IMG/VR virus record: IMGVR_UViG_3300030329_003629
Location: 1-53,444 of that record
DNA length: 53,444 bases
Direction: 5' to 3' (one strand)
DNA from: a virus
A program made the position numbers and the translations under genes. Shown one piece after another: positions 1 through 53,444 of this stretch (positions are counted from its first letter, which is position 1; every line of letters starts with the position of its first letter). The notes under the pieces are model-generated. The model searched no databases. It was not told where the DNA came from and saw only the letters and a program-made list of their open reading frames with translations.

Positions 1-771
1 GGTCGTTACAAAAACTTTTATCAGTTTGCTAAAGATTATGTGAGTATAGTAAGAAAGAAAATAGGAGGACTCTATATTAATGATTATTCTAAAGGAAGTA
101 AAAAGATTCTGGAAGACATGGCACCCTATACTATTAGGTTTAGTCAGGCTGAAGCAGGGTTTAAAGTAGATACTCAAGAAACAATTTTAAATGTATCTAT
201 CCAGCCACAGACACTCTCTCTTATAAGTAAATTAAAAAGAGATTTAGTAGTAGAAGGAGAAAATGAGGTTATATTAGCCGATACCGCAGTTAAATTAATG
301 ACGAAAGTACATCAGCTATGTAGTGGTACAATTAAATTTGAAAGTGGAAACTCAATGGTAGTCGACACCAGTAAAGCAGAATTTATAAAAAAAGAATTTA
401 AAGGAAAAAAAATAGGAATATTTTATAAATTTAAAGAAGAATTAAATGCAATAAAGGAGGTGTTTAATAACACTATTTGTACTACTTTAGATGAGTTTAA
501 TAATACTAATAAAAACATTGCGTTACAAATAGTTAGCGGAAGAGAAGGAATATCTTTGCGCCAAGCAGATGCCTTAGTTTATTATAATATTGACTTTAGT
601 GCTACTTCTTATTGGCAGAGCCGAGATAGAATGACAACTAAAGATAGATTAAAAAATAATATCTTTTGGATATTTAGTAAAGAGGGAATTGAGAAAGATA
701 TATATAAAGCGGTAGTGAAAAAGAAAGATTACACGCTTACTCATTTTAAGCGAGATTTAGTAAATTTGTAA
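1..771 (+). CDS. SNF2-like superfamily 2 helicase, C-terminal part (cut by window edge)
   Basis: The frame is open from base 1, so the gene starts upstream; about 256 residues of its C-terminal half are visible. The GTG at 40 should not be taken as the start because the codons before it read on in frame. The second RecA-like domain shows a motif V-like GREGISL followed about 25 residues later by a motif VI-like QSRDRMTT, the pattern of SNF2-type ATPases in which the motif VI arginines contact ATP. The Walker A and DExx motifs would lie outside the window. It heads a rightward series with nucleases and a DnaA-like protein, so a role in DNA replication or recombination is inferred. Confidence 0.8.
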   Translation, partial: GRYKNFYQFAKDYVSIVRKKIGGLYINDYSKGSKKILEDMAPYTIRFSQAEAGFKVDTQETILNVSIQPQTLSLISKLKRDLVVEGENEVILADTAVKLMTKVHQLCSGTIKFESGNSMVVDTSKAEFIKKEFKGKKIGIFYKFKEELNAIKEVFNNTICTTLDEFNNTNKNIALQIVSGREGISLRQADALVYYNIDFSATSYWQSRDRMTTKDRLKNNIFWIFSKEGIEKDIYKAVVKKKDYTLTHFKRDLVNL

Positions 772-860
772 TGTGGAAAATACTCTTAATAAAAAAGACT
801 TATCGTTTATTATATATATATTATTAATGATATTTGTTTTTTTAAGCGGTATTTAAAACG

Positions 861-1070
861 ATGAAAAGGTTTATTATATTTACGCTGATATGGATCAGTC
901 AAAATTTAGCAATACCTTTTTGGATTGTAGGACATATTCATTTATCCATACATGACTTCCATGATATTGTAGAATTAATATCGTCATTAGGCATGAATGT
1001 TATAGTGGGAATAGGATTTTATTTGGATTATAAATATGACCGAACAACAAATACAAAGAGAAAGGATTAA
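861..1070 (+). CDS. Small membrane protein, two predicted transmembrane segments
   Basis: A 69-residue product with two hydrophobic stretches (about residues 4-24 and 36-56) separated by a His-rich loop, and a short basic C-terminus. I do not recognise the family. It starts after a 90-base AT-rich gap that contains ATATTTG about 30 bases before the ATG, a possible weak promoter. Its 3' end overlaps the following nuclease gene by 35 bases in another frame, as happens repeatedly in this crowded segment. It probably sits in the host inner membrane; the function is unknown. Confidence 0.55.
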   Translation: MKRFIIFTLIWISQNLAIPFWIVGHIHLSIHDFHDIVELISSLGMNVIVGIGFYLDYKYDRTTNTKRKD

Positions 1071-1284
1071 GCAATTGGAGTCGGAAGGATACTACGTTCT
1101 TAAGCTAATCAAGACCAATAAGAATGGTATCCCCGACCTCCTTGCTATACCTCCAGGATGTGAAGTATTATTTTCAGAAATAAAAAAACCTAAAGGGAAG
1201 GTTTCTAAACTACAAGAATATAGATTAAAAGAATTAGAAAAACATGGATGTAAAACAGAGATATATAAGGGAAGCGGGATTTGA
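1036..1284 (+). CDS. VRR-NUC domain nuclease
   Basis: An 82-residue single-domain protein with the PD-(D/E)xK core of VRR-NUC enzymes: GIPDLLAI (PD at residues 33-34), then EIKKPKGKVSKLQ (E48, K50 and Q60). This order of Asp, Glu-x-Lys and Gln matches the metal-dependent active site of stand-alone viral VRR-NUC proteins. These act as structure-selective or junction-processing nucleases and often sit beside SNF2-type helicases in phages, as here. The overlaps with both neighbours suggest translational coupling. Confidence 0.85.
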   Translation: MTEQQIQRERIKQLESEGYYVLKLIKTNKNGIPDLLAIPPGCEVLFSEIKKPKGKVSKLQEYRLKELEKHGCKTEIYKGSGI

Positions 1285-1609
1285 TATAGCCGATGATTTT
1301 ATAGAGACTTTAGGAAATTTAGATATAAGAACATCTAAAAAGATTGTGCGCTTTATAGAAAAAGAGCTTGATAAAATAGAGTGCAATAGTTTGGTTTCTA
1401 CAATTGTCCCAGGATTTATTATAGATGATGATAATAATCCTGTTACTTTTGTGTTAGAAATAATAAAAGATTATTCCCCTTATATTATTTTATCTGATAT
1501 CCAGTTAGTGGCGATGGATGAATATTTAGACTTACTTAACTTGAATAAAAAATTAAATGACGGAAGAACAAATAAAAGACTTAAAAAGAATTATAGAAGA
1601 TGTGTGTGA
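1244..1609 (+). CDS. Hypothetical protein
   Basis: A 121-residue protein with a helical N-terminal half, a predicted beta-rich centre (residues about 50-85, with a DDDNNP turn) and a basic C-terminus. I do not recognise it. It overlaps the VRR-NUC gene by 41 bases and the next gene by 53 bases, which is long even for this region. The first dozen residues and the C-terminal extension are therefore less certain than the middle. No alternative ATG nearby gives a shorter overlap. Confidence 0.5.
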   Translation: MDVKQRYIREAGFDIADDFIETLGNLDIRTSKKIVRFIEKELDKIECNSLVSTIVPGFIIDDDNNPVTFVLEIIKDYSPYIILSDIQLVAMDEYLDLLNLNKKLNDGRTNKRLKKNYRRCV

Positions 1610-2006
1610 GGTAGACTTAAGCCTTAACACACGAAAGAGAGAAAATATAAATGCCCGCGCAATCGGATATAAAATACTACGAGAAGTAGAGTATCAAAGT
1701 TATCATGCTATCGCACGCTCTTTTAATAAAAGCCACGCCACTATCTTACAATGTTTAAAAAATTTTAAATATATGTTACTTTCGGATGCTCAAATGAAAA
1801 GAAATTATCAACAAATAAAACTAACCTGGGAAGGTTTAGCAGAGGAATACCGAGAATTAAAACCTCTGGAAATAAAAAAACAATTAAAAAGTTTGGAAGA
1901 ACAAAATAAAATGTTAAATTTGTGCTTAATAGATGTTCAAAAAAAGTTTGCAACCAAGCTAAAAAAAATTGAGTTACAATTAAAACATGCCAAGAGTCGC
2001 GCCTGA
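1557..2006 (+). CDS. DnaA C-terminal-like DNA-binding protein
   Basis: A 149-residue protein. Residues about 30-73 resemble domain IV of DnaA, the helix-turn-helix that binds DnaA boxes: ARAIGYKILRE followed by the signature-like NKSHATI at residues 57-63. The AAA+ ATPase part of DnaA is absent, and the remainder is a charged, helical, probably coiled-coil tail. Family knowledge suggests sequence-specific DNA binding; a role in replication start or in regulation is inferred from its place after helicase and nuclease genes. It could be a competitor of host DnaA. Confidence 0.75.
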   Translation: MTEEQIKDLKRIIEDVCEVDLSLNTRKRENINARAIGYKILREVEYQSYHAIARSFNKSHATILQCLKNFKYMLLSDAQMKRNYQQIKLTWEGLAEEYRELKPLEIKKQLKSLEEQNKMLNLCLIDVQKKFATKLKKIELQLKHAKSRA

Positions 2007-2178
2007 AGATACGCAATCTATTACGCATATAAATTTTATATGTGATAAAATTCACGACTTTGGAGATGACTTATACGAGACTTTAATGGACAGAAAGTAT
2101 GAGGAGGCGAAGGAAGAGGCACAAAAATTACACAAATTATTAGGGGAATTTATAATATCTATCTCAGATGAAATATAA
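1987..2178 (+). CDS. Small acidic helical protein
   Basis: A 63-residue protein, acidic and mostly helical, with alternating Glu and Lys in residues 35-50. No family is recognised. It overlaps the end of the DnaA-like gene by 20 bases. The frame is uninterrupted, and the antisense frame here reads as low-quality sequence, so a gene on this strand is the better choice. Confidence 0.5.
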   Translation: MPRVAPEDTQSITHINFICDKIHDFGDDLYETLMDRKYEEAKEEAQKLHKLLGEFIISISDEI

Positions 2179-2221
2179 AAGAGATATAGTATTTAGAATT
2201 AATTTGCCTTGGTAATAGTTA

Positions 2222-2563
2222 ATGGCCTATAAAAGCAAAATAGACCAGGCTAAAGCAAGTAAGAGGCATTATGAAGCAAATAAAGATATAATAAAAAAAA
2301 GAACAAAAAAAAGAAACAAAACACAAAAACAAAAAAATAAAGAGTATGTAAATAAAATTAAAACAGAAATAGGATGTGTGGATTGTGGAGAAAAAAACCC
2401 GGTTGTTTTAGATTTTGATCACGTTAGAGGAGATAAAATATTATGCATATCAGATATGACACGGGGAGCATACTCATTAGAAACAATAAAAAAAGAAATT
2501 AAAAAGTGTGAGGTTAGATGTTCTAACTGTCACCGAGTAGCAACTTACAATAGAAGAAAATGA
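2222..2563 (+). CDS. HNH endonuclease
   Basis: A 113-residue protein with a very basic N-terminal 45 residues followed by an HNH domain. CVDC (C52, C55) and C100 with CHR (C103, H104) form a zinc-binding frame, and DFDHV (residues 64-68) holds the catalytic His. The C-terminal TYNRRK is typical of phage HNH proteins of this type. Family members cut or nick double-stranded DNA with a metal ion. It may be a free-standing homing endonuclease or a genuine phage enzyme. The next gene starts within its stop codon. Confidence 0.85.
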   Translation: MAYKSKIDQAKASKRHYEANKDIIKKRTKKRNKTQKQKNKEYVNKIKTEIGCVDCGEKNPVVLDFDHVRGDKILCISDMTRGAYSLETIKKEIKKCEVRCSNCHRVATYNRRK

Positions 2564-2811
2564 TAAACGAACAATTAATGCAAGAGTTAGAAAATAATGA
2601 ATGCGTATTAGCTACAGGATATGATAATGCTTTAATAGGTATAAGTCAAGGAGCTAACCCTGTAGCTATCTATGATGCTGAGTTATGTATTAAATGTTTA
2701 ATGGAAGAAGAGGGTATGACTGAAGAAGATGCTGTAGATTTTTTTTATTATAGCACAGTAGGTAGTTACGTAGGAGACAAAACCCCATTATATATAAGAC
2801 TATATGAATAA
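2560..2811 (+). CDS. Conserved phage hypothetical protein
   Basis: An 83-residue acidic protein. The segments TGYDNALIGI, AIYDAELCIKCLM and GSYVGDKTPLYI look like a small domain seen in many tailed phages, recognised here from memory only. No enzymatic motif is visible. Its ATG overlaps the HNH stop codon by four bases, so the two are probably translationally coupled, and its stop overlaps the next start. Confidence 0.65.
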   Translation: MINEQLMQELENNECVLATGYDNALIGISQGANPVAIYDAELCIKCLMEEEGMTEEDAVDFFYYSTVGSYVGDKTPLYIRLYE

Positions 2812-3187
2812 ACAAATAGCTAAAGAATTAAATGAGTTTAGCCAAACAATTGCTAAGCGCTTCTCGTATAAAGAACGAGAAGGAAATGTAAATAATGAAA
2901 CCTTTATAGTGGATGAAGTTATTCCTACCTCTGACCACACTGCTGTAATTAATTTTAGAAAAGATAGCGGCAAGATAGGGGTGGCTTTTTGTTATTATAT
3001 CGCAAAAGGAAAATCTAAAGGCTGGAAATATTTCTTTCCTACTGACTCTCACCTCAACGGATTTCAAGCATTCTTATATTATAAGTTAGATGCTGAACGA
3101 AAAAATTATAATAAAAATTTTTTAGTAGAACAGTACAATAGAAACCGTGAGTATAACGAACATATACAATTTGAAGATGAAATATAA
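2804..3187 (+). CDS. Hypothetical protein
   Basis: A 127-residue protein with a beta-rich centre (about residues 30-85, including DHTAVINFRKDSGKIGVAF) and an acidic, Asn- and Tyr-rich C-terminal tail. Not recognised. It overlaps the genes on both sides by about 8-11 bases, the normal spacing in this run. Confidence 0.55.
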   Translation: MNKQIAKELNEFSQTIAKRFSYKEREGNVNNETFIVDEVIPTSDHTAVINFRKDSGKIGVAFCYYIAKGKSKGWKYFFPTDSHLNGFQAFLYYKLDAERKNYNKNFLVEQYNRNREYNEHIQFEDEI

Positions 3188-3368
3188 AGGAATAAAAAAA
3201 ATATTAAGAGAACAGATTGAGCGAAAGATGAATGCTCTATGGACTTGGGATAAAAAAGATAAAAATTTTACCTGGATCTATAAAAATTACAATGATGATT
3301 TACCTATCTATACTGCGGGGCAATTATTAGAAGAGATCGATAAGGAAATTAAGCAGCAAGCTTCTTAG
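3177..3368 (+). CDS. Small hypothetical protein, last gene of the rightward left-hand run
   Basis: A 63-residue protein. The ATG at 3177 is preferred because it overlaps the previous stop by 11 bases, like its neighbours; an in-frame ATG at 3147 would give ten extra residues and a 41-base overlap. It contains WTWDKKDKNFTWIYK and is otherwise unremarkable. Its 3' end overlaps the end of the leftward gene at 3349 by 20 bases, so transcription from both sides converges here. No hairpin terminator is evident at the junction. Confidence 0.5.
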   Translation: MKYKGIKKILREQIERKMNALWTWDKKDKNFTWIYKNYNDDLPIYTAGQLLEEIDKEIKQQAS

Positions 3369-3585
3369 CTTTTAATAGCTCAGCACATTTTTCATACTCT
3401 TCCGTAGAGGTAAAGTATTCTATAAGAGTATCGTATACATCGTCTTCCATAACCACATGTTTACGCGTAGGGTTAATAATAAAAGTAACCTCATGTGTTT
3501 CTTCAATTAATTCTTCTAAAGTTTTTTTACCTAATAATAAAGTGTAAGTGTGACGCATGCATAAATCTTCATTAAATTCTTTCAT
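3349..3585 (-). CDS. Small acidic hypothetical protein at the end of the virion module
   Basis: A 78-residue acidic protein, not recognised. It begins five bases after the stop of the 2816-residue gene and is the last gene of the long leftward run, so it is probably co-transcribed with it. The pattern (helical ends, a short beta stretch HEVTFIINPTRKHVVM) gives no function. It overlaps the opposing gene's 3' end. Confidence 0.55.
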   Translation of the reverse strand: MKEFNEDLCMRHTYTLLLGKKTLEELIEETHEVTFIINPTRKHVVMEDDVYDTLIEYFTSTEEYEKCAELLKAKKLAA

Positions 3586-3590
3586 GGTGT

Positions 3591-6500
3591 TTATTTAAAA
3601 ATTCTATTATCATTCTTCTTTCCTGTATCAAAAATTCTATTATCATCCTTCTTTCCTTTTGGGAAAATAGTGCTCTCATCTTTTTTACTATCTTTAAAAA
3701 TAGTGTTATCCTCTACTTCTTTTTTAACTTTCTTTTTAGTTTTTCTTTTTCTTTTATTATTCCTTTTTCTTTCTGCTTCACTTTGTATTTGATACTCACT
3801 GAAGTTAAATAAACGCATGATTATTTTTGCTGGATCCTCTCCGCCTTTTGCGAGTTTTTCTAAGTTCTCAAAGATCTTACTTATATTTCTAAGAGGCATT
3901 CCTGTAAATTGTCCTAATTCCATGAGTGCTTTAAAGCCAGCTTCTTCTTTTTTAGTAGGGTCTTTAGTGTTTAACCATTTATATAAATTTTTAAATACTT
4001 CTTCAAACTGCGTAACTACGGGTAGGTTTTTAAATCCTAAAAATGATAATGGTTTTCCTTGAAATATATGTGCTAAATTCACAGCAACCTCTCCTAAGAT
4101 TAATAACCCATTTACATTTCCTAAGATTGCTGCTCTTGCTAAATCGCTTTCATCTTCATCATCCCAATCCGCCAGTAATCCAGGGAACCCATTAGCTACA
4201 TACTGGAATAACATAGGCATTACTACATGATAAGTAAAAAAGGTTCTTGCGTTTTGCATCTTAGTTCCTTTCCCTTCCTTACCTCCGGACTTTAATAACT
4301 TATAGAAGTTTCTTATAGCGTATACTTCTTTTCTTAAATATTGTTTAGGTGTAGTTAAGAACATATTAATAGCTCTCATATAAGCATCTTGCGTTTGATA
4401 GTAATCTCTATCTTGCAAATCTGTAGACTGCTGAGTACGCTTAGTATCTCTCTCCCATTTTCTAATAGCTATATCTATAGCTTCCTTTTCTGTTTTACCT
4501 GCTTCTAATGCTTGATTTTTATAATAAACATAATTAGGAACTCCTCCTAAATAGATAGCTCCTCTATCCCCTAATCGCGTGGTATACATTAATGCATCTA
4601 CCAAACTCTCTCTTTGATCTACTCTTAATCCTGTAGCACTTCTAATCCAATCTTTATCACCTAATCTTTTATCCGTATACATCTCTAAGGCTTTAGTAAT
4701 ACTTCGCGCATCTCTATCCTGCATATATACTGAGTTCTCTGCTATCTCTTTCCATACTGCGCTAACCGATTGTCCTTTACCTAACCTACCTATTGCAGCA
4801 TTTTTAATCCAATTAGCAAACCCTATATCATTAGCATAAGTTATAAAAGAAGTTAACTGTTTTAAAGTTACTACAGGATTAATACCTAAACGAGAAGTTA
4901 TAAATAAATCCTGCATAATATTAACATAAGAATCAAACCTTACATTAGATTTAAACATTCCTTTATTAGCCAGCTTTTGAATTGCAGCTTCTATCATTTC
5001 ATTTACATTACCCCCATATAAGTTTTCAATCGTTTCTTTTATAATAGGATTAGTAAATAATTTATTAATATCATTTACCGGCCGTGCGTAAGCCGCAAAA
5101 TATTCCATATCACGCATGTAAGTAAACAAAGCATCTGTTCCGTCCATGGCTTTAATAGGCCGTTTATTATTCTCTCTCATCTTAGTGGAGTTAGCTGCCA
5201 CTACGTTATGATACTGCGTAGATCCGGATAATAAATCTACTCCTTCTGGCTCCACTCCATCTCTATAAACCATACCTGCATAGTTTACATTATAAGGCAT
5301 CTGCGTTCTATATATATCTTGATAAGCTTCATTATAATGATTATATAAACTTGGATATAAAACATCTACTTGCCAATCAGCAAACTCTTTTAATTCAGGA
5401 TAATTAGTTTCTAATTCCGTAGTTATATCCTTCATTATTCTTTGATAGTCTGGACCAAATTGAGCTTCAAACCCAGGATGATTTTGAGAGTCTTTATATT
5501 GGTTATATAAATAATACATTTGATTAGGAGACAAGCCAATTCCTTGCCTTAAAATTTCTTGCTCTAATTTTCTATTATTTTCCGCAGTTGGATTATCTTT
5601 ATAAGCCGCTTCTGCATCCTGTACTTTTTTAGCATCTCTAAATATTACATTAGGAACTTTATTAGTAAAAGATCCTACAATTTTTTTATACTTCTTACCA
5701 AATAATTCTTGATATTTAAAAATAATTAAAGCCTCATTCATTAGCATTCTTTCTTTAAATAAACGAGAAGCTCTATCTATTCTATCTGTAACTTCTTTTT
5801 GTGTTACCCCTTCAAATAAATCAGCAGGAAGTTTAGATATCTTATCCATGATTAGGAATAAATCAGAATGCTTATTCATAATATTTCCTAATGTACGAAA
5901 CACCCCATCAATTAATTTTCTTCCCCGACTTCTTATCGCATCTTTATTTTGTGCATACTGTCTGTCTTCGGGTAATTGTTCTTTTATATTTTCAATTATA
6001 TCGGTAATTTTATCTTGTATCTCCGCTTCAGTTGGCTTTTCTATTCCTGCTTCTTGCAATTCTTTCAAAGCTTGGTCTCTAAAACTTTCTCTTCGTCCAG
6101 TAATATCTTTATAAACCTCTTCAAACTGTCTTCTATATTCTAAATGAGCTTCTTGTAATTGATCTTTTAACATGGTTCTTCCTGTTAAAAACATTTGTTT
6201 TAACTCGGCCTCCACTCCTGCCAACACATTAACTTTTGTGAGATCATTATTACCCATTAAATTAGAGGCGCTTACCATATTCATGACAATTTGTAAATCA
6301 GCCATAGCCGTATAATCTCCTTCGAGTTTAACCGGTTTTTCATTAATCTCATTATATTCTTGTTGTAATTCTGCTATATATTTAAGAACTTCGTCTTCAG
6401 TTTTCTTAGCGCCTTTCTCAATTCTTCTTTTAATTGATGCTATTCTCTTTCTTGTGTCTTCATCTATCTTAACTCCTTTAAGAATATTGCTAATTTTCTT

Positions 6501-9500
6501 AACTGTTTTTTTAGGATCTAATAAAGCCTGGATTGAGGCTTCTAATCTTACATTATTTTTTTCTGCAGCAAACTCCATTACCTCATTCATTATTTCTTGA
6601 ATGTTATCATTATTGGCTTGCTCAATTTTTCGCATTAACTTAAGAGCTTCTTGCTTAGTATATATATCTTTAGGTAAAGTTTTACGCATAAAGTTTCTAA
6701 GCTCTCTTTGGACTTTCTTTAATTGTCTTTGTCCTTTAGTTTTAGCCTTTAATATTATACGCGCATTACGAATCGCTTCATTTAGATTAGTACTTTGTTT
6801 CCCTCCTAAAGCTCTGGCTATATCAATCATTAACAGAGATTGTTCGGTAGACATTCCTTTAACTCCGGGTTCTGCTACAGATTTATATCCTGCCTGTTCT
6901 CGTAAAAATTCCATCGTCTCATCCATCATCTCTTGCTCAGTAAGTTTTACTTTTGCTTTTGCATTCTTCGTTTGTAATTTATTATAGAAGTTAGATACTT
7001 TTTGAAATAATTTAACACCTGCTTTCATCCCTCCTTTTATATTTCCTAATGATGGTGGTATAACACTTAAAAGATCTGCGTTTATTTTCATTAACTCTCT
7101 TACCTCAGTCTTAGTAAACTTTCTCACTCTGGTAAGGTAATCTAAAATAGCAGCATCCGTAAAGTTTAAATCTCTGGCGGTAGTAATAATCTCTAAAGGT
7201 GTATCAAACTTGTTAAAAGTCTTTTGTGCTTTTTCATCTACATTTCTTTGTGCTTTTTCTCGCGGAGGTCTATATGTTTTTCCATCTTTCTTAAGTTTAT
7301 AAGAAGTGGTTTGCCCTCTATCTCCTCTGGTTCTTTCTACGGTAAACCCTAAAGCATTCGCCCACGCATTTAAAGCATTAGGATCAACTCCTTGAGGCCA
7401 TATAATACCATTAGATTTCATTTGATAAAAAGCAGCTAACTTTTCTACTGAAGCCTTCTGTGCTTTCTCTTGAGTTTTCTTTTTAGGTTTAGAGATCTTT
7501 TTAACACCTGTCCCGTAAGGAGCTACTACTTGAGCTTTAGCAGGTTTTCCTAATTCTTTTCCTTCGTATTTAGCCTTAAGGCTTTCAGGCATAATTTCAA
7601 AAGCATCTAACTTAATATCAGGAACGCCTACTACCTCTCCTAAAATATTAGTTTCATAAGTTGAGTGCTTTGACTTTCCACCTACTTCAGTTGGTTTTAA
7701 TACCAGCATTACATCGTTTTGCTCAAAGTTATTATCTCTATAAAATCCATCTCTTAATTCATCTAAGTTTATAAACCCATCTTTAGATTTAACAAGCTTA
7801 TGGAATTCAGTATTAGGAGTTTGCTCTTGTGCAACTATAGCTTTTAACAATCCTTTTCTTCCGTTACCATCTCTTCTGATAGAAGGCCAACTATCATGCT
7901 TTTCTAATATATCTCTTACTGCTTTTACCGGATTAGTAGCCAATGCTTCTTTTTTAAATACACCATAGTCTCCTAATTTATTTGCAAAAGCATCAAATAC
8001 TTTTTTGTTAAATAGTTTACTGGCTTGTGGGGACCCACTAATAATAAATATATAGTCTGCTTTTTCTACATTGTTAGCCATAGCTTTAGGTGTCATACCA
8101 CTTGCCCATATAATATTAGCAGCTAAATTTGTAGGATCTAATGCGTAGCTTGGACCTGCATCCATTTCAATACCATTAAATTCTCCTTTACCTAACTGAT
8201 CAGCTACCCAGAACCATACCTTCTGATCTTTGGCTACAATATCATCTATTAATTTTAATAAATCAATTTTGTTTTCAGGAGTAACTAAAGACATATCGTA
8301 ACTTTCTTTGAACTCAATTTGGTTTTTCTCTTTAGTTGAAGGTTCGTTAATAGTGGTTGGATCCCCAATAGGAGCTGTTCCATCCTCTATAACTTCTATA
8401 TCTCCTTCTGTAACTTCAGTTCCTTCTCTTACTTTTTTAGATACTGTATTGAAGAACTCAATCATATCAGCTTCTTCTTTAGTAAACTCTGTTATGTTAA
8501 CAGGTAAACCAACAGCCTTAGCTACTTTTTGTAACCATCTCTTTACTATATTTTTAGTAGGCCCATCTAACTGCGTATAGGCAGCTGAAAGATATCCAAA
8601 TAACTCAGCTACCTTTTCTTCATTTTGTTCTTCAACCGCATAATCTTTAGCAAAGCTTTCTATAACTTCCTTTAAGTTAGAGTCTTTTGGCAATCCTTTT
8701 ATTACCGACTGTAGCATTCTGCCCGTTACTGCGCTATATTTTTTAGAGTCTATACCTAACTTCTTTAATAGAACCGCATGCATAACTTCATGCCCTACTG
8801 TTCGCGTATTAGCTTTAGGTGCATTAATATGAATAGTATTAGTGTTAAGTGAGAAGCTTCCCTTCTTCCCTTTACTACCTTCGCTAACTGCTTGATTATA
8901 AGCATCTTCTGTAGCATGAACCACAATATTTAAATCAGGAATTAATTTAGCAATAGCCAGACCTGCATTCTTAGCTTGTCTTAATAAAGAAGGAATAATT
9001 CTTACTGCTTTAGGATCGCCTGCAGTTTCCGTTACCGTCACATTATCACTTACACTTACTCCTGGTAATGACACTGTTGTTCCATCACTTTTTGTTATAG
9101 TTACATTATCATTTTCATTATCTACAACTACAGCTTTCTCAGTGGTTTCTTGCTCTTGTTCTGTCTGCTCTTTTTTCCCTGACTTCTCATCAAAAATAGC
9201 AGTTAAATCTTCTACTTCCTTCTCCGTCTCTGTCCGAGAATCGGGGGTCTTTTTTTGCTTACTCGTTTTGGAAGGGGCCCTCTTGGTGTCTCCATCTCCC
9301 ACCTTTCGGCCATCTTCGGTTTGTACTTGTACATCCACGCTCTCTGGGCTTGACTCTTGAATGGCATCTTTTTTATTTTTTATTTGTTCAGGAGTTGGGT
9401 TCTCCACACCCTCCTCTTTTAATTCATTTATTGCTTGAGTAGTTAACTCAGCGTCAGCTTTATCTTTATCTATTTGAGCTTGACCTTCTCTTTGTATAAC

Positions 9501-12041
9501 CTCTACTTGATTCTCTAACTCAATTAACTCAGCTTGTTGTTTTTTAGTTAACTGTTTATTATACTGATTTATTTCATTATTAAGTTCTTGTTGTCTTAAT
9601 AAATTTCCTAACAACTTTTGTTTCTGCGAAGTAGGTAGATTGGCAGGAATTTGATTCATCACTCCTACCACCTGATCATAGTCGGCAATTATTTTTTTAC
9701 CCTCACTCTCTGTAATTTCATTATTTAAAATTCTTTGTTTGGTTTTTTCTATAAACGCCTCTCGTACTACAGGTTCATTATGCACCTCTTCAAACATCTC
9801 AAAAACACCAGGGTCTAATTGTGTAAAGTCTCCAGTAGATGCCGCAAAAGATATCGCGGGGATAGTTCCTATTACGAAACCTCCAACCATCTCTTGAGCT
9901 CCCGCTCTTATAACTTGCTTTACTCCATCGGTAAAACTCTCAGGAGTAGTAAACATATCTTTATCTTTTACCGCATTATATACTTCTTTAAAAGTTATGT
10001 CAGCTACTTCTTGAGCCAGCCCTGTTTCAAACTCCGCTAACCCTGCAGCCGTTACTATTAAAGTTCCTTGAGCAACCATATTATCCACTTCTTTCTTAAC
10101 TACCTGCCTAAAGTTTTTCCCGGTAATATTTTTGCCATGCTTATTCATGACTCTCATTAAAACTTTATTAGCCACCCCTTTTTGAGCTAAAGCATTTCTC
10201 AATCCCACATTTTCTAATACACCTACGACTATCCCTAAGGGGATAGTGAACACTGCTTTTTCCGCCTCACTAATATTAGCAAAATCAGGATCGTTCTGCA
10301 TTTCTTCATTTAAATGGTCTTCAACTTGCGATATCATGTTTACCACACGAATAGGTGTAGGCCCTAACATAGCAGGTACCGATTCCATTACTCCTATTAA
10401 AGCTCCTCCCCAAAAACCTTTTTTAGTTTCTGCGGTATACTCTCGCGTTACATCCTGGTATCCCACCACCTCTCTCAGTCCCTTTCGGGTGGCGTCTAAC
10501 ATACCCATCTTTCCATCATAATCTGGGTAATTAGCAAAAGCTGAAAACGGATTTGGGACTTGCTCTTCTCCTGCTTCTACATCATATTTTACCGCTTTAC
10601 GAGCTTCATCTCTAATTTCTTTTTCTATATCATCTAATAAAGAAGTGGTTACTGTTCGGGTAGTCTCCATGAATTCAAAATCTTCCTCCACTTCTGTTGA
10701 TGTACCAACTGTATCTTTAATTAATTGTTTTATTCTTTCAAATTCTTCAGGGTCCTTTATGATTTCTTCTATTCGTTCAGCTGTATACGTATCCCCTAAG
10801 GCTCCCGCTTCCTTAGCCTTCATTAATACTTTTCTTCTATAGGTTTGTGGAGATACCACAAAACCTTCTAAGGGTCCTACGTATGATATTAGATCTATCA
10901 TTCGATTTAACTTTTGAGTGCTAAAACGAGCAACACCGTCCATCCACGCATTCCATGCAGATCCCCAAATACCCCCTTGTTCTGCCCTCATATCATACCA
11001 TCCTCCTATTTGATAATCTAAATCTTTTCCTTTTCGCGCTAACCCCTGTTCCTCTTCACCCAGAAGAGCTGCAGCTTTTAAAATATTTTCTTTTAATTGC
11101 AAAGGAGTAGTAGACATCTGATTTCCATCAGGGCCTTCTACATAAATTACTTCATTAGGATCCCTCTCATCTAACTTGTTCTGATCATAAAAAGTTTTAG
11201 CCTGTAGATACTGAGCAAGATTATCTCTATATGTTTGAGTTTCTTCCTGAAACTCTTTAATAGAGTTCTCTACCGCTTTCTGTGTTTGAATTTTTTCTCT
11301 CTTTTGAAGATATCCTTCTTCAATACTTTGTAAAGCGGTACTTTCTTTTCTGTTTTCTTTTAAGAAGTTTATTAATTTTTCCGCTCCTTTACTTTCAAAT
11401 CCTAACAAGTTTCCAGTAGCTGGATCTAAATCAATAGTAATTTCTTCATCATTATAAGCCGTAACTTTCATAGCGTCCCGGACGCCGGTTGGCTCAAACT
11501 CAAAACCATAATCATTAAAATGATAATTCATTAACGGAACTACAGTGTGCTCTTCTTCATCAATAAGTTCTGCGTTAATTTGTTGTAGAGACTGTGTAAA
11601 AAAATCATCCCCTATATCATCACTGCTTTCAAATTGAGATGTAGGGTCGGAAGAAAAAGATTCAGGAACTTCAATCTCTGGTGTATCTATTTCTATTCCC
11701 GTTATACCAGTGTCAGTAACAGTAGGTTGTTCAACATCAAGACTTTCGGGTGGATCGGAAAAAACCGATGAGGGTGATTCTTCCTCTTGAATTTCGGTAT
11801 CGGATTCCATAACTTCCTCTTCCCCAGCGCCAGTCCCAACGGGCTTTTTTTTTTCATCAACACCCATTAAGATAGAAAAATCCTCAACAGTTCCGTTATA
11901 TCCTGTCCTTACAAAGTATTCAAAGGTAGCAGTAAGAGCCTCTTCATTACTCTTTACTAACTCTTCATAGTCTACAATGGTACCATTATATCCTGTCTTT
12001 ACAAAATAATCAAACCCGGCCTGGATAGCTTCTTCATTCAT
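3591..12041 (-). CDS. Giant polyvalent virion protein with metallopeptidase motif (2816 aa)
   Basis: Residues 1-60 hold two copies of a 33-residue repeat (YFVKTGYNGT and YFVRTGYNGT), followed by an acidic low-complexity linker to about residue 160. Helical and hydrophobic stretches then lead to a zinc-protease motif GHEVMH (HEVMH at residues 1084-1088). An unrecognised globular domain (about 1230-1500), a long charged coiled-coil region (about 1560-2000) and a C-terminal hydrophobic block follow. The last 45 residues repeat a short motif of the form (K)(D/N)xxIF four times. Such multi-domain proteins are packed in heads and ejected into the host. I see no DxDxD RNA-polymerase motif of the type found in crAss-phage giant proteins. 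It probably acts at genome entry; the peptidase may process phage or host proteins. Confidence 0.8.
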   Translation of the reverse strand: MNEEAIQAGFDYFVKTGYNGTIVDYEELVKSNEEALTATFEYFVRTGYNGTVEDFSILMGVDEKKKPVGTGAGEEEVMESDTEIQEEESPSSVFSDPPESLDVEQPTVTDTGITGIEIDTPEIEVPESFSSDPTSQFESSDDIGDDFFTQSLQQINAELIDEEEHTVVPLMNYHFNDYGFEFEPTGVRDAMKVTAYNDEEITIDLDPATGNLLGFESKGAEKLINFLKENRKESTALQSIEEGYLQKREKIQTQKAVENSIKEFQEETQTYRDNLAQYLQAKTFYDQNKLDERDPNEVIYVEGPDGNQMSTTPLQLKENILKAAALLGEEEQGLARKGKDLDYQIGGWYDMRAEQGGIWGSAWNAWMDGVARFSTQKLNRMIDLISYVGPLEGFVVSPQTYRRKVLMKAKEAGALGDTYTAERIEEIIKDPEEFERIKQLIKDTVGTSTEVEEDFEFMETTRTVTTSLLDDIEKEIRDEARKAVKYDVEAGEEQVPNPFSAFANYPDYDGKMGMLDATRKGLREVVGYQDVTREYTAETKKGFWGGALIGVMESVPAMLGPTPIRVVNMISQVEDHLNEEMQNDPDFANISEAEKAVFTIPLGIVVGVLENVGLRNALAQKGVANKVLMRVMNKHGKNITGKNFRQVVKKEVDNMVAQGTLIVTAAGLAEFETGLAQEVADITFKEVYNAVKDKDMFTTPESFTDGVKQVIRAGAQEMVGGFVIGTIPAISFAASTGDFTQLDPGVFEMFEEVHNEPVVREAFIEKTKQRILNNEITESEGKKIIADYDQVVGVMNQIPANLPTSQKQKLLGNLLRQQELNNEINQYNKQLTKKQQAELIELENQVEVIQREGQAQIDKDKADAELTTQAINELKEEGVENPTPEQIKNKKDAIQESSPESVDVQVQTEDGRKVGDGDTKRAPSKTSKQKKTPDSRTETEKEVEDLTAIFDEKSGKKEQTEQEQETTEKAVVVDNENDNVTITKSDGTTVSLPGVSVSDNVTVTETAGDPKAVRIIPSLLRQAKNAGLAIAKLIPDLNIVVHATEDAYNQAVSEGSKGKKGSFSLNTNTIHINAPKANTRTVGHEVMHAVLLKKLGIDSKKYSAVTGRMLQSVIKGLPKDSNLKEVIESFAKDYAVEEQNEEKVAELFGYLSAAYTQLDGPTKNIVKRWLQKVAKAVGLPVNITEFTKEEADMIEFFNTVSKKVREGTEVTEGDIEVIEDGTAPIGDPTTINEPSTKEKNQIEFKESYDMSLVTPENKIDLLKLIDDIVAKDQKVWFWVADQLGKGEFNGIEMDAGPSYALDPTNLAANIIWASGMTPKAMANNVEKADYIFIISGSPQASKLFNKKVFDAFANKLGDYGVFKKEALATNPVKAVRDILEKHDSWPSIRRDGNGRKGLLKAIVAQEQTPNTEFHKLVKSKDGFINLDELRDGFYRDNNFEQNDVMLVLKPTEVGGKSKHSTYETNILGEVVGVPDIKLDAFEIMPESLKAKYEGKELGKPAKAQVVAPYGTGVKKISKPKKKTQEKAQKASVEKLAAFYQMKSNGIIWPQGVDPNALNAWANALGFTVERTRGDRGQTTSYKLKKDGKTYRPPREKAQRNVDEKAQKTFNKFDTPLEIITTARDLNFTDAAILDYLTRVRKFTKTEVRELMKINADLLSVIPPSLGNIKGGMKAGVKLFQKVSNFYNKLQTKNAKAKVKLTEQEMMDETMEFLREQAGYKSVAEPGVKGMSTEQSLLMIDIARALGGKQSTNLNEAIRNARIILKAKTKGQRQLKKVQRELRNFMRKTLPKDIYTKQEALKLMRKIEQANNDNIQEIMNEVMEFAAEKNNVRLEASIQALLDPKKTVKKISNILKGVKIDEDTRKRIASIKRRIEKGAKKTEDEVLKYIAELQQEYNEINEKPVKLEGDYTAMADLQIVMNMVSASNLMGNNDLTKVNVLAGVEAELKQMFLTGRTMLKDQLQEAHLEYRRQFEEVYKDITGRRESFRDQALKELQEAGIEKPTEAEIQDKITDIIENIKEQLPEDRQYAQNKDAIRSRGRKLIDGVFRTLGNIMNKHSDLFLIMDKISKLPADLFEGVTQKEVTDRIDRASRLFKERMLMNEALIIFKYQELFGKKYKKIVGSFTNKVPNVIFRDAKKVQDAEAAYKDNPTAENNRKLEQEILRQGIGLSPNQMYYLYNQYKDSQNHPGFEAQFGPDYQRIMKDITTELETNYPELKEFADWQVDVLYPSLYNHYNEAYQDIYRTQMPYNVNYAGMVYRDGVEPEGVDLLSGSTQYHNVVAANSTKMRENNKRPIKAMDGTDALFTYMRDMEYFAAYARPVNDINKLFTNPIIKETIENLYGGNVNEMIEAAIQKLANKGMFKSNVRFDSYVNIMQDLFITSRLGINPVVTLKQLTSFITYANDIGFANWIKNAAIGRLGKGQSVSAVWKEIAENSVYMQDRDARSITKALEMYTDKRLGDKDWIRSATGLRVDQRESLVDALMYTTRLGDRGAIYLGGVPNYVYYKNQALEAGKTEKEAIDIAIRKWERDTKRTQQSTDLQDRDYYQTQDAYMRAINMFLTTPKQYLRKEVYAIRNFYKLLKSGGKEGKGTKMQNARTFFTYHVVMPMLFQYVANGFPGLLADWDDEDESDLARAAILGNVNGLLILGEVAVNLAHIFQGKPLSFLGFKNLPVVTQFEEVFKNLYKWLNTKDPTKKEEAGFKALMELGQFTGMPLRNISKIFENLEKLAKGGEDPAKIIMRLFNFSEYQIQSEAERKRNNKRKRKTKKKVKKEVEDNTIFKDSKKDESTIFPKGKKDDNRIFDTGKKNDNRIFK

Positions 12042-12043
12042 TA

Positions 12044-13894
12044 TTATTCGTCAGTTTTGGTATTAAAGCCTGCTCCTGTCTCATCACCTCCCTTATTTTT
12101 TTGATCCTCTATAGCTTTTAGAATTGACTCTTGCATCCACGTAGCTACCTCCGCACTCTTCTTATCAAACACATCTTTTAATTTATACTTATTTTTTCCT
12201 ATACTAAAAGTCATAGTATTACCATCCATACTAACCGAGCCCATACCTAATCCTTTTGGATAGAAGTTTTCTTGCTTTAGAAGTTCACTAAATACTCGGA
12301 CTACTTGGTCGTTAGTCTCTTGGGGCCAAGAAATATTTGGTCCTAAGTCTGACTGTCTTGCCCAGTCTGCTATAGTCACTTCATTTCCATCTTTATCTGT
12401 TACCAGTGCCTGTGTATCATATTCAATAGATTTTTTAGGACCACTTATCGTCTGTATATTTCTTGTTGTCTCTCTCCCTTGAAGTTCCTTGCTACCTCCT
12501 GCATCGAGCCATGCGTCAAATTCCGCATCAGATAATCCGGATGCTTTCCACAATAACCTCATAGATTCTTCGGGGCTTTTATCTTCAGTGTTAATTTCTA
12601 AAGGATCTCTTCCAGGATAGGTAACTATAAACCCAGTCTCTGTTTGTTCTATATCACTGATTGCTCCATTACTTGCATCCACTAAATATCTTAGTCCTGC
12701 CGCTGATTCATCTGCATCTCCCGATACTGCTAACATTAGATTCTTACCTCGAGAAAGAAGTGTCTTATCTTTATCTCCCTTCGCAATAGAAGCCGCACTT
12801 CGTTGTTGAGGAGGGAATTCTTTCATAGTTTCTTCTCTTCCTAACTTAGCTTTAAGAGAGTCTACTAAAAATTTCTTAGCTGCTTTTTTCTGCCCCTCGG
12901 TAATAGCTGGTTCTACTATCACTCCATTTTCTTTATATCCCATAACAATGATAGGGTTTTGCTCTTCTCTACCTTTATTATCTTGATTCCATTGATCGAA
13001 CTCTTCTTGAGACCCTGCTCTAAACTTTTCTCCTTTATCATTAGTAATATTATTATCAGCGATTATACTACCTATACTCATATTATCTTTCATCGCCGCA
13101 TCTGCTTTAAGATTTATATAATCTTCAGCTTCAGGTGTTTGCATAAAGTCATCAATAGTAACTACTGCTCTGCTGCTTCCGTCTTTTCCTTGAGTAGTGG
13201 CATTTCCTGCTGTAATATAGTCTCCTAATTCATTGGAAGACTGAGTGATCCAGTCTCCAACATTTACTTTATTGATTTCCTGTTTACTAATAGCAGTCAT
13301 TCTATTGATACTAATTAAATCATCAGGACCAGTAAGGAGATTGCCATTTTCATCTATACGTCCAAAAGCTAAATTTCCTGTGTCAGGATTAGTAACTAAC
13401 TGTAAATTACTTAAGTTTCCAAAAGACTCCATTCTCTCCCCTAAGTATTGTTCTAAAGAACTGGACTCTCCACCTTGCATTCTCTCAGTGTATCTTTTAA
13501 AATCAGTATCCCAGCTCTTAGCATTTTTTTCAAACTGAGTAAACCCTGAACTTATATTATTTTTTATTTTCTGAAAATCTTGCGGACGTATCTCTCCTCT
13601 TTTCATTCTTTGTTCTGCTTCATAGATAGCATTAGCAGCATTGTTAGCTCCGTCAATAGTCATATCCATTAACGTCTTATTATCGAGCGCGTCTAATTCA
13701 TTAAGCTTTTTTAAATTCTCAGCGGTATCCTTATCAATTTCATCTTTTCGTTTTTGCCTATCATCTCTAACAGCCGCAAAGGCATCCGTAATTGTTTTAG
13801 CATGTTCCGCCCAATTTATAGTGCTTCCTTCTCGAGGGGCTACATAAGTATCAAAATCTATATCTCGTTTTGCTTTAGTAGGATCTATAGCCAT
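12044..13894 (-). CDS. Probable internal virion (ejected) protein, 616 aa
   Basis: A 616-residue acidic protein. The first 150 residues are charged and helical with coiled-coil character; the middle and C-terminal parts alternate helices with Gly/Asn turns and end in a polar tail. There are no catalytic motifs, signal peptide or membrane segments. It lies two bases from both neighbours, between an internal-protein-like gene and the giant polyvalent gene. By analogy with podovirus internal core proteins it is inferred to be a head-packaged or tail-lumen protein. No family assignment is possible by eye. Confidence 0.6.
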   Translation of the reverse strand: MAIDPTKAKRDIDFDTYVAPREGSTINWAEHAKTITDAFAAVRDDRQKRKDEIDKDTAENLKKLNELDALDNKTLMDMTIDGANNAANAIYEAEQRMKRGEIRPQDFQKIKNNISSGFTQFEKNAKSWDTDFKRYTERMQGGESSSLEQYLGERMESFGNLSNLQLVTNPDTGNLAFGRIDENGNLLTGPDDLISINRMTAISKQEINKVNVGDWITQSSNELGDYITAGNATTQGKDGSSRAVVTIDDFMQTPEAEDYINLKADAAMKDNMSIGSIIADNNITNDKGEKFRAGSQEEFDQWNQDNKGREEQNPIIVMGYKENGVIVEPAITEGQKKAAKKFLVDSLKAKLGREETMKEFPPQQRSAASIAKGDKDKTLLSRGKNLMLAVSGDADESAAGLRYLVDASNGAISDIEQTETGFIVTYPGRDPLEINTEDKSPEESMRLLWKASGLSDAEFDAWLDAGGSKELQGRETTRNIQTISGPKKSIEYDTQALVTDKDGNEVTIADWARQSDLGPNISWPQETNDQVVRVFSELLKQENFYPKGLGMGSVSMDGNTMTFSIGKNKYKLKDVFDKKSAEVATWMQESILKAIEDQKNKGGDETGAGFNTKTDE

Positions 13895-13896
13895 TT

Positions 13897-14877
13897 TTAT
13901 ATTTCTTTAAATTCAACATCAATCATGGCGTAATTTACCATATCATACTCCCCTACTCTAATAACTGCCGCTTGATCAATTTCATCTGACATAACTCCTT
14001 GGTACATTCCTTCTTCGTTTTTATATTTAAAGCTGTATATATTTAAACCACTTGGTGATTGACCAATTAAGTTAATGTTTTCTTTTAACCTTCTATCAGA
14101 AAAAATATTAGACGTTGGAGATAATCCACTTGTAAAATCCCTCTGCAGGAAAGATCCAAATTGTGAGGGTTGGCCGCCGCTCAAAGAAAGATGAGACATA
14201 GGACCACCTCCTCCTCCGCCACTCAATGAAAGAGGAGACGAAGTACCTCCGCCGCCGCCGCCACTCAATGAAAGTCCTGCACTACTCAGATCAGCACCTC
14301 CTCCTGTTGGTGTTGGTTTAGCTTTTCCTGGAAATAATGGAACCATCGAGGCTACTCCTGTAACTACACCTGCTGCCCCTTGAATTCCTTGTTGCATAGC
14401 GTCTGCTCGTGCTTTTTGCGCATCTGCCGCGATTTGTTTTTGTTCTTTAGCATAAGCCACATCCATCTCCATTAACTGTTGATTAATTGCATCTTTGGAT
14501 TGAGCTTTAGTAGCTTGTAATCCCGCTACCTCTTTCCCCATAGCAATACGCTGCTGTTCAGCTTGCTCGGCTGAGGTTGCTCCCACCCGGCCCGCTCCAG
14601 CGGCTAATGCCCGAGCATCTCCTTCTTGAAGTGCCTCAGTAGTTTGTTGTGCGACTGCTAAATTGTTTTCAAATTCCGCATCATATGCGTCTAAAGGAAT
14701 AGTAAGTCCTTCATAAAAATCAGTTTCTGCTTTTTTTCTTGCATCCTCCATTGCTTTTTTAGCCTCGGCTGCTGCCTCTTCTCCTTCTCTTTTTGCTTTT
14801 GCTGCTGCGGAAAAACCTTGGTATGCGGAGTATCCCGCGGATGCGATACCTACTACTGCTGTCGTTACTGCTGCCAT
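13897..14877 (-). CDS. Internal virion protein with short C-terminal S74-like chaperone domain
   Basis: A 326-residue protein. Residues 1-175 are Ala-rich helices resembling the small internal core proteins of podoviruses. Residues about 190-240 are Gly-rich and carry three SLSGG repeats. The last 67 residues start with SDRRLKENI (260-268) and continue as a short S74-like intramolecular chaperone, a domain that in fibres trims itself off at the Ser before the Asp. The Gly-rich linker looks like a hinge in front of that domain. Whether it self-cleaves is not known, because the module is shorter than in classic tailspikes. Confidence 0.7.
   Translation of the reverse strand: MAAVTTAVVGIASAGYSAYQGFSAAAKAKREGEEAAAEAKKAMEDARKKAETDFYEGLTIPLDAYDAEFENNLAVAQQTTEALQEGDARALAAGAGRVGATSAEQAEQQRIAMGKEVAGLQATKAQSKDAINQQLMEMDVAYAKEQKQIAADAQKARADAMQQGIQGAAGVVTGVASMVPLFPGKAKPTPTGGGADLSSAGLSLSGGGGGGTSSPLSLSGGGGGGPMSHLSLSGGQPSQFGSFLQRDFTSGLSPTSNIFSDRRLKENINLIGQSPSGLNIYSFKYKNEEGMYQGVMSDEIDQAAVIRVGEYDMVNYAMIDVEFKEI
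14165..14280 (-). repeat. Gly-rich tandem coding repeat (SLSGGGGGG type)
   Basis: Within the 326-residue gene the sequence encodes LSLSGG three times, twice followed by a run of Gly. At DNA level this is a repeated ccactcaatgaaag (or its variant with aaag) spaced by tcc/gcc triplets. Such a repeat can expand or shrink by slippage without breaking the frame, so copy number may vary between related phages. Confidence 0.7.
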
Positions 14878-14878
14878 A

Positions 14879-15289
14879 TTATATTATTTTTATCATTTCA
14901 TGGGTGTAGGTACTACCTTCTACATACCCTATTTTTTTATAAACATTAATCAAAGGTTTATTTTTAATTAATGCGTAGACATATTTATTTCCTTTTTGTT
15001 CTGCTGTATCACTAATTGTTTTGACTAACAACTCTAATGCAGCCTTTCGGTTTTGGCGATCTTTATAATGTCTATTTGATATTATCCAATCACACCATGC
15101 TGCTTTAGCATTTGTAAGATACATAAATCCTGCACATATAGGTGTATCTTTATCATAAACAATAAATCCTCCGTTCCCATTCTCTGGTAAAAAGTCTTTA
15201 GATGGAGGTGTCCATCTCCAATCTTTCCACCAATCACATAGAATATTATCGTAATCTCCTTCCTTTAGTGGTAATACATTTAATTTCAT
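14879..15289 (-). CDS. GNAT-like acetyltransferase
   Basis: A 136-residue protein with the strand and helix order of GNAT folds: FIVYDKDTPICAGFMYL, then WCDWIIS, a basic helix starting RKAALELLVKTI, and the terminal INVYKKIGYVEGS that fits the last strands near acetyl-CoA. The classic Q/RxxGxG/A loop is degenerate. Related small GNAT-like genes occur among podovirus tail genes, where the role is unclear. A TATCTTTG box ends only five bases before the ATG, so the gene may have its own leaderless transcript. Confidence 0.7.
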   Translation of the reverse strand: MKLNVLPLKEGDYDNILCDWWKDWRWTPPSKDFLPENGNGGFIVYDKDTPICAGFMYLTNAKAAWCDWIISNRHYKDRQNRKAALELLVKTISDTAEQKGNKYVYALIKNKPLINVYKKIGYVEGSTYTHEMIKII

Positions 15290-15294
15290 TACCG

Positions 15295-15302
15295 CAAAGA
15301 TA
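15295..15302 (-). promoter_or_regulatory. TATCTTTG -7 promoter box upstream of GNAT-like gene
   Basis: Exact match to the Bacteroidota -7 consensus TAnnTTTG on the minus strand. Only CGGTA separates it from the ATG, so transcription would start at or next to the start codon. No clear TTG at the -33 position. Confidence 0.5.
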
Positions 15303-15309
15303 ATAAATT

Positions 15310-16089
15310 CTACGGATAACTTTTCATCACACTACTACCTACAGAAAACAATTCTACTGCAGCCGTATTAGTATTTTGTAAGGTAAACTGCATAAAATAT
15401 CCACGGGCACCATGAGACTCTGCTACCGCATTTTTCATATACATTATATAATTAGTTGCCACTACCGCGGCACTCCCTATAGTTCCCTGCACATCTACAA
15501 CGGTATCATCATAAGTAATACGATTAATATCTCTATCTATTGCCGTTACTTGACCTAAATAAGTTATTACCCCTGCTACAGATGTATATACATAATCACC
15601 AATAGATAATAGACTTCCAATCTCAAAAACAAAATCCATTGTAACCGCAGGTGTTGCTCCCCCTACTACATCTACCGGACCAATACCGTTAGCTGATCGG
15701 GCATTCCAATTAATTGTAGTTTCATTTTCTCTTAGATAAGTAAAAAATTCTCTTTCTTTTTCTACAAACTCAGTAGCTAACATAGACCCACTACCTAATT
15801 CAGTAAATAAAGCAGTACAAGCCCATCTATCATCACTCTCGTATGACATGGTTTTAAATAATTTAATAGTCTGAGGTTCCGTATTAAAGACCGCTGTAAT
15901 CTCAGAGTTATATTGGGTATTATAATAATTATTCCGCGTCTCATTAGTGTTATGTCTAAAAAGATTCCCACCATTAAAACTATAAAAATAACTATTCATC
16001 CCTACCATATACTCTGGTATATAAGAATAGAAAGAAGGCCACCCTTTTGCTTCTTCACTGTACGATAATGTTTTTGGTCCTAAAGGCAT
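15310..16089 (-). CDS. Tail/virion structural protein
   Basis: A 259-residue protein with a long conserved-looking N-terminal part rich in Tyr, Trp and Asn (GWPSFYSYIPEYMVGMNS, NEITAVFNTEP-like stretches) and a C-terminal beta-rich part. Residues about 175-225 contain a GDYVYTS module that recurs in other virion proteins of this window. No enzyme motif. It lies one base from the 314-residue tail gene. A tail-tip or nozzle-associated role is inferred from its position next to the nozzle gene. Confidence 0.65.
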   Translation of the reverse strand: MPLGPKTLSYSEEAKGWPSFYSYIPEYMVGMNSYFYSFNGGNLFRHNTNETRNNYYNTQYNSEITAVFNTEPQTIKLFKTMSYESDDRWACTALFTELGSGSMLATEFVEKEREFFTYLRENETTINWNARSANGIGPVDVVGGATPAVTMDFVFEIGSLLSIGDYVYTSVAGVITYLGQVTAIDRDINRITYDDTVVDVQGTIGSAAVVATNYIMYMKNAVAESHGARGYFMQFTLQNTNTAAVELFSVGSSVMKSYP

Positions 16090-16090
16090 T

Positions 16091-17035
16091 TTAACAAGCT
16101 GTTATATTAATAATTACTCCATTTTCTGTTTGTACACAGTGCCATGCTCCTGAAAAAAACAAACTAAAATAACCATCCGGCGCAGGAGTTGCTCCATCTG
16201 CGTCAGCAAATAACCAGTCATTTACTGCTGGTTGACCGGGAGTTCCTGAAACAACCGCATGATACCAAGACATCCCTACTGTAGTGTTTAGACAGGCCGC
16301 AGGACAGTCAACATAATTAACTGTTCCTCCATCTACAGCATCTAAAGCTGCGGGACATATAACTTTTAAAGTCCAATCCCAAGTAGAAGGGATACTTTGA
16401 TCGGGAGTATCTATAACAAAATCTATAGTATTAAGGACGGCGGACGTTTTAGGAACTACCATGATAGTCGTTCCCCATCCAACCCCATTAGGATCTAAAT
16501 CTACCCCTCCTGATGCCTGATCAGTATATGGCCCCCATGTAGTCACTCCTCCTGTAGGGACCCATGCTCCTCCACTATATTCTTGAACAGAACCTGTATA
16601 TGTGTTACCACCACTTCCCGCTGCATTACTTACACCGCAACAATTTTCATCTCCAATTAAACCTTGTAAATAACCTCCTGGAACTAAAGGAGAAGAATAT
16701 TCACTTGCACTTACTCCATTATATGTCCATGTACATCTGGCTGTACTGGTCAGTCCTACTGTAAATTCTACTAATACAGCCCCGGTAGTATTACCTACAT
16801 CTACCGTTACTTTACTTTGAGCAAAAACATCTCCGGAAACCGAAGTACCACATGCGGTAATACATGAAATACACGGTTGAGGAGACCCTAATATCCCTCC
16901 TGCCATTTGCCGATATATACCTCCATGACCATACCATCCATCACTGGCTACAATAGTCATAGCTGCATCATCAAATAAACCGGTTGCTAAAGCAAAACTG
17001 TTTCCATCATAATAATAATCTCCTAATGTTGCCAT
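16091..17035 (-). CDS. Tail protein with Cys-containing beta modules
   Basis: A 314-residue beta-rich protein. It opens with a DGWYGHGGIYRQM type module ending in CISCITACG, then a beta-sandwich-like section between CGTSVS and VICP. It ends with a PDGYF...W...NGVIINITAC module whose Cys is the last residue. The beta-sandwich and the Cys-terminated end are also found at the C-terminus of the neighbouring nozzle protein, so the two probably arose by domain duplication. It is likely an exposed tail appendage or receptor-binding protein; the function is inferred. Confidence 0.65.
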   Translation of the reverse strand: MATLGDYYYDGNSFALATGLFDDAAMTIVASDGWYGHGGIYRQMAGGILGSPQPCISCITACGTSVSGDVFAQSKVTVDVGNTTGAVLVEFTVGLTSTARCTWTYNGVSASEYSSPLVPGGYLQGLIGDENCCGVSNAAGSGGNTYTGSVQEYSGGAWVPTGGVTTWGPYTDQASGGVDLDPNGVGWGTTIMVVPKTSAVLNTIDFVIDTPDQSIPSTWDWTLKVICPAALDAVDGGTVNYVDCPAACLNTTVGMSWYHAVVSGTPGQPAVNDWLFADADGATPAPDGYFSLFFSGAWHCVQTENGVIINITAC

Positions 17036-17048
17036 ATCTTTTAATTTT

Positions 17049-20000
17049 TTAACATGTTCCTGCTCCTACTACTATTCCATTTGTTCCTACCTCTACCCAA
17101 TTTTTAGTTGTTGCCGGCTGATTTGGATCTACAATATAGAATCCTGGTGGCATAAGTTGTCCTGGATCACATGTTGTATTTGCAAAACATATCTCCCCTA
17201 TCTCCGGGATAAGTCCCAGAACGGCAGACCCACTAAATGAACCTACTTGATTTCCTGGAGAATTTGTATCTGTATTACATACAAATGCCGCATTAGATTG
17301 AGCCGGTCCAAAATAAGTCGTAGCACATCCCGTGTTACAACCACAGCACGCATCTGTTGCACTTGTAGTTGAGAAGCATAATTGGCTACTTGTAATTTCT
17401 CTTAAATCCCAAACTAAATATAAATAATCATTAGCCTGTGGAAAAGCTCCTGCCGTAAGAGTGAATGTTGCTTGCTCCGACCCCGGTGCTCCCGAAATAG
17501 GTCCTAACACTTCTAAATCTGGATCCGCTAATAACAAATCCATATCTGCGGGTGTGTCTGCATACAAAGTATCACTTGATAAAAGTAAAAATCTATCGGA
17601 GAGAGGGTCAAATACAAAATCGTCAAACCCTTGTTTTAATGCTTTCATTGTAATAACAGTAGTAGGAGAAGCATAAGGAAACATCCCTACCGATCTTACT
17701 CCTGTTTGAGAAATATATTCCGAAGGAGTACTGGTTCCTAAAGAAGCCAAACTATTAAGTTGGGGAGATATAGTAGCTCCATCAGTCCACTCATATTCAA
17801 AATGAATAAATTCTCCAGCAGAACTTTGGGAGTTTAATACTATACGTATTATAGTTACAGAAAGAGTCGTTGGACATTGAACAGTTATATCATAAGTAGC
17901 AGGTCCGTTAGTAGGGACATCATCCGGAGTAATAGTGATAGTAAGATCGTTAGGAGTATTAGCTGTTTTATCGACAGTGGTTGAACCCGAAGCACTGACT
18001 CCTACTTCATTTACGGTAACGGCTCCCCACACTATCTCAATATCTACCACTCCTGTGGTTATAATATAATCTACCTCTATCTCTCCTACTGCATCTCCTA
18101 TATTAACCGTATAAGTTAATACATTACTGGTATTATTTTGACTCACCGTAGTACCACATGGTGTTCCTATTATAGGAAAAGGAATCTCATTAGTATTAGT
18201 GCTTAATACATATTCATTCATATAAGGGTCAAACCCTCCTAATTTTTGAGTTAATAACTGTTCGGCAAATTGATCTCTAAACCATGAACGCATGCCAAAC
18301 TGTGAGATTACTTGAATCTGATCATTGTTCCGAGAGGTACCTCTAAGGTTTATTACCGCCCCTCTCTTACTGTCCGTAAAAAACATATCAGATCCCCATG
18401 CCACAAAACTTTCAGGATTAAAACTAATTCCATACTCTTCGATTCTTGCAATTTGAGTACCTAACACTTCTGGTACCGACGCAATAGCCCCTCCTCCTGT
18501 GGAATCGGTAATAACATTTTTACTTGCTAATACATAAGATATTCTGTCTTCTTGTAAGCATAAGATATCTGTCTCTCGAGAATGTAAAATTTGAATAGGA
18601 CCAAAGGAAGGTTCGCAATCTTTATAATTTACCAATCCTAAATTAAACTCATTTAAATTATTAGAGTTGGCTGCTCCACTAAATACCCCGCTATAAGTCA
18701 TTCCTGCAAATCTATCTGCTTCTTTATAATCTTGATTAGATACAGCTAAAGTTCTTTGCCCTAAACTAAAATATTTAGTTCCAGGAGAATCACTAATTCT
18801 AAAACTTTCTACTCCATTTCCAAAAGTAAAACAATTAGCAAAATTTAAAGTAACTTTTAAATTATTAGTAGCATCTTGACTTACATCTCCTAAGGCTACA
18901 CCTGCCTCATGATATCTTACGCCATCTATAGGATCCGTATATATATTATACATTTGAGAAGCATCATAAAATAAATTTGGATCCACCTCATCGGGTTCTG
19001 TTTCCCAAATAATTAAAGCCCCTCCTCGTATAACCTCAATATGAGTTCCTACATGTCCTGGTCTTTTATCGTAAACTGGCCCACACCGTGGAATTCCACA
19101 TCTATTTCTAAATCTTATATCTCCCGTAGCAGGATCATCATTTCCATACACATACATTTTAGTTACAAAACACTGCTCTGACAACGAATCGGCCGTCGAA
19201 TAAGGATCCCCATTATTTAAATATTGTTTTGGGGTTATTCCATTTTTACTACCTGTAGTAAAATCTGCACCATCTCCATACCACCATTTTAAAAAATTAG
19301 GATAATCTTGACTGGCAGTGAAAGTTTCATCAAATCTGTAATGTTTTGTAGAACAACTATTTCCTTTACTTCCTCTCCAATTATCAATCTTAACTCTTAT
19401 ACTTGACCCCGCTGGTAAGTCATACGGATAGTCCGTACTATTAACATTTAAATAATAACTATTAGAAAGCCAACAATCTTTAGTATTAGATTTATCACTT
19501 TTATTCCCATAATTTATAATAGCATTCTCATCCAGCTCAGTATTAAAATCAGCAGGTTTAATACACATATATAATCCCGCTGGATTTATTCCTGTAAGGT
19601 CATCGTCATCTGTAGAGAATGCCCGCACATCTAATACTTTACATGTTACATTCGTACTCATAGGGCCATTAGTATCGGCTTTAACCCTTAAATTCATTCC
19701 TGTGGTAACAATATTGGTATTATCTCCTTCTAATTTAAACCAAAAAACTGAAGAGTCTGCAGCATCTTCATAGTATAATGCTGAAAACACGGTAAAATAA
19801 TTCCCTTCACTTGGTTTAACAACAAATTTATATTTAGTAGCCCAGTATGGAGGTAAGTTTTGTAATACAACTTGTATTTCGTTTTTATCTCTTGAATTTT
19901 CAGGCTTAATATATACAGTATTATTATTACTTACTAATACAGTAGATGCCCTTCCATAGTCATCCATATATACTATCCCTGTCTCATAATCTCTATTACT

Positions 20001-21860
20001 ATGTAAACTATAAGTATCGGCTGTTAAAAGATATCCTGCAGTACTACTATAATCAATAAAATTAAAAAACTCAAATTGTTCAGAAGGCCCATTAGTTGAA
20101 TAAAATCTTACTGCTGGGACCTGAATAGAAAACCCTGTACCAGTGCCAGTATACTTAAATCCTTGAGGAGTACATACTGCGGTAGCCGCAGGTCCTGGGG
20201 TAGTACAACCCGAATCAACAGAGCTATTTATAAATTCTAAAGTTGTCGTAGGAGGAGCTATAATATGTCTATTAAACTTATCGGTTGCCGTTCCTCCATC
20301 CCCTGAGTTGTTAACAGGAATTATATCTTGAGCCGGAGGGAAAGTACTGGCAACCCTATCCTGAAAGGCTGCCGAACTCGTCATATCCCCTATAGTAGCA
20401 TAGGTAGTCGCAGCTGTAAATTGCCAGTTTACAGAAAATGGCGAAGTTTGTTGGAAGGTATCGTCGGTATCCGGACCATCTACTATAGGGTTATCCCCAC
20501 CCGTTACTTGAGAACTTGGAGCTGACTGTATAACCGCATCAAAAGATATGGTAAATCCAGGCTCTATAGGGGTTTCTACATCTGATAAATCGAAGGTTAG
20601 TTGGCAATCATCAACAGTAACAGCTCCTCCCGGCTGCCCAATATTATAAGCAATCCCACTACCCGATACAGGAGCTGGTAATTCTATCCCCGTTATTTCT
20701 TTATAAATAGGATCAGTTCGATAATTAATAGGAATCTTTTGACCATTAGCATTCGTTATATCATAACCATCTATATAATTACCGTATATTAAGCGATTAC
20801 CTTGAATAGTCTGAGCTTTAGCAACTCGAGGTACATTATCATACTGCCTTAATAATTCATCCGACCCTAAAGTAGTATAAATTTTACTATTACTAAAATT
20901 TAATGTTTGTTGGTTTTCATCAGCCCACCCTAAGTCCGCTTTATTATATCTTTCAATAATATAAACAACATTCGAGCCACTTTCTTTATAAAGAAGATCT
21001 ATTTCGGTGACTAATCGAGAACCGGTAGAAAATTCTATAGTAGCTCCATTATACCTATTTTTCATACCCTCATTTGTAAAAGTGGATAAATCAAATTTAA
21101 AAGGTCCAGGCTGAAAAGAAGGTTGAGAAAATAAAGAGGTAGCACTATACCCTCCATCTTGATATCTATATCTATAAGCAAAACACAGAAACCTTGTTTC
21201 CATATAATTTTCGTCTCCAGGAAAAACTGTGGGTGTAACCTTAGGGACAGGTAATGGGGTATAAGTCATAGAAGGGTCTTCAAACCCCGGTGGTTTTACA
21301 ATAACACTTATATCTTCCTCCTTAATACCATCTATGGCTCCAACTGGGTCGGGATAATTTCTATGTACATTTATATATCGCGGAGGATTAAAATCATCGG
21401 TAAAAAATAATTGATTTTCTATTTTACTTACTCCCGTAACTAAATATTTAGGATTAAAATTTAAAGTAGTTTTTCCCGATCCAGGCTGATCGTTTTGTAT
21501 AGAAACAACATGGTAGGTTACAACATTTGAATTACTATTAAATGATACCACCATATCTACCTTTCCGGTTGGAGAAGCTGGATTATCCGAATCATGAACA
21601 AACCAATATATTGTTTCTTCCATTCCATCTTCATATACTCCAAGACATGAAGTGGTAGCAGGATCTAAAGCTGTTCCATCAAAAGCAAGAAAAGTAACTT
21701 GAGTATTTCCTTTAGAATTTTCTACGGCTCCAATTTCTGTAGTCTCGGTAGAACCTAACCTAACATTTAAAGCATCCACATATTCTCCCAATGGAACCAA
21801 GCGTTCATCAACGCTCTTGTTCATTCTCCCCGCTATAAAATTTGCTCGTATATCTGCCAT
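17049..21860 (-). CDS. Large tail nozzle (tail tubular B-like) protein, 1603 aa
   Basis: A 1603-residue beta-rich protein. The start (residues about 8-50: GRMNKSVDERLVP, YVDALNVRLGSTE, GAVENSKGN) is the hallmark of podovirus nozzle proteins related to T7 gp12 and the crAss-phage muzzle. It is followed by propeller-like repeats through about residue 1200. The C-terminal 400 residues add a CGTTVS...QCP domain and a Cys-rich tip ending in NGIVVGAGTC, shared with the 314-residue neighbour. It forms the distal tail tube that contacts the cell. It is about twice the length of T7 gp12, as in crAss-like relatives. Confidence 0.8.
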   Translation of the reverse strand: MADIRANFIAGRMNKSVDERLVPLGEYVDALNVRLGSTETTEIGAVENSKGNTQVTFLAFDGTALDPATTSCLGVYEDGMEETIYWFVHDSDNPASPTGKVDMVVSFNSNSNVVTYHVVSIQNDQPGSGKTTLNFNPKYLVTGVSKIENQLFFTDDFNPPRYINVHRNYPDPVGAIDGIKEEDISVIVKPPGFEDPSMTYTPLPVPKVTPTVFPGDENYMETRFLCFAYRYRYQDGGYSATSLFSQPSFQPGPFKFDLSTFTNEGMKNRYNGATIEFSTGSRLVTEIDLLYKESGSNVVYIIERYNKADLGWADENQQTLNFSNSKIYTTLGSDELLRQYDNVPRVAKAQTIQGNRLIYGNYIDGYDITNANGQKIPINYRTDPIYKEITGIELPAPVSGSGIAYNIGQPGGAVTVDDCQLTFDLSDVETPIEPGFTISFDAVIQSAPSSQVTGGDNPIVDGPDTDDTFQQTSPFSVNWQFTAATTYATIGDMTSSAAFQDRVASTFPPAQDIIPVNNSGDGGTATDKFNRHIIAPPTTTLEFINSSVDSGCTTPGPAATAVCTPQGFKYTGTGTGFSIQVPAVRFYSTNGPSEQFEFFNFIDYSSTAGYLLTADTYSLHSNRDYETGIVYMDDYGRASTVLVSNNNTVYIKPENSRDKNEIQVVLQNLPPYWATKYKFVVKPSEGNYFTVFSALYYEDAADSSVFWFKLEGDNTNIVTTGMNLRVKADTNGPMSTNVTCKVLDVRAFSTDDDDLTGINPAGLYMCIKPADFNTELDENAIINYGNKSDKSNTKDCWLSNSYYLNVNSTDYPYDLPAGSSIRVKIDNWRGSKGNSCSTKHYRFDETFTASQDYPNFLKWWYGDGADFTTGSKNGITPKQYLNNGDPYSTADSLSEQCFVTKMYVYGNDDPATGDIRFRNRCGIPRCGPVYDKRPGHVGTHIEVIRGGALIIWETEPDEVDPNLFYDASQMYNIYTDPIDGVRYHEAGVALGDVSQDATNNLKVTLNFANCFTFGNGVESFRISDSPGTKYFSLGQRTLAVSNQDYKEADRFAGMTYSGVFSGAANSNNLNEFNLGLVNYKDCEPSFGPIQILHSRETDILCLQEDRISYVLASKNVITDSTGGGAIASVPEVLGTQIARIEEYGISFNPESFVAWGSDMFFTDSKRGAVINLRGTSRNNDQIQVISQFGMRSWFRDQFAEQLLTQKLGGFDPYMNEYVLSTNTNEIPFPIIGTPCGTTVSQNNTSNVLTYTVNIGDAVGEIEVDYIITTGVVDIEIVWGAVTVNEVGVSASGSTTVDKTANTPNDLTITITPDDVPTNGPATYDITVQCPTTLSVTIIRIVLNSQSSAGEFIHFEYEWTDGATISPQLNSLASLGTSTPSEYISQTGVRSVGMFPYASPTTVITMKALKQGFDDFVFDPLSDRFLLLSSDTLYADTPADMDLLLADPDLEVLGPISGAPGSEQATFTLTAGAFPQANDYLYLVWDLREITSSQLCFSTTSATDACCGCNTGCATTYFGPAQSNAAFVCNTDTNSPGNQVGSFSGSAVLGLIPEIGEICFANTTCDPGQLMPPGFYIVDPNQPATTKNWVEVGTNGIVVGAGTC

Positions 21861-21861
21861 A

Positions 21862-22782
21862 TTATTTTATCCATTTATCCTGGCCTCTTAAATTTTGTAA
21901 GAGTCTTCCTGGGTGTATGTTACTTAATCTTAATTTGGCGTTTCTAAGAAGAGAAGATTTGTCTTTTCTCGCTCTGTTCACCACATATTCTTGTACCCCG
22001 AATCTACCATTTAAAATAGAATATCTAATATATGCATAAATAAATTCTTCAAATAACTTATTAACACTAACTAAAGAGTCATCACCTTTTTCTAATCCAT
22101 CAGAAACATACTCTAATACTACCATTGTACCAGCCATTATAGACATAAAGTTGATTACTCCCTCTTTTTTATTTATACTAAAAGTAGGGTTTTGATTTGC
22201 GGTTTCTGTATTTAAACCAAAACGATCCCCAATTCTATAATCAAAATACCAATTTCCATCTATATTCCATCCCATTTGATTATTATAAGGACCTGTTCCT
22301 ATATACATATTCTTTTGAGTTCCTTCTAATCGTTGGATATCAAAATAAGAATCGGCAGGTTTTAATACATTTCCATCTATATCAAATAATATTTTACAAT
22401 CATTATCTTGTAAGTAAGCCCCACTCCAATTGGTTTGAATATTTTCTACCATAGGGTAAAGCATACCGTTTTTTTCTTGAGAAATTCGCACCCAATTTAC
22501 AAAGTCGGGAGGTAAGACAAATCGTAATTGATCACAAATTTGTAGTTCTAATATTTTTATTTCTTTCATCGCATCATAATTCAATTCTTGTATGCCACGT
22601 TTAGCATGGAACAATACTTGATAGCGATTAATATTATTAATAATCTCATGGTTTCCTTGATACATTAACATGAAATTATTTACTATATTTTCTAAAGAGA
22701 CATATTGATAGGACCCCCAATTTTTATCTTCAGGAACAATGTTTCCATTTTCGTAATATTGATAATCTGTAATATATGCCAT
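21862..22782 (-). CDS. Head-tail ring/connector protein (tail tubular A-like)
   Basis: A 306-residue protein. FHAKRGIQELNYDAMKEIK (residues about 54-72), LPPDFVNWVRIS and a C-terminal helical segment GRFGVQEYVVNRARK match the adaptor or ring proteins that stack under the portal in crAss-like and similar phages. It lies two bases from the second connector gene and two bases from the nozzle gene, the usual portal-side to tip-side gene order. It probably forms a dodecameric ring linking portal to nozzle. Confidence 0.75.
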   Translation of the reverse strand: MAYITDYQYYENGNIVPEDKNWGSYQYVSLENIVNNFMLMYQGNHEIINNINRYQVLFHAKRGIQELNYDAMKEIKILELQICDQLRFVLPPDFVNWVRISQEKNGMLYPMVENIQTNWSGAYLQDNDCKILFDIDGNVLKPADSYFDIQRLEGTQKNMYIGTGPYNNQMGWNIDGNWYFDYRIGDRFGLNTETANQNPTFSINKKEGVINFMSIMAGTMVVLEYVSDGLEKGDDSLVSVNKLFEEFIYAYIRYSILNGRFGVQEYVVNRARKDKSSLLRNAKLRLSNIHPGRLLQNLRGQDKWIK

Positions 22783-22784
22783 AA

Positions 22785-23780
22785 TTAACTTGTTTCTTGA
22801 GTATCTAAAGTTTCTTCATTTCCTCCAAACTGATATACCATTTCTTCTCTAATTTCAATACCTATGTATTGACAAATTTTTGCAATTAATGTAGGTTCAT
22901 CTGACTCGGGTAATTCAAACTCTTGAAAGTCAGCTGCTCCAGGGTTAAACAGTGGCTCTCCTCCTACTAATGTAGTCCAGGTCCATCGTGGATCTACCGG
23001 GTATCTTATATATTGAGCCTGTATATCTCCTGCCGTACGAATAGTACTTGGATAGACAGTAACGGTATCTCCACTTACTGCATTAGGCGTTGCTAAATTT
23101 GAACTCGCCCCTCCTAAAACATATGCAGGATATGTGGTGGTAGGGTTAGTTAACATAGAATTTGTTAAATAAAATATTTTACTTTGACTTACCCGTTCCA
23201 CTTCTCTAATATTACTCTGGGAATAAATCACATACTCATCTGCAAGAGTATCAAATATATCTGCACTTATAGCAAGATCTGTAACATTAAGAACACCCGT
23301 CACATAAGCTTGTGTAAGCTGAGTAGTATTAACCACTAAACTTCCAATAGCAGGAGTAGGAGCGGAAGCTGGTATTGTAGTCCAGCCGATAGCCGCCGCA
23401 TCTTGTAGTTGATTAGTAGCCACAGTTGTAACACTTCCTGTAAATAAAGGAGTAGAATAATAAAATAATTTATTTATTAAATAATAATCTGCTGGTAATG
23501 TAAAGGTGTTAGCTGTTCCTACTTGAGCTAAAAATGCTTGAGCAGAAAAACTATCTATTACTTCTACTAATCCTTTTACAATATTAGCATACTCTGTTCC
23601 TGAACTTCTGTTATTTTCTTTATTAATCCAATGGTTATACTGATAAAAATAATCTTCAAACATATCGGTTTGGGCCTGCTTGGCATAAAGATTAAAATCT
23701 TGCGGAGATATATATCCATAATTGTTTTTATTAGCAATGGCTAATACTGTATTTCTTACGTCATTTATCGATGCTGGCAT
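22785..23780 (-). CDS. Head-tail connector/ring protein with inserted beta module
   Basis: A 331-residue protein. The N-terminal 60 residues (SINDVRNTVLAIANKNNYG, YISPQDFNLYAKQAQ, MFEDYFYQYNHW) form a helical adaptor-like domain typical of connector proteins in Bacteroidota podoviruses. A later beta-rich insertion resembles the GDxVY module of other virion proteins here, and the C-terminus returns to helices. It has its own TATCTTTG box 18 bases upstream, directly downstream of a terminator, so it starts a separate transcript that includes the second ring and the nozzle. Confidence 0.7.
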   Translation of the reverse strand: MPASINDVRNTVLAIANKNNYGYISPQDFNLYAKQAQTDMFEDYFYQYNHWINKENNRSSGTEYANIVKGLVEVIDSFSAQAFLAQVGTANTFTLPADYYLINKLFYYSTPLFTGSVTTVATNQLQDAAAIGWTTIPASAPTPAIGSLVVNTTQLTQAYVTGVLNVTDLAISADIFDTLADEYVIYSQSNIREVERVSQSKIFYLTNSMLTNPTTTYPAYVLGGASSNLATPNAVSGDTVTVYPSTIRTAGDIQAQYIRYPVDPRWTWTTLVGGEPLFNPGAADFQEFELPESDEPTLIAKICQYIGIEIREEMVYQFGGNEETLDTQETS

Positions 23781-23798
23781 ATCCCTTAAATGTTTTCA

Positions 23799-23806
23799 CA
23801 AAGATA
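23799..23806 (-). promoter_or_regulatory. TATCTTTG -7 box for connector/nozzle operon
   Basis: Minus-strand TATCTTTG, 18 bases before the ATG of the 331-residue gene and immediately after the U-tract of the terminator at 23809-23843. This terminator-promoter arrangement occurs again at 24954-24992. Confidence 0.6.
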
Positions 23807-23808
23807 AT

Positions 23809-23843
23809 AAAAAAAAAGAGGTCCACTTTTTTTGTAGACCTCT
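23809..23843 (-). terminator. Intrinsic terminator after the 258-aa virion gene
   Basis: On the minus strand AGAGGTCTAC pairs with GTGGACCTCT (10-bp stem with one mismatch) around a loop of seven A, followed by a run of T. It lies just downstream of the stop codon at 23866. The form is that of a strong Rho-independent terminator. Confidence 0.85.
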
Positions 23844-23865
23844 CTTAAATACATATTAATCTTTC

Positions 23866-24642
23866 TTATGCAAACGTGAAAGAAGTAGCCCACTGAATAC
23901 CAACTGTACCATCTGACTGTACATAAGGCATTGTCATAGACACATTAGTCCACTCACTTTCTAATACTAATTCAGCTGTTTTCTTAAACTGTGTAGAAAA
24001 CACATCAAAAGCCGCAGCCGGAGTGTCTCCTAAATTAAAAGTAAGTTTTTGATTAGTAGCTCCTCTTTTATAGTGAACAGTAACCTGACCATTAGTCGCG
24101 TTTCCTCTAATCAAAGTAGCATTATCTACTCTCACTTTTCTATTAGGACCGTCCTCTCTATCAGATAAGATAAAAAAGTCATCACCAACTATTAATCCTC
24201 CCGCTTTTTCAATAGTCAATGTAGTATCATTAACTACATCTTTAATTTTAAAGAACTGATTAGTAGTTGTATTAACAATCATATCACCTCCTCGTACATC
24301 CGTTAAGAACTCTGCTCCTGTTAAAGCTCCTGAATATACATTAGCCGCAGCTACTATCTTATAATCCACAGGTGTGGTTTCCAGAGTTGCATTTGCCTGT
24401 CCACTAATACTTAATACACTGTCACTATCAACTGCTGTAACTTTAGAAAAAGTTCGGTCAGGCGCAAAAACATAATCCCCTACAACTACATTGGTAGTAA
24501 AATTAGCTACACCTCCTGTATCGGTAAGTTTGCCAGTTGTTGCGGCAGTCGTTGTTCCACTATTTGTGTATGACACTAAAACCGCTCCAGTTGCAGTGGA
24601 GCCGTTATAAATAGGGATTTGTACTCCTACATACTTTGCCAT
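23866..24642 (-). CDS. Virion protein with GDxVY beta module, 258 aa
   Basis: The start at 24642 (MAKYVGVQIP) is chosen because it falls two bases after the preceding stop; a longer frame from 24708 would overlap that gene. The protein is beta-rich, with a VVGDYVFAP...SVLSIS module at about residues 70-100 and a second similar unit containing GGDMIVN. It ends in ESEWTNVSMTMPYV..., close in pattern to the end of the 92-residue gene before it (ETSWTNVVAAYD). It is likely a head decoration or capsid-associated protein, judged by its place after the capsid gene. Confidence 0.65.
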   Translation of the reverse strand: MAKYVGVQIPIYNGSTATGAVLVSYTNSGTTTAATTGKLTDTGGVANFTTNVVVGDYVFAPDRTFSKVTAVDSDSVLSISGQANATLETTPVDYKIVAAANVYSGALTGAEFLTDVRGGDMIVNTTTNQFFKIKDVVNDTTLTIEKAGGLIVGDDFFILSDREDGPNRKVRVDNATLIRGNATNGQVTVHYKRGATNQKLTFNLGDTPAAAFDVFSTQFKKTAELVLESEWTNVSMTMPYVQSDGTVGIQWATSFTFA

Positions 24643-24644
24643 AT

Positions 24645-24923
24645 CTAAGCTATAGCTATTGCAGAGATTGCCTGTGGTGGATCGTATGCTGCAACAACAT
24701 TTGTCCACGACGTCTCCAATGCCTTATCCATAGCGTTTTGAAGAGAATCTCTCATTTCGAAATCAGCAGCACCAACATTATCATGGGTAATAGTTGCTGT
24801 GTTTCCACTGTTATAAGTAATAATACTTTCTGTATCACTTGATCTTGTTATAGCGATTACATCTGAAACGCTAAGATAAAAATTTGTTTCGGCTGTTACC
24901 GGAACTGATAAAAATTTGTCCAT
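24645..24923 (-). CDS. Small virion-module protein, 92 aa
   Basis: The start at 24923 (MDKFLSVPV) is preferred over an upstream ATG at 24956, which would fall inside the promoter box. It is a short beta-rich protein with a helical end (NAMDKALETSWTNVV). The last motif resembles the C-terminal part of the 258-residue protein encoded next, suggesting a duplication. Probably a minor capsid or decoration protein. Confidence 0.6.
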   Translation of the reverse strand: MDKFLSVPVTAETNFYLSVSDVIAITRSSDTESIITYNSGNTATITHDNVGAADFEMRDSLQNAMDKALETSWTNVVAAYDPPQAISAIAIA

Positions 24924-24953
24924 AGTTAAAAATTTTAATGGGTTAATAAAACG

Positions 24954-24961
24954 CAAAGATA
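24954..24961 (-). promoter_or_regulatory. TATCTTTG -7 box upstream of the 92-aa/258-aa unit
   Basis: Minus-strand TATCTTTG, 30 bases before the preferred ATG at 24923 and directly after the terminator at 24965-24992. No consensus TTG is placed at -33. Confidence 0.6.
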
Positions 24962-24964
24962 CAT

Positions 24965-24992
24965 AAAAAAAAACACCCTGTTTAAAGGGTGT
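24965..24992 (-). terminator. Intrinsic terminator after the 272-aa gene
   Basis: Minus-strand stem ACACCCT / AGGGTGT (7 bp, loop of 6) followed by a run of nine T. It sits eight bases after the stop codon at 25001. Perfect stem and long U-tract. Confidence 0.9.
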
Positions 24993-25000
24993 CTTTATTA

Positions 25001-25819
25001 TTAAGCTTTAGCTTTCTTTTTCTTTTTAGGTTTTTCAACCCCCGTGTTTTCTATTTCAATTGTAGGGGCCTCTCCTTTTAACTGTCTTTTTAAAAGCTTA
25101 TAAGTTTCTACTCCTTCGTCAGTTTGCATATAGGAAGCTACTATATCATAAGGGTCTTCGCCAAATGGAACTGTAAGAAATTTACTCTTATTATGAGTAA
25201 GAGAAAAATATACATCTCTTTGTTTGTTTTTTAAAGTTAATAATCCTGTACTAAAAAACTGAACCACATCATCTTGAACTTGTAATGTAGGGTCATTTAA
25301 TAAATCCATAAAAGCTATAGGTTGATTTCGAGAAAATACTAATACATCTCTTTTAAGTTCAGCGGTGCTAAGGCTATCTACATTTGCTCCTAACAAAACT
25401 CTACCTATAGTAGTTAATTTATCTAAGGATAAATCACGTGCTAAAACTTGAGCTTCAATAATAATATTTTCCATCTCCAATTCTTCAGCTGCGTCTTTAG
25501 CATTATTAATCTCTTCAAAAATAGATCCATTACCAGGATGTAAAGAGAGAAAATGTTGAAGTACTTGGTTTTGCTTAGAAACATGTAGTAACCCATCTTC
25601 AAAAATAATAGGCTCCATAATTATATTTCCATCTTGTTCATCTTCAAAAGGAGACTTTTGATTTCGAGCATAACGTAATGCTCGGTTTTCTCCTGTCTCT
25701 TCATCAAAGTGTAAAAGATTAACTCTTTTAGAATGATGAGAAGAAAGCATGTAAGCTAATGGAGATTTATTACCCGTAAGTTTGTACTGTTTGTCTGTAA
25801 ATTTATTTCTTTTTTTCAT
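25001..25819 (-). CDS. Capsid-associated protein with Lys-rich tail, 272 aa
   Basis: A 272-residue, largely helical protein with a basic N-terminus (MKKRNKFTDKQYKLTG) and a C-terminus ending in a Lys-rich run (KPKKKKKAKA). No family is recognised with certainty. The gene follows the capsid gene and is bracketed by two intrinsic terminators, so its expression is set apart from its neighbours. It could be a head completion, head-lining or DNA-binding protein; the last is suggested only by the Lys tail. Confidence 0.6.
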   Translation of the reverse strand: MKKRNKFTDKQYKLTGNKSPLAYMLSSHHSKRVNLLHFDEETGENRALRYARNQKSPFEDEQDGNIIMEPIIFEDGLLHVSKQNQVLQHFLSLHPGNGSIFEEINNAKDAAEELEMENIIIEAQVLARDLSLDKLTTIGRVLLGANVDSLSTAELKRDVLVFSRNQPIAFMDLLNDPTLQVQDDVVQFFSTGLLTLKNKQRDVYFSLTHNKSKFLTVPFGEDPYDIVASYMQTDEGVETYKLLKRQLKGEAPTIEIENTGVEKPKKKKKAKA

Positions 25820-25842
25820 TTTATTATAATTTAATTAAAGTT

Positions 25843-25870
25843 AAAAAAAAGGGGGGAAGTTAATCCCCCC
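25843..25870 (-). terminator. Intrinsic terminator after the capsid gene
   Basis: Minus-strand GGGGGG, an 8-base loop, CCCCCC, then eight T. It begins 14 bases after the capsid stop codon. The pure G/C stem is conspicuous in this AT-rich genome and should stop most capsid transcripts, with partial read-through feeding the 272-residue gene, which has no promoter box of its own. Confidence 0.92.
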
Positions 25871-25884
25871 TAATTAATTATTGA

Positions 25885-27309
25885 TTATGCATCTTGGAAT
25901 AAGAAGAAGTTGTTTGCACCTAAAGTACAACAAGCTCTTTCACTCAAGAAGTTAACCTGCATTGCATCTAAAGAAGATGTTCTTGCTCCACCAGCAGAAC
26001 CAGTGATCCAAGTTTTGTAACGTCTGTCTTCAGTCTCTGACGCTCTGTATCGAACGTGTAAGAATGGACGCTTTGCGTTTTTACCTAAGATTTGGTCATA
26101 TACAGATGTAGATCCCGCTGGAACTAAAAGTCCATTGATAGCTCCACCTACTATATCACCTCTCATTGTAGCATCGTTAAGATATTTCCAATCAGACTTG
26201 TAGAAGTCATAACCTCTACGGAATCCTGTGAATCCTAAGTTAAGTGCCATTTCTTCATCATTATCAAATAAACCATATGATGTACCACCCGCTCCATAAG
26301 AGTTTTGAGCCGCTAACATATCGTCAATATCAAATGAGAATTGTCTGTTACAGAAAATAACATTTTCCTCAATAGCACCTTGCTTGTCTAATCTTTGAAT
26401 AACTGAATCGAAACCAGCAAGAGTAGTTGGGTTACCACCTCCCCATACATTTCCTCTTGTACTTACTACGTAGAATACACCATCAGATCCACCCTGGCCA
26501 TCTGTACCACCGGCATTTCCAAAGTGTATTGCAGCACCCGATGCGTTTCCAGCTGGAACAGCTTCGATCATTGCAGTTTCTAAATAGTCTTCAAAACGAA
26601 GTCTTGTTTCGTGCTCAGACTTTAAATACCATAAGTATCCTGAACCACCATTCTCCGTAGAGATTTCAACCCAACCAATTTGAGCCATATCAGAACCACT
26701 TACCTCGTAAGTATCCTTAATGATAATTGGTTTGTTGTCAAAGAATACGTCATCTGCTTCTAAAGACTCCTCCATTCCTGAAGTTCCTTTTTTGAATTCA
26801 GATCCGTAAATCATTACTGTACACGCTACACCAGCAGCTACTCCTTGACCAGCTGTTTCATAATACGCTACATCAAAAGTTCCTGCAGTATAATTAACAT
26901 CTGTTACAACTGCTTTGTTACTTAAGGTAGAAGCTACAGTATTGTCAGAAATAAAAACTGTCTGACCTTTTCTGATTGCTATCTGACCTGTACCTGGTAC
27001 TAAAGCATCATTTACTGTCCACGTTGCAACATTTTGTGCTGCTGCTGCTGCTGATGTACAGTCAATATACTTAGTGTGTAACCTTCCTTGTTCAGCCCAT
27101 TTTATCATGTCTGAATTCGAAGGCATTTCAGCACCTACCATTCTTAAGAATGATGCTACTGTTCTATTACCATATCTCTCAAATTCTTTCTCATATGTAT
27201 CAGGAAGATACTGATTTAAGAAATCGAAACTGGTAATGTAGTTTGAAGGAAGGGCTACTCGTTCCGCACTTGGCTGAAGATCCCATCCTGGACTTACATT
27301 TACTCCCAT
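25885..27309 (-). CDS. Major capsid protein
   Basis: A 474-residue protein, the usual length for HK97-fold capsid proteins. The N-terminal FDFLNQYLPDTYEKEFERYG and the C-terminal part with KRPFLHVRYRAS, RRYKTWITGSAGG and LDAMQVNFLSERA look like capsid proteins of crAss-like and related flavophages. Residues about 100-165 form a beta-rich insertion that resembles the GDxVY-type modules in other virion proteins. The gene lies between the scaffold gene and a strong terminator, consistent with a highly expressed product. GroEL/GroES in the window may assist its folding. Confidence 0.85.
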   Translation of the reverse strand: MGVNVSPGWDLQPSAERVALPSNYITSFDFLNQYLPDTYEKEFERYGNRTVASFLRMVGAEMPSNSDMIKWAEQGRLHTKYIDCTSAAAAAQNVATWTVNDALVPGTGQIAIRKGQTVFISDNTVASTLSNKAVVTDVNYTAGTFDVAYYETAGQGVAAGVACTVMIYGSEFKKGTSGMEESLEADDVFFDNKPIIIKDTYEVSGSDMAQIGWVEISTENGGSGYLWYLKSEHETRLRFEDYLETAMIEAVPAGNASGAAIHFGNAGGTDGQGGSDGVFYVVSTRGNVWGGGNPTTLAGFDSVIQRLDKQGAIEENVIFCNRQFSFDIDDMLAAQNSYGAGGTSYGLFDNDEEMALNLGFTGFRRGYDFYKSDWKYLNDATMRGDIVGGAINGLLVPAGSTSVYDQILGKNAKRPFLHVRYRASETEDRRYKTWITGSAGGARTSSLDAMQVNFLSERACCTLGANNFFLFQDA

Positions 27310-27330
27310 AATTTTTTAAATTTTTTTAAT

Positions 27331-28494
27331 TTATACTTTTTTAACACTTCTAATTTTGAGTCCTCTCCCACTACTTGTGTCTCCAACAGCTTTGATTTGT
27401 AATCCATTTTTATTTAAAGACACTGGTGTTTTCCTAATGTCCATATTAATATTTTTGGATTTTTTACTCACTTCATCTACAGTCGCAGTTACCCCTTGAT
27501 TGTAGAAAAACTCAGCAAACTTATCAAGATTCATAGCTACTGATATTGCACGATGATATCCATGTGGATCCGCAATCAGTCCTGTTTTTTCATCCATGTA
27601 TTTACCCACGAAATTATTAACGTCCGCCTGTTTGCTTTTCAACTCTTTACCATCTCCAGGTTTAAAGGTAAATTTTTTCTCTCCGATATTAAACTCAAAA
27701 CCTTTGAATTCATCGTTAAAAACCTCAGCGGTTTTTGATACAAAATAATCATACCTTTTTTTCTGCGCTTCTTGTGCAGTAGTAGATTCCTCTACATAAC
27801 TTTTATAGCTATTAAATTTTTCTTTGTCCTCCTCTGATAATCCACTCCCACTTGACTCAAGAGGAGTTTTATACTTATCTTGTTGTTCATTGAAAAACTT
27901 TTTAGCTTTTACAAGTTCTCTTTTTTTTGCTCTCTCACGTTTCTTAATATCTTTTGGATCATCTAACTCAGCATCAAATCCAAATTTATCTATCATTAAG
28001 TCTTGAATATCCTCATTATCTAAACCTTCTTCGGTATGAGAATAATATTGAGACAACAATTTATCACTATCCATGTCATCATAATTTTGTTGTAGTTTTA
28101 CAAAATCTTCAATTCCACGGCCAGTTTCTTTTTTATACTTAAAGTATGCAGATACATCTTCTGGTAATTCTTCATTTGACTCTCGTTGAGCAAATAACTC
28201 ATCAACCGATGATATATCTTTATCATACCTTTCTTTAATATACGAAAGAACGCTTTCATCATTTAAGCCTGATGGGGCTTCTTGTGTTTCATCTTCCTGT
28301 TGTACTTCTTCTTGTTCGTTCGTGGTGGCGGCACTCTCAGTGCTTGCATCCACTCCCTCCACGTTAGGGTTACTTTCTTGAGATTCCAATTTCTCTTCAT
28401 GTTCTTTAAGTAATTGTTCCTCAACTTGTGCTCGAGATTTTTCTTCTCCTGTTACTTCTCTAACGGTTATTTTTGGTTCTTGATTTTCTTCCAT
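27331..28494 (-). CDS. Scaffolding protein
   Basis: A 387-residue hydrophilic protein with a very acidic, Glu/Gln-rich first 90 residues, a charged helical middle with coiled-coil character, and a basic C-terminal stretch (GLKIRSVKKV). Composition and position between portal and capsid genes fit a head assembly scaffold, in which the basic end binds the inner capsid face. No protease motif is visible. It has a TAACTTTG promoter-like box 20 bases before its ATG. Confidence 0.75.
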   Translation of the reverse strand: MEENQEPKITVREVTGEEKSRAQVEEQLLKEHEEKLESQESNPNVEGVDASTESAATTNEQEEVQQEDETQEAPSGLNDESVLSYIKERYDKDISSVDELFAQRESNEELPEDVSAYFKYKKETGRGIEDFVKLQQNYDDMDSDKLLSQYYSHTEEGLDNEDIQDLMIDKFGFDAELDDPKDIKKRERAKKRELVKAKKFFNEQQDKYKTPLESSGSGLSEEDKEKFNSYKSYVEESTTAQEAQKKRYDYFVSKTAEVFNDEFKGFEFNIGEKKFTFKPGDGKELKSKQADVNNFVGKYMDEKTGLIADPHGYHRAISVAMNLDKFAEFFYNQGVTATVDEVSKKSKNINMDIRKTPVSLNKNGLQIKAVGDTSSGRGLKIRSVKKV

Positions 28495-28514
28495 TTTATT
28501 TAATTTAATTGTTG

Positions 28515-28522
28515 CAAAGTTA
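28515..28522 (-). promoter_or_regulatory. TAACTTTG -7 box upstream of scaffold and capsid genes
   Basis: Minus-strand match to TAnnTTTG in the 54-base gap between portal and scaffold genes, 20 bases before the scaffold ATG. It would drive scaffold plus capsid, ending at the terminator at 25843. Confidence 0.55.
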
Positions 28523-28548
28523 ATATTAATTTAATTATTTTTTTAAGC

Positions 28549-30984
28549 TTACCTTGGCTCAAATTCTGCTAAGTCAAATCCATCTAAACTATCTTCATTA
28601 GATTCAAAGTTCATAGCAGGTAAGTTTCTTTTCCGCTGTTCAATCATTTTAGATTGTTGAGTATTTCCTTCTGCAATTCGTTTAGACTTTCCTTCTTCTT
28701 TTTTCTGCTCTCGCATATCTATTTGTTGTTGCTCCATTCCTCGTAATTGCATATTATAGTTAAACTCAACATCCATTAATCTTCGTTTTAAATCAGCTTC
28801 ATTAGTTTGTTTTTCAATTTCAAAAGCAATCTCTGCTTGTTTAATTTGTATTTTAGCTTGAAGTTCAGCTTGAGTTTGTTGCATTTTAGCTTGAGCAGCT
28901 TGTTGTTGTAATGCCTGTTGCTGCTGTCCTTGCATAGCTTGTTTTTGCATTTCTTGTTCTCTTTTCTCCGCCGCTGTTTGTTTTCGTTTAACTTTTAATA
29001 ATTGGTTTGCCATTTTTAAATTATTAATAGTTCTAATATCAATAGCATCTTCTAAATCAATTCCTCCTGTTTTTAATGATTCTTGAATGTTAGCTTCTAA
29101 CTGAGCTTTTTCTTCTTCATCTGGACTCATCTCAATAGAAATCCCAAAGTCATATAAATAAAGATTTCTTATTTCATCTATTATATTTAAATTATATTTT
29201 CCTATTTGCATAGCAAACTCATCTCTAAAGTCTGCATACTCTAATATATCTGCAGTTCGAATAGATAATGCTTCCGCTAATCTACGGGTAATATAAAGAC
29301 TTGAGTTTAAAATATGACGAGTAGCTACATTAGAATTTAAAGCCGCTAATTTTTGAACTCCTACTAAAGAATTAGGATCAGGAGTAGAAGCATCTCGCGC
29401 TTCATTTAATCCTGTCACCTGTCTTATCATGCCTAAGTAATGATTATAATTACCTATAAGCATTTGCATTTTACTTCCTCCACTATTAGAGGTTAATTGA
29501 GTGATAGGAACCTTAGCATTATTATATTCTCCATCTTGAGTATAACTTCTTCCTACTACACTACCGGTTTGAAAATAAAGACGTAAAGCATCCGACGGAT
29601 CGTAAGCATTACCCGTTCCTAAATCTACTTCATTTAATCCATCCGCATCAATAAACACTCCATCTGGAACCACTTTAGATACAACTTGTTGTAATTTTAA
29701 ATGAGTTATTTGAATTAAATCGGCAAATGGAATCATTCTTTTTACTAAAGAATCTAATATTCCTTTATACATTCTTGGTGCACAAGCTACATAATTAGGC
29801 ATCGCATATTGACTGGCAGAATTAGGACGCACCATATTTTCCATCATATCCCATTTAATTAATAAGTTACTTCCCATTACCATGACTCCTTCATACCATA
29901 CATCAATACGTTTTTCAATACGCTCAAAATTTCCTTCATCCATCATTTCTTGTGGAGGATTAAACTCATCGTCTTTTTCTACCGTCTTGAAAGTACCATC
30001 AGCCATTTGTTTTTTCTTGTAAACAAAACTATTAGTAGTTTTATAATTAAAAAATAACAACGTACAACTATCTCTGGCAAACATACTATTTTCATATATC
30101 GCTGCAGTATTATAATAATTATACCACGCTTGACTATATTGAGAAATCTCTTGTAAATCATCAGTAGTTAGATCAGGATTTATTTTTAACACTTCTGTTA
30201 TAGGTAATGTTTTAAGTTCTCCCCAATAAAAACAGTCTTTAAAATAAGGATCTTCTGTATAGCTATATACCACATTAGCCGGATCTACGTATTCTACTCG
30301 AATTCCGTCTCCTTGTTGAAAGGTATGCTTCGTTATTCCTAACCCAATAGTAGTTAAATCATAATCTACTCTTCGGCGTGTATCTGTATAATGATTTTCT
30401 TCCAACATAGTATTAACCGCTATTTCATTAGCTATTTCAATAGCCGGTTTATAATTAAGTTGCATATATAATTCTAACTCTGTATCACTCTGAGGTAATG
30501 TTTTAGGATCTACTTGAAACACTTCCATTTTAAAATCTTTCTCTACTTGATGGAACAAATCTTGGGCAGCCACATTTATTTCTACCATCTTTTGAAAATC
30601 ATTTCTTTTTTCCGCGGACATCGCGTCTTGAGCTTGACAATTTATTTTAAACAAACGGTCCGACATTCCATTTACCACAATATCTACAAACTTGGGAATA
30701 ATAGGAACAGGTGTCCAATCTAAATTTAAATATGATAGATCTCCATCTACCGCTAATTCGTTTTTATATTTGGCTACTGACTGCTCTCCTCGGGCATACA
30801 ATCTTAATCTATTAAAGTCAGCCCATTGATTGTAGAATCTACAATTCATACCGTCTTTTCTAAACCATTCATATTGTATAGCCTGACCTACTTGTAATCC
30901 AAAAGTTTTTTCTTTTTTCTTACTATCAGACACAAATTGGTCAGGAAACGCAGCAGCTTGTATATTTATAGTAACTGGTTTCAT
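28549..30984 (-). CDS. Portal protein
   Basis: An 811-residue protein. The N-terminal and central parts have the alternating helix and strand pattern of portals (for example WADFNRLRLYARGEQSV near residue 52, and a long helical stem region around DLIQITHLKLQQVVSKVVPDG). The last 150 residues are extremely Gln-rich and helical, as in crAss-like portals of about 800 residues. The start codon overlaps the terminase stop by four bases, the classic terminase-portal order. It forms the dodecameric DNA channel at the head vertex. Confidence 0.85.
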   Translation of the reverse strand: MKPVTINIQAAAFPDQFVSDSKKKEKTFGLQVGQAIQYEWFRKDGMNCRFYNQWADFNRLRLYARGEQSVAKYKNELAVDGDLSYLNLDWTPVPIIPKFVDIVVNGMSDRLFKINCQAQDAMSAEKRNDFQKMVEINVAAQDLFHQVEKDFKMEVFQVDPKTLPQSDTELELYMQLNYKPAIEIANEIAVNTMLEENHYTDTRRRVDYDLTTIGLGITKHTFQQGDGIRVEYVDPANVVYSYTEDPYFKDCFYWGELKTLPITEVLKINPDLTTDDLQEISQYSQAWYNYYNTAAIYENSMFARDSCTLLFFNYKTTNSFVYKKKQMADGTFKTVEKDDEFNPPQEMMDEGNFERIEKRIDVWYEGVMVMGSNLLIKWDMMENMVRPNSASQYAMPNYVACAPRMYKGILDSLVKRMIPFADLIQITHLKLQQVVSKVVPDGVFIDADGLNEVDLGTGNAYDPSDALRLYFQTGSVVGRSYTQDGEYNNAKVPITQLTSNSGGSKMQMLIGNYNHYLGMIRQVTGLNEARDASTPDPNSLVGVQKLAALNSNVATRHILNSSLYITRRLAEALSIRTADILEYADFRDEFAMQIGKYNLNIIDEIRNLYLYDFGISIEMSPDEEEKAQLEANIQESLKTGGIDLEDAIDIRTINNLKMANQLLKVKRKQTAAEKREQEMQKQAMQGQQQQALQQQAAQAKMQQTQAELQAKIQIKQAEIAFEIEKQTNEADLKRRLMDVEFNYNMQLRGMEQQQIDMREQKKEEGKSKRIAEGNTQQSKMIEQRKRNLPAMNFESNEDSLDGFDLAEFEPR

Positions 30985-33227
30985 GTAATTATTTTACTAA
31001 GGTTCTTCGTATTATTATATCTCGCAAAGTTAATACTTATTTTTGATTTTTGTTTAGACGGCGTGTATAAGTGTTTTTGATTAGCCATTATAGCTAACCC
31101 TGAACTAATAGCTGCATCAAACTTTGTTCTATTACTAATATCAAACTTTGCCCAATCTTCTAAAGTGCGTTGAAAATACATACTTCCCATCTCATCTGAA
31201 TCACGATAATCTCCTCCTATATCTAATCCTACATACTTTTCAATATATGATTCTATAGCCGAAGCATGAGACTGTTTAACGTCTTCCGACGTATTAGGAA
31301 TTCCACCTAACTCTCGTTCAGTTTTCGAAAGTTTATTATAAGTTTTATCTGGTCTGTTTAGACAATACCCTCTATATCCTCTATTTTTAAAATGATATAA
31401 AAGACGAGGTTTATTATTTTCACAAAGAATTGGCATACCATAAAAAACACACGCCATTAAAACTTCTTCAAAAAATATTTCGGCAGTTTGAGGACGCGCT
31501 ATGTATTCCAGAAAAAACTCATTGCTGGGAGCCTCATCCATGTTGAATTTAGTTAATCCATGTAAAGCACCATTAGATCCTTTTCCTACTACCACTCCAG
31601 ATATATCATAAGAGTCACATCCAAAAGATCCTAAGTAATCATTCCCTGGCTTCTTACCTCCTCGCTCGGTTATTATTTTATTTTGCAAACCTGGTTTTGG
31701 AGTCCACGTAACTAAAAACCTTCCGCTGCGATTAGGAGACCATATGACTTTAGTATCTTTTACTCCATTTTCCCAATGAAAAGATCCCCGAGTAGTATGA
31801 TGGCTCATAATTAAAGAATCATTATAATCAATTTGTTGATATATTTTTGTTAAGTTAAACAAAGATTGTTTACTTTCATCTCTAAAGGCATGGGATTCTG
31901 TTCTGGGAAATTGTCTATAAAATTCATTTAAAGCATCGGCATCTTGAGATAAAGAGTCTACTTCGTTTTTCCAATAATCTATAGCACCTACTCTTATATC
32001 TTCCCCATCTATTCCAATAATAGGTTTAGCTGGAGTTTTTAATACTGGCATTCCATATCTATCTATATATCCTTCAAAATTCCATTCCATAGGAATAAAT
32101 AAACAATATAAACCGCTTTTAGTTTGACCATTCGCATTACGTTTAGTAGGAATAGAATCTTCATATAAAGATTTAAAATTAGACCCTCCTTTATCTAAAG
32201 CATTAGAGGTAGATCCCATCATACATTTACCAATAATCTTACTTCCTAAACGTAAACACGTTTTAGTTACTCTCCAGTTATTCAAGATGTTATCCGGTTT
32301 TTCCCATTTACCACTTTCATCATGTAATAGTAATTGTAACTTCTCTCCATCATAACTATTATCTCCTGTATTCTTCCAATCAATAGTAGTATCTAACCCC
32401 TCTAATTCTTCATCTGCCAACGTGTGCATATTCTTTTTGGTAATTTTAGAAGCCGGAACTCTATATGCTAATTCAGTTTTAGGTTTATCCATACCATCTT
32501 GAATAGGTTTAAAAAAGAAAGGGTAATTATTAGAGATAGGAACTACTTTATCTGTAAACATTTTTTTAGCATCCGAACCTGTTTTAGATAAAATTCCTAT
32601 ACGGGCATCTTTAGTAATAGTGGCTTGATTTACCCCTTCACATGAACTCATAAAAGAAAACCCTGATCGTCTTATTTTTAAATAACACATTCCAAAACTT
32701 CTTTTATCCGCTTTACATGCTTCCCAAAAAATATAAAATATTCTATTGGCTTCTCGAAAATCAGGATTACCTACATCAATCTTAGTCCATTGTAAATACA
32801 TATAATGAGTTCCTGTTATATATGTAGGGTTACCATTATTCATAAACCAATATCCTTGTTCTCTTCTATCAAATTCCTCTTCTATATAATCTACCCATCG
32901 AGACTTAAAAGTATCCGGTGTTTCATGCCATTGGAAAATAGATTTAATTCTTTTTAATTCTTTAACTAAGAGAGTAGGCTCCCAATATTGTTCCTCCCTT
33001 TTTTTACTGCGTTTATAAATATCTTTAGGGGGTTTAGGTAATCCTATTTTTAATCCATTAATTTCAATAACACTTTGAATCTGCCCGGTTTTAGAAATTA
33101 CAATTATATCATATTTTTCATTATATCCATACAGCCAGCTTCTACCTCTGTTTTTATTTGATATAACAGACTTAGGAATAAAGTTTATTAATTCTTTATA
33201 TAATTTATTTTGATCTTGATTCAGCAA
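30981..33227 (-). CDS. Terminase large subunit
   Basis: A 748-residue DNA-packaging motor. Residues about 135-148 (TYITGTHYMYLQW) precede a Walker A variant LKIRRSGFSFMSS (about 183-195). Walker B is LQLLLHDESG, with the Asp-Glu pair near residue 305. The C-terminal nuclease domain shows GSFGCDSYD with a candidate metal-binding Asp and a late KFDAAISSGLA segment. It couples ATP hydrolysis to DNA translocation into the prohead and cuts the concatemer. The gene overlaps its upstream neighbour by 23 bases and the portal by four. Confidence 0.9.
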   Translation of the reverse strand: MLNQDQNKLYKELINFIPKSVISNKNRGRSWLYGYNEKYDIIVISKTGQIQSVIEINGLKIGLPKPPKDIYKRSKKREEQYWEPTLLVKELKRIKSIFQWHETPDTFKSRWVDYIEEEFDRREQGYWFMNNGNPTYITGTHYMYLQWTKIDVGNPDFREANRIFYIFWEACKADKRSFGMCYLKIRRSGFSFMSSCEGVNQATITKDARIGILSKTGSDAKKMFTDKVVPISNNYPFFFKPIQDGMDKPKTELAYRVPASKITKKNMHTLADEELEGLDTTIDWKNTGDNSYDGEKLQLLLHDESGKWEKPDNILNNWRVTKTCLRLGSKIIGKCMMGSTSNALDKGGSNFKSLYEDSIPTKRNANGQTKSGLYCLFIPMEWNFEGYIDRYGMPVLKTPAKPIIGIDGEDIRVGAIDYWKNEVDSLSQDADALNEFYRQFPRTESHAFRDESKQSLFNLTKIYQQIDYNDSLIMSHHTTRGSFHWENGVKDTKVIWSPNRSGRFLVTWTPKPGLQNKIITERGGKKPGNDYLGSFGCDSYDISGVVVGKGSNGALHGLTKFNMDEAPSNEFFLEYIARPQTAEIFFEEVLMACVFYGMPILCENNKPRLLYHFKNRGYRGYCLNRPDKTYNKLSKTERELGGIPNTSEDVKQSHASAIESYIEKYVGLDIGGDYRDSDEMGSMYFQRTLEDWAKFDISNRTKFDAAISSGLAIMANQKHLYTPSKQKSKISINFARYNNTKNLSKIIT
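31025..31032 (-). promoter_or_regulatory. Possible TAACTTTG -7 box inside the end of the terminase gene
   Basis: Minus-strand TAACTTTG located 40 bases before the portal ATG but within terminase codons. It matches TAnnTTTG, yet chance occurrence in coding DNA cannot be ruled out. Confidence 0.3.
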
Positions 33228-33483
33228 ATCCTTTAAGGGTGTTGTTTTTTTTATCGGTTATTGTTCCATCTAATAATGCTCTCTCTTCTTCTATACGTTT
33301 TAATATTTCAAAAGCATCGAAGATTGCCAACTTTTTCGTAGCAGCAGCATTCTTTAATCTGTCAGCTGCTAACTCATCGTCTTTATCATATTTTATAATA
33401 TCTTCTTTAGCAACTTTTACTAATTGTTTTACAGCTTTCTCACCAGCAGAAATAATGCTTTCTTTAATCTCTCTACTATTCAT
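33205..33483 (-). CDS. Small helical protein before TerL, candidate small terminase subunit
   Basis: A 92-residue, all-helical charged protein (LADDELAADRLKNAAATKK-like core around residues 37-50, then a second helix FDAFEILKRIEEERALLDG). It overlaps the terminase large subunit start by 23 bases, the position usually taken by the small terminase subunit that recognises DNA. No canonical helix-turn-helix is evident, so this role rests on position and size only. The gene is coupled to the SET-domain gene upstream by an 8-base overlap. Confidence 0.6.
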   Translation of the reverse strand: MNSREIKESIISAGEKAVKQLVKVAKEDIIKYDKDDELAADRLKNAAATKKLAIFDAFEILKRIEEERALLDGTITDKKNNTLKGFAESRSK

Positions 33484-33802
33484 TCTTCTTAAATTTATAT
33501 ATACTATATTTTAAAGTTAATTCTTTTCCTTCGTTTATTTTACGTAAAGTTTTTAGCTTCTTATAATGATAATCCCCCTCTTCTTCTATGAGTTCACAGT
33601 TAGGAGTGTCACTATGATTTATAAAACCGCCTAAAGGAGTGCGTATAAAATTGTGTTGAAACTCCGGATCATACACATGCGTAATTCCTATAATAATACC
33701 TTTAGGTATATCTTCGGTAGCAAAGATTCCTGCACCATGAATTGCAGATGGGCCAATAGCTAAGTAGGCTGGTAAAGGGTTATAATTTTTTTCGCTTGTC
33801 AT
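33476..33802 (-). CDS. SET-domain protein (putative lysine methyltransferase)
   Basis: A 108-residue minimal SET domain: HGAGIFA (residues 22-28) near the S-adenosylmethionine site, GGFINHSDTPNCE (58-70) containing the NHS motif that forms the cofactor-binding pseudoknot, and EGKELTLKYS (91-100) with a Tyr near the active site. The post-SET cysteines are absent, as in other short viral SET proteins. SET enzymes methylate lysines on proteins; the target here is unknown and could be a host or virion protein. It sits in the head-gene operon beside a hydroxylase gene. Confidence 0.85.
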   Translation of the reverse strand: MTSEKNYNPLPAYLAIGPSAIHGAGIFATEDIPKGIIIGITHVYDPEFQHNFIRTPLGGFINHSDTPNCELIEEEGDYHYKKLKTLRKINEGKELTLKYSIYKFKKNE

Positions 33803-33803
33803 C

Positions 33804-34376
33804 TTATTTATATTTATAAAACATTACAAAAACTTCTCTTCCTTCTTTCCAAGACTGGTTGGGATATTTGCTATGAAAATAATTAGCTGGATAAGAAATC
33901 AATCTATTCTGTTCATAACCAGCTACAGACACTAATCTCCACATATCTAAGTCTTCTGAATCTACCCGAATCATTTTATCATATTCCTCATCAGTTATGT
34001 GATCTGGTAAACTTTTACCATAAACCTCATGTTCCCAAAATGCAGTTCCATGTAGGTCTTCTCGTTCACGGGGAGACATATATAAAACAGCCGCCCTATC
34101 AGGTTGCTGACCATCTATTTTTAAATCTGAATGTATTCGCCACGTAGTATCTAACTCATCTGTAGAAACTCGAAAAAAACTTAAAATATTTTCTAAAGAT
34201 TTTCCCTCTATCATTCCTAATTTTCTTAAGACATAATCATTAAATGATTTGTTAGATTCTTGAATATAAAAATCTTTTCCTCCTACGTTGTGCTCAAGAA
34301 ACTTGCCTTTATTTAAATAGTCTTGTGCTATTTTAAATAGTTCTTTATCTATAAAATCATCTTCTATATATATCAT
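33804..34376 (-). CDS. 2-oxoglutarate/Fe(II) dioxygenase (prolyl 4-hydroxylase-like)
   Basis: A 190-residue double-stranded beta-helix oxygenase. The iron ligands fit HSD (H82, D84) and H168 in YPANYFHSKYP, and R180 in GREVFVMF fits the 2-oxoglutarate carboxylate contact. RAAVLYMS and GTAFWEHEVYG are typical of P4H-like phage proteins. The reaction would be hydroxylation of a protein side chain or other substrate with release of succinate and CO2. The substrate is unknown. Its start overlaps the next upstream gene by four bases, so it is part of the same operon as the SET protein. Confidence 0.85.
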   Translation of the reverse strand: MIYIEDDFIDKELFKIAQDYLNKGKFLEHNVGGKDFYIQESNKSFNDYVLRKLGMIEGKSLENILSFFRVSTDELDTTWRIHSDLKIDGQQPDRAAVLYMSPREREDLHGTAFWEHEVYGKSLPDHITDEEYDKMIRVDSEDLDMWRLVSVAGYEQNRLISYPANYFHSKYPNQSWKEGREVFVMFYKYK

Positions 34377-34936
34377 ACTATCATCGTTATATTATTAGTA
34401 AACATACGATACAACTTTTCATCATCCACTATAAACGGATATTCACTTCCCGGAGTATAAGATATAGAGTCTCCTTCTTTTACACCTAACGCTATTAGTT
34501 CTTCATTAATATATTTAATAGTACCAAACAAAGGTTCTTCATTAGTAGCTTTAAAAATATAAGATTCTTTTAAAGAAGCAGGTTTTATAAAACAATATTT
34601 TCCCCATGCATGCCACTTATCTTTTTTCTTATACATATAAAACTGCTCACTGTCTACTAAAAATAAATTTTCTTTTAAATGACTTCTTCCGCTTTTACGC
34701 CTTCCTTGCATGTCATTATAAAATTTAAAAACATTATGATGAACTAATAAAGTATCTCCTTTTTGGATAGGACCTGTATAATGAATAGGTGTTTCTACAA
34801 CACTTGCAAAACGATTAGATGCTGTATGATCTTCTTCAGATACACTGGTAATAAATTCAATATCACCAATTTGTTTAAGGTTATCATACCGCCTGTCTTT
34901 TACAGGAGTTACGATAAAAGAATAAGGAGATTTCAT
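34373..34936 (-). CDS. Conserved phage protein, possibly a tandem GroES-like fold
   Basis: A 187-residue beta-rich protein. Residues 3-80 (SPYSFIVTPVKDRRYDNL..., then a GDTLLVHHNVF stretch) and residues about 125-187 (PLFGTIKYINEELIALGVKEGD..., then DEKLYRMFTNNITMI) each follow the strand order and terminal dyad pattern of GroES-like barrels. This is inference from pattern, not an alignment. Similar unknown proteins occur in marine phages as I recall them. If correct, it would be a second co-chaperonin-like protein beside the GroES at 47.8 kb. Otherwise it is simply a conserved unknown. Confidence 0.6.
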   Translation of the reverse strand: MKSPYSFIVTPVKDRRYDNLKQIGDIEFITSVSEEDHTASNRFASVVETPIHYTGPIQKGDTLLVHHNVFKFYNDMQGRRKSGRSHLKENLFLVDSEQFYMYKKKDKWHAWGKYCFIKPASLKESYIFKATNEEPLFGTIKYINEELIALGVKEGDSISYTPGSEYPFIVDDEKLYRMFTNNITMIV

Positions 34937-35154
34937 TAAAAATTAATATTATATTCTAAAGAAATAGGAAGCGTGCTGAGAAATTCTTTCCACATATATA
35001 TTTCATCTCCTTTTTGAATCCAAATTTTATAGGAGTTATTATTTCCTTGAATAAGATGTATAGTGTGAGACCCTCCTAAAACTTCTTGGCCTACAATATA
35101 ATGCATGGCTCCCGACTTATAATCGGCACCAATTGAGATTTTTCTAATATCCAT
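34936..35154 (-). CDS. Conserved small phage protein
   Basis: A 72-residue protein (MDIRKISIGADYKSGAMHY..., GSHTIHLIQ, SLEYNINF) whose pattern is familiar from many marine phage genomes, without known function. One-base overlap with the next gene. Beta-rich, soluble, no motif. Confidence 0.6.
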   Translation of the reverse strand: MDIRKISIGADYKSGAMHYIVGQEVLGGSHTIHLIQGNNNSYKIWIQKGDEIYMWKEFLSTLPISLEYNINF

Positions 35155-35177
35155 TTCATTTTAATTTAAGTTGTTAT

Positions 35178-38100
35178 TTAGAAAGTCCATTTTCCATTTG
35201 TCCATTTCAAGTCAAGATCTACCCACATCACGGGGTCAGCTGTTGCTACTCCAAACTGAGGTTTATATGTTATAGCGTAAGATTCTCCAGAGGTATACTT
35301 TTGAGGAGCAGCCATTTGCCATGCCAGGGGTTCACAGTAAATTTTTCCTCCAGAAATAGTCCCTGTATTATTTATAACAAAATCAAAATTTCCTATAAGA
35401 TCGGCACCCCCTGACATTCCAGATGTATCACATACTCCGTCACCTGACCATCTCCATAATTGAAATCTATGTGTACAAGTACCAACTCCGGAAAATCCGC
35501 TGTTAGTAACAGTAATACGCATATCTGCTGCAGTTAAAAAAGCGGTTTCCTGCAGAGGTGGTCCTTCTTGTACTGATGTATTAGTAACAATTACGGAGCT
35601 TCCATACTCTTCGTCGGTCCATACTCCTAATGCTAAGTCAGGAGAGTTTGGCGCTAAGTGACTTATCCAATATGATACAGGAGGGACTCCTATTTTAACA
35701 TCATAAGGTAAGGATAAAATATAATTACCTGCATTAGCATATTCCATTGCTCCTACATAGAATCTATAAGTTTGAGTATCTAAGTTTGCCGGTACTTGCC
35801 ACGTTCCATTAGCCGCTAAGTAAAGTTGTTGAAGCTCAGGATCGGAGTACCCTGCTGCTGCAGGCACATGCCCTACATTAAGTGCTCCATCAAAAGCATT
35901 GGAGTATACTACAACAGTTCCTGTAGTCGGTGCAATGGCGATAGGATCTGCAGCTCCTGACGAAACTCCTGGAGCTCCCACGGTAACAGCTGTAACCCCC
36001 CCTGTTCCATTAGCTGCTGCTGTTATTCTTCCTTTTGCGTCTACTGTAATATCAGTATTAGTATAGGATCCTGCTACTACTCCTGTGTTATCTAACTCTA
36101 TTGTAGCTGTGGAAGTAACTCCTACGGTAGTCACATCAACTGTCATATCACCAGCAAAACCTTTTATTTCTACTATGTCTCCACCTTCAATAGTATCTGT
36201 TCCTGTATCTCCAGTAAGGGTCCAGTCTCCATAAGTACCCTCAGGTATAGTCCAATTCCCCGTTCCATCTAAAAATAATTTATTATTATTCGCTGATCCT
36301 GTAGGTACAAACCCTACATCAGTGCCTCCTGCATAATAATGTGGAGTCCATAGAATAGCTCCTGTTGTAGCATTTTGTGTAATAGCCGACCCTGTAGAGA
36401 TAGCCGCGGGTTGTATTGTTATAGAAGTTACTCCCGTTGCAGGAACCGCAGTCCACAGTCCTGTTGCTCCATCTAAATATTCTCCTGCTCCTCCCGTATG
36501 AGGGGGTACATGTCCTGCATTAGTACCTCCTGCAAAGTAATGAGGAGTAATAGAAGAAGTTCCTCCGCTAACATTTGCTACAGATAAAGCATCACCTGTA
36601 GAGACAGCTGCTGCGGCTATTGAAAGATCAAGAACCCCATCTAAAGAAAGAGTGATTGTTCCCGATGATGTAATAGGACTTCCTCCCACTGTAATCCCTG
36701 TCCCTGATACAGCCACCGAAGTTACTGTCCCTGTCCCTGCTGGAACCTGCCATGAACCGTCTGCTCTTAAGAAATGTGTGGTTTGAACCACTGCTGATGA
36801 GTCAGGTACATGTCCTACGTTAGAACTTCCCGCATAAGGAAGCGAAGTATAAGTAAGTTGTGTAGCACTATCACTTACTTCAATAGCATCTCCTGTAGAA
36901 CCGACAGCTGATGTTGCCGCTACAAATTCAATCCATGCTCCATTACCCCCTAAAAACTCTCCTTGATTTCCGCTTGCTGGTACATGTCCGACGTTAGAAC
37001 CTCCGGCATAAGCGTGAGAAAATATTTCGACAGCTCCTGTAGTTGGAGTTACAGTTAGTGGGTCTCCTGAAGACACGGTAGGTGTTCCCGCATCAACCGA
37101 TGTAACAGCACCACCACCACCGCCGCTGGATGCTGCAGTAAGACGACCTTGAGCGTCTACTGTGATATTCGCATTTGTATAAGATCCTGCTGTTACAGCC
37201 GTATTATTAAGATTTATAGTAAGAGTATCTGGCACAGAAGCCGCGGTACTTAGTGCCGTACCTCCAGCTATTGTTAATGTGTTTCCATTTGTAATTGTTT
37301 CCGACCCTGCGTCTCCAGCCACATCAAAACTTGTCATACCCGCCGCGCTTGCTGCGTCAATTGTAATGTTACTTCCAGTATCAGTAATAGTAATGTTAGT
37401 TCCTGCTACTAACTTTACAATATCGGTCAGTCCCGCTGAAGGAATTAATTGTATATCTGAATCTGATCCGTTTTGAATAGAGTTTAAATCATATGTAGTA
37501 TCAGTTGGTACTGTATTAGATGTAGCCGAGGTAATTTGTCCTTGAGCATTAACATCAAAAGTAGCGTAAGTATAGGTACCTGCCGTCACAGTTGTATTAT
37601 CTAAATTAAATTGTATAGTATCGGTGTTTATAGCTACACTGGATAATCCTGTTCCACCGCTAAAAGTAACCGTATCTGCGTCTGTTATAGTTTGGTTAGG
37701 TCCGGCATCTCCCACTATAACCCAATTAGTCATCCCGGTAGTAGTATTGTTTACCCAAGATAAAACCCCGCTATTAGATTGAAGAATTTGATTAGGACCC
37801 CCTACTCCGTTGGTAACGGAAATATTAGTTGGAATAATAGTAGGGACTGTTATAGCAGCTCCTCCTGATAAAACAATACTTTGAGTTGAAGTATTTCCTG
37901 CTGTTAATACTTGGTCTAAGTTAGGTATAGTAGAAGTCACACTTGTCCACTCTACTCCTGTTGCGCCTGCATTTACAGTTAAAACTTGCCCTGCCAGCCC
38001 TACCGTACCATTAGCACTAATAGTAGTAGTAGATCCTAAAACTAAACTTCCTCCTAAAGTAATATTACCAGTGAGATCAATATTTTGAATAGCTGTATTA

Positions 38101-39044
38101 CCAGAATCTAAAACTTGTTGTAAATTGGGAGTTACAGCCCCTGGTGCATTTATCCATTGTACTGTACTTGCTCCCGTACTACTTAATACTTGGCCCGCTA
38201 CTCCACAACTACCAAGTGAATCTTCTATACATCCATCTACCGCTATGTTGCCCGTAAAAGTATTGGTGCCGCTAAAAGTATTTGCTCCTGCTGAAACAAT
38301 ACTGGATGAAGCGTCTAAAGTTAAAGGAGAGGTATTAGTTAAATTAATACCTATTAAGGTAGCGGTATTACCGGCAGTTAAAACTTCTTGTAAAGTTGGC
38401 ATGGACTGGGTAGGAATTCCGGTAGACCACTCAATTCCTGTTCCCGCCCCATTCATTGTTAATATCTGTCCTGCAGATCCTGTGCCTCCGGCAGCATCAT
38501 TAATCACTGTACCACTGGTTAAATTTAAAACTGATGTGCCTGATAAAACTACATTAGACCCCGCATTTACATTAATATCTGAACCAGCTCCTGCTATATT
38601 AAAAGACGTTCCTCCTGATAGACTTAATTGTTGAGCCGCCCCATTCATTATCATCGATAAGTTTGTGGTATCTCCTATAGCTAAAGTAGCCTGGATATCT
38701 TCCCCTCCACCTGGAGCTGGTAAAGTAGTCCAAGTACTCACTACTCCCGGACCGCCTGACGTAAGAACTTGCCCTGCTGCACCCGAAGCTCCGCTTAAAA
38801 GGATTTGATTAGCATCAAGATATCCATTAGGACCTGGGCCTCCTGTTAATATAATACTTTGGTTGGCAAAATTATTTGTATCTAATACAGATTGTAACCC
38901 TTGAGGAACGCCGGCGCCACCTCCAATCGATCCGACTGTAAAGGTGACGGTTTTATTCTCATCACTAACATCTGTTGCAATTAGTAAATCATCATCCGCT
39001 GGTAAGACCGTTGGGTATACTGTAATGTTTTCAATTTTTGCCAT
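35178..39044 (-). CDS. Large repeat-containing tail fibre/adhesin, 1288 aa
   Basis: An extended fibre-like protein. Residues 1-45 (MAKIENITVYP...LIATD) are an anchor module shared with the 184-residue gene upstream. Four repeat types then follow: LQxVLxxGNT (4 copies), GQVLT...W (5), AGSYTNANITVDAQGR-like (3), and GGSNVGHVP...GxW (5). The final 165 residues form a distinct, probably globular tip. VDAQGR repeats are typical of trimeric phage fibres. It is likely a receptor-binding fibre, with the tip contacting the host surface. Confidence 0.8.
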   Translation of the reverse strand: MAKIENITVYPTVLPADDDLLIATDVSDENKTVTFTVGSIGGGAGVPQGLQSVLDTNNFANQSIILTGGPGPNGYLDANQILLSGASGAAGQVLTSGGPGVVSTWTTLPAPGGGEDIQATLAIGDTTNLSMIMNGAAQQLSLSGGTSFNIAGAGSDINVNAGSNVVLSGTSVLNLTSGTVINDAAGGTGSAGQILTMNGAGTGIEWSTGIPTQSMPTLQEVLTAGNTATLIGINLTNTSPLTLDASSSIVSAGANTFSGTNTFTGNIAVDGCIEDSLGSCGVAGQVLSSTGASTVQWINAPGAVTPNLQQVLDSGNTAIQNIDLTGNITLGGSLVLGSTTTISANGTVGLAGQVLTVNAGATGVEWTSVTSTIPNLDQVLTAGNTSTQSIVLSGGAAITVPTIIPTNISVTNGVGGPNQILQSNSGVLSWVNNTTTGMTNWVIVGDAGPNQTITDADTVTFSGGTGLSSVAINTDTIQFNLDNTTVTAGTYTYATFDVNAQGQITSATSNTVPTDTTYDLNSIQNGSDSDIQLIPSAGLTDIVKLVAGTNITITDTGSNITIDAASAAGMTSFDVAGDAGSETITNGNTLTIAGGTALSTAASVPDTLTINLNNTAVTAGSYTNANITVDAQGRLTAASSGGGGGAVTSVDAGTPTVSSGDPLTVTPTTGAVEIFSHAYAGGSNVGHVPASGNQGEFLGGNGAWIEFVAATSAVGSTGDAIEVSDSATQLTYTSLPYAGSSNVGHVPDSSAVVQTTHFLRADGSWQVPAGTGTVTSVAVSGTGITVGGSPITSSGTITLSLDGVLDLSIAAAAVSTGDALSVANVSGGTSSITPHYFAGGTNAGHVPPHTGGAGEYLDGATGLWTAVPATGVTSITIQPAAISTGSAITQNATTGAILWTPHYYAGGTDVGFVPTGSANNNKLFLDGTGNWTIPEGTYGDWTLTGDTGTDTIEGGDIVEIKGFAGDMTVDVTTVGVTSTATIELDNTGVVAGSYTNTDITVDAKGRITAAANGTGGVTAVTVGAPGVSSGAADPIAIAPTTGTVVVYSNAFDGALNVGHVPAAAGYSDPELQQLYLAANGTWQVPANLDTQTYRFYVGAMEYANAGNYILSLPYDVKIGVPPVSYWISHLAPNSPDLALGVWTDEEYGSSVIVTNTSVQEGPPLQETAFLTAADMRITVTNSGFSGVGTCTHRFQLWRWSGDGVCDTSGMSGGADLIGNFDFVINNTGTISGGKIYCEPLAWQMAAPQKYTSGESYAITYKPQFGVATADPVMWVDLDLKWTNGKWTF
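35750..38900 (-). repeat. Interleaved coding repeats of the fibre gene
   Basis: The region encodes five copies of a GHVP/GFVP repeat, three of a VDAQGR-type repeat and four of an LQxVLxxGNT repeat. DNA-level identity between copies is moderate, so the repeats are old rather than freshly duplicated. Confidence 0.7.
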
Positions 39045-39055
39045 ATCTTATATTC

Positions 39056-39610
39056 TTATATTATAACTTGAGTATATTGAACAGTAACAGTTAAAATACC
39101 ATCTCCGGTAGTCGCGGCCGTATTACCTGTTCCATAAAGAATTAAAGGCTGATTAGGACTTGCAATTCCTGTAGCTATTAATGTAGCACTACCTAAAGGA
39201 CCTCCTGTTACAGCCGTACTGGTAGAATTCACAAAAGCACAAGGAATCTCTCCATAAAAATTAGGAGCAAAAGAAGCTGTAGTAATTTTAAAACTTTCAG
39301 CTATATTAAAATCATAAGTAGTAGTACCATACTCTAATTTAGCCGCAGCCGCTATAGGAAAAATATAACTATCATTCCCTTGAGCCGGCACTAATGTTAC
39401 CGGAGCGCTTACTAATGCTGCTACTTCACCGGCACTTAAAGTTACAGTAGCTTCGCTAAATGTTACTATGCCAGTTTGGACTGCTAATATATCTTCTACA
39501 TACGCATTCTTAGTTTCCATCCCATCTTCCCCGTCGGTAATTATTACCATGTCTCGTCCGTTAGGAATAGGTTTAAGAGGGTACGCTGTAGTATTAGATA
39601 TTTTAGCCAT
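39056..39610 (-). CDS. Short fibre/virion protein sharing anchor module with the 1288-aa fibre
   Basis: A 184-residue beta-rich protein. Its first 42 residues (MAKISNTTAYP..., then DMVIITDGEDGMETKNAYV) align by eye with the start of the following fibre gene, consistent with a common attachment site on the virion. The rest is an Ala/Thr-rich beta domain without recognised motifs. Twelve bases separate it from the fibre gene, so both are probably made from one mRNA. Confidence 0.65.
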   Translation of the reverse strand: MAKISNTTAYPLKPIPNGRDMVIITDGEDGMETKNAYVEDILAVQTGIVTFSEATVTLSAGEVAALVSAPVTLVPAQGNDSYIFPIAAAAKLEYGTTTYDFNIAESFKITTASFAPNFYGEIPCAFVNSTSTAVTGGPLGSATLIATGIASPNQPLILYGTGNTAATTGDGILTVTVQYTQVII

Positions 39611-39866
39611 TATTTTTTTGTGGTTCTTCTTTAGTTTCTTCTTTTTTGGAAACCTCTCCTGTCTCTAAATTTACAACAGCATCGGTTCCATATTTTTCTG
39701 CTAAGCTTTTTTCTAAAACATTAAACTCTTCTCTCAACGTGTCTACTCTTTTTAATAAAGAATGTTTTTGTAATTCTACGTCGCCTATTTGAGTTTTGAT
39801 TTTGTTAAACTCTGCATTTAAATCTTGTAAACTTTTTAATTCGTTTTCTTCAATCTTTGTTTTCAT
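39603..39866 (-). CDS. Coiled-coil protein, 87 aa
   Basis: An 87-residue protein that is almost entirely one long heptad-rich helix (residues 8-60), followed by VVNLETGEVSKKEE and a Glu/Lys tail. The VNLETGEV motif occurs in small phage proteins of unknown role, from memory. It could be a chaperone or a helical plug for the fibres encoded downstream. It has its own TATCTTTG box 32 bases upstream and overlaps the next gene by eight bases. Confidence 0.65.
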   Translation of the reverse strand: MKTKIEENELKSLQDLNAEFNKIKTQIGDVELQKHSLLKRVDTLREEFNVLEKSLAEKYGTDAVVNLETGEVSKKEETKEEPQKNNG

Positions 39867-39898
39867 AATTATAGTATTTTTTAAGTTAATTAATACTG

Positions 39899-39906
39899 CA
39901 AAGATA
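39899..39906 (-). promoter_or_regulatory. TATCTTTG -7 box for fibre operon
   Basis: Minus-strand TATCTTTG, 32 bases before the ATG of the coiled-coil gene; it would start the transcript for the two fibre proteins that share an anchor. Confidence 0.6.
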
Positions 39907-39931
39907 ATAAAAGTTAATAAATGTATTTTAC

Positions 39932-40480
39932 TTATATATATGCTAATTTTTTTAATACCCTCTTATTAAGATGATAACTAAAAGAAAGTAAAATATAAGG
40001 AGATTCACCCCCAATTTTTACTGTAGAATATGAATCTTTTTCCCCAATACACAACCATGGTTCATACCTGCTAACAGGAGTAATAACCTCTTCATCATTT
40101 GTTCTACGTATAGGGTCTCCTCCTTTAACAGGTTTATTTATTAATACTTTTAAATGAGTAGTATACTCATCTTCTTTTTCACTAATATCTTGTGTCCAAT
40201 GAGGTTCATATCCTTTAGCGGCGTAAGTAATGCTAACACCTGTAGCCGAATAATTAGCTCGAGGAATTTTATATAAATGAAGAAGTTCTTCTTCAATGTA
40301 TTTTAATTCTACAGAAGGAAAGTTATGAAAGTGTTCTTTAGCATTTGAGGTTTGTAAATTACAAAGTGTAAAGGAAAAACCTTTTTTACCTTTTTTTTTA
40401 CTGTCAGGATGTTTTTTAATGAGAGCTATATTGTTAAAAACCCAATTGGCAATTTTGATACCAGCTGATGAGTTAATCAT
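39932..40480 (-). CDS. Hypothetical protein, possible divergent beta-helix oxygenase
   Basis: A 182-residue protein. The segment from PHWTQDIS through HLKVLINKPVKGGDPI to SPYILLSFSYH resembles the strand order of 2OG-Fe(II) dioxygenases: a possible metal-ligand site (H..D), a GGD turn, and a late basic or aromatic strand. The distal His expected between them is replaced by DSYST, so activity is doubtful. It sits between fibre genes and might modify fibres or sugars. The assignment is weak. Confidence 0.45.
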   Translation of the reverse strand: MINSSAGIKIANWVFNNIALIKKHPDSKKKGKKGFSFTLCNLQTSNAKEHFHNFPSVELKYIEEELLHLYKIPRANYSATGVSITYAAKGYEPHWTQDISEKEDEYTTHLKVLINKPVKGGDPIRRTNDEEVITPVSRYEPWLCIGEKDSYSTVKIGGESPYILLSFSYHLNKRVLKKLAYI

Positions 40481-41448
40481 TAGGCAATTTTAAGGGTACC
40501 AGAATCATTCCATAATTGCCCTGCAACTCCTGGATCAACAGTAGGAAGGTTAGGCATCATTACTTTTATAGTTGCTAAGATAACAGATACATCTCCACCG
40601 TCTAACTGTATATAAGTAGAGGTTCCACCCGTCCCATCATCAGATTGAAATTTTATATCACCAGCATTTTGATTATTTCTCAACACCAAATCCCCTGTAT
40701 TATTATAAATTCTACTATCTACGGCATCATGATATAACTCTAAATCTTGACCTGCTCCTAACTTAATTGTTCCGCCAGCACCATCATTTGCCATTAATAA
40801 ATCTTTATAGGCGATTAAGGATGTTACTCCACCGTCTAATGATAAATAAGTTGTAATTCCACCTGCACCATCATCACATTTAAAATACATATCGGTACCA
40901 TCGGCGTGATTTATAATTTCGAAATTACCAGTATAGTTATATATATAAGAATTAATACCATTGTGATATAAACTCAGATCATTACTATTCCCTGCTGTTA
41001 TTTCTACATCATCACTTGCTTCTATATCTTTAGTAAAGATGACTTTTTGTTGGCCTCCATCTAATTGAAAATAAGTAGCTAATCCACCCGCACCATCATC
41101 ACATTTAAAAAATATATCTTTACCGTCAGCCGCATTTTGTATATATAAGTCTCCCGTTGTATTATCTATTCTACCATTAGTTCCATTATAAAAAATTTGT
41201 AAATCATTAGAATCACCCATATATAAACGTCCTGCATCTGAAAATTTAATTTGGTTACCCCCCATTACTATATTTCCAGCCATCGACCCACCAGCAAGTG
41301 GTAAGTACGCGCCTAACGTAATAGTGTCAGCAAGATCTTGTATAGAATAACTTGCTCTATCTGAATTAGCCAAAGCAGAACCTAAATTATTAGTAGGAAC
41401 ATGTTGCGTTGTAGTATGTATTCTGTTAGTTAACGGTATAGTTGCCAT
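40480..41448 (-). CDS. Tail fibre protein with NDLxxYHNG repeats
   Basis: A 322-residue fibre-like protein. The N-terminal 45 residues (MATIP..., HTTTQHV, GSALANSDRASYS, QDLADTI) match those of the 188-residue gene at 44.7 kb, marking a shared anchor. Residues 75-290 contain three repeats of NDLxxYHNG...TGDLxIxN...FKCDDGAGG, common in marine phage fibres. A short tip ends in GQLWNDSGTLKIA. A TATCTTTG box four bases from the ATG implies a leaderless transcript. Confidence 0.75.
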   Translation of the reverse strand: MATIPLTNRIHTTTQHVPTNNLGSALANSDRASYSIQDLADTITLGAYLPLAGGSMAGNIVMGGNQIKFSDAGRLYMGDSNDLQIFYNGTNGRIDNTTGDLYIQNAADGKDIFFKCDDGAGGLATYFQLDGGQQKVIFTKDIEASDDVEITAGNSNDLSLYHNGINSYIYNYTGNFEIINHADGTDMYFKCDDGAGGITTYLSLDGGVTSLIAYKDLLMANDGAGGTIKLGAGQDLELYHDAVDSRIYNNTGDLVLRNNQNAGDIKFQSDDGTGGTSTYIQLDGGDVSVILATIKVMMPNLPTVDPGVAGQLWNDSGTLKIA

Positions 41449-41452
41449 GATG

Positions 41453-41460
41453 CAAAGATA
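41453..41460 (-). promoter_or_regulatory. TATCTTTG -7 box abutting the 322-aa fibre gene
   Basis: Minus-strand TATCTTTG separated from the ATG by only CATC; predicted start of transcription falls on or beside the start codon. A TTG lies about 22 bases further upstream, slightly long for a -33 element. Confidence 0.5.
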
Positions 41461-41465
41461 TTAAT

Positions 41466-41858
41466 TTATTTTTTTATTTTTTCAAAAGACCTTCCTCCAA
41501 AATAAGCTCCAATTACAGTTATTAAAACCAATTGTAAAAGGTCCGTCCATTTTTCTTCTACTTCAAATTGAATAGAGCCAGCATCTATAAATATCATTAA
41601 AACTGTGCATACTACTAAAAATATTAACACCATAGGTCTAACATTTTTACTAAGCCAGGAATCACTGGTCATATCACTCCTCCATCGTTCGGTTACATTC
41701 TTTTGTATTTCTGCTTCTGCTGCAATAAATAGTTTTTCCATTTCCATTTCAAAAGCAGCCTTCTCTTCTTTGGTCTGAATAAACTTATCAGCAATTCCTG
41801 CTACTTTACCAGCTACATCTAATGCTCCTTTTCCAAATATTTTACTTAATATACTCAT
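41466..41858 (-). CDS. Holin, 3-TM superfamily type
   Basis: A 130-residue protein. An amphipathic charged N-terminal half (residues 15-60) ends in TERWRSDMTSDSWLSKNVRP, followed by two clear transmembrane helices (about 75-92 and 105-121) and a basic C-terminus. This layout matches the GTA-type 3-TM holins of many phages. It would form membrane lesions releasing the M15 endolysin encoded nearby at 42.3 kb. Start overlaps the previous gene's stop by four bases. Confidence 0.8.
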   Translation of the reverse strand: MSILSKIFGKGALDVAGKVAGIADKFIQTKEEKAAFEMEMEKLFIAAEAEIQKNVTERWRSDMTSDSWLSKNVRPMVLIFLVVCTVLMIFIDAGSIQFEVEEKWTDLLQLVLITVIGAYFGGRSFEKIKK

Positions 41859-42064
41859 GATTTTTTTCTAATGTATTCTAATATAATATCTATTTTCTTT
41901 TTTATTTCCTCCATATTAGAAGCATTTTTTTCATGATGTTTCGAGAATGTATTCTTTACCTCATGGATACTGAAAAAGAAAAATCGATACAAAGCATATA
42001 ATGCTCCAAGTAATAAAACTAAAGGTAATCCGTATCCTTCTATTAATTCTAAAATTTCTTTCAT
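41855..42064 (-). CDS. Small membrane protein with coiled-coil tail, probable lysis accessory
   Basis: A 69-residue protein with one transmembrane helix (about residues 10-32, LPLVLLLGALYALYRFFFF) and a charged helical cytoplasmic or periplasmic tail. It is coupled to the holin by a four-base overlap. Size and placement resemble second holins, antiholins or spanin-like partners; the sequence does not decide between them. Confidence 0.6.
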   Translation of the reverse strand: MKEILELIEGYGLPLVLLLGALYALYRFFFFSIHEVKNTFSKHHEKNASNMEEIKKKIDIILEYIRKKS

Positions 42065-42066
42065 TT

Positions 42067-42279
42067 CTAATCAGCCGGAACTATACTTTTTTCTAATCTT
42101 AGTGAATATTTAGATAGTCCCTTTTTTGCTCTATTTAATAACTTACTTCCTCCTTTTCGTCCGCAAAATAATCTACCGCCTTTACAAAGCTCTCCTCCTC
42201 CATCTGGCAATCCTTGTTGTTCTCTTTCTTCGGAGTTAGTTACAGCGGTCTCGCTCGTTATGTTTACTGGTGGTGCCAT
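42067..42279 (-). CDS. Small hypothetical protein in lysis cluster
   Basis: A 70-residue protein with an unstructured acidic N-terminus, a central GGGELCKGGRLFCGRKGG stretch with two Cys, and a basic C-terminus. Not recognised. It lies between the endolysin and the membrane protein with tight spacing, so it is probably real and co-expressed. Confidence 0.5.
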   Translation of the reverse strand: MAPPVNITSETAVTNSEEREQQGLPDGGGELCKGGRLFCGRKGGSKLLNRAKKGLSKYSLRLEKSIVPAD

Positions 42280-42303
42280 GGTGTTTTTTTTATTAATTAA
42301 TAA

Positions 42304-42657
42304 TTAAGCATAAAGCCAGATTGCATCCGGTTTATCCGGATCATTATCTACATGTATAAACGAACTCGCAATTCCTAAACGTGTAAACCCTACGTTTACT
42401 AAAGCTCTCACCATAGTGGATCGCGCAATAGAATTATTACAGGAAATATCCGCCGCACACCCCTTTGTATGTGAAGAATTTTCAACTCCCCCTACCTTCC
42501 TATTATGAGTAGTAGTACGAAATCCAGAAGTAATTTTAAAAGGAATTTGGGCTTCTTCGCGAGCAAAGTCTAACATCTCTAAAAAATCATGTCGCATGTT
42601 TTTACCTGAGTCTTTCTCATCTGGAGAATCGAATTCTGCAAAGGTAAAATATTTCAT
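42304..42657 (-). CDS. Peptidase M15-type endolysin
   Basis: A 117-residue single-domain enzyme. SSHTKGCAAD provides the zinc ligands H63 and D70, and FIHVD provides H102 with D104. ITSGFRTTTHN (42-52) carries the substrate-binding Arg. These are the conserved elements of the M15 family of D-Ala-D-Ala-type carboxypeptidases and phage endolysins, which cut peptide cross-links of peptidoglycan. No signal peptide, so export depends on the holin encoded downstream. Confidence 0.9.
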   Translation of the reverse strand: MKYFTFAEFDSPDEKDSGKNMRHDFLEMLDFAREEAQIPFKITSGFRTTTHNRKVGGVENSSHTKGCAADISCNNSIARSTMVRALVNVGFTRLGIASSFIHVDNDPDKPDAIWLYA

Positions 42658-42667
42658 GACGGTATGT

Positions 42668-42814
42668 TTATGAGTTTTTCTTTTTAAAAAACTTATAAAT
42701 GGTAAAAACTATAGCAAGTGATAAGGAAATAAACTGAAGTAGTTCGTTACACTCGGTTAGTGTTAAAGTTAAAGCACCACCATTAGCGGCTATTACTTGG
42801 ATAGTATCTCTCAT
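42668..42814 (-). CDS. Small membrane peptide (48 aa) before endolysin
   Basis: A 48-residue frame, MRDTIQVIAANGGALTLTLT to a Lys-rich end (FFKKKNS). Residues 24-42 are a predicted transmembrane helix. Its ATG overlaps the stop of the 29-residue peptide before it (ATGA), and the endolysin ATG follows ten bases after its stop. Position in the lysis cluster and a single TM plus basic tail suggest a further holin-like or regulatory peptide; this is inferred. Confidence 0.6.
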   Translation of the reverse strand: MRDTIQVIAANGGALTLTLTECNELLQFISLSLAIVFTIYKFFKKKNS

Positions 42815-42900
42815 TTTTTTTTTGGTTTTTTTATATTATAAGTAGAGGTCTGTACATATTTAAACTTTCCTATACTTGTATGTGTTTGTACCCATTTCAT
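42811..42900 (-). CDS. Very small basic peptide (29 aa)
   Basis: A 29-residue frame (MKWVQTHTSIGKFKY... ending KKPKKK). Support: a TATATTTG box lies five bases upstream of its ATG, and its stop overlaps the next start as ATGA, indicating coupled translation. Function unknown. Its small size leaves some doubt; it may be a leader peptide. Confidence 0.45.
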   Translation of the reverse strand: MKWVQTHTSIGKFKYVQTSTYNIKKPKKK

Positions 42901-42905
42901 AAATG

Positions 42906-42913
42906 CAAATATA
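42906..42913 (-). promoter_or_regulatory. TATATTTG -7 box for lysis cluster
   Basis: Minus-strand match to TAnnTTTG, five bases before the ATG at 42900. It would drive the 29-residue peptide, the 48-residue membrane peptide, endolysin and holin genes. Confidence 0.5.
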
Positions 42914-42918
42914 ATAAA

Positions 42919-43137
42919 TTATTTCATTGATCCCATAGCCCAAGGTTTAGTAGCCATGGTTGCGTCCCTAACCCCTTTACTTTTCTTATGTAATGCGGTG
43001 TTCACCTTAAGCATCTTTTTAGCTACGTTAGCAGCGGTCTTAATAGGATTAGGCGCGCTTCCATATATAAGTCGTTTTTCGTCTTTAAGAAGTCGTCGCG
43101 TCTCGGTGTTTTTTTTAGTTTTAGATTTTACTGTCAT
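42919..43137 (-). CDS. Small basic protein, 72 aa
   Basis: Start at 43137 (MTVKSKTKK) leaves a five-base gap after the preceding stop; an ATG at 43158 would overlap it. The product is very basic, with a KKNTETRRLLKDEKR stretch and a C-terminal MATKPWAMGSMK. No family recognised; probably nucleic-acid associated or virion-associated by charge only. Confidence 0.5.
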   Translation of the reverse strand: MTVKSKTKKNTETRRLLKDEKRLIYGSAPNPIKTAANVAKKMLKVNTALHKKSKGVRDATMATKPWAMGSMK

Positions 43138-43142
43138 AAGAA

Positions 43143-43388
43143 TTATTCTTCTACCCACCCATTAGAAGGATCGTCTATAATCGCTTCTAATTCCGTAGTA
43201 GTATATATTGTTTTTCCTTCTACTATTCCCGGAGGATTATCATCTAAAAAAGTTATAGTAAACTCACTTTCATCTAAATTTTTTTGTACTGTATTAGCAG
43301 TATCTTGAAATACCTGCATTCCCTCTACGATGTAATTCTTATAAGGTACATTATTTAAATCTTTGATATTTAAAATACAACAGAGCAT
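43143..43388 (-). CDS. Hypothetical acidic protein, 81 aa
   Basis: An 81-residue protein with an odd Cys pair near the start (MLCCILNI), an acidic middle and a C-terminus GWVEE. The start overlaps the stop of the LamG-like gene by one base. Not recognised. Confidence 0.5.
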   Translation of the reverse strand: MLCCILNIKDLNNVPYKNYIVEGMQVFQDTANTVQKNLDESEFTITFLDDNPPGIVEGKTIYTTTELEAIIDDPSNGWVEE

Positions 43389-44167
43389 TATGGTACAATT
43401 GTGGTTTGTATATTCGCTGCTACCATGTTTTGCATAGTCATATTAATAGATCCTTGAGCATCGGGAATGGTAGGATAGTAAGAAGTTCCATTTGGATCTC
43501 CCATTCTCCACCAGTGTTGTAGGTTGGCAGAAAAAGAAGCAGATGATAAATCTGTAGGAGTGCCTCCATTATAAAGCTCTACACACTCAGCGTCAGAGAG
43601 ATATTTGTTATATATAGATACTTCATCTATATATCCATCCCAAAAACCTCCGGTTCCACTATTATTAGCTCCTATAGTGGTAGTTCCTGCTACATCCGTT
43701 TGATTCCATACTGCGTTACTTTTAGCATTATAATTTGTGCCATTTACAGCAAATCGAGCATTATTTGAAGTTGAAGGGACACCATCATACATATATATAA
43801 TATTATACCATGTGGTGGCTAAGAAAGTGGTTGGGTCATTATCCGTCCATGCTCCTGAAACATTAATGGCATTCGTAGAAGATTTATAAAACAACTGAAA
43901 TCTTTCCGACCCTCCATAATTAATATCTAATATTCTTCGGTTTATACCAGGAATGCTATTCATATATATCCATACCGATACACTCCAAGCTCCCGTTCCT
44001 CCGGTTCCTAATAAAGGAGTGGCACTTCCGGTCAAAGCTTGACTGGAGGCCGGTATAAAATTCATTGCATATTTATTTGAAAAGGCAGCAGGTGGCCCTC
44101 CGCCTGGAACACCTGGTTTCAAGTCGTATACCTGACCTGCTATTCCGACTCCAATTCCAGTTCCCAT
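43388..44167 (-). CDS. LamG/concanavalin-type jellyroll adhesin
   Basis: A 259-residue protein. Residues about 55-205 form a LamG-like jellyroll: WSVSVWIYMNS, RFQLFYKSS, WYNIIYMYDG, ATTTIGANNSG-like turn and GYIDEVSIYNKYLSDAEC, the characteristic closing strand. It ends in LQHWWRMGD and a short tail. Such domains bind sugars and are frequent in marine phage tails and Bacteroidota proteins. A Gly-rich N-terminus (first 30 residues) may anchor it. Likely host-surface glycan binding. Confidence 0.8.
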   Translation of the reverse strand: MGTGIGVGIAGQVYDLKPGVPGGGPPAAFSNKYAMNFIPASSQALTGSATPLLGTGGTGAWSVSVWIYMNSIPGINRRILDINYGGSERFQLFYKSSTNAINVSGAWTDNDPTTFLATTWYNIIYMYDGVPSTSNNARFAVNGTNYNAKSNAVWNQTDVAGTTTIGANNSGTGGFWDGYIDEVSIYNKYLSDAECVELYNGGTPTDLSSASFSANLQHWWRMGDPNGTSYYPTIPDAQGSINMTMQNMVAANIQTTIVP

Positions 44168-44168
44168 A

Positions 44169-44654
44169 CTACCAGAGTGCTATAATATCTGTAGCCGTTG
44201 TTTTAGTAGCGTCTACTCTTATTGCTTGAGTAGGTAAAAATGCTCCTGCCGCTATTCCTTTAAAAGTAAGTTCTGTAGTATTAGCGTTTCCATTTTGTTG
44301 TGCTAATTGAATTCCCATATCTCCAGCTACTCCCGCAAATAAAACACATCCTGGAGTTGCTTCTCTATAAATTGTATAAACATCCGTTGCCCCGCCAGCT
44401 GAAGAAGGTGTAAGAGTTAATTCAGTATCACTTACCACTACGCTAACATAATAAGCTATAGAAGCTGTTGTATCATAGACAATGTCCCCTACTTTTACGT
44501 CAGTAGTAAAAGATGTTCCTACGTCTGTTAATGTTCCTGCTACAGAAAAATCTGCTGTTCCTGATGCGACTTCAGTATCAGGGTTAGGGATTCTAACCGT
44601 ATCACTTGGGATAACTGCTAATCCGTTACTTACTTGTAGTTTTTGATATGCCAT
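44169..44654 (-). CDS. Virion protein with GDxVY beta module, 161 aa
   Basis: A 161-residue protein (MAYQKLQVSNGLAVIPSDT...). Residues about 30-90 contain VKVGDIVYDTT followed by VSDTELTLTPS, the same beta module found in the 258-residue virion protein and others here. The end is a Gly/Ala-rich beta region. The N-terminal pattern is known from marine phage structural proteins. Probably a head or fibre decoration protein. Confidence 0.65.
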   Translation of the reverse strand: MAYQKLQVSNGLAVIPSDTVRIPNPDTEVASGTADFSVAGTLTDVGTSFTTDVKVGDIVYDTTASIAYYVSVVVSDTELTLTPSSAGGATDVYTIYREATPGCVLFAGVAGDMGIQLAQQNGNANTTELTFKGIAAGAFLPTQAIRVDATKTTATDIIALW

Positions 44655-44677
44655 TTTATTTCTTTTTTATTTCTTTA

Positions 44678-45244
44678 TTACCATGTTGTTAATGCTGCTC
44701 GCAACCACGTGTCTGTAGCGGTACATAGATAAACATATCCATCAGTCCATCTTATTTCTCCTACTGTACCTGTAGCTGATGCTGATGCTGGTGCTGTATT
44801 TAAAGCATTTAAATTCATTTGTCCTGCCACTTTAACTCCTGTGGATTGTGTAACCATTTTCTCATTACCCCCCGAATAAAGTCGGGTTGCTGTAGCATTA
44901 CATCTTACTCCTACGCTTCCTGCTGTTGTTAGGGATATTTCATCCGTCCCGCTAAATCCAAAAGAAGTATCTGTATCTCCATCATGAATAAAAGTCTCCG
45001 GAATAACAAAATTATCTCCATCCCCCACCATTTTAGAATCACCCAGTGTATTAGCATCTGACCATATGGGAAGGTAAGTAGCCGTTCCCGATCCATCTAC
45101 ACCTCCTCCTGCTGACACAGTATCTTTAATGTCTTGCATAGTGTAAATTTTTCTATCTGCTGCTGCTTGAGCAGAACCTTTGTCTACCGTATCTACTCCG
45201 TCGGGTACAGTATGAAACTTCTGACTATCTGGTATTGTTGCCAT
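44678..45244 (-). CDS. Short tail fibre sharing anchor with the 322-aa fibre
   Basis: A 188-residue protein. Its first 45 residues (MATIPDSQKFHT..., then GSAQAAADRKIYTMQDIKDT) match the anchor of the 322-residue fibre. The rest is a Gly/Thr-rich beta fibre ending in GEIRWTDGYVYLCTATDTW and RAALTTW, a closing pattern seen in many phage fibre tips. It is likely an exchangeable fibre or fibre assembly partner. Confidence 0.7.
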   Translation of the reverse strand: MATIPDSQKFHTVPDGVDTVDKGSAQAAADRKIYTMQDIKDTVSAGGGVDGSGTATYLPIWSDANTLGDSKMVGDGDNFVIPETFIHDGDTDTSFGFSGTDEISLTTAGSVGVRCNATATRLYSGGNEKMVTQSTGVKVAGQMNLNALNTAPASASATGTVGEIRWTDGYVYLCTATDTWLRAALTTW

Positions 45245-45250
45245 CTTCTT

Positions 45251-45430
45251 TTATTTATTATAAGGAAACACTCTATTTAAAGTATCTCTTCGTTTATTAC
45301 ATCCACAATCTTTTCCTGTTGCTTTGGATATAGTATCTACGGCTTTTTTAATTCCGGTTGCTTTAGTGAATTTTTCTACAGTATCCCCAAAGCCTCGTGA
45401 TTTGATTTGATTTACCGAAGTTCTTTTCAT
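45251..45430 (-). CDS. Small conserved basic protein (59 aa) with CGCNKR motif
   Basis: A 59-residue frame, MKRTSVNQIKSRGFGDTVEK..., containing FTKATGIKKAVDTISKATG, DCGCNKRRDTLN and a terminal FPYNK. This pattern is familiar from small proteins of many marine phages. It sits six bases from the fibre gene and directly abuts the 46-residue gene, in line with the tight operon. Possibly a metal-binding or virion protein through its Cys pair; no function is known. Confidence 0.7.
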   Translation of the reverse strand: MKRTSVNQIKSRGFGDTVEKFTKATGIKKAVDTISKATGKDCGCNKRRDTLNRVFPYNK

Positions 45431-45571
45431 TTATTTTTTACAAGTACATAATTTATTTGGACAAGATGCTATATTAAATATTAATTTAGACATCATCCAA
45501 TTCCACTTGCATTTAAATTTACAGGTTAGAGAGGCTATTGCCTCTCCTAACCATACTAATAATTTTCCCAT
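45431..45571 (-). CDS. Small Cys-rich membrane-like peptide (46 aa)
   Basis: A 46-residue frame with MGKLLVWLGEAIASLTCKFKCKW and CPNKLCTCKK; five Cys in all, and an amphipathic or hydrophobic N-terminus. It fits exactly between the 70-residue and 59-residue genes with one to three bases spacing. No family assigned with certainty. Confidence 0.55.
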   Translation of the reverse strand: MGKLLVWLGEAIASLTCKFKCKWNWMMSKLIFNIASCPNKLCTCKK

Positions 45572-45574
45572 ATC

Positions 45575-45787
45575 TTAACCTCTTTTAGTGCTACACCCAA
45601 AATTCTTCGCGTAATTTGCCATTTTTACTACCGACTCTGAATACTTTTTTGTACTCTTCATCACCGCATTGGCTGCACTACACGCATCTTTAAATCCATT
45701 ATTCTTAGCCCACTTAGTAAACTTTCCTTCATTAGATTTTTTAATTTCTGGGAATGCGCTTTTTTTAGTTCTTCCTTTAGTAGCCAT
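45575..45787 (-). CDS. Small conserved phage protein (70 aa)
   Basis: A 70-residue basic protein: SNEGKFTKWAKNNGF, then ACSAANAVM and VVKMANYAKNFGC. The pattern recurs in short proteins of marine phages; role unknown. Two-base spacing to the gene before it. Confidence 0.65.
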   Translation of the reverse strand: MATKGRTKKSAFPEIKKSNEGKFTKWAKNNGFKDACSAANAVMKSTKKYSESVVKMANYAKNFGCSTKRG

Positions 45788-45789
45788 AA

Positions 45790-45999
45790 TTATTTTCTTA
45801 TTGCAGCACCAATGTGTTTCTTCACATTGTTGATTTTTTCATAAGACATATTATGGTCTCCACCATAAGCGTGACCATAATCTTTTTTAGACATAGCTTT
45901 AGATTCATCTCTACGGTCTTTTAAAGACTGCTTGTGATGACCTCTATGCTTATTACCTAAAGACTCATCTAATCTTGCGTTGTAACCTTGCTTTTTCAT
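45790..45999 (-). CDS. Small basic His-rich protein (69 aa)
   Basis: A 69-residue protein, MKKQGYNARLDESLGNKHRG..., rich in His, Lys and Arg, with a recognisable phage-type start (KQGYNARLDESLG). Unknown function. Starts four bases after the beta-barrel gene and belongs to the same run. Confidence 0.65.
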   Translation of the reverse strand: MKKQGYNARLDESLGNKHRGHHKQSLKDRRDESKAMSKKDYGHAYGGDHNMSYEKINNVKKHIGAAIRK

Positions 46000-46003
46000 G
46001 TTT

Positions 46004-46399
46004 TTAAATTTTATATGTTAATCCTATTCTGAAACTTCCCTCTGTATCTGTATCAAGTTCTTTTATATAATATGGCTCCAGATATAATGCTTTCCCTAAT
46101 GGTAAAGAATACCCTACTCCTATACTTAATGAATGAGTAGAATCTGTAGCCATCGTACCTACTAAATAAAGATTGTTTTTAAGTGCATATCTTCCGAATG
46201 CATCATAATCATCTCCGCTTTTTACGATTCCTACTGTTATATCATTATAGATATAACCAATCCCTAATTCCTCTGTAAAATTTTCTGTTCCCCAACTATC
46301 TCCTTCTGCTGGTTGGTTAACTGTTGTTGTTACCATGAATTGTGCTGAAGCAGTAAACGCTAACAGTGCAATTCCAAGTGTAAGTAAATGTTTTTTCAT
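46004..46399 (-). CDS. Secreted outer-membrane beta-barrel-like protein
   Basis: A 131-residue protein with a clear signal peptide: MKKHLLTLGIALLAFTASA, cleaved before Gln20. The rest consists of alternating polar and hydrophobic strands (ELGIGYIYNDITVGIV, LYLVGTMATD, LSIGVGYSLPLG, LYLEPYYIKEL, SFRIGLTYKI), ending in an aromatic or hydrophobic strand like a small OmpA-type barrel. It is probably placed in the host outer membrane during infection; receptor masking or superinfection exclusion is an inference. It has its own TATCTTTG box 29 bases upstream. Confidence 0.75.
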   Translation of the reverse strand: MKKHLLTLGIALLAFTASAQFMVTTTVNQPAEGDSWGTENFTEELGIGYIYNDITVGIVKSGDDYDAFGRYALKNNLYLVGTMATDSTHSLSIGVGYSLPLGKALYLEPYYIKELDTDTEGSFRIGLTYKI

Positions 46400-46428
46400 G
46401 TGTTTTGTTTTGTTATTAATTTTTTCAC

Positions 46429-46436
46429 AAAGATAA
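46429..46436 (-). promoter_or_regulatory. TATCTTTG -7 box for beta-barrel gene and small-protein operon
   Basis: Minus-strand TATCTTTG, 29 bases before the ATG at 46399, in a 50-base AT-rich gap. It would drive the barrel and the downstream small genes into the 188-residue fibre. Confidence 0.6.
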
Positions 46437-46449
46437 TAATATTTTATTA

Positions 46450-46686
46450 CTATCCCCAGCTTCCATCAAGGCGACTTCCCTTACGTCCCTTCTCTCGTTT
46501 TTTCTTTAACATTTTTAATCTTAAGTCTATTATCTTACTTCGCTTCTTTCCATCTAAAATTCTTTGATCTTGCTTATTTTCAAGTTTCTGAATCTTTGCT
46601 ATTGTGTCTTTATATTTTACCTCTCGCTCGGTGTTGACAGGTCTTTGTTTTAGTTTAACTCTTTTATGTTTAGTGTGATTAGACAT
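46450..46686 (-). CDS. Very basic small protein, 78 aa
   Basis: A 78-residue protein dominated by Lys and Arg (RVKLKQRPVNTERE, KKKREKGRKGSRLDGSWG). No family. It overlaps the end of the previous gene by eight bases. Such composition fits nucleic-acid or virion-interior binding, but this is only composition. Confidence 0.55.
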   Translation of the reverse strand: MSNHTKHKRVKLKQRPVNTEREVKYKDTIAKIQKLENKQDQRILDGKKRSKIIDLRLKMLKKKREKGRKGSRLDGSWG

Positions 46687-47005
46687 TTTCTTCTTTTTCT
46701 TTTTTCTTCTTTTTCCACTCTTCGATTAGTTTAGCTGCTGAAGCTAATTGGTCTTTTACGCTCTTTCCTGCAGGTTTCTTCTCTTTCTCTTTTGTTTTTT
46801 CTGGTGTGGTGTCAAAGTTTATTTTACTTTTCTTTAAAACGGTAGTTTTAGTGCTTTCCTCTTCATTAGGACCCGGATTCATTTTTAATTTTCCTCCCGT
46901 TAATCGAGCATAAGAATCAGCTTGAGCTTTACCTACCGCATTGTAAGCAAACTTTCTTTTTTTATTTTTTCCACTATCAGGACATTTATAACTTACTGTT
47001 GGCAT
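46679..47005 (-). CDS. Small basic phage protein, 108 aa
   Basis: A 108-residue protein beginning MPTVSYKCPDSGKNKKRKFAYNAVGK, a start seen in other marine phage genes from memory, followed by a charged, disordered Lys/Glu-rich tail. Not enzymatic by sight. Confidence 0.6.
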   Translation of the reverse strand: MPTVSYKCPDSGKNKKRKFAYNAVGKAQADSYARLTGGKLKMNPGPNEEESTKTTVLKKSKINFDTTPEKTKEKEKKPAGKSVKDQLASAAKLIEEWKKKKKEKEENV

Positions 47006-47016
47006 AATTATATATA

Positions 47017-47295
47017 TTAAGGTTTCATTTTAAATTGAGGAGTCTTAGATAAAGGGTTAGATAAATCTCTTATCTTTTCATCTACCTTAGCAGCTCTTTT
47101 TTGAACACGCTTTAATCTCCGATTAGTTCTCTTGAAAAGTCTGTCTAACTTTTTCTTTTTCTTTTCGTCACTGATATCCCGCTTTTCAATCTCCTCTCTT
47201 TTATCATCAGCTTTTCCTGTTATCTTTTGAGCACGGGATGTAAGACGAGCATCTCTCTTTTTAAGTCTATGCAACTTTTTCTCTGAATCTGGCAT
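47017..47295 (-). CDS. Basic coiled-coil protein, 92 aa
   Basis: Start at 47295 (MPDSEKKLHRLKKRD) is preferred over an ATG at 47328, which would lie upstream of the TATCTTTG box's expected transcription start. The whole product is charged helix, rich in Lys and Arg. First gene of the leftward run, driven by the divergent promoter region at 47300-47345. Confidence 0.55.
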   Translation of the reverse strand: MPDSEKKLHRLKKRDARLTSRAQKITGKADDKREEIEKRDISDEKKKKKLDRLFKRTNRRLKRVQKRAAKVDEKIRDLSNPLSKTPQFKMKP

Positions 47296-47303
47296 AATTT
47301 TAG

Positions 47304-47311
47304 TATTTTTG
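47304..47311 (+). promoter_or_regulatory. TATTTTTG -7 box for the winged-helix regulator gene
   Basis: Plus-strand match to TAnnTTTG, 27 bases before the ATG at 47339. It lies beside the minus-strand box at 47318-47325, so the two promoters face away from each other through the same 45 bases. Confidence 0.4.
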
Positions 47312-47317
47312 TTTTGA

Positions 47318-47345
47318 CAAAGATACAAATTAAATTTAATGCCAA
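47318..47345 (-). promoter_or_regulatory. Divergent promoter: TATCTTTG box with TTG at -33
   Basis: Minus-strand TATCTTTG at 47318-47325 with TTG at 47343-47345, a spacing of 17 bases, slightly short of the usual 19-21. It precedes the leftward small-gene operon. The TTG lies within the first codons of the divergently transcribed regulator. Confidence 0.6.
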
Positions 47346-47809
47346 ATATAATAAGAAAGAACTACGATAGAGTTCAACCCTCTCATGACTATATGAAGTA
47401 TTGGAGGGTGATAAGGTACTGGGCTAAAGCCAAGTACAAGATCGGAACTCCCGATATAGATATGTTATTTTTCCTTTATAGCGAACAAATATTTAATAAA
47501 AGTAAATTTAAAGAGTTTGAAGAGTGCATGTCTTGGGATGAACCCAGATTTCATAGGCTCTTAAAAGAAGGATGGATACACATTTGGCGTAAACGTAAAG
47601 GTAATGAAACAACCTTATATGAACTATCTTATCAAGGTAAACGTCTGGTTAACACACTGTATAAGAAATTAAATGGAGAAGAGATAGGTGAAAGCCCTCA
47701 AGCTAATCCTTTATTTAGACACGATGCTTCTTATATGGATAAGGTTTATCGTAATATGATTATAGAAATGAATAAGTTTATAAAACAACAACGACATCTC
47801 TCTCAGTAA
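47339..47809 (+). CDS. Winged-helix-like DNA-binding regulator
   Basis: A 156-residue protein, the only rightward gene in this stretch. The helical N-terminal half (DYMKYWRVIRYWAKAKYKI, then DIDMLFFLYSE), a recognition-like segment (DEPRFHRLLKEGWIHIWRKR) and a wing-like beta pair (TTLYELSYQGKRLV) give a MarR/PadR-type winged helix. Conserved in related marine phages as I recall them. Its promoter overlaps the divergent late-type operon promoter, the usual position of an autoregulated switch. Its 3' end overlaps groES by 32 bases in the opposite direction. Confidence 0.7.
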   Translation: MPNIIRKNYDRVQPSHDYMKYWRVIRYWAKAKYKIGTPDIDMLFFLYSEQIFNKSKFKEFEECMSWDEPRFHRLLKEGWIHIWRKRKGNETTLYELSYQGKRLVNTLYKKLNGEEIGESPQANPLFRHDASYMDKVYRNMIIEMNKFIKQQRHLSQ

Positions 47810-48035
47810 TCACTGTATAAGGATTGTCTTCAATTAACATTTCATGACCTGCCGCTTTGTCATAATAAATAATATCTCCCTCGTTTATTACTGCCACATC
47901 TGTTCCTTGTTTAATTACCTCTCCTTTCATGTATCTAAAGTCAGAGGCGTCTTGAGCAGATAATAGCAGTCCTGATTTTGTTTTAAGCTCTTCGTTTATT
48001 TTTTTTATTACTATGTATTTCCCTATTGGTTTCAT
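47778..48035 (-). CDS. groES: Co-chaperonin GroES
   Basis: An 85-residue, somewhat short GroES. Strand IGKYIVIKK, the mobile loop with the hydrophobic triple LLL at residues 23-25 that docks onto GroEL, then GEVIKQGTDV, EGDIIYYDKAAGHE and the closing TERDVVVVL match the family. It caps GroEL and encloses folding substrates. It lies downstream of groEL, opposite to the usual bacterial order, and runs into the opposing regulator's 3' end. Confidence 0.88.
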   Translation of the reverse strand: MKPIGKYIVIKKINEELKTKSGLLLSAQDASDFRYMKGEVIKQGTDVAVINEGDIIYYDKAAGHEMLIEDNPYTVITERDVVVVL

Positions 48036-48105
48036 ATTGTTTTAAATTTGATTCTATTTTATTCTCTTCTGATCGAAATACCCATTTTAATAACCTTCTT
48101 AACAT
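47983..48105 (-). CDS. Possible small basic peptide (40 aa) between groEL and groES
   Basis: An ATG two bases after the groEL stop opens a 40-residue frame (MLRRLLKWVFRSEENK... ending KKNKRRA) that overlaps the first 53 bases of groES. The spacing looks like its neighbours, and the peptide has an amphipathic basic start. The long overlap and lack of a recognised family keep this tentative. Confidence 0.3.
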   Translation of the reverse strand: MLRRLLKWVFRSEENKIESNLKQYETNREIHSNKKNKRRA

Positions 48106-48107
48106 TC

Positions 48108-49757
48108 CTAATCTCTTTTGTGAGTTACAATAGCATTAGTAGTAAGAATAGTCGTGGCTACACTAATAGCATTTAATAAAGCATTCTTTGTTACTTTCAC
48201 TGGATCTACAATTCCTAACTTAAACATATCTCCATACTCTCTATTAAAGACATCATATCCTTTATTATTAAAAGGAGGGTGAGGAGCATTCTCACTATCT
48301 CCCATCATTTCTTTGGTATATATTTTCCCCATAATTTCATCTGGGTCTAATCCAGCATTTTTTAATATCTGCTCTAAAGGAGCTCGTAAGGCTTCACGTA
48401 ATATCATCTCCGAAGCTTGATCTTCACCAATTATTTCATCAGTTGCATCTTCACAAGAACATCCAAAATGACGGTGGGTATCATATAAAAATAATCCTCC
48501 TCCTGCAATTATCCCTTCCTGCAGGGCGGAACGCACTGCACAGACCGAGTCATCGACTCGGTCAAATTTTTCTTTTTGCTCTATATCAGAATTAGCACCT
48601 ACATAGATACATGCAATCCCTCCAACTAAACTCGCTATTCTTTCGTTAATAAAGTCTTTCTCATGTTTAGCTGTTAACTGTTCTTGTTGTTCTCTAAGTT
48701 CCTCTACTCTTTTAGTAGTCTCTTTTGTTATCTCTCCATTTTTAATTAAGATAGTAGAATTTTTTCCTACAATAATTTTATCTGCATGACCTAAGTCTTG
48801 CATGTTTATAATAGATAAATCATCTCCTGTCTTTTCAGAAAAATATTTAGCTCCGGTTGCAAAAGCAATATCCTGCATAAGCTCATGTGTTTTATATCCA
48901 AATGATGGAGGAGCAATATTACATAGCTTTAAACCATTACGAGCCACATTCGCTGCTAATGTGTTTATAACATTTACCGAGCATTCTCCAATAATTAAAA
49001 GTTTTTCTCCTGAATTTATAATTGGTTTAAGAACATTCTCAATTTGAAGAATATTATTAATCTCAGTGTCACATATTAAAACTTTAACATTCTCTAATAT
49101 ACACTCGTCTTTTCTTTGATCATTCACAAACATAGGAGATGACCAACCTCTATCTATCTTTATTCCATTAGTTACATCACAATATGTTTTATCTGTCTGA
49201 GATCTTTCTACTGTTACAATCCCATCCTTTCCTACTTTCCTATATGCCTCAGCTACTATCTCACCAATCTCTTTCTCATTGTTAGCAGAAATAGAAGCAA
49301 TATCATCTAACATATCATCCGTTACCTGTACTGCATTTTTATTAAGGTTTTTTACAATCATCTCTACATCATACTTAACTCCCCAAATAACATCCCATAT
49401 ATTATGCTGAGGTTGAATCCATTTTATTCCTGCTTGAATTAATGCTTCTGTTAAAACAATAGCGGTTGTTGTACCATCGCCAGCGACATTCGCTGTTTTC
49501 TCCGAAGCTTGCTTTACCATTTTTACCGCGAGGTTCTCAACCGGATCCTCTAAATCGATAGACTTAGCTACGGTTACCCCGTCCTTAGTTACTGTTAATC
49601 CTTGCGTATGATTATTAGATTCAATAATTACTGTTTTACCGCTTGGACCTAATGTGCTTTTTACTGCTTGTGAAATTTTAGAGATTCCTGATATAAGTTT
49701 ATCTCTTCCCTCTTGATCAAAAGAGAGGTCTTTTGGAGTGTACCCTGGGTTCTGCAT
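48108..49757 (-). CDS. groEL: Chaperonin GroEL
   Basis: A 549-residue group I chaperonin. LGPSG (36-40), TKDG (57-60) and GDGTTTA (93-99) form the ATP site, and RVDDSVCAVRSALQEG with GGG (just before LFLYD) is the catalytic Asp region. The C-terminal VKVTKNALLNAISVATTIL is intact, but the flexible GGM tail of cellular GroEL is missing, so the protein ends in THKRD. All key residues are present and it should be active, folding phage proteins such as the capsid protein with its own GroES. Its own TATCTTTG promoter lies 31 bases upstream. Confidence 0.95.
   Translation of the reverse strand: MQNPGYTPKDLSFDQEGRDKLISGISKISQAVKSTLGPSGKTVIIESNNHTQGLTVTKDGVTVAKSIDLEDPVENLAVKMVKQASEKTANVAGDGTTTAIVLTEALIQAGIKWIQPQHNIWDVIWGVKYDVEMIVKNLNKNAVQVTDDMLDDIASISANNEKEIGEIVAEAYRKVGKDGIVTVERSQTDKTYCDVTNGIKIDRGWSSPMFVNDQRKDECILENVKVLICDTEINNILQIENVLKPIINSGEKLLIIGECSVNVINTLAANVARNGLKLCNIAPPSFGYKTHELMQDIAFATGAKYFSEKTGDDLSIINMQDLGHADKIIVGKNSTILIKNGEITKETTKRVEELREQQEQLTAKHEKDFINERIASLVGGIACIYVGANSDIEQKEKFDRVDDSVCAVRSALQEGIIAGGGLFLYDTHRHFGCSCEDATDEIIGEDQASEMILREALRAPLEQILKNAGLDPDEIMGKIYTKEMMGDSENAPHPPFNNKGYDVFNREYGDMFKLGIVDPVKVTKNALLNAISVATTILTTNAIVTHKRD
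48543..48563 (-). other. Perfect 9-bp hairpin inside groEL
   Basis: GACCGAGTC, a 3-base loop, GACTCGGTC. It is a perfect inverted repeat within codons for the RVDDSV segment near the catalytic Asp. In mRNA it would form a stable stem in an otherwise AT-rich gene. The amino-acid constraint alone does not demand it. Confidence 0.6.
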
Positions 49758-49788
49758 TGTAGTTTATTTTAGTTAATTTAATTTTATG

Positions 49789-49796
49789 CAAAGATA
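49789..49796 (-). promoter_or_regulatory. TATCTTTG -7 box for groEL-groES
   Basis: Minus-strand TATCTTTG, 31 bases before the groEL ATG, next to an AT-repeat tract and the TTAACAT cluster. Confidence 0.65.
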
Positions 49797-49816
49797 TAAA
49801 AATATATATATAATTT

Positions 49817-50007
49817 ATGTTAACATGTTAATCTTCTTTTTCTTTTTTATATATATATATTTCTTTCTTATATATATTATTTTTTATTTAAAAAAAAGGA
49901 CTTCAACTTAACATATTAACATATTTAAATATAAAGTATTAATAATCAATAAGTTATAAAATGTTGAGTTTAAAATAAGTCAACATAAATATGTTAAAGA
50001 TTAACAT
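49817..50007. repeat. Cluster of TTAACAT heptamers in inverted arrangement (candidate origin or operator array)
   Basis: The 318 bases between groEL and the next gene are non-coding and very AT-rich. They contain seven exact TTAACAT or ATGTTAA sites (49817, 49820, 49825, 49908, 49916, 49991, 50001) and a variant pair ATGTTGA/TCAACAT (49961, 49980) whose single base change is matched on the other arm. Sites are arranged as overlapping or spaced palindromes. This fits a binding array for a regulator or an initiator protein. A run of TATATA repeats lies between them (49850-49878). Confidence 0.6.
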
Positions 50008-50014
50008 ATAAGAT

Positions 50015-50048
50015 AAAAAAAAGAGGCAAACCTAAGTTTAACCTCTCT
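50015..50048 (-). terminator. Intrinsic terminator after the 70-aa gene
   Basis: On the minus strand AGAGG and CCTCT enclose a 15-base loop region with a partial inner stem, followed by eight T. It lies 28 bases after the stop codon at 50076 and separates this unit from the repeat cluster. Confidence 0.75.
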
Positions 50049-50075
50049 TCACACAACAGAACAAATGGGTTCTTT

Positions 50076-50288
50076 TTAGAACTCTAACTCTCTCCAGTTC
50101 TTTTTGTCTTCAGCTAATTCAATTCCCTCAGCTATCATATTTATTTTTCTATCGTTCTTAACCGCTCTTTTAATTCGAGCCGCTTGAGCAATACCTGTTT
50201 CTCCGTCAGGACGATCATTAATTAATCTTCCGTCTTTAACGTAAAGTCCATTTACGTAATCTGATGTTGTGCTTGTTTTCTTTGCCAT
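50076..50288 (-). CDS. Small hypothetical protein (70 aa)
   Basis: A 70-residue soluble protein (TSDYVNGLYVKDGRLINDR, then ARIKRAVKNDRKINM and a C-terminal WRELEF). Charged and helical; no motif. It lies seven bases after a 42-residue basic peptide gene and ends before a terminator, so the two form a short transcription unit. Confidence 0.55.
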   Translation of the reverse strand: MAKKTSTTSDYVNGLYVKDGRLINDRPDGETGIAQAARIKRAVKNDRKINMIAEGIELAEDKKNWRELEF

Positions 50289-50294
50289 TGTCTT

Positions 50295-50423
50295 TTATTT
50301 TTTAGTCATTTGTTTAAACGATTTAGAGATATCCTTTTTTATTTTATTGAACTCAGCTTGCGATATATTATCTCTCTTTTCCTTTTTTCTTTTATACTTT
50401 TTTCTGAGCCCTGATGTTTTCAT
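50295..50423 (-). CDS. Small basic peptide (42 aa)
   Basis: A 42-residue frame, MKTSGLRKKYKRKKEKRDN... ending KQMTKK, very rich in Lys and Arg. It starts 14 bases after a TATCTTTG box and is followed tightly by the 70-residue gene. Support is from promoter, spacing and composition similar to other small proteins of this phage. Confidence 0.5.
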   Translation of the reverse strand: MKTSGLRKKYKRKKEKRDNISQAEFNKIKKDISKSFKQMTKK

Positions 50424-50437
50424 TGCTTTATTTTTTA

Positions 50438-50445
50438 CAAAGATA
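50438..50445 (-). promoter_or_regulatory. TATCTTTG -7 box for the 42-aa/70-aa unit
   Basis: Minus-strand TATCTTTG at the edge of the G/C-tract-rich non-coding stretch, 14 bases before the ATG at 50423. Confidence 0.6.
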
Positions 50446-50953
50446 TAAAATTTTTTTAGATGTCTGGGGGTTGAGGGTTATTATAGGATATACGAAGGCA
50501 CCTCGCCTTAGGAAATGAAAAAAAAATTGCACCCCCCCCTAACCGATTTGGAAATTTCCACCCGAACTTTTTGAGGTTTTTTTGGGGGACTACGTAACCC
50601 CACCTACCCACCTAACTATACTTGCTCTTAGTTGCTTGTTCGTTCTCCTTTGCTACTCTTAATGTCTACGAGTTAACGCATACCTTCCCTCATTTAGCAG
50701 AGGAAGAGAGAAGATACCTTCCCTTAATCACTTTGTTAAGACAAAGAGAGAGTAAGGTTAACCACCCCACCATCCCCAAAATACATAAACAAAACAACAA
50801 AATTATCAACACCTTAAACGATTGATAATCAATATACTTACAAGAGAGAATTATATGTGACAAGAAAATAATTGCAATTAACCATTGTCAATCCAAATTA
50901 AATCACGATATTTGCACTACAATTAAACAATTAGTAATCAAAAACACACAATT
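50446..50953. other. Gene-free region with G/C tracts, hairpin and palindromes
   Basis: About 500 bases with no convincing gene. 50461-50610 holds G and C runs unlike the rest of the window (GGGGG at 50466, eight C at 50532-50539, GGGGG at 50584). It also has an AAGGC-loop-GCCTT hairpin (50495-50509) and the palindrome GGAAATTTCC (50550-50559). Near 50819-50832 lies ATTGATAATCAAT, a near-perfect palindrome. The region is bounded by outward-facing transcription units, so it is a candidate control, packaging or terminus region. Confidence 0.5.
50883..50918 (+). promoter_or_regulatory. Possible promoter for the rightward early-type genes
   Basis: ATTG at about 50883-50886 and GATATTTGC around 50909-50917 are spaced roughly as -33 TTG and -7 boxes, but the -7 lacks the two-base spacer of TAnnTTTG. 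A similar GATATTTG precedes the gene at 861. Tentative. Confidence 0.3.
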
Positions 50954-51163
50954 ATGAACAAGCAAAAAATCATTAAGAACATCATTGAGTTAAACAATGA
51001 GAGAGGTAATCTAAGAGAGAAATTAATGCTACCTAAAGATAAGGCACACTTAAAGCATTTATTAGAACGTATTGATAGTGTTACTGCTGAGATGTCAATG
51101 GAGATTGTATACTTGGAGAACGCAGTAAATAAAGAACAAGCGTTACTCAATATGCAAGATTAA
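50954..51163 (+). CDS. Small coiled-coil protein (69 aa), first of the right-hand run
   Basis: A 69-residue charged helical protein, MNKQKIIKNIIELNNERGNL..., with heptad spacing suggesting a coiled coil. Unknown function. It is preceded by an AAAACACACA leader that recurs before three following genes. The opposite strand also has an open frame here, but the leader and the rightward neighbours support this strand. Confidence 0.6.
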   Translation: MNKQKIIKNIIELNNERGNLREKLMLPKDKAHLKHLLERIDSVTAEMSMEIVYLENAVNKEQALLNMQD

Positions 51164-51183
51164 ACCTTAACCACCACCGAATG

Positions 51184-51207
51184 GCTCGTACTGAATTAAG
51201 TACGGGC
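51184..51207 (+). other. Structured hairpin element 1 (GGCTC...GGGCTTTTCGT type)
   Basis: GCTCGTACT pairs with AGTACGGGC around a 6-base loop, followed by TTTTCGTGG. Flanking CCACCGAA and TTCGTGG can extend the stem. The same flanks and a different, compensating stem occur at the window's right end. It lies 20 bases after a stop codon; it may be a weak terminator or an RNA-processing element. Confidence 0.6.
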
Positions 51208-51215
51208 TTTTCGTG

Positions 51216-51239
51216 GTAGGGGACAATAGTGTTTCCTAC
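51216..51239 (+). other. Second hairpin in the same gap
   Basis: GTAGGGGA pairs with TTTCCTAC (8 bp including two G-T wobbles) around an 8-base loop, directly before the AAACACACA leader of the next gene. Confidence 0.45.
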
Positions 51240-51256
51240 AATTTAAACACACAATT

Positions 51257-51766
51257 ATGAACACACAAGAATTAACAATGAGATTAGATATGCTCATTCC
51301 AACGCAATGGTTATCTAACACTTTTACTGATGGATTATGGGATAGAGATGCTCACAAAGAGATACTATCAAAGGTAGTAGAATTGAATCCTAAATGGGTA
51401 GAGCGAGTAGTGAATTCAACAACAGGATTACATACTGATGGAGAGTTAAAGTTATCTGATGTACTACATGACTTTAAAGGTATCTACTCTGAAGATGAGC
51501 ATTTCCTACCGAGAATATCTACTGAAGTTACTGATGATGAGGTGTATGGATACACTAACATACAAACCTACCGATTATGTTTAGTATTAGACAATGAGCC
51601 GACTGAATGCTCTTATAATCCTTTAGAGAGATTCTTTGAGTTAGTATCTGATGAAGAATTTGAGATTACTGATATTAATCTTATCAATTGGAATGAGGTA
51701 ATTGAGAGATACTCGGAGAGATTAGTAGAGGGATATGAGTATAAACACCAAGTACAATTAGTATAA
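51257..51766 (+). CDS. Hypothetical acidic protein (169 aa)
   Basis: A 169-residue acidic protein (DVLHDFKGIYSEDEHF, then ELVSDEEFEITDINLI and a C-terminal YEYKHQVQLV). Not recognised. Its TAA stop lies one base before the first hammerhead ribozyme fold. Leader AAACACACA at 51245-51253. Expression probably precedes that of the virion genes, inferred from its location in a small-gene run. Confidence 0.65.
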   Translation: MNTQELTMRLDMLIPTQWLSNTFTDGLWDRDAHKEILSKVVELNPKWVERVVNSTTGLHTDGELKLSDVLHDFKGIYSEDEHFLPRISTEVTDDEVYGYTNIQTYRLCLVLDNEPTECSYNPLERFFELVSDEEFEITDINLINWNEVIERYSERLVEGYEYKHQVQLV

Positions 51767-51767
51767 A

Positions 51768-51825
51768 AATACTCTGATGAGTCTGCTGAAATGCAACGAA
51801 ACACCTCGCAAGAGGTGTCAGTATT
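51768..51825 (+). ncRNA. Type I hammerhead ribozyme 1
   Basis: All core elements occur in order. Stem I is AATACT (51768-51773) with AGTATT (51820-51825), 6 bp. The core CTGATGA follows at 51774-51780. Stem II is GTCTGC with GCAAC around a TGAAAT loop (5 bp with a bulged C), then GAAA (51798-51801). Stem III is CACCTC with GAGGTG around GCAA, and the cleavage triplet GTC ends at 51819. Predicted cut between 51819 and 51820. Both ends lie in stem I, hence type I. It begins one base after the stop of the 169-residue gene, and the cut is 25 bases before the next start codon. Confidence 0.85.
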
Positions 51826-51844
51826 AATTAAAAAACACACACAA

Positions 51845-52270
51845 ATGGGATACAATACCGATTGGAATGGAGGACTAACACTTAGTAGAGAGTTGACTCC
51901 AAAAGAGCAAAAAGAATGGAATGCTATTATAGAAAATAGACATGATAGTGAGTATTTTGAGGGAGATGAACGTAGAGAGTTTCCGAGTATATGGTGCGAC
52001 TTTGAGATTGATGGTAAAGAGTTTAGATGGAATGGTAATGAGAAGACTTATGAGGGCATCGGCTGGATTAAATTCTTCCTGAATAAGCTAAAAGAATGGA
52101 ATAAGACAGAAAAAATCTATGCAGAGGGAGAATTAGAATGGCGAGGAGATGATGGAGATGAAGATATGGGAAGAGTAGTAGTAATAGGAATGGAAGTAGG
52201 AGGAAAACACACCATCCACATTGATAATGTAGTATTTGACTACGAAAGAGATAAAACATACTACATATAG
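51845..52270 (+). CDS. Hypothetical protein (141 aa)
   Basis: Start at 51845 (MGYNTDWNGGLTL) is chosen because an upstream in-frame ATG at 51791 lies inside the ribozyme fold; the AAACACACACA leader also precedes 51845. An acidic protein with FSIDGKEFRW-like strands and a Gly/Asp-rich turn (GDDGDEDMG), ending in a Tyr-rich stretch. Not recognised. Its TAG stop shares its last base with stem I of the second ribozyme. Confidence 0.65.
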   Translation: MGYNTDWNGGLTLSRELTPKEQKEWNAIIENRHDSEYFEGDERREFPSIWCDFEIDGKEFRWNGNEKTYEGIGWIKFFLNKLKEWNKTEKIYAEGELEWRGDDGDEDMGRVVVIGMEVGGKHTIHIDNVVFDYERDKTYYI

Positions 52271-52321
52271 ATACTCTGATGAGGACTCAATGTCCGAAAC
52301 TACCGAAAGGTAGTCAGTATC
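52270..52321 (+). ncRNA. Type I hammerhead ribozyme 2
   Basis: A textbook fold. Stem I is GATACT (52270-52275) with AGTATC (52316-52321). Core CTGATGA at 52276-52282. Stem II is GGAC with GTCC around TCAAT, then GAAA (52296-52299). Stem III is CTACC with GGTAG around a GAAA loop, and GTC ends at 52315. Predicted cut between 52315 and 52316, 33 bases before the next ATG. Every helix is perfect, and stems differ in sequence from ribozyme 1 while the core is identical. Confidence 0.92.
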
Positions 52322-52348
52322 ATAAGATACCAATTAAAAACACACACA

Positions 52349-52573
52349 ATGTATAAAACAATGGTTAAAGAAGCCCAAGAATTTTGGGGACAAGTAGCAT
52401 CCGAAAATGGATGGAGTATGAATGGTAGAGGATGTACAATATGGATAAACAAAGACAATGAAGTATTAGATAGTATCTACAATAAAGAAGATAATAAAGA
52501 ATCTTATATCGTAGAAGTAGAGATAGATAATGATGGATACTATGAGAATGAGATATTAATTAAAACAATATAG
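52349..52573 (+). CDS. Small hypothetical protein (74 aa)
   Basis: A 74-residue acidic protein (FWGQVASENGWSMNGRGCTIW, then YIVEVEIDNDGYYENEILIKTI). It follows the second ribozyme and the AAACACACACA leader. Its TAG stop lies two bases before the next ATG. No family recognised. Confidence 0.6.
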   Translation: MYKTMVKEAQEFWGQVASENGWSMNGRGCTIWINKDNEVLDSIYNKEDNKESYIVEVEIDNDGYYENEILIKTI

Positions 52574-52575
52574 AT

Positions 52576-52947
52576 ATGAAAAACAAATATGCACGAAAAT
52601 GTGATTACACAGGTAAAGGAATGAATACAGGATATGTATTTATTGATGACTCCTGTATGATAGATGATAGAGAATTATTTATCAAAGAATTAAGAAAAGA
52701 TAGAGAGGGTATTATTAACTTGATACCAAAAGATATCAAAGATATTCATGGCTTTGATAATTCTTGTTATCTAACTGAAAAAGAGATAGAGGAGTTGTCA
52801 AATAAAGTAGCAAATGCACTTAATAATAATGAAACTGATGAAGAGTTATGCGATATAGCATATGCAGTAGATTATTATTATTGGACACAATGGGAAGATG
52901 AATATGAGTATGAGGAAATTAATGGAGTATTAACTGAAATAGAATAG
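52576..52947 (+). CDS. Conserved phage-type protein with CDYTGKGMN motif (123 aa)
   Basis: A 123-residue acidic protein. The start, CDYTGKGMNTGYVF, resembles a motif seen in small proteins of several phages, with a Cys that could bind metal with C27-region residues. The middle is charged helix; the end is acidic with Tyr and Trp. No reaction can be assigned. Coupled to the genes on both sides by two-base gaps. Confidence 0.65.
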   Translation: MKNKYARKCDYTGKGMNTGYVFIDDSCMIDDRELFIKELRKDREGIINLIPKDIKDIHGFDNSCYLTEKEIEELSNKVANALNNNETDEELCDIAYAVDYYYWTQWEDEYEYEEINGVLTEIE

Positions 52948-52949
52948 AT

Positions 52950-53150
52950 ATGAAAATAAGAGATTATATAGCAGAGTTAATTATGATAACGTTATTCGCA
53001 ATTGTTATGTCCTCTTGCGGAATAACAAACAAATTAACTGATGAACAACTACACCACCGATCCCGAATTGAGTATGAAATGAATAAATTATGGAACGAAT
53101 ACCAAATAAAGAACGACTCTTTACTAATGGAATATTATAAAATTAAATAG
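52950..53150 (+). CDS. Small lipoprotein (66 aa)
   Basis: A 66-residue protein with a lipoprotein signal: basic start MKIRD, hydrophobic IMITLFAIVM, lipobox VMSSC with the lipidated Cys at residue 23. The mature part is a short charged helix (residues about 30-66). It would be anchored in a host membrane, most likely early in infection. Small phage lipoproteins can block receptors or other phages; applying that here is an inference. Confidence 0.7.
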   Translation: MKIRDYIAELIMITLFAIVMSSCGITNKLTDEQLHHRSRIEYEMNKLWNEYQIKNDSLLMEYYKIK

Positions 53151-53187
53151 ATAAAGAAATTATTAATCAATTAAAAAACATATAGAT

Positions 53188-53388
53188 ATGATAGATTTAA
53201 AAAAAGAGCAATGTTATAATTGTGATGAGATGTATGAATGGAAAGAAGTACCAAGTGGATGGGATGAGGAGTATTGTACTGAATGTAATGAAAGATTAAA
53301 CCCATACTTATGTAATAACTGCAATGAAGAGGTAGATGAGCCGGATACCTTTTGTAGTAAATGGTGCAGTCAAGAGTATTGGTTATGA
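53188..53388 (+). CDS. Small zinc-ribbon protein (66 aa)
   Basis: A 66-residue protein with several Cys pairs: CYNC, CTEC, CNNC and CSKWC. They suggest two zinc-binding knuckles and a treble-clef or zinc-ribbon fold. Acidic in between. Might bind nucleic acid or host proteins; the target is unknown. Ends 22 bases before the second structured hairpin. Confidence 0.65.
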   Translation: MIDLKKEQCYNCDEMYEWKEVPSGWDEEYCTECNERLNPYLCNNCNEEVDEPDTFCSKWCSQEYWL

Positions 53389-53410
53389 TTTAATTGTGTG
53401 TGTAGGACAC

Positions 53411-53444
53411 GATTGGCTCACTATGAAAATAGTGGGCTTTTCGT
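53411..53444 (+). other. Structured hairpin element 2 (GGCTC...GGGCTTTTCGT type), cut by window end
   Basis: GCTCACTAT pairs with ATAGTGGGC around GAAA, followed by TTTTCGT. Flanks match the element at 51184 while the stem bases differ with pairing kept. ACGA upstream can also pair with TCGT at the very end. Confidence 0.6.

What the first reader, a model, noticed from the sequence alone, without database searches (positions are those of the whole stretch)
51257..52573. Ribozyme-punctuated gene run: ribozymes begin at stop codons and cut before the next leader
Ribozyme 1 starts one base after a TAA, and ribozyme 2 shares the last base of a TAG. After cleavage each downstream mRNA would begin with AGTATY and reach a shared AAACACACACA leader before the ATG. 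This looks like a designed processing scheme that splits a polycistronic transcript into units with 5'-OH ends, perhaps to alter stability or translation. I do not know of this arrangement being described for this phage type.
Basis: inference. Interest (0 to 1): 0.9.

Follow-up and report, generated by a model that had tools for sequence, protein, structure and literature searches.

The report
Self-cutting RNAs punctuate phage genes
Between neighbouring genes of this phage sit tiny RNAs predicted to cut themselves, each starting at one gene's stop codon and cutting about 25 to 33 bases before the next gene's start; the same layout recurs in many other phages and in one operon of the bacteria such phages infect, which suggests a widespread protein-free way to chop one long message into separate gene messages.

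Summary
Confirmed and extended. The window holds two genuine type I hammerhead ribozymes, Rz1 51768-51825 and Rz2 52270-52321. They begin at the stop codons of genes A and B, and their predicted cuts lie 25 and 33 nt before the start codons of genes B and C. The placement is not chance. Among 201 distinct phage hammerheads, 59% have both an upstream stop within 15 nt and an ATG 18-36 nt after the cut; random positions give 1.2%. All three helices covary. Homology between relatives often runs through gene, ribozyme and leader and stops at the next ATG, so ribozyme plus leader looks like a dock for exchangeable genes. In Rz2, and in about 20% of the phage set, the 3' strand of stem I can re-pair downstream after cleavage into a 5' hairpin; different stems keep this ability. 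The same ribozyme also sits once per genome in 27 of 396 Flavobacteriales, wherever resolved between a TonB receptor gene and a small lipoprotein gene. Hammerheads flanking prophage genes, with transcript splitting as proposed role, were published in 2011, so the idea is not new. The exact register, the refolding hairpin and the chromosomal operon appear to be. Cleavage itself was not tested.

The parts
51257..51766 (+). gene A (169 aa, unknown function), the upstream 'anchor' gene; stops TAA 51764-51766
   Evidence: ORF; no PHROG or Pfam match; homologs lie upstream of ribozymes followed by different genes
51768..51825 (+). Rz1, type I hammerhead ribozyme; stem I AATACT/AGTATT, stem II with one bulge, stem III 7 bp; predicted cut 51819^51820
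   Evidence: (58.2 bits)
51820..51844 (+). 25-nt 5' leader of the predicted downstream product, AGTATTAATTAAAAAACACACACAA
   Evidence: distance typical of the set
51845..52270 (+). gene B (141 aa, phrog_38666, unknown function), flanked by both ribozymes; stops TAG 52268-52270
   Evidence: a ribozyme also precedes the gene B homologs in L015 and L031
52270..52321 (+). Rz2, type I hammerhead ribozyme; stem I GATACT/AGTATC; its MFE fold is the hammerhead; predicted cut 52315^52316
   Evidence: (68.2 bits)
52317..52330 (+). post-cleavage 5' hairpin GTATC-ATAA-GATAC: the stem I 3' strand re-pairs with a downstream copy of the stem I 5' strand
   Evidence: permutation test across phages
52331..52348 (+). 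remaining A/C-rich leader CAATTAAAAACACACACA before the ATG
52349..52573 (+). gene C (74 aa, unknown); its homolog in L007/L029 follows gene A directly, with a single ribozyme between
52576..52947 (+). gene D (123 aa); no ribozyme upstream here, but its 93% identical homolog in L041/L055 has one, placed directly after gene A

Best explanation
The two elements are type I hammerhead ribozymes that act as gene-by-gene punctuation of a polycistronic phage transcript. As the polymerase passes, each ribozyme folds at the end of one open reading frame and cuts itself. Because stem I is the open stem, nearly the whole ribozyme (stems II and III) stays as structured RNA on the 3' end of the upstream message, ending in a 2',3'-cyclic phosphate. 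The downstream message gets a clean 5'-OH end and a short A/C-rich leader of 25-33 nt. At Rz2 the freed strand folds back into a 5' hairpin, which should make the cut irreversible and cap the new 5' end. The unit thus gives any gene placed behind it a standard 5' end with its own lifetime and translation rate, much like the engineered insulator RiboJ. Shown here: sequence, structure, covariation, position, recurrence, and homology ending at the next ATG. Inferred: cleavage in the cell, end chemistry, and effects on stability and translation.
For: Covariation: 97.5% of cells paired and 13 of 16 pairs with changes on both sides in 37 phage ribozymes; 98.6% and 10 of 16 in 22 host ribozymes. Register: 201 phage instances, stop within 15 nt 82% (null 8.8%), ATG at 18-36 nt 69% (null 12%), both 59% (null 1.2%). 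Host: 24 of 25 distinct instances have ATG at 22-27 nt, 20 of 25 a stop within 5 nt, one ribozyme per genome as a rule, the same TonB receptor/lipoprotein junction; in three relatives without the ribozyme the two genes are 6-9 nt apart, as in an operon. Exchange: identity of anchor gene, ribozyme and leader is above background, then falls to about 0.60 after the ATG (random 0.58). Refolding hairpin: 8 of 53 clusters against 1.2 expected, maximum 6 in 2000 permutations. Precedent: other tandem hammerheads cut in vitro and in E. coli, and a halovirus transcript 5' end maps within 3 nt of a hammerhead cut (PMC3088659).
Against: No transcript or cleavage data here. Rfam does not report the ribozymes at its curated cut-offs. 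The MFE fold of Rz1 in isolation is not the hammerhead (-17.4 against -14.7 kcal/mol). The tertiary contact that speeds natural hammerheads was not identified. The hairpin is absent from Rz1 and from the host ribozymes. The closest complete relative, MW202828, has no such ribozyme, so the device is dispensable.
Confidence: 0.72

Rival explanations
1. Recombination dock: the ribozyme plus leader persists mainly because its conserved sequence is a crossover point that lets phages swap small genes; any RNA cleavage is a by-product.
For: Anchor gene, ribozyme and leader are conserved while the next gene is unrelated; A-Rz-B-Rz-C-D here against A-Rz-C (L007/L029) and A-Rz-D (L041).
Against: Stem sequences change freely while pairing is kept, which is selection on the folded RNA, not on DNA identity. 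The host ribozyme stays at one fixed junction with no gene swapping.
Confidence: 0.13
2. Regulated switch: stem I and the downstream hairpin are alternative folds, and a ligand, protein or ribosome decides whether the ribozyme cuts, in the manner of glmS.
For: The stem I 3' strand has two possible partners; the stop codon overlaps or abuts stem I, so a ribosome at the end of the upstream gene could hold stem I open.
Against: The full-length fold favours the hammerhead. The hairpin is missing in most members. The linkers hold no conserved extra domain that could bind a ligand. Downstream genes are unrelated.
Confidence: 0.12
3. Circular RNA: the segment between Rz1 and Rz2 (gene B) is excised and ligated into a circle by host RtcB or by the reverse hammerhead reaction, as in retrozymes.
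For: Two ribozymes flank one gene and would release a 496-nt RNA (51820-52315) with compatible ends.
Against: Many phages have a single ribozyme. Rz1 and Rz2 share little beyond the core, unlike retrozyme repeats. No RtcB in 21 phage records, the window's included. Perreault et al. looked for circles and found none.
Confidence: 0.03

Closest known systems
Hammerhead ribozymes flanking genes in prophages (Perreault et al. 2011, PMC3088659)
   Same: Hammerheads near each other flanking single genes of varying identity; splitting of long phage transcripts was proposed there; cleavage shown in vitro and in E. coli for some
   Different: The paper reports no rule linking ribozyme to stop codon ('stop codon' does not occur in its text), and in the passages read no refolding hairpin and no flavobacterial operon; its sets cover types I-III, mostly prophages
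HHphage hammerhead of haloviruses HF1/HF2 (same paper)
   Same: Ribozyme 13 nt upstream of a start codon in a lytic virus, with the mapped transcript 5' end within 3 nt of the cut
   Different: Archaeal host, variant core, and the gene is the first of its polycistronic transcript rather than an internal junction
RiboJ synthetic insulator (PMC6206723)
   Same: Hammerhead that cuts off the upstream RNA and leaves a 5' hairpin before the gene; it raised transcript about twofold and protein two- to tenfold in E. coli
   Different: Engineered from the sTRSV ribozyme and placed after promoters; its hairpin is appended, whereas the natural one re-uses a stem I strand
Theta (HDV-like) ribozymes of gut phages (PMC10879173, title and abstract only)
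   Same: Self-cleaving ribozymes with a proposed RNA-processing role in phages
   Different: Different fold, tied to tRNA-based recoding rather than mRNA junctions
RAGATH-1 hammerhead, Rfam RF03152
   Same: Best Rfam resemblance for several members; shares core and stem III
   Different: All matches far below the gathering score (28-36 against 56.3 bits); its upstream hairpin is not a feature here

Membership tests
Hammerhead ribozyme, type I | Core CUGANGA ... GAAA ... UH with cleavage after H | tested here: met
   Core invariant in the alignment apart from the variable N; over 226 instances the core is CTGATGA/CTGACGA/CTGAAGA and the cut follows TC or TA
Hammerhead ribozyme, type I | Three helices, stems II and III closed, stem I open | tested here: met
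   Rz2 MFE fold is exactly this
Hammerhead ribozyme, type I | Compensatory changes in all three helices | tested here: met
   with shuffled and slid controls
Hammerhead ribozyme, type I | Self-cleavage | not testable with these tools
   needs in vitro transcription
Hammerhead ribozyme, type I | Loop-loop or pseudoknot contact between stems I and II (common, not universal) | not tested
   no contact was identified and none was tested
Rfam RF00163 / RF00008 / RF03152 as curated models | Score at or above the gathering cut-off | tested here: not met
   no hammerhead family at cut-off in the window or in the relatives searched; a limit of those models rather than of the fold, but it is not filed under any of them
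Ribozyme-flanked phage gene arrangement (Perreault 2011) | Several hammerheads flanking single genes in a phage, same strand | tested here: met
   window, L015, L031 and L005
Retrozyme / circular-RNA element | Near-identical tandem ribozymes bounding a replicating unit | tested here: not met
   Rz1 and Rz2 differ in stems and loops; many carriers have one ribozyme; no RtcB
RiboJ-like insulator (works like) | Ribozyme, then a product 5' hairpin, then a leader and start codon | tested here: met
   Rz2 and 40 of 200 phage instances; not Rz1, and 0 of 25 host instances

The most novel reading that the evidence does not exclude
Nature runs a RiboJ-like device: a hammerhead locked to the stop codon whose cut strand refolds into a 5' cap hairpin, giving any gene dropped behind it a standard mRNA start. 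Phages use it as a dock for exchangeable genes, and marine Flavobacteriales have kept it at one metal-uptake-like operon to uncouple receptor and lipoprotein expression.
Probability: 0.4. Interest if true: 0.86.

Novelty: new variant of a known kind. Interest (0 to 1): 0.7.

Why it matters
What hammerhead ribozymes do in bacteria and phages is described as an open question (PMC6155905). A fixed register between stop codon, cut and start codon, across many phages and at a chromosomal operon of free-living bacteria, turns that into a specific hypothesis with a natural control, since relatives carry the same operon without the ribozyme. Cultured phages with the element (68 records of Flavobacterium elemo phages, Cellulophaga phi18:3) make it testable now. 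It would also give synthetic biology a natural family of ribozyme insulators.

Tried and rejected
Rfam at curated and relaxed cut-offs: no confident hit. Homologs of genes A and B in annotated phages: none, so gene function stays unknown. RtcB in the phages for a circular-RNA model: none. A looser hairpin count (54 of 226 against 26 in shuffles) was set aside for a strict one with swapped downstream sequences and clustering. Sigma-70 promoters around the gaps: no more sites than chance; the scan does not cover Bacteroidota promoters. Blastn of the Rz2 junction in annotated phages: only chance matches. The in-frame ATG inside Rz1 (51791) as the real start of gene B: rejected because in L015 the matching ATG runs into a stop (read from the sequence).

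Full report
What is there. The window is an IMG/VR virus record of 53,444 bases with a phage portal protein and terminase. Its large terminase is 74% identical to that of an uncultured podovirus, MW202828, and 32-46% identical to those of Flavobacterium, Cellulophaga and Tenacibaculum phages, so the host is very probably a flavobacterium. On the + strand, genes A (51257-51766), B (51845-52270) and C (52349-52573) are separated by 78-base gaps. Both carry the hammerhead core with stems II and III closed and stem I open, which is type I. The core pattern is not expected once in shuffled windows, and four scrambled cores give no structure-checked hit where the real core gives 52.

The ribozymes are real structures. 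One pattern scan of viral contigs gave 42 stretches; a few (L010, L012, L020, L034) have no paired stem I and are chance matches, the rest are hammerheads. In 37 distinct sequences 97.5% of cells pair and 13 of 16 pairs show changes on both sides; sliding the partner by one column drops pairing to 25-28%. Patterns fixed part of stem I and CGAAAC, so frequencies are not population estimates.

The register. I asked where the upstream gene's stop and the next ATG lie, and asked the same of random positions in the same loci. Stop within 15 nt of the ribozyme start: 164 of 201 against 8.8%. ATG 18-36 nt after the cut: 138 of 201 against 12%. Both: 118 of 201 against 1.2%. The commonest stop offsets are 0 and -1 (Rz2 is at 0, Rz1 at -2). 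Placement is a rule, not a coincidence of two junctions.

Gene exchange. In families sharing the upstream gene, identity stays above background through the ribozyme and the 25-nt leader and falls to background right after the ATG (about 0.60 against 0.58 for random 100-mers). Phages sharing one anchor gene (family 2) have nearly all different downstream genes. Around the window itself: A-Rz1-B-Rz2-C-D here, A-Rz-C in L007/L029, A-Rz-D in L041. Gene D thus has a ribozyme in L041 and none here.

A refolding hairpin. After the Rz2 cut the product starts A-GTATC-ATAA-GATAC-C. GTATC was the 3' strand of stem I, and GATAC is a second copy of its 5' strand. The intact RNA is predicted to fold as the hammerhead; the product folds as a hairpin. 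Other phages have other stems with the same possibility: TGTTAC-ATAA-GTAAC, TGTTGC-ATAA-GCAAC, TATTGC-ATAC-GCAATA, TGTAGC-ACA-GCTACA, TGTGG-AATCCA-CCACA. With strict pairing, clustering, and downstream sequences swapped between ribozymes, 8 of 53 clusters have it against 1.2 expected and never more than 6 in 2000 permutations. It occurs in 40 of 200 phage instances and adds about 10 nt to the ATG distance (median 36 against 26). Rz1 and the host ribozymes lack it. An origin as the relic of a second, tandem ribozyme is not excluded.

Outside phages. The single scan of bacterial and archaeal genomes gave 12 hits, all Flavobacteriales or Bacteroidetes. In a sample of 396 Flavobacteriales genomes 27 match, all of small size (1-2 Mb) and all carrying the lipoprotein family described next. 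In every instance I could resolve, the ribozyme lies between a TonB-dependent receptor gene and a short lipoprotein with CHECH and His-rich motifs, with ATG 22-27 nt after the cut in 24 of 25. Two of the covariance-model matches (L116, L126) did not pass my descriptor and were not resolved; one genome has two matches. One copy is on a 1.39-Mb contig (L094), so this is chromosomal. Host ribozymes covary in all three helices. Lipoprotein genes without the ribozyme exist: three follow the receptor after 6-9 nt and one after 59 nt. A receptor tree needs two changes for the ribozyme label; one row (L288) has a misread sequence, so I claim only that presence is clustered and old.

Cultured phages. 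Model R1 finds the ribozyme in Cellulophaga phage phi18:3 between gp050 and gp049, 34 nt before the annotated start, and in Flavobacterium phage elemoE_6-9C, 28 nt before the annotated start. The elemo stretch is kept in 68 records. In elemoE the annotated upstream gene ends 71 nt before the ribozyme, so the stop rule is weaker there. MW202828 and three other relatives have none; Tenacibaculum phage Gundel_1 has only a marginal match.

Mechanism. Shown: structure, position, recurrence, exchange boundary, hairpin statistics. From established hammerhead chemistry: a 2',3'-cyclic phosphate on the upstream RNA and a 5'-OH on the downstream RNA. Inferred: the upstream message gains a structured 3' end, the downstream message a standard 5' end resistant to phosphate-dependent decay, so each gene gets its own lifetime and translation rate. 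RiboJ, a ribozyme plus hairpin, raises transcript about twofold and protein two- to tenfold in E. coli (PMC6206723), which makes the inferred step plausible.

Prior knowledge. Perreault et al. 2011 reported hammerheads flanking single genes in prophages, proposed splitting into single-gene mRNAs, and showed cleavage for some (PMC3088659). A 2017 review calls the role of prokaryotic hammerheads open (PMC6155905). I found no paper on hammerheads at a TonB operon or in flavobacteria in this sense; the library holds open-licence papers only. Hence: new variant of a known kind.

Noticed in passing
window 51170-51257 and 53400-53444; also L015, L024, L039, L310, L312, L313: A second intergenic RNA-like element, TGGCTC-hairpin-GGGCTTTT inside an outer stem whose sequence differs between copies while remaining able to pair; it sits between a stop codon and the next leader, is unmatched in Rfam, and may be a terminator or a processing stem.
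   Followed up: partly
L304 (MW202828.1) 43747-49876: In the closest complete relative the palindrome GTGTCGTTAACGACAC sits right after stop codons at several early-gene junctions, followed by an A-rich leader and ATG: the same stop-hairpin-leader layout without a ribozyme.
   Followed up: partly
window 51216-51240: Hairpin GTAGGGGAC-AATAGT-GTTTCCTAC directly before the AAACACACAATT leader of gene A, resembling the predicted 5' end of the Rz2 product.
   Followed up: no
window 51791: An in-frame ATG inside Rz1 would extend gene B by 18 residues through the ribozyme; cutting would remove it.
   Followed up: partly
L099-L125, e.g. L106:1578-1913: Uncharacterised flavobacterial lipoprotein family (CxECHIA, GEFCGDEL, IHCEEH, His-rich tail) encoded next to a TonB receptor with weak heme/zinc receptor similarity; possibly metal binding.
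   Followed up: partly
MT497072.1 16289-16396: An annotated small gene (phanotate41) on the opposite strand covers the hammerhead of Flavobacterium phage elemoE and is probably spurious.
   Followed up: no
L263: A 53.9-kb phage contig with four hammerhead pattern matches in about 4 kb, the densest array seen.
   Followed up: no
window 48108-49757: The phage encodes a GroEL-type chaperonin, shared with MW202828 and Flavobacterium phages.
   Followed up: no
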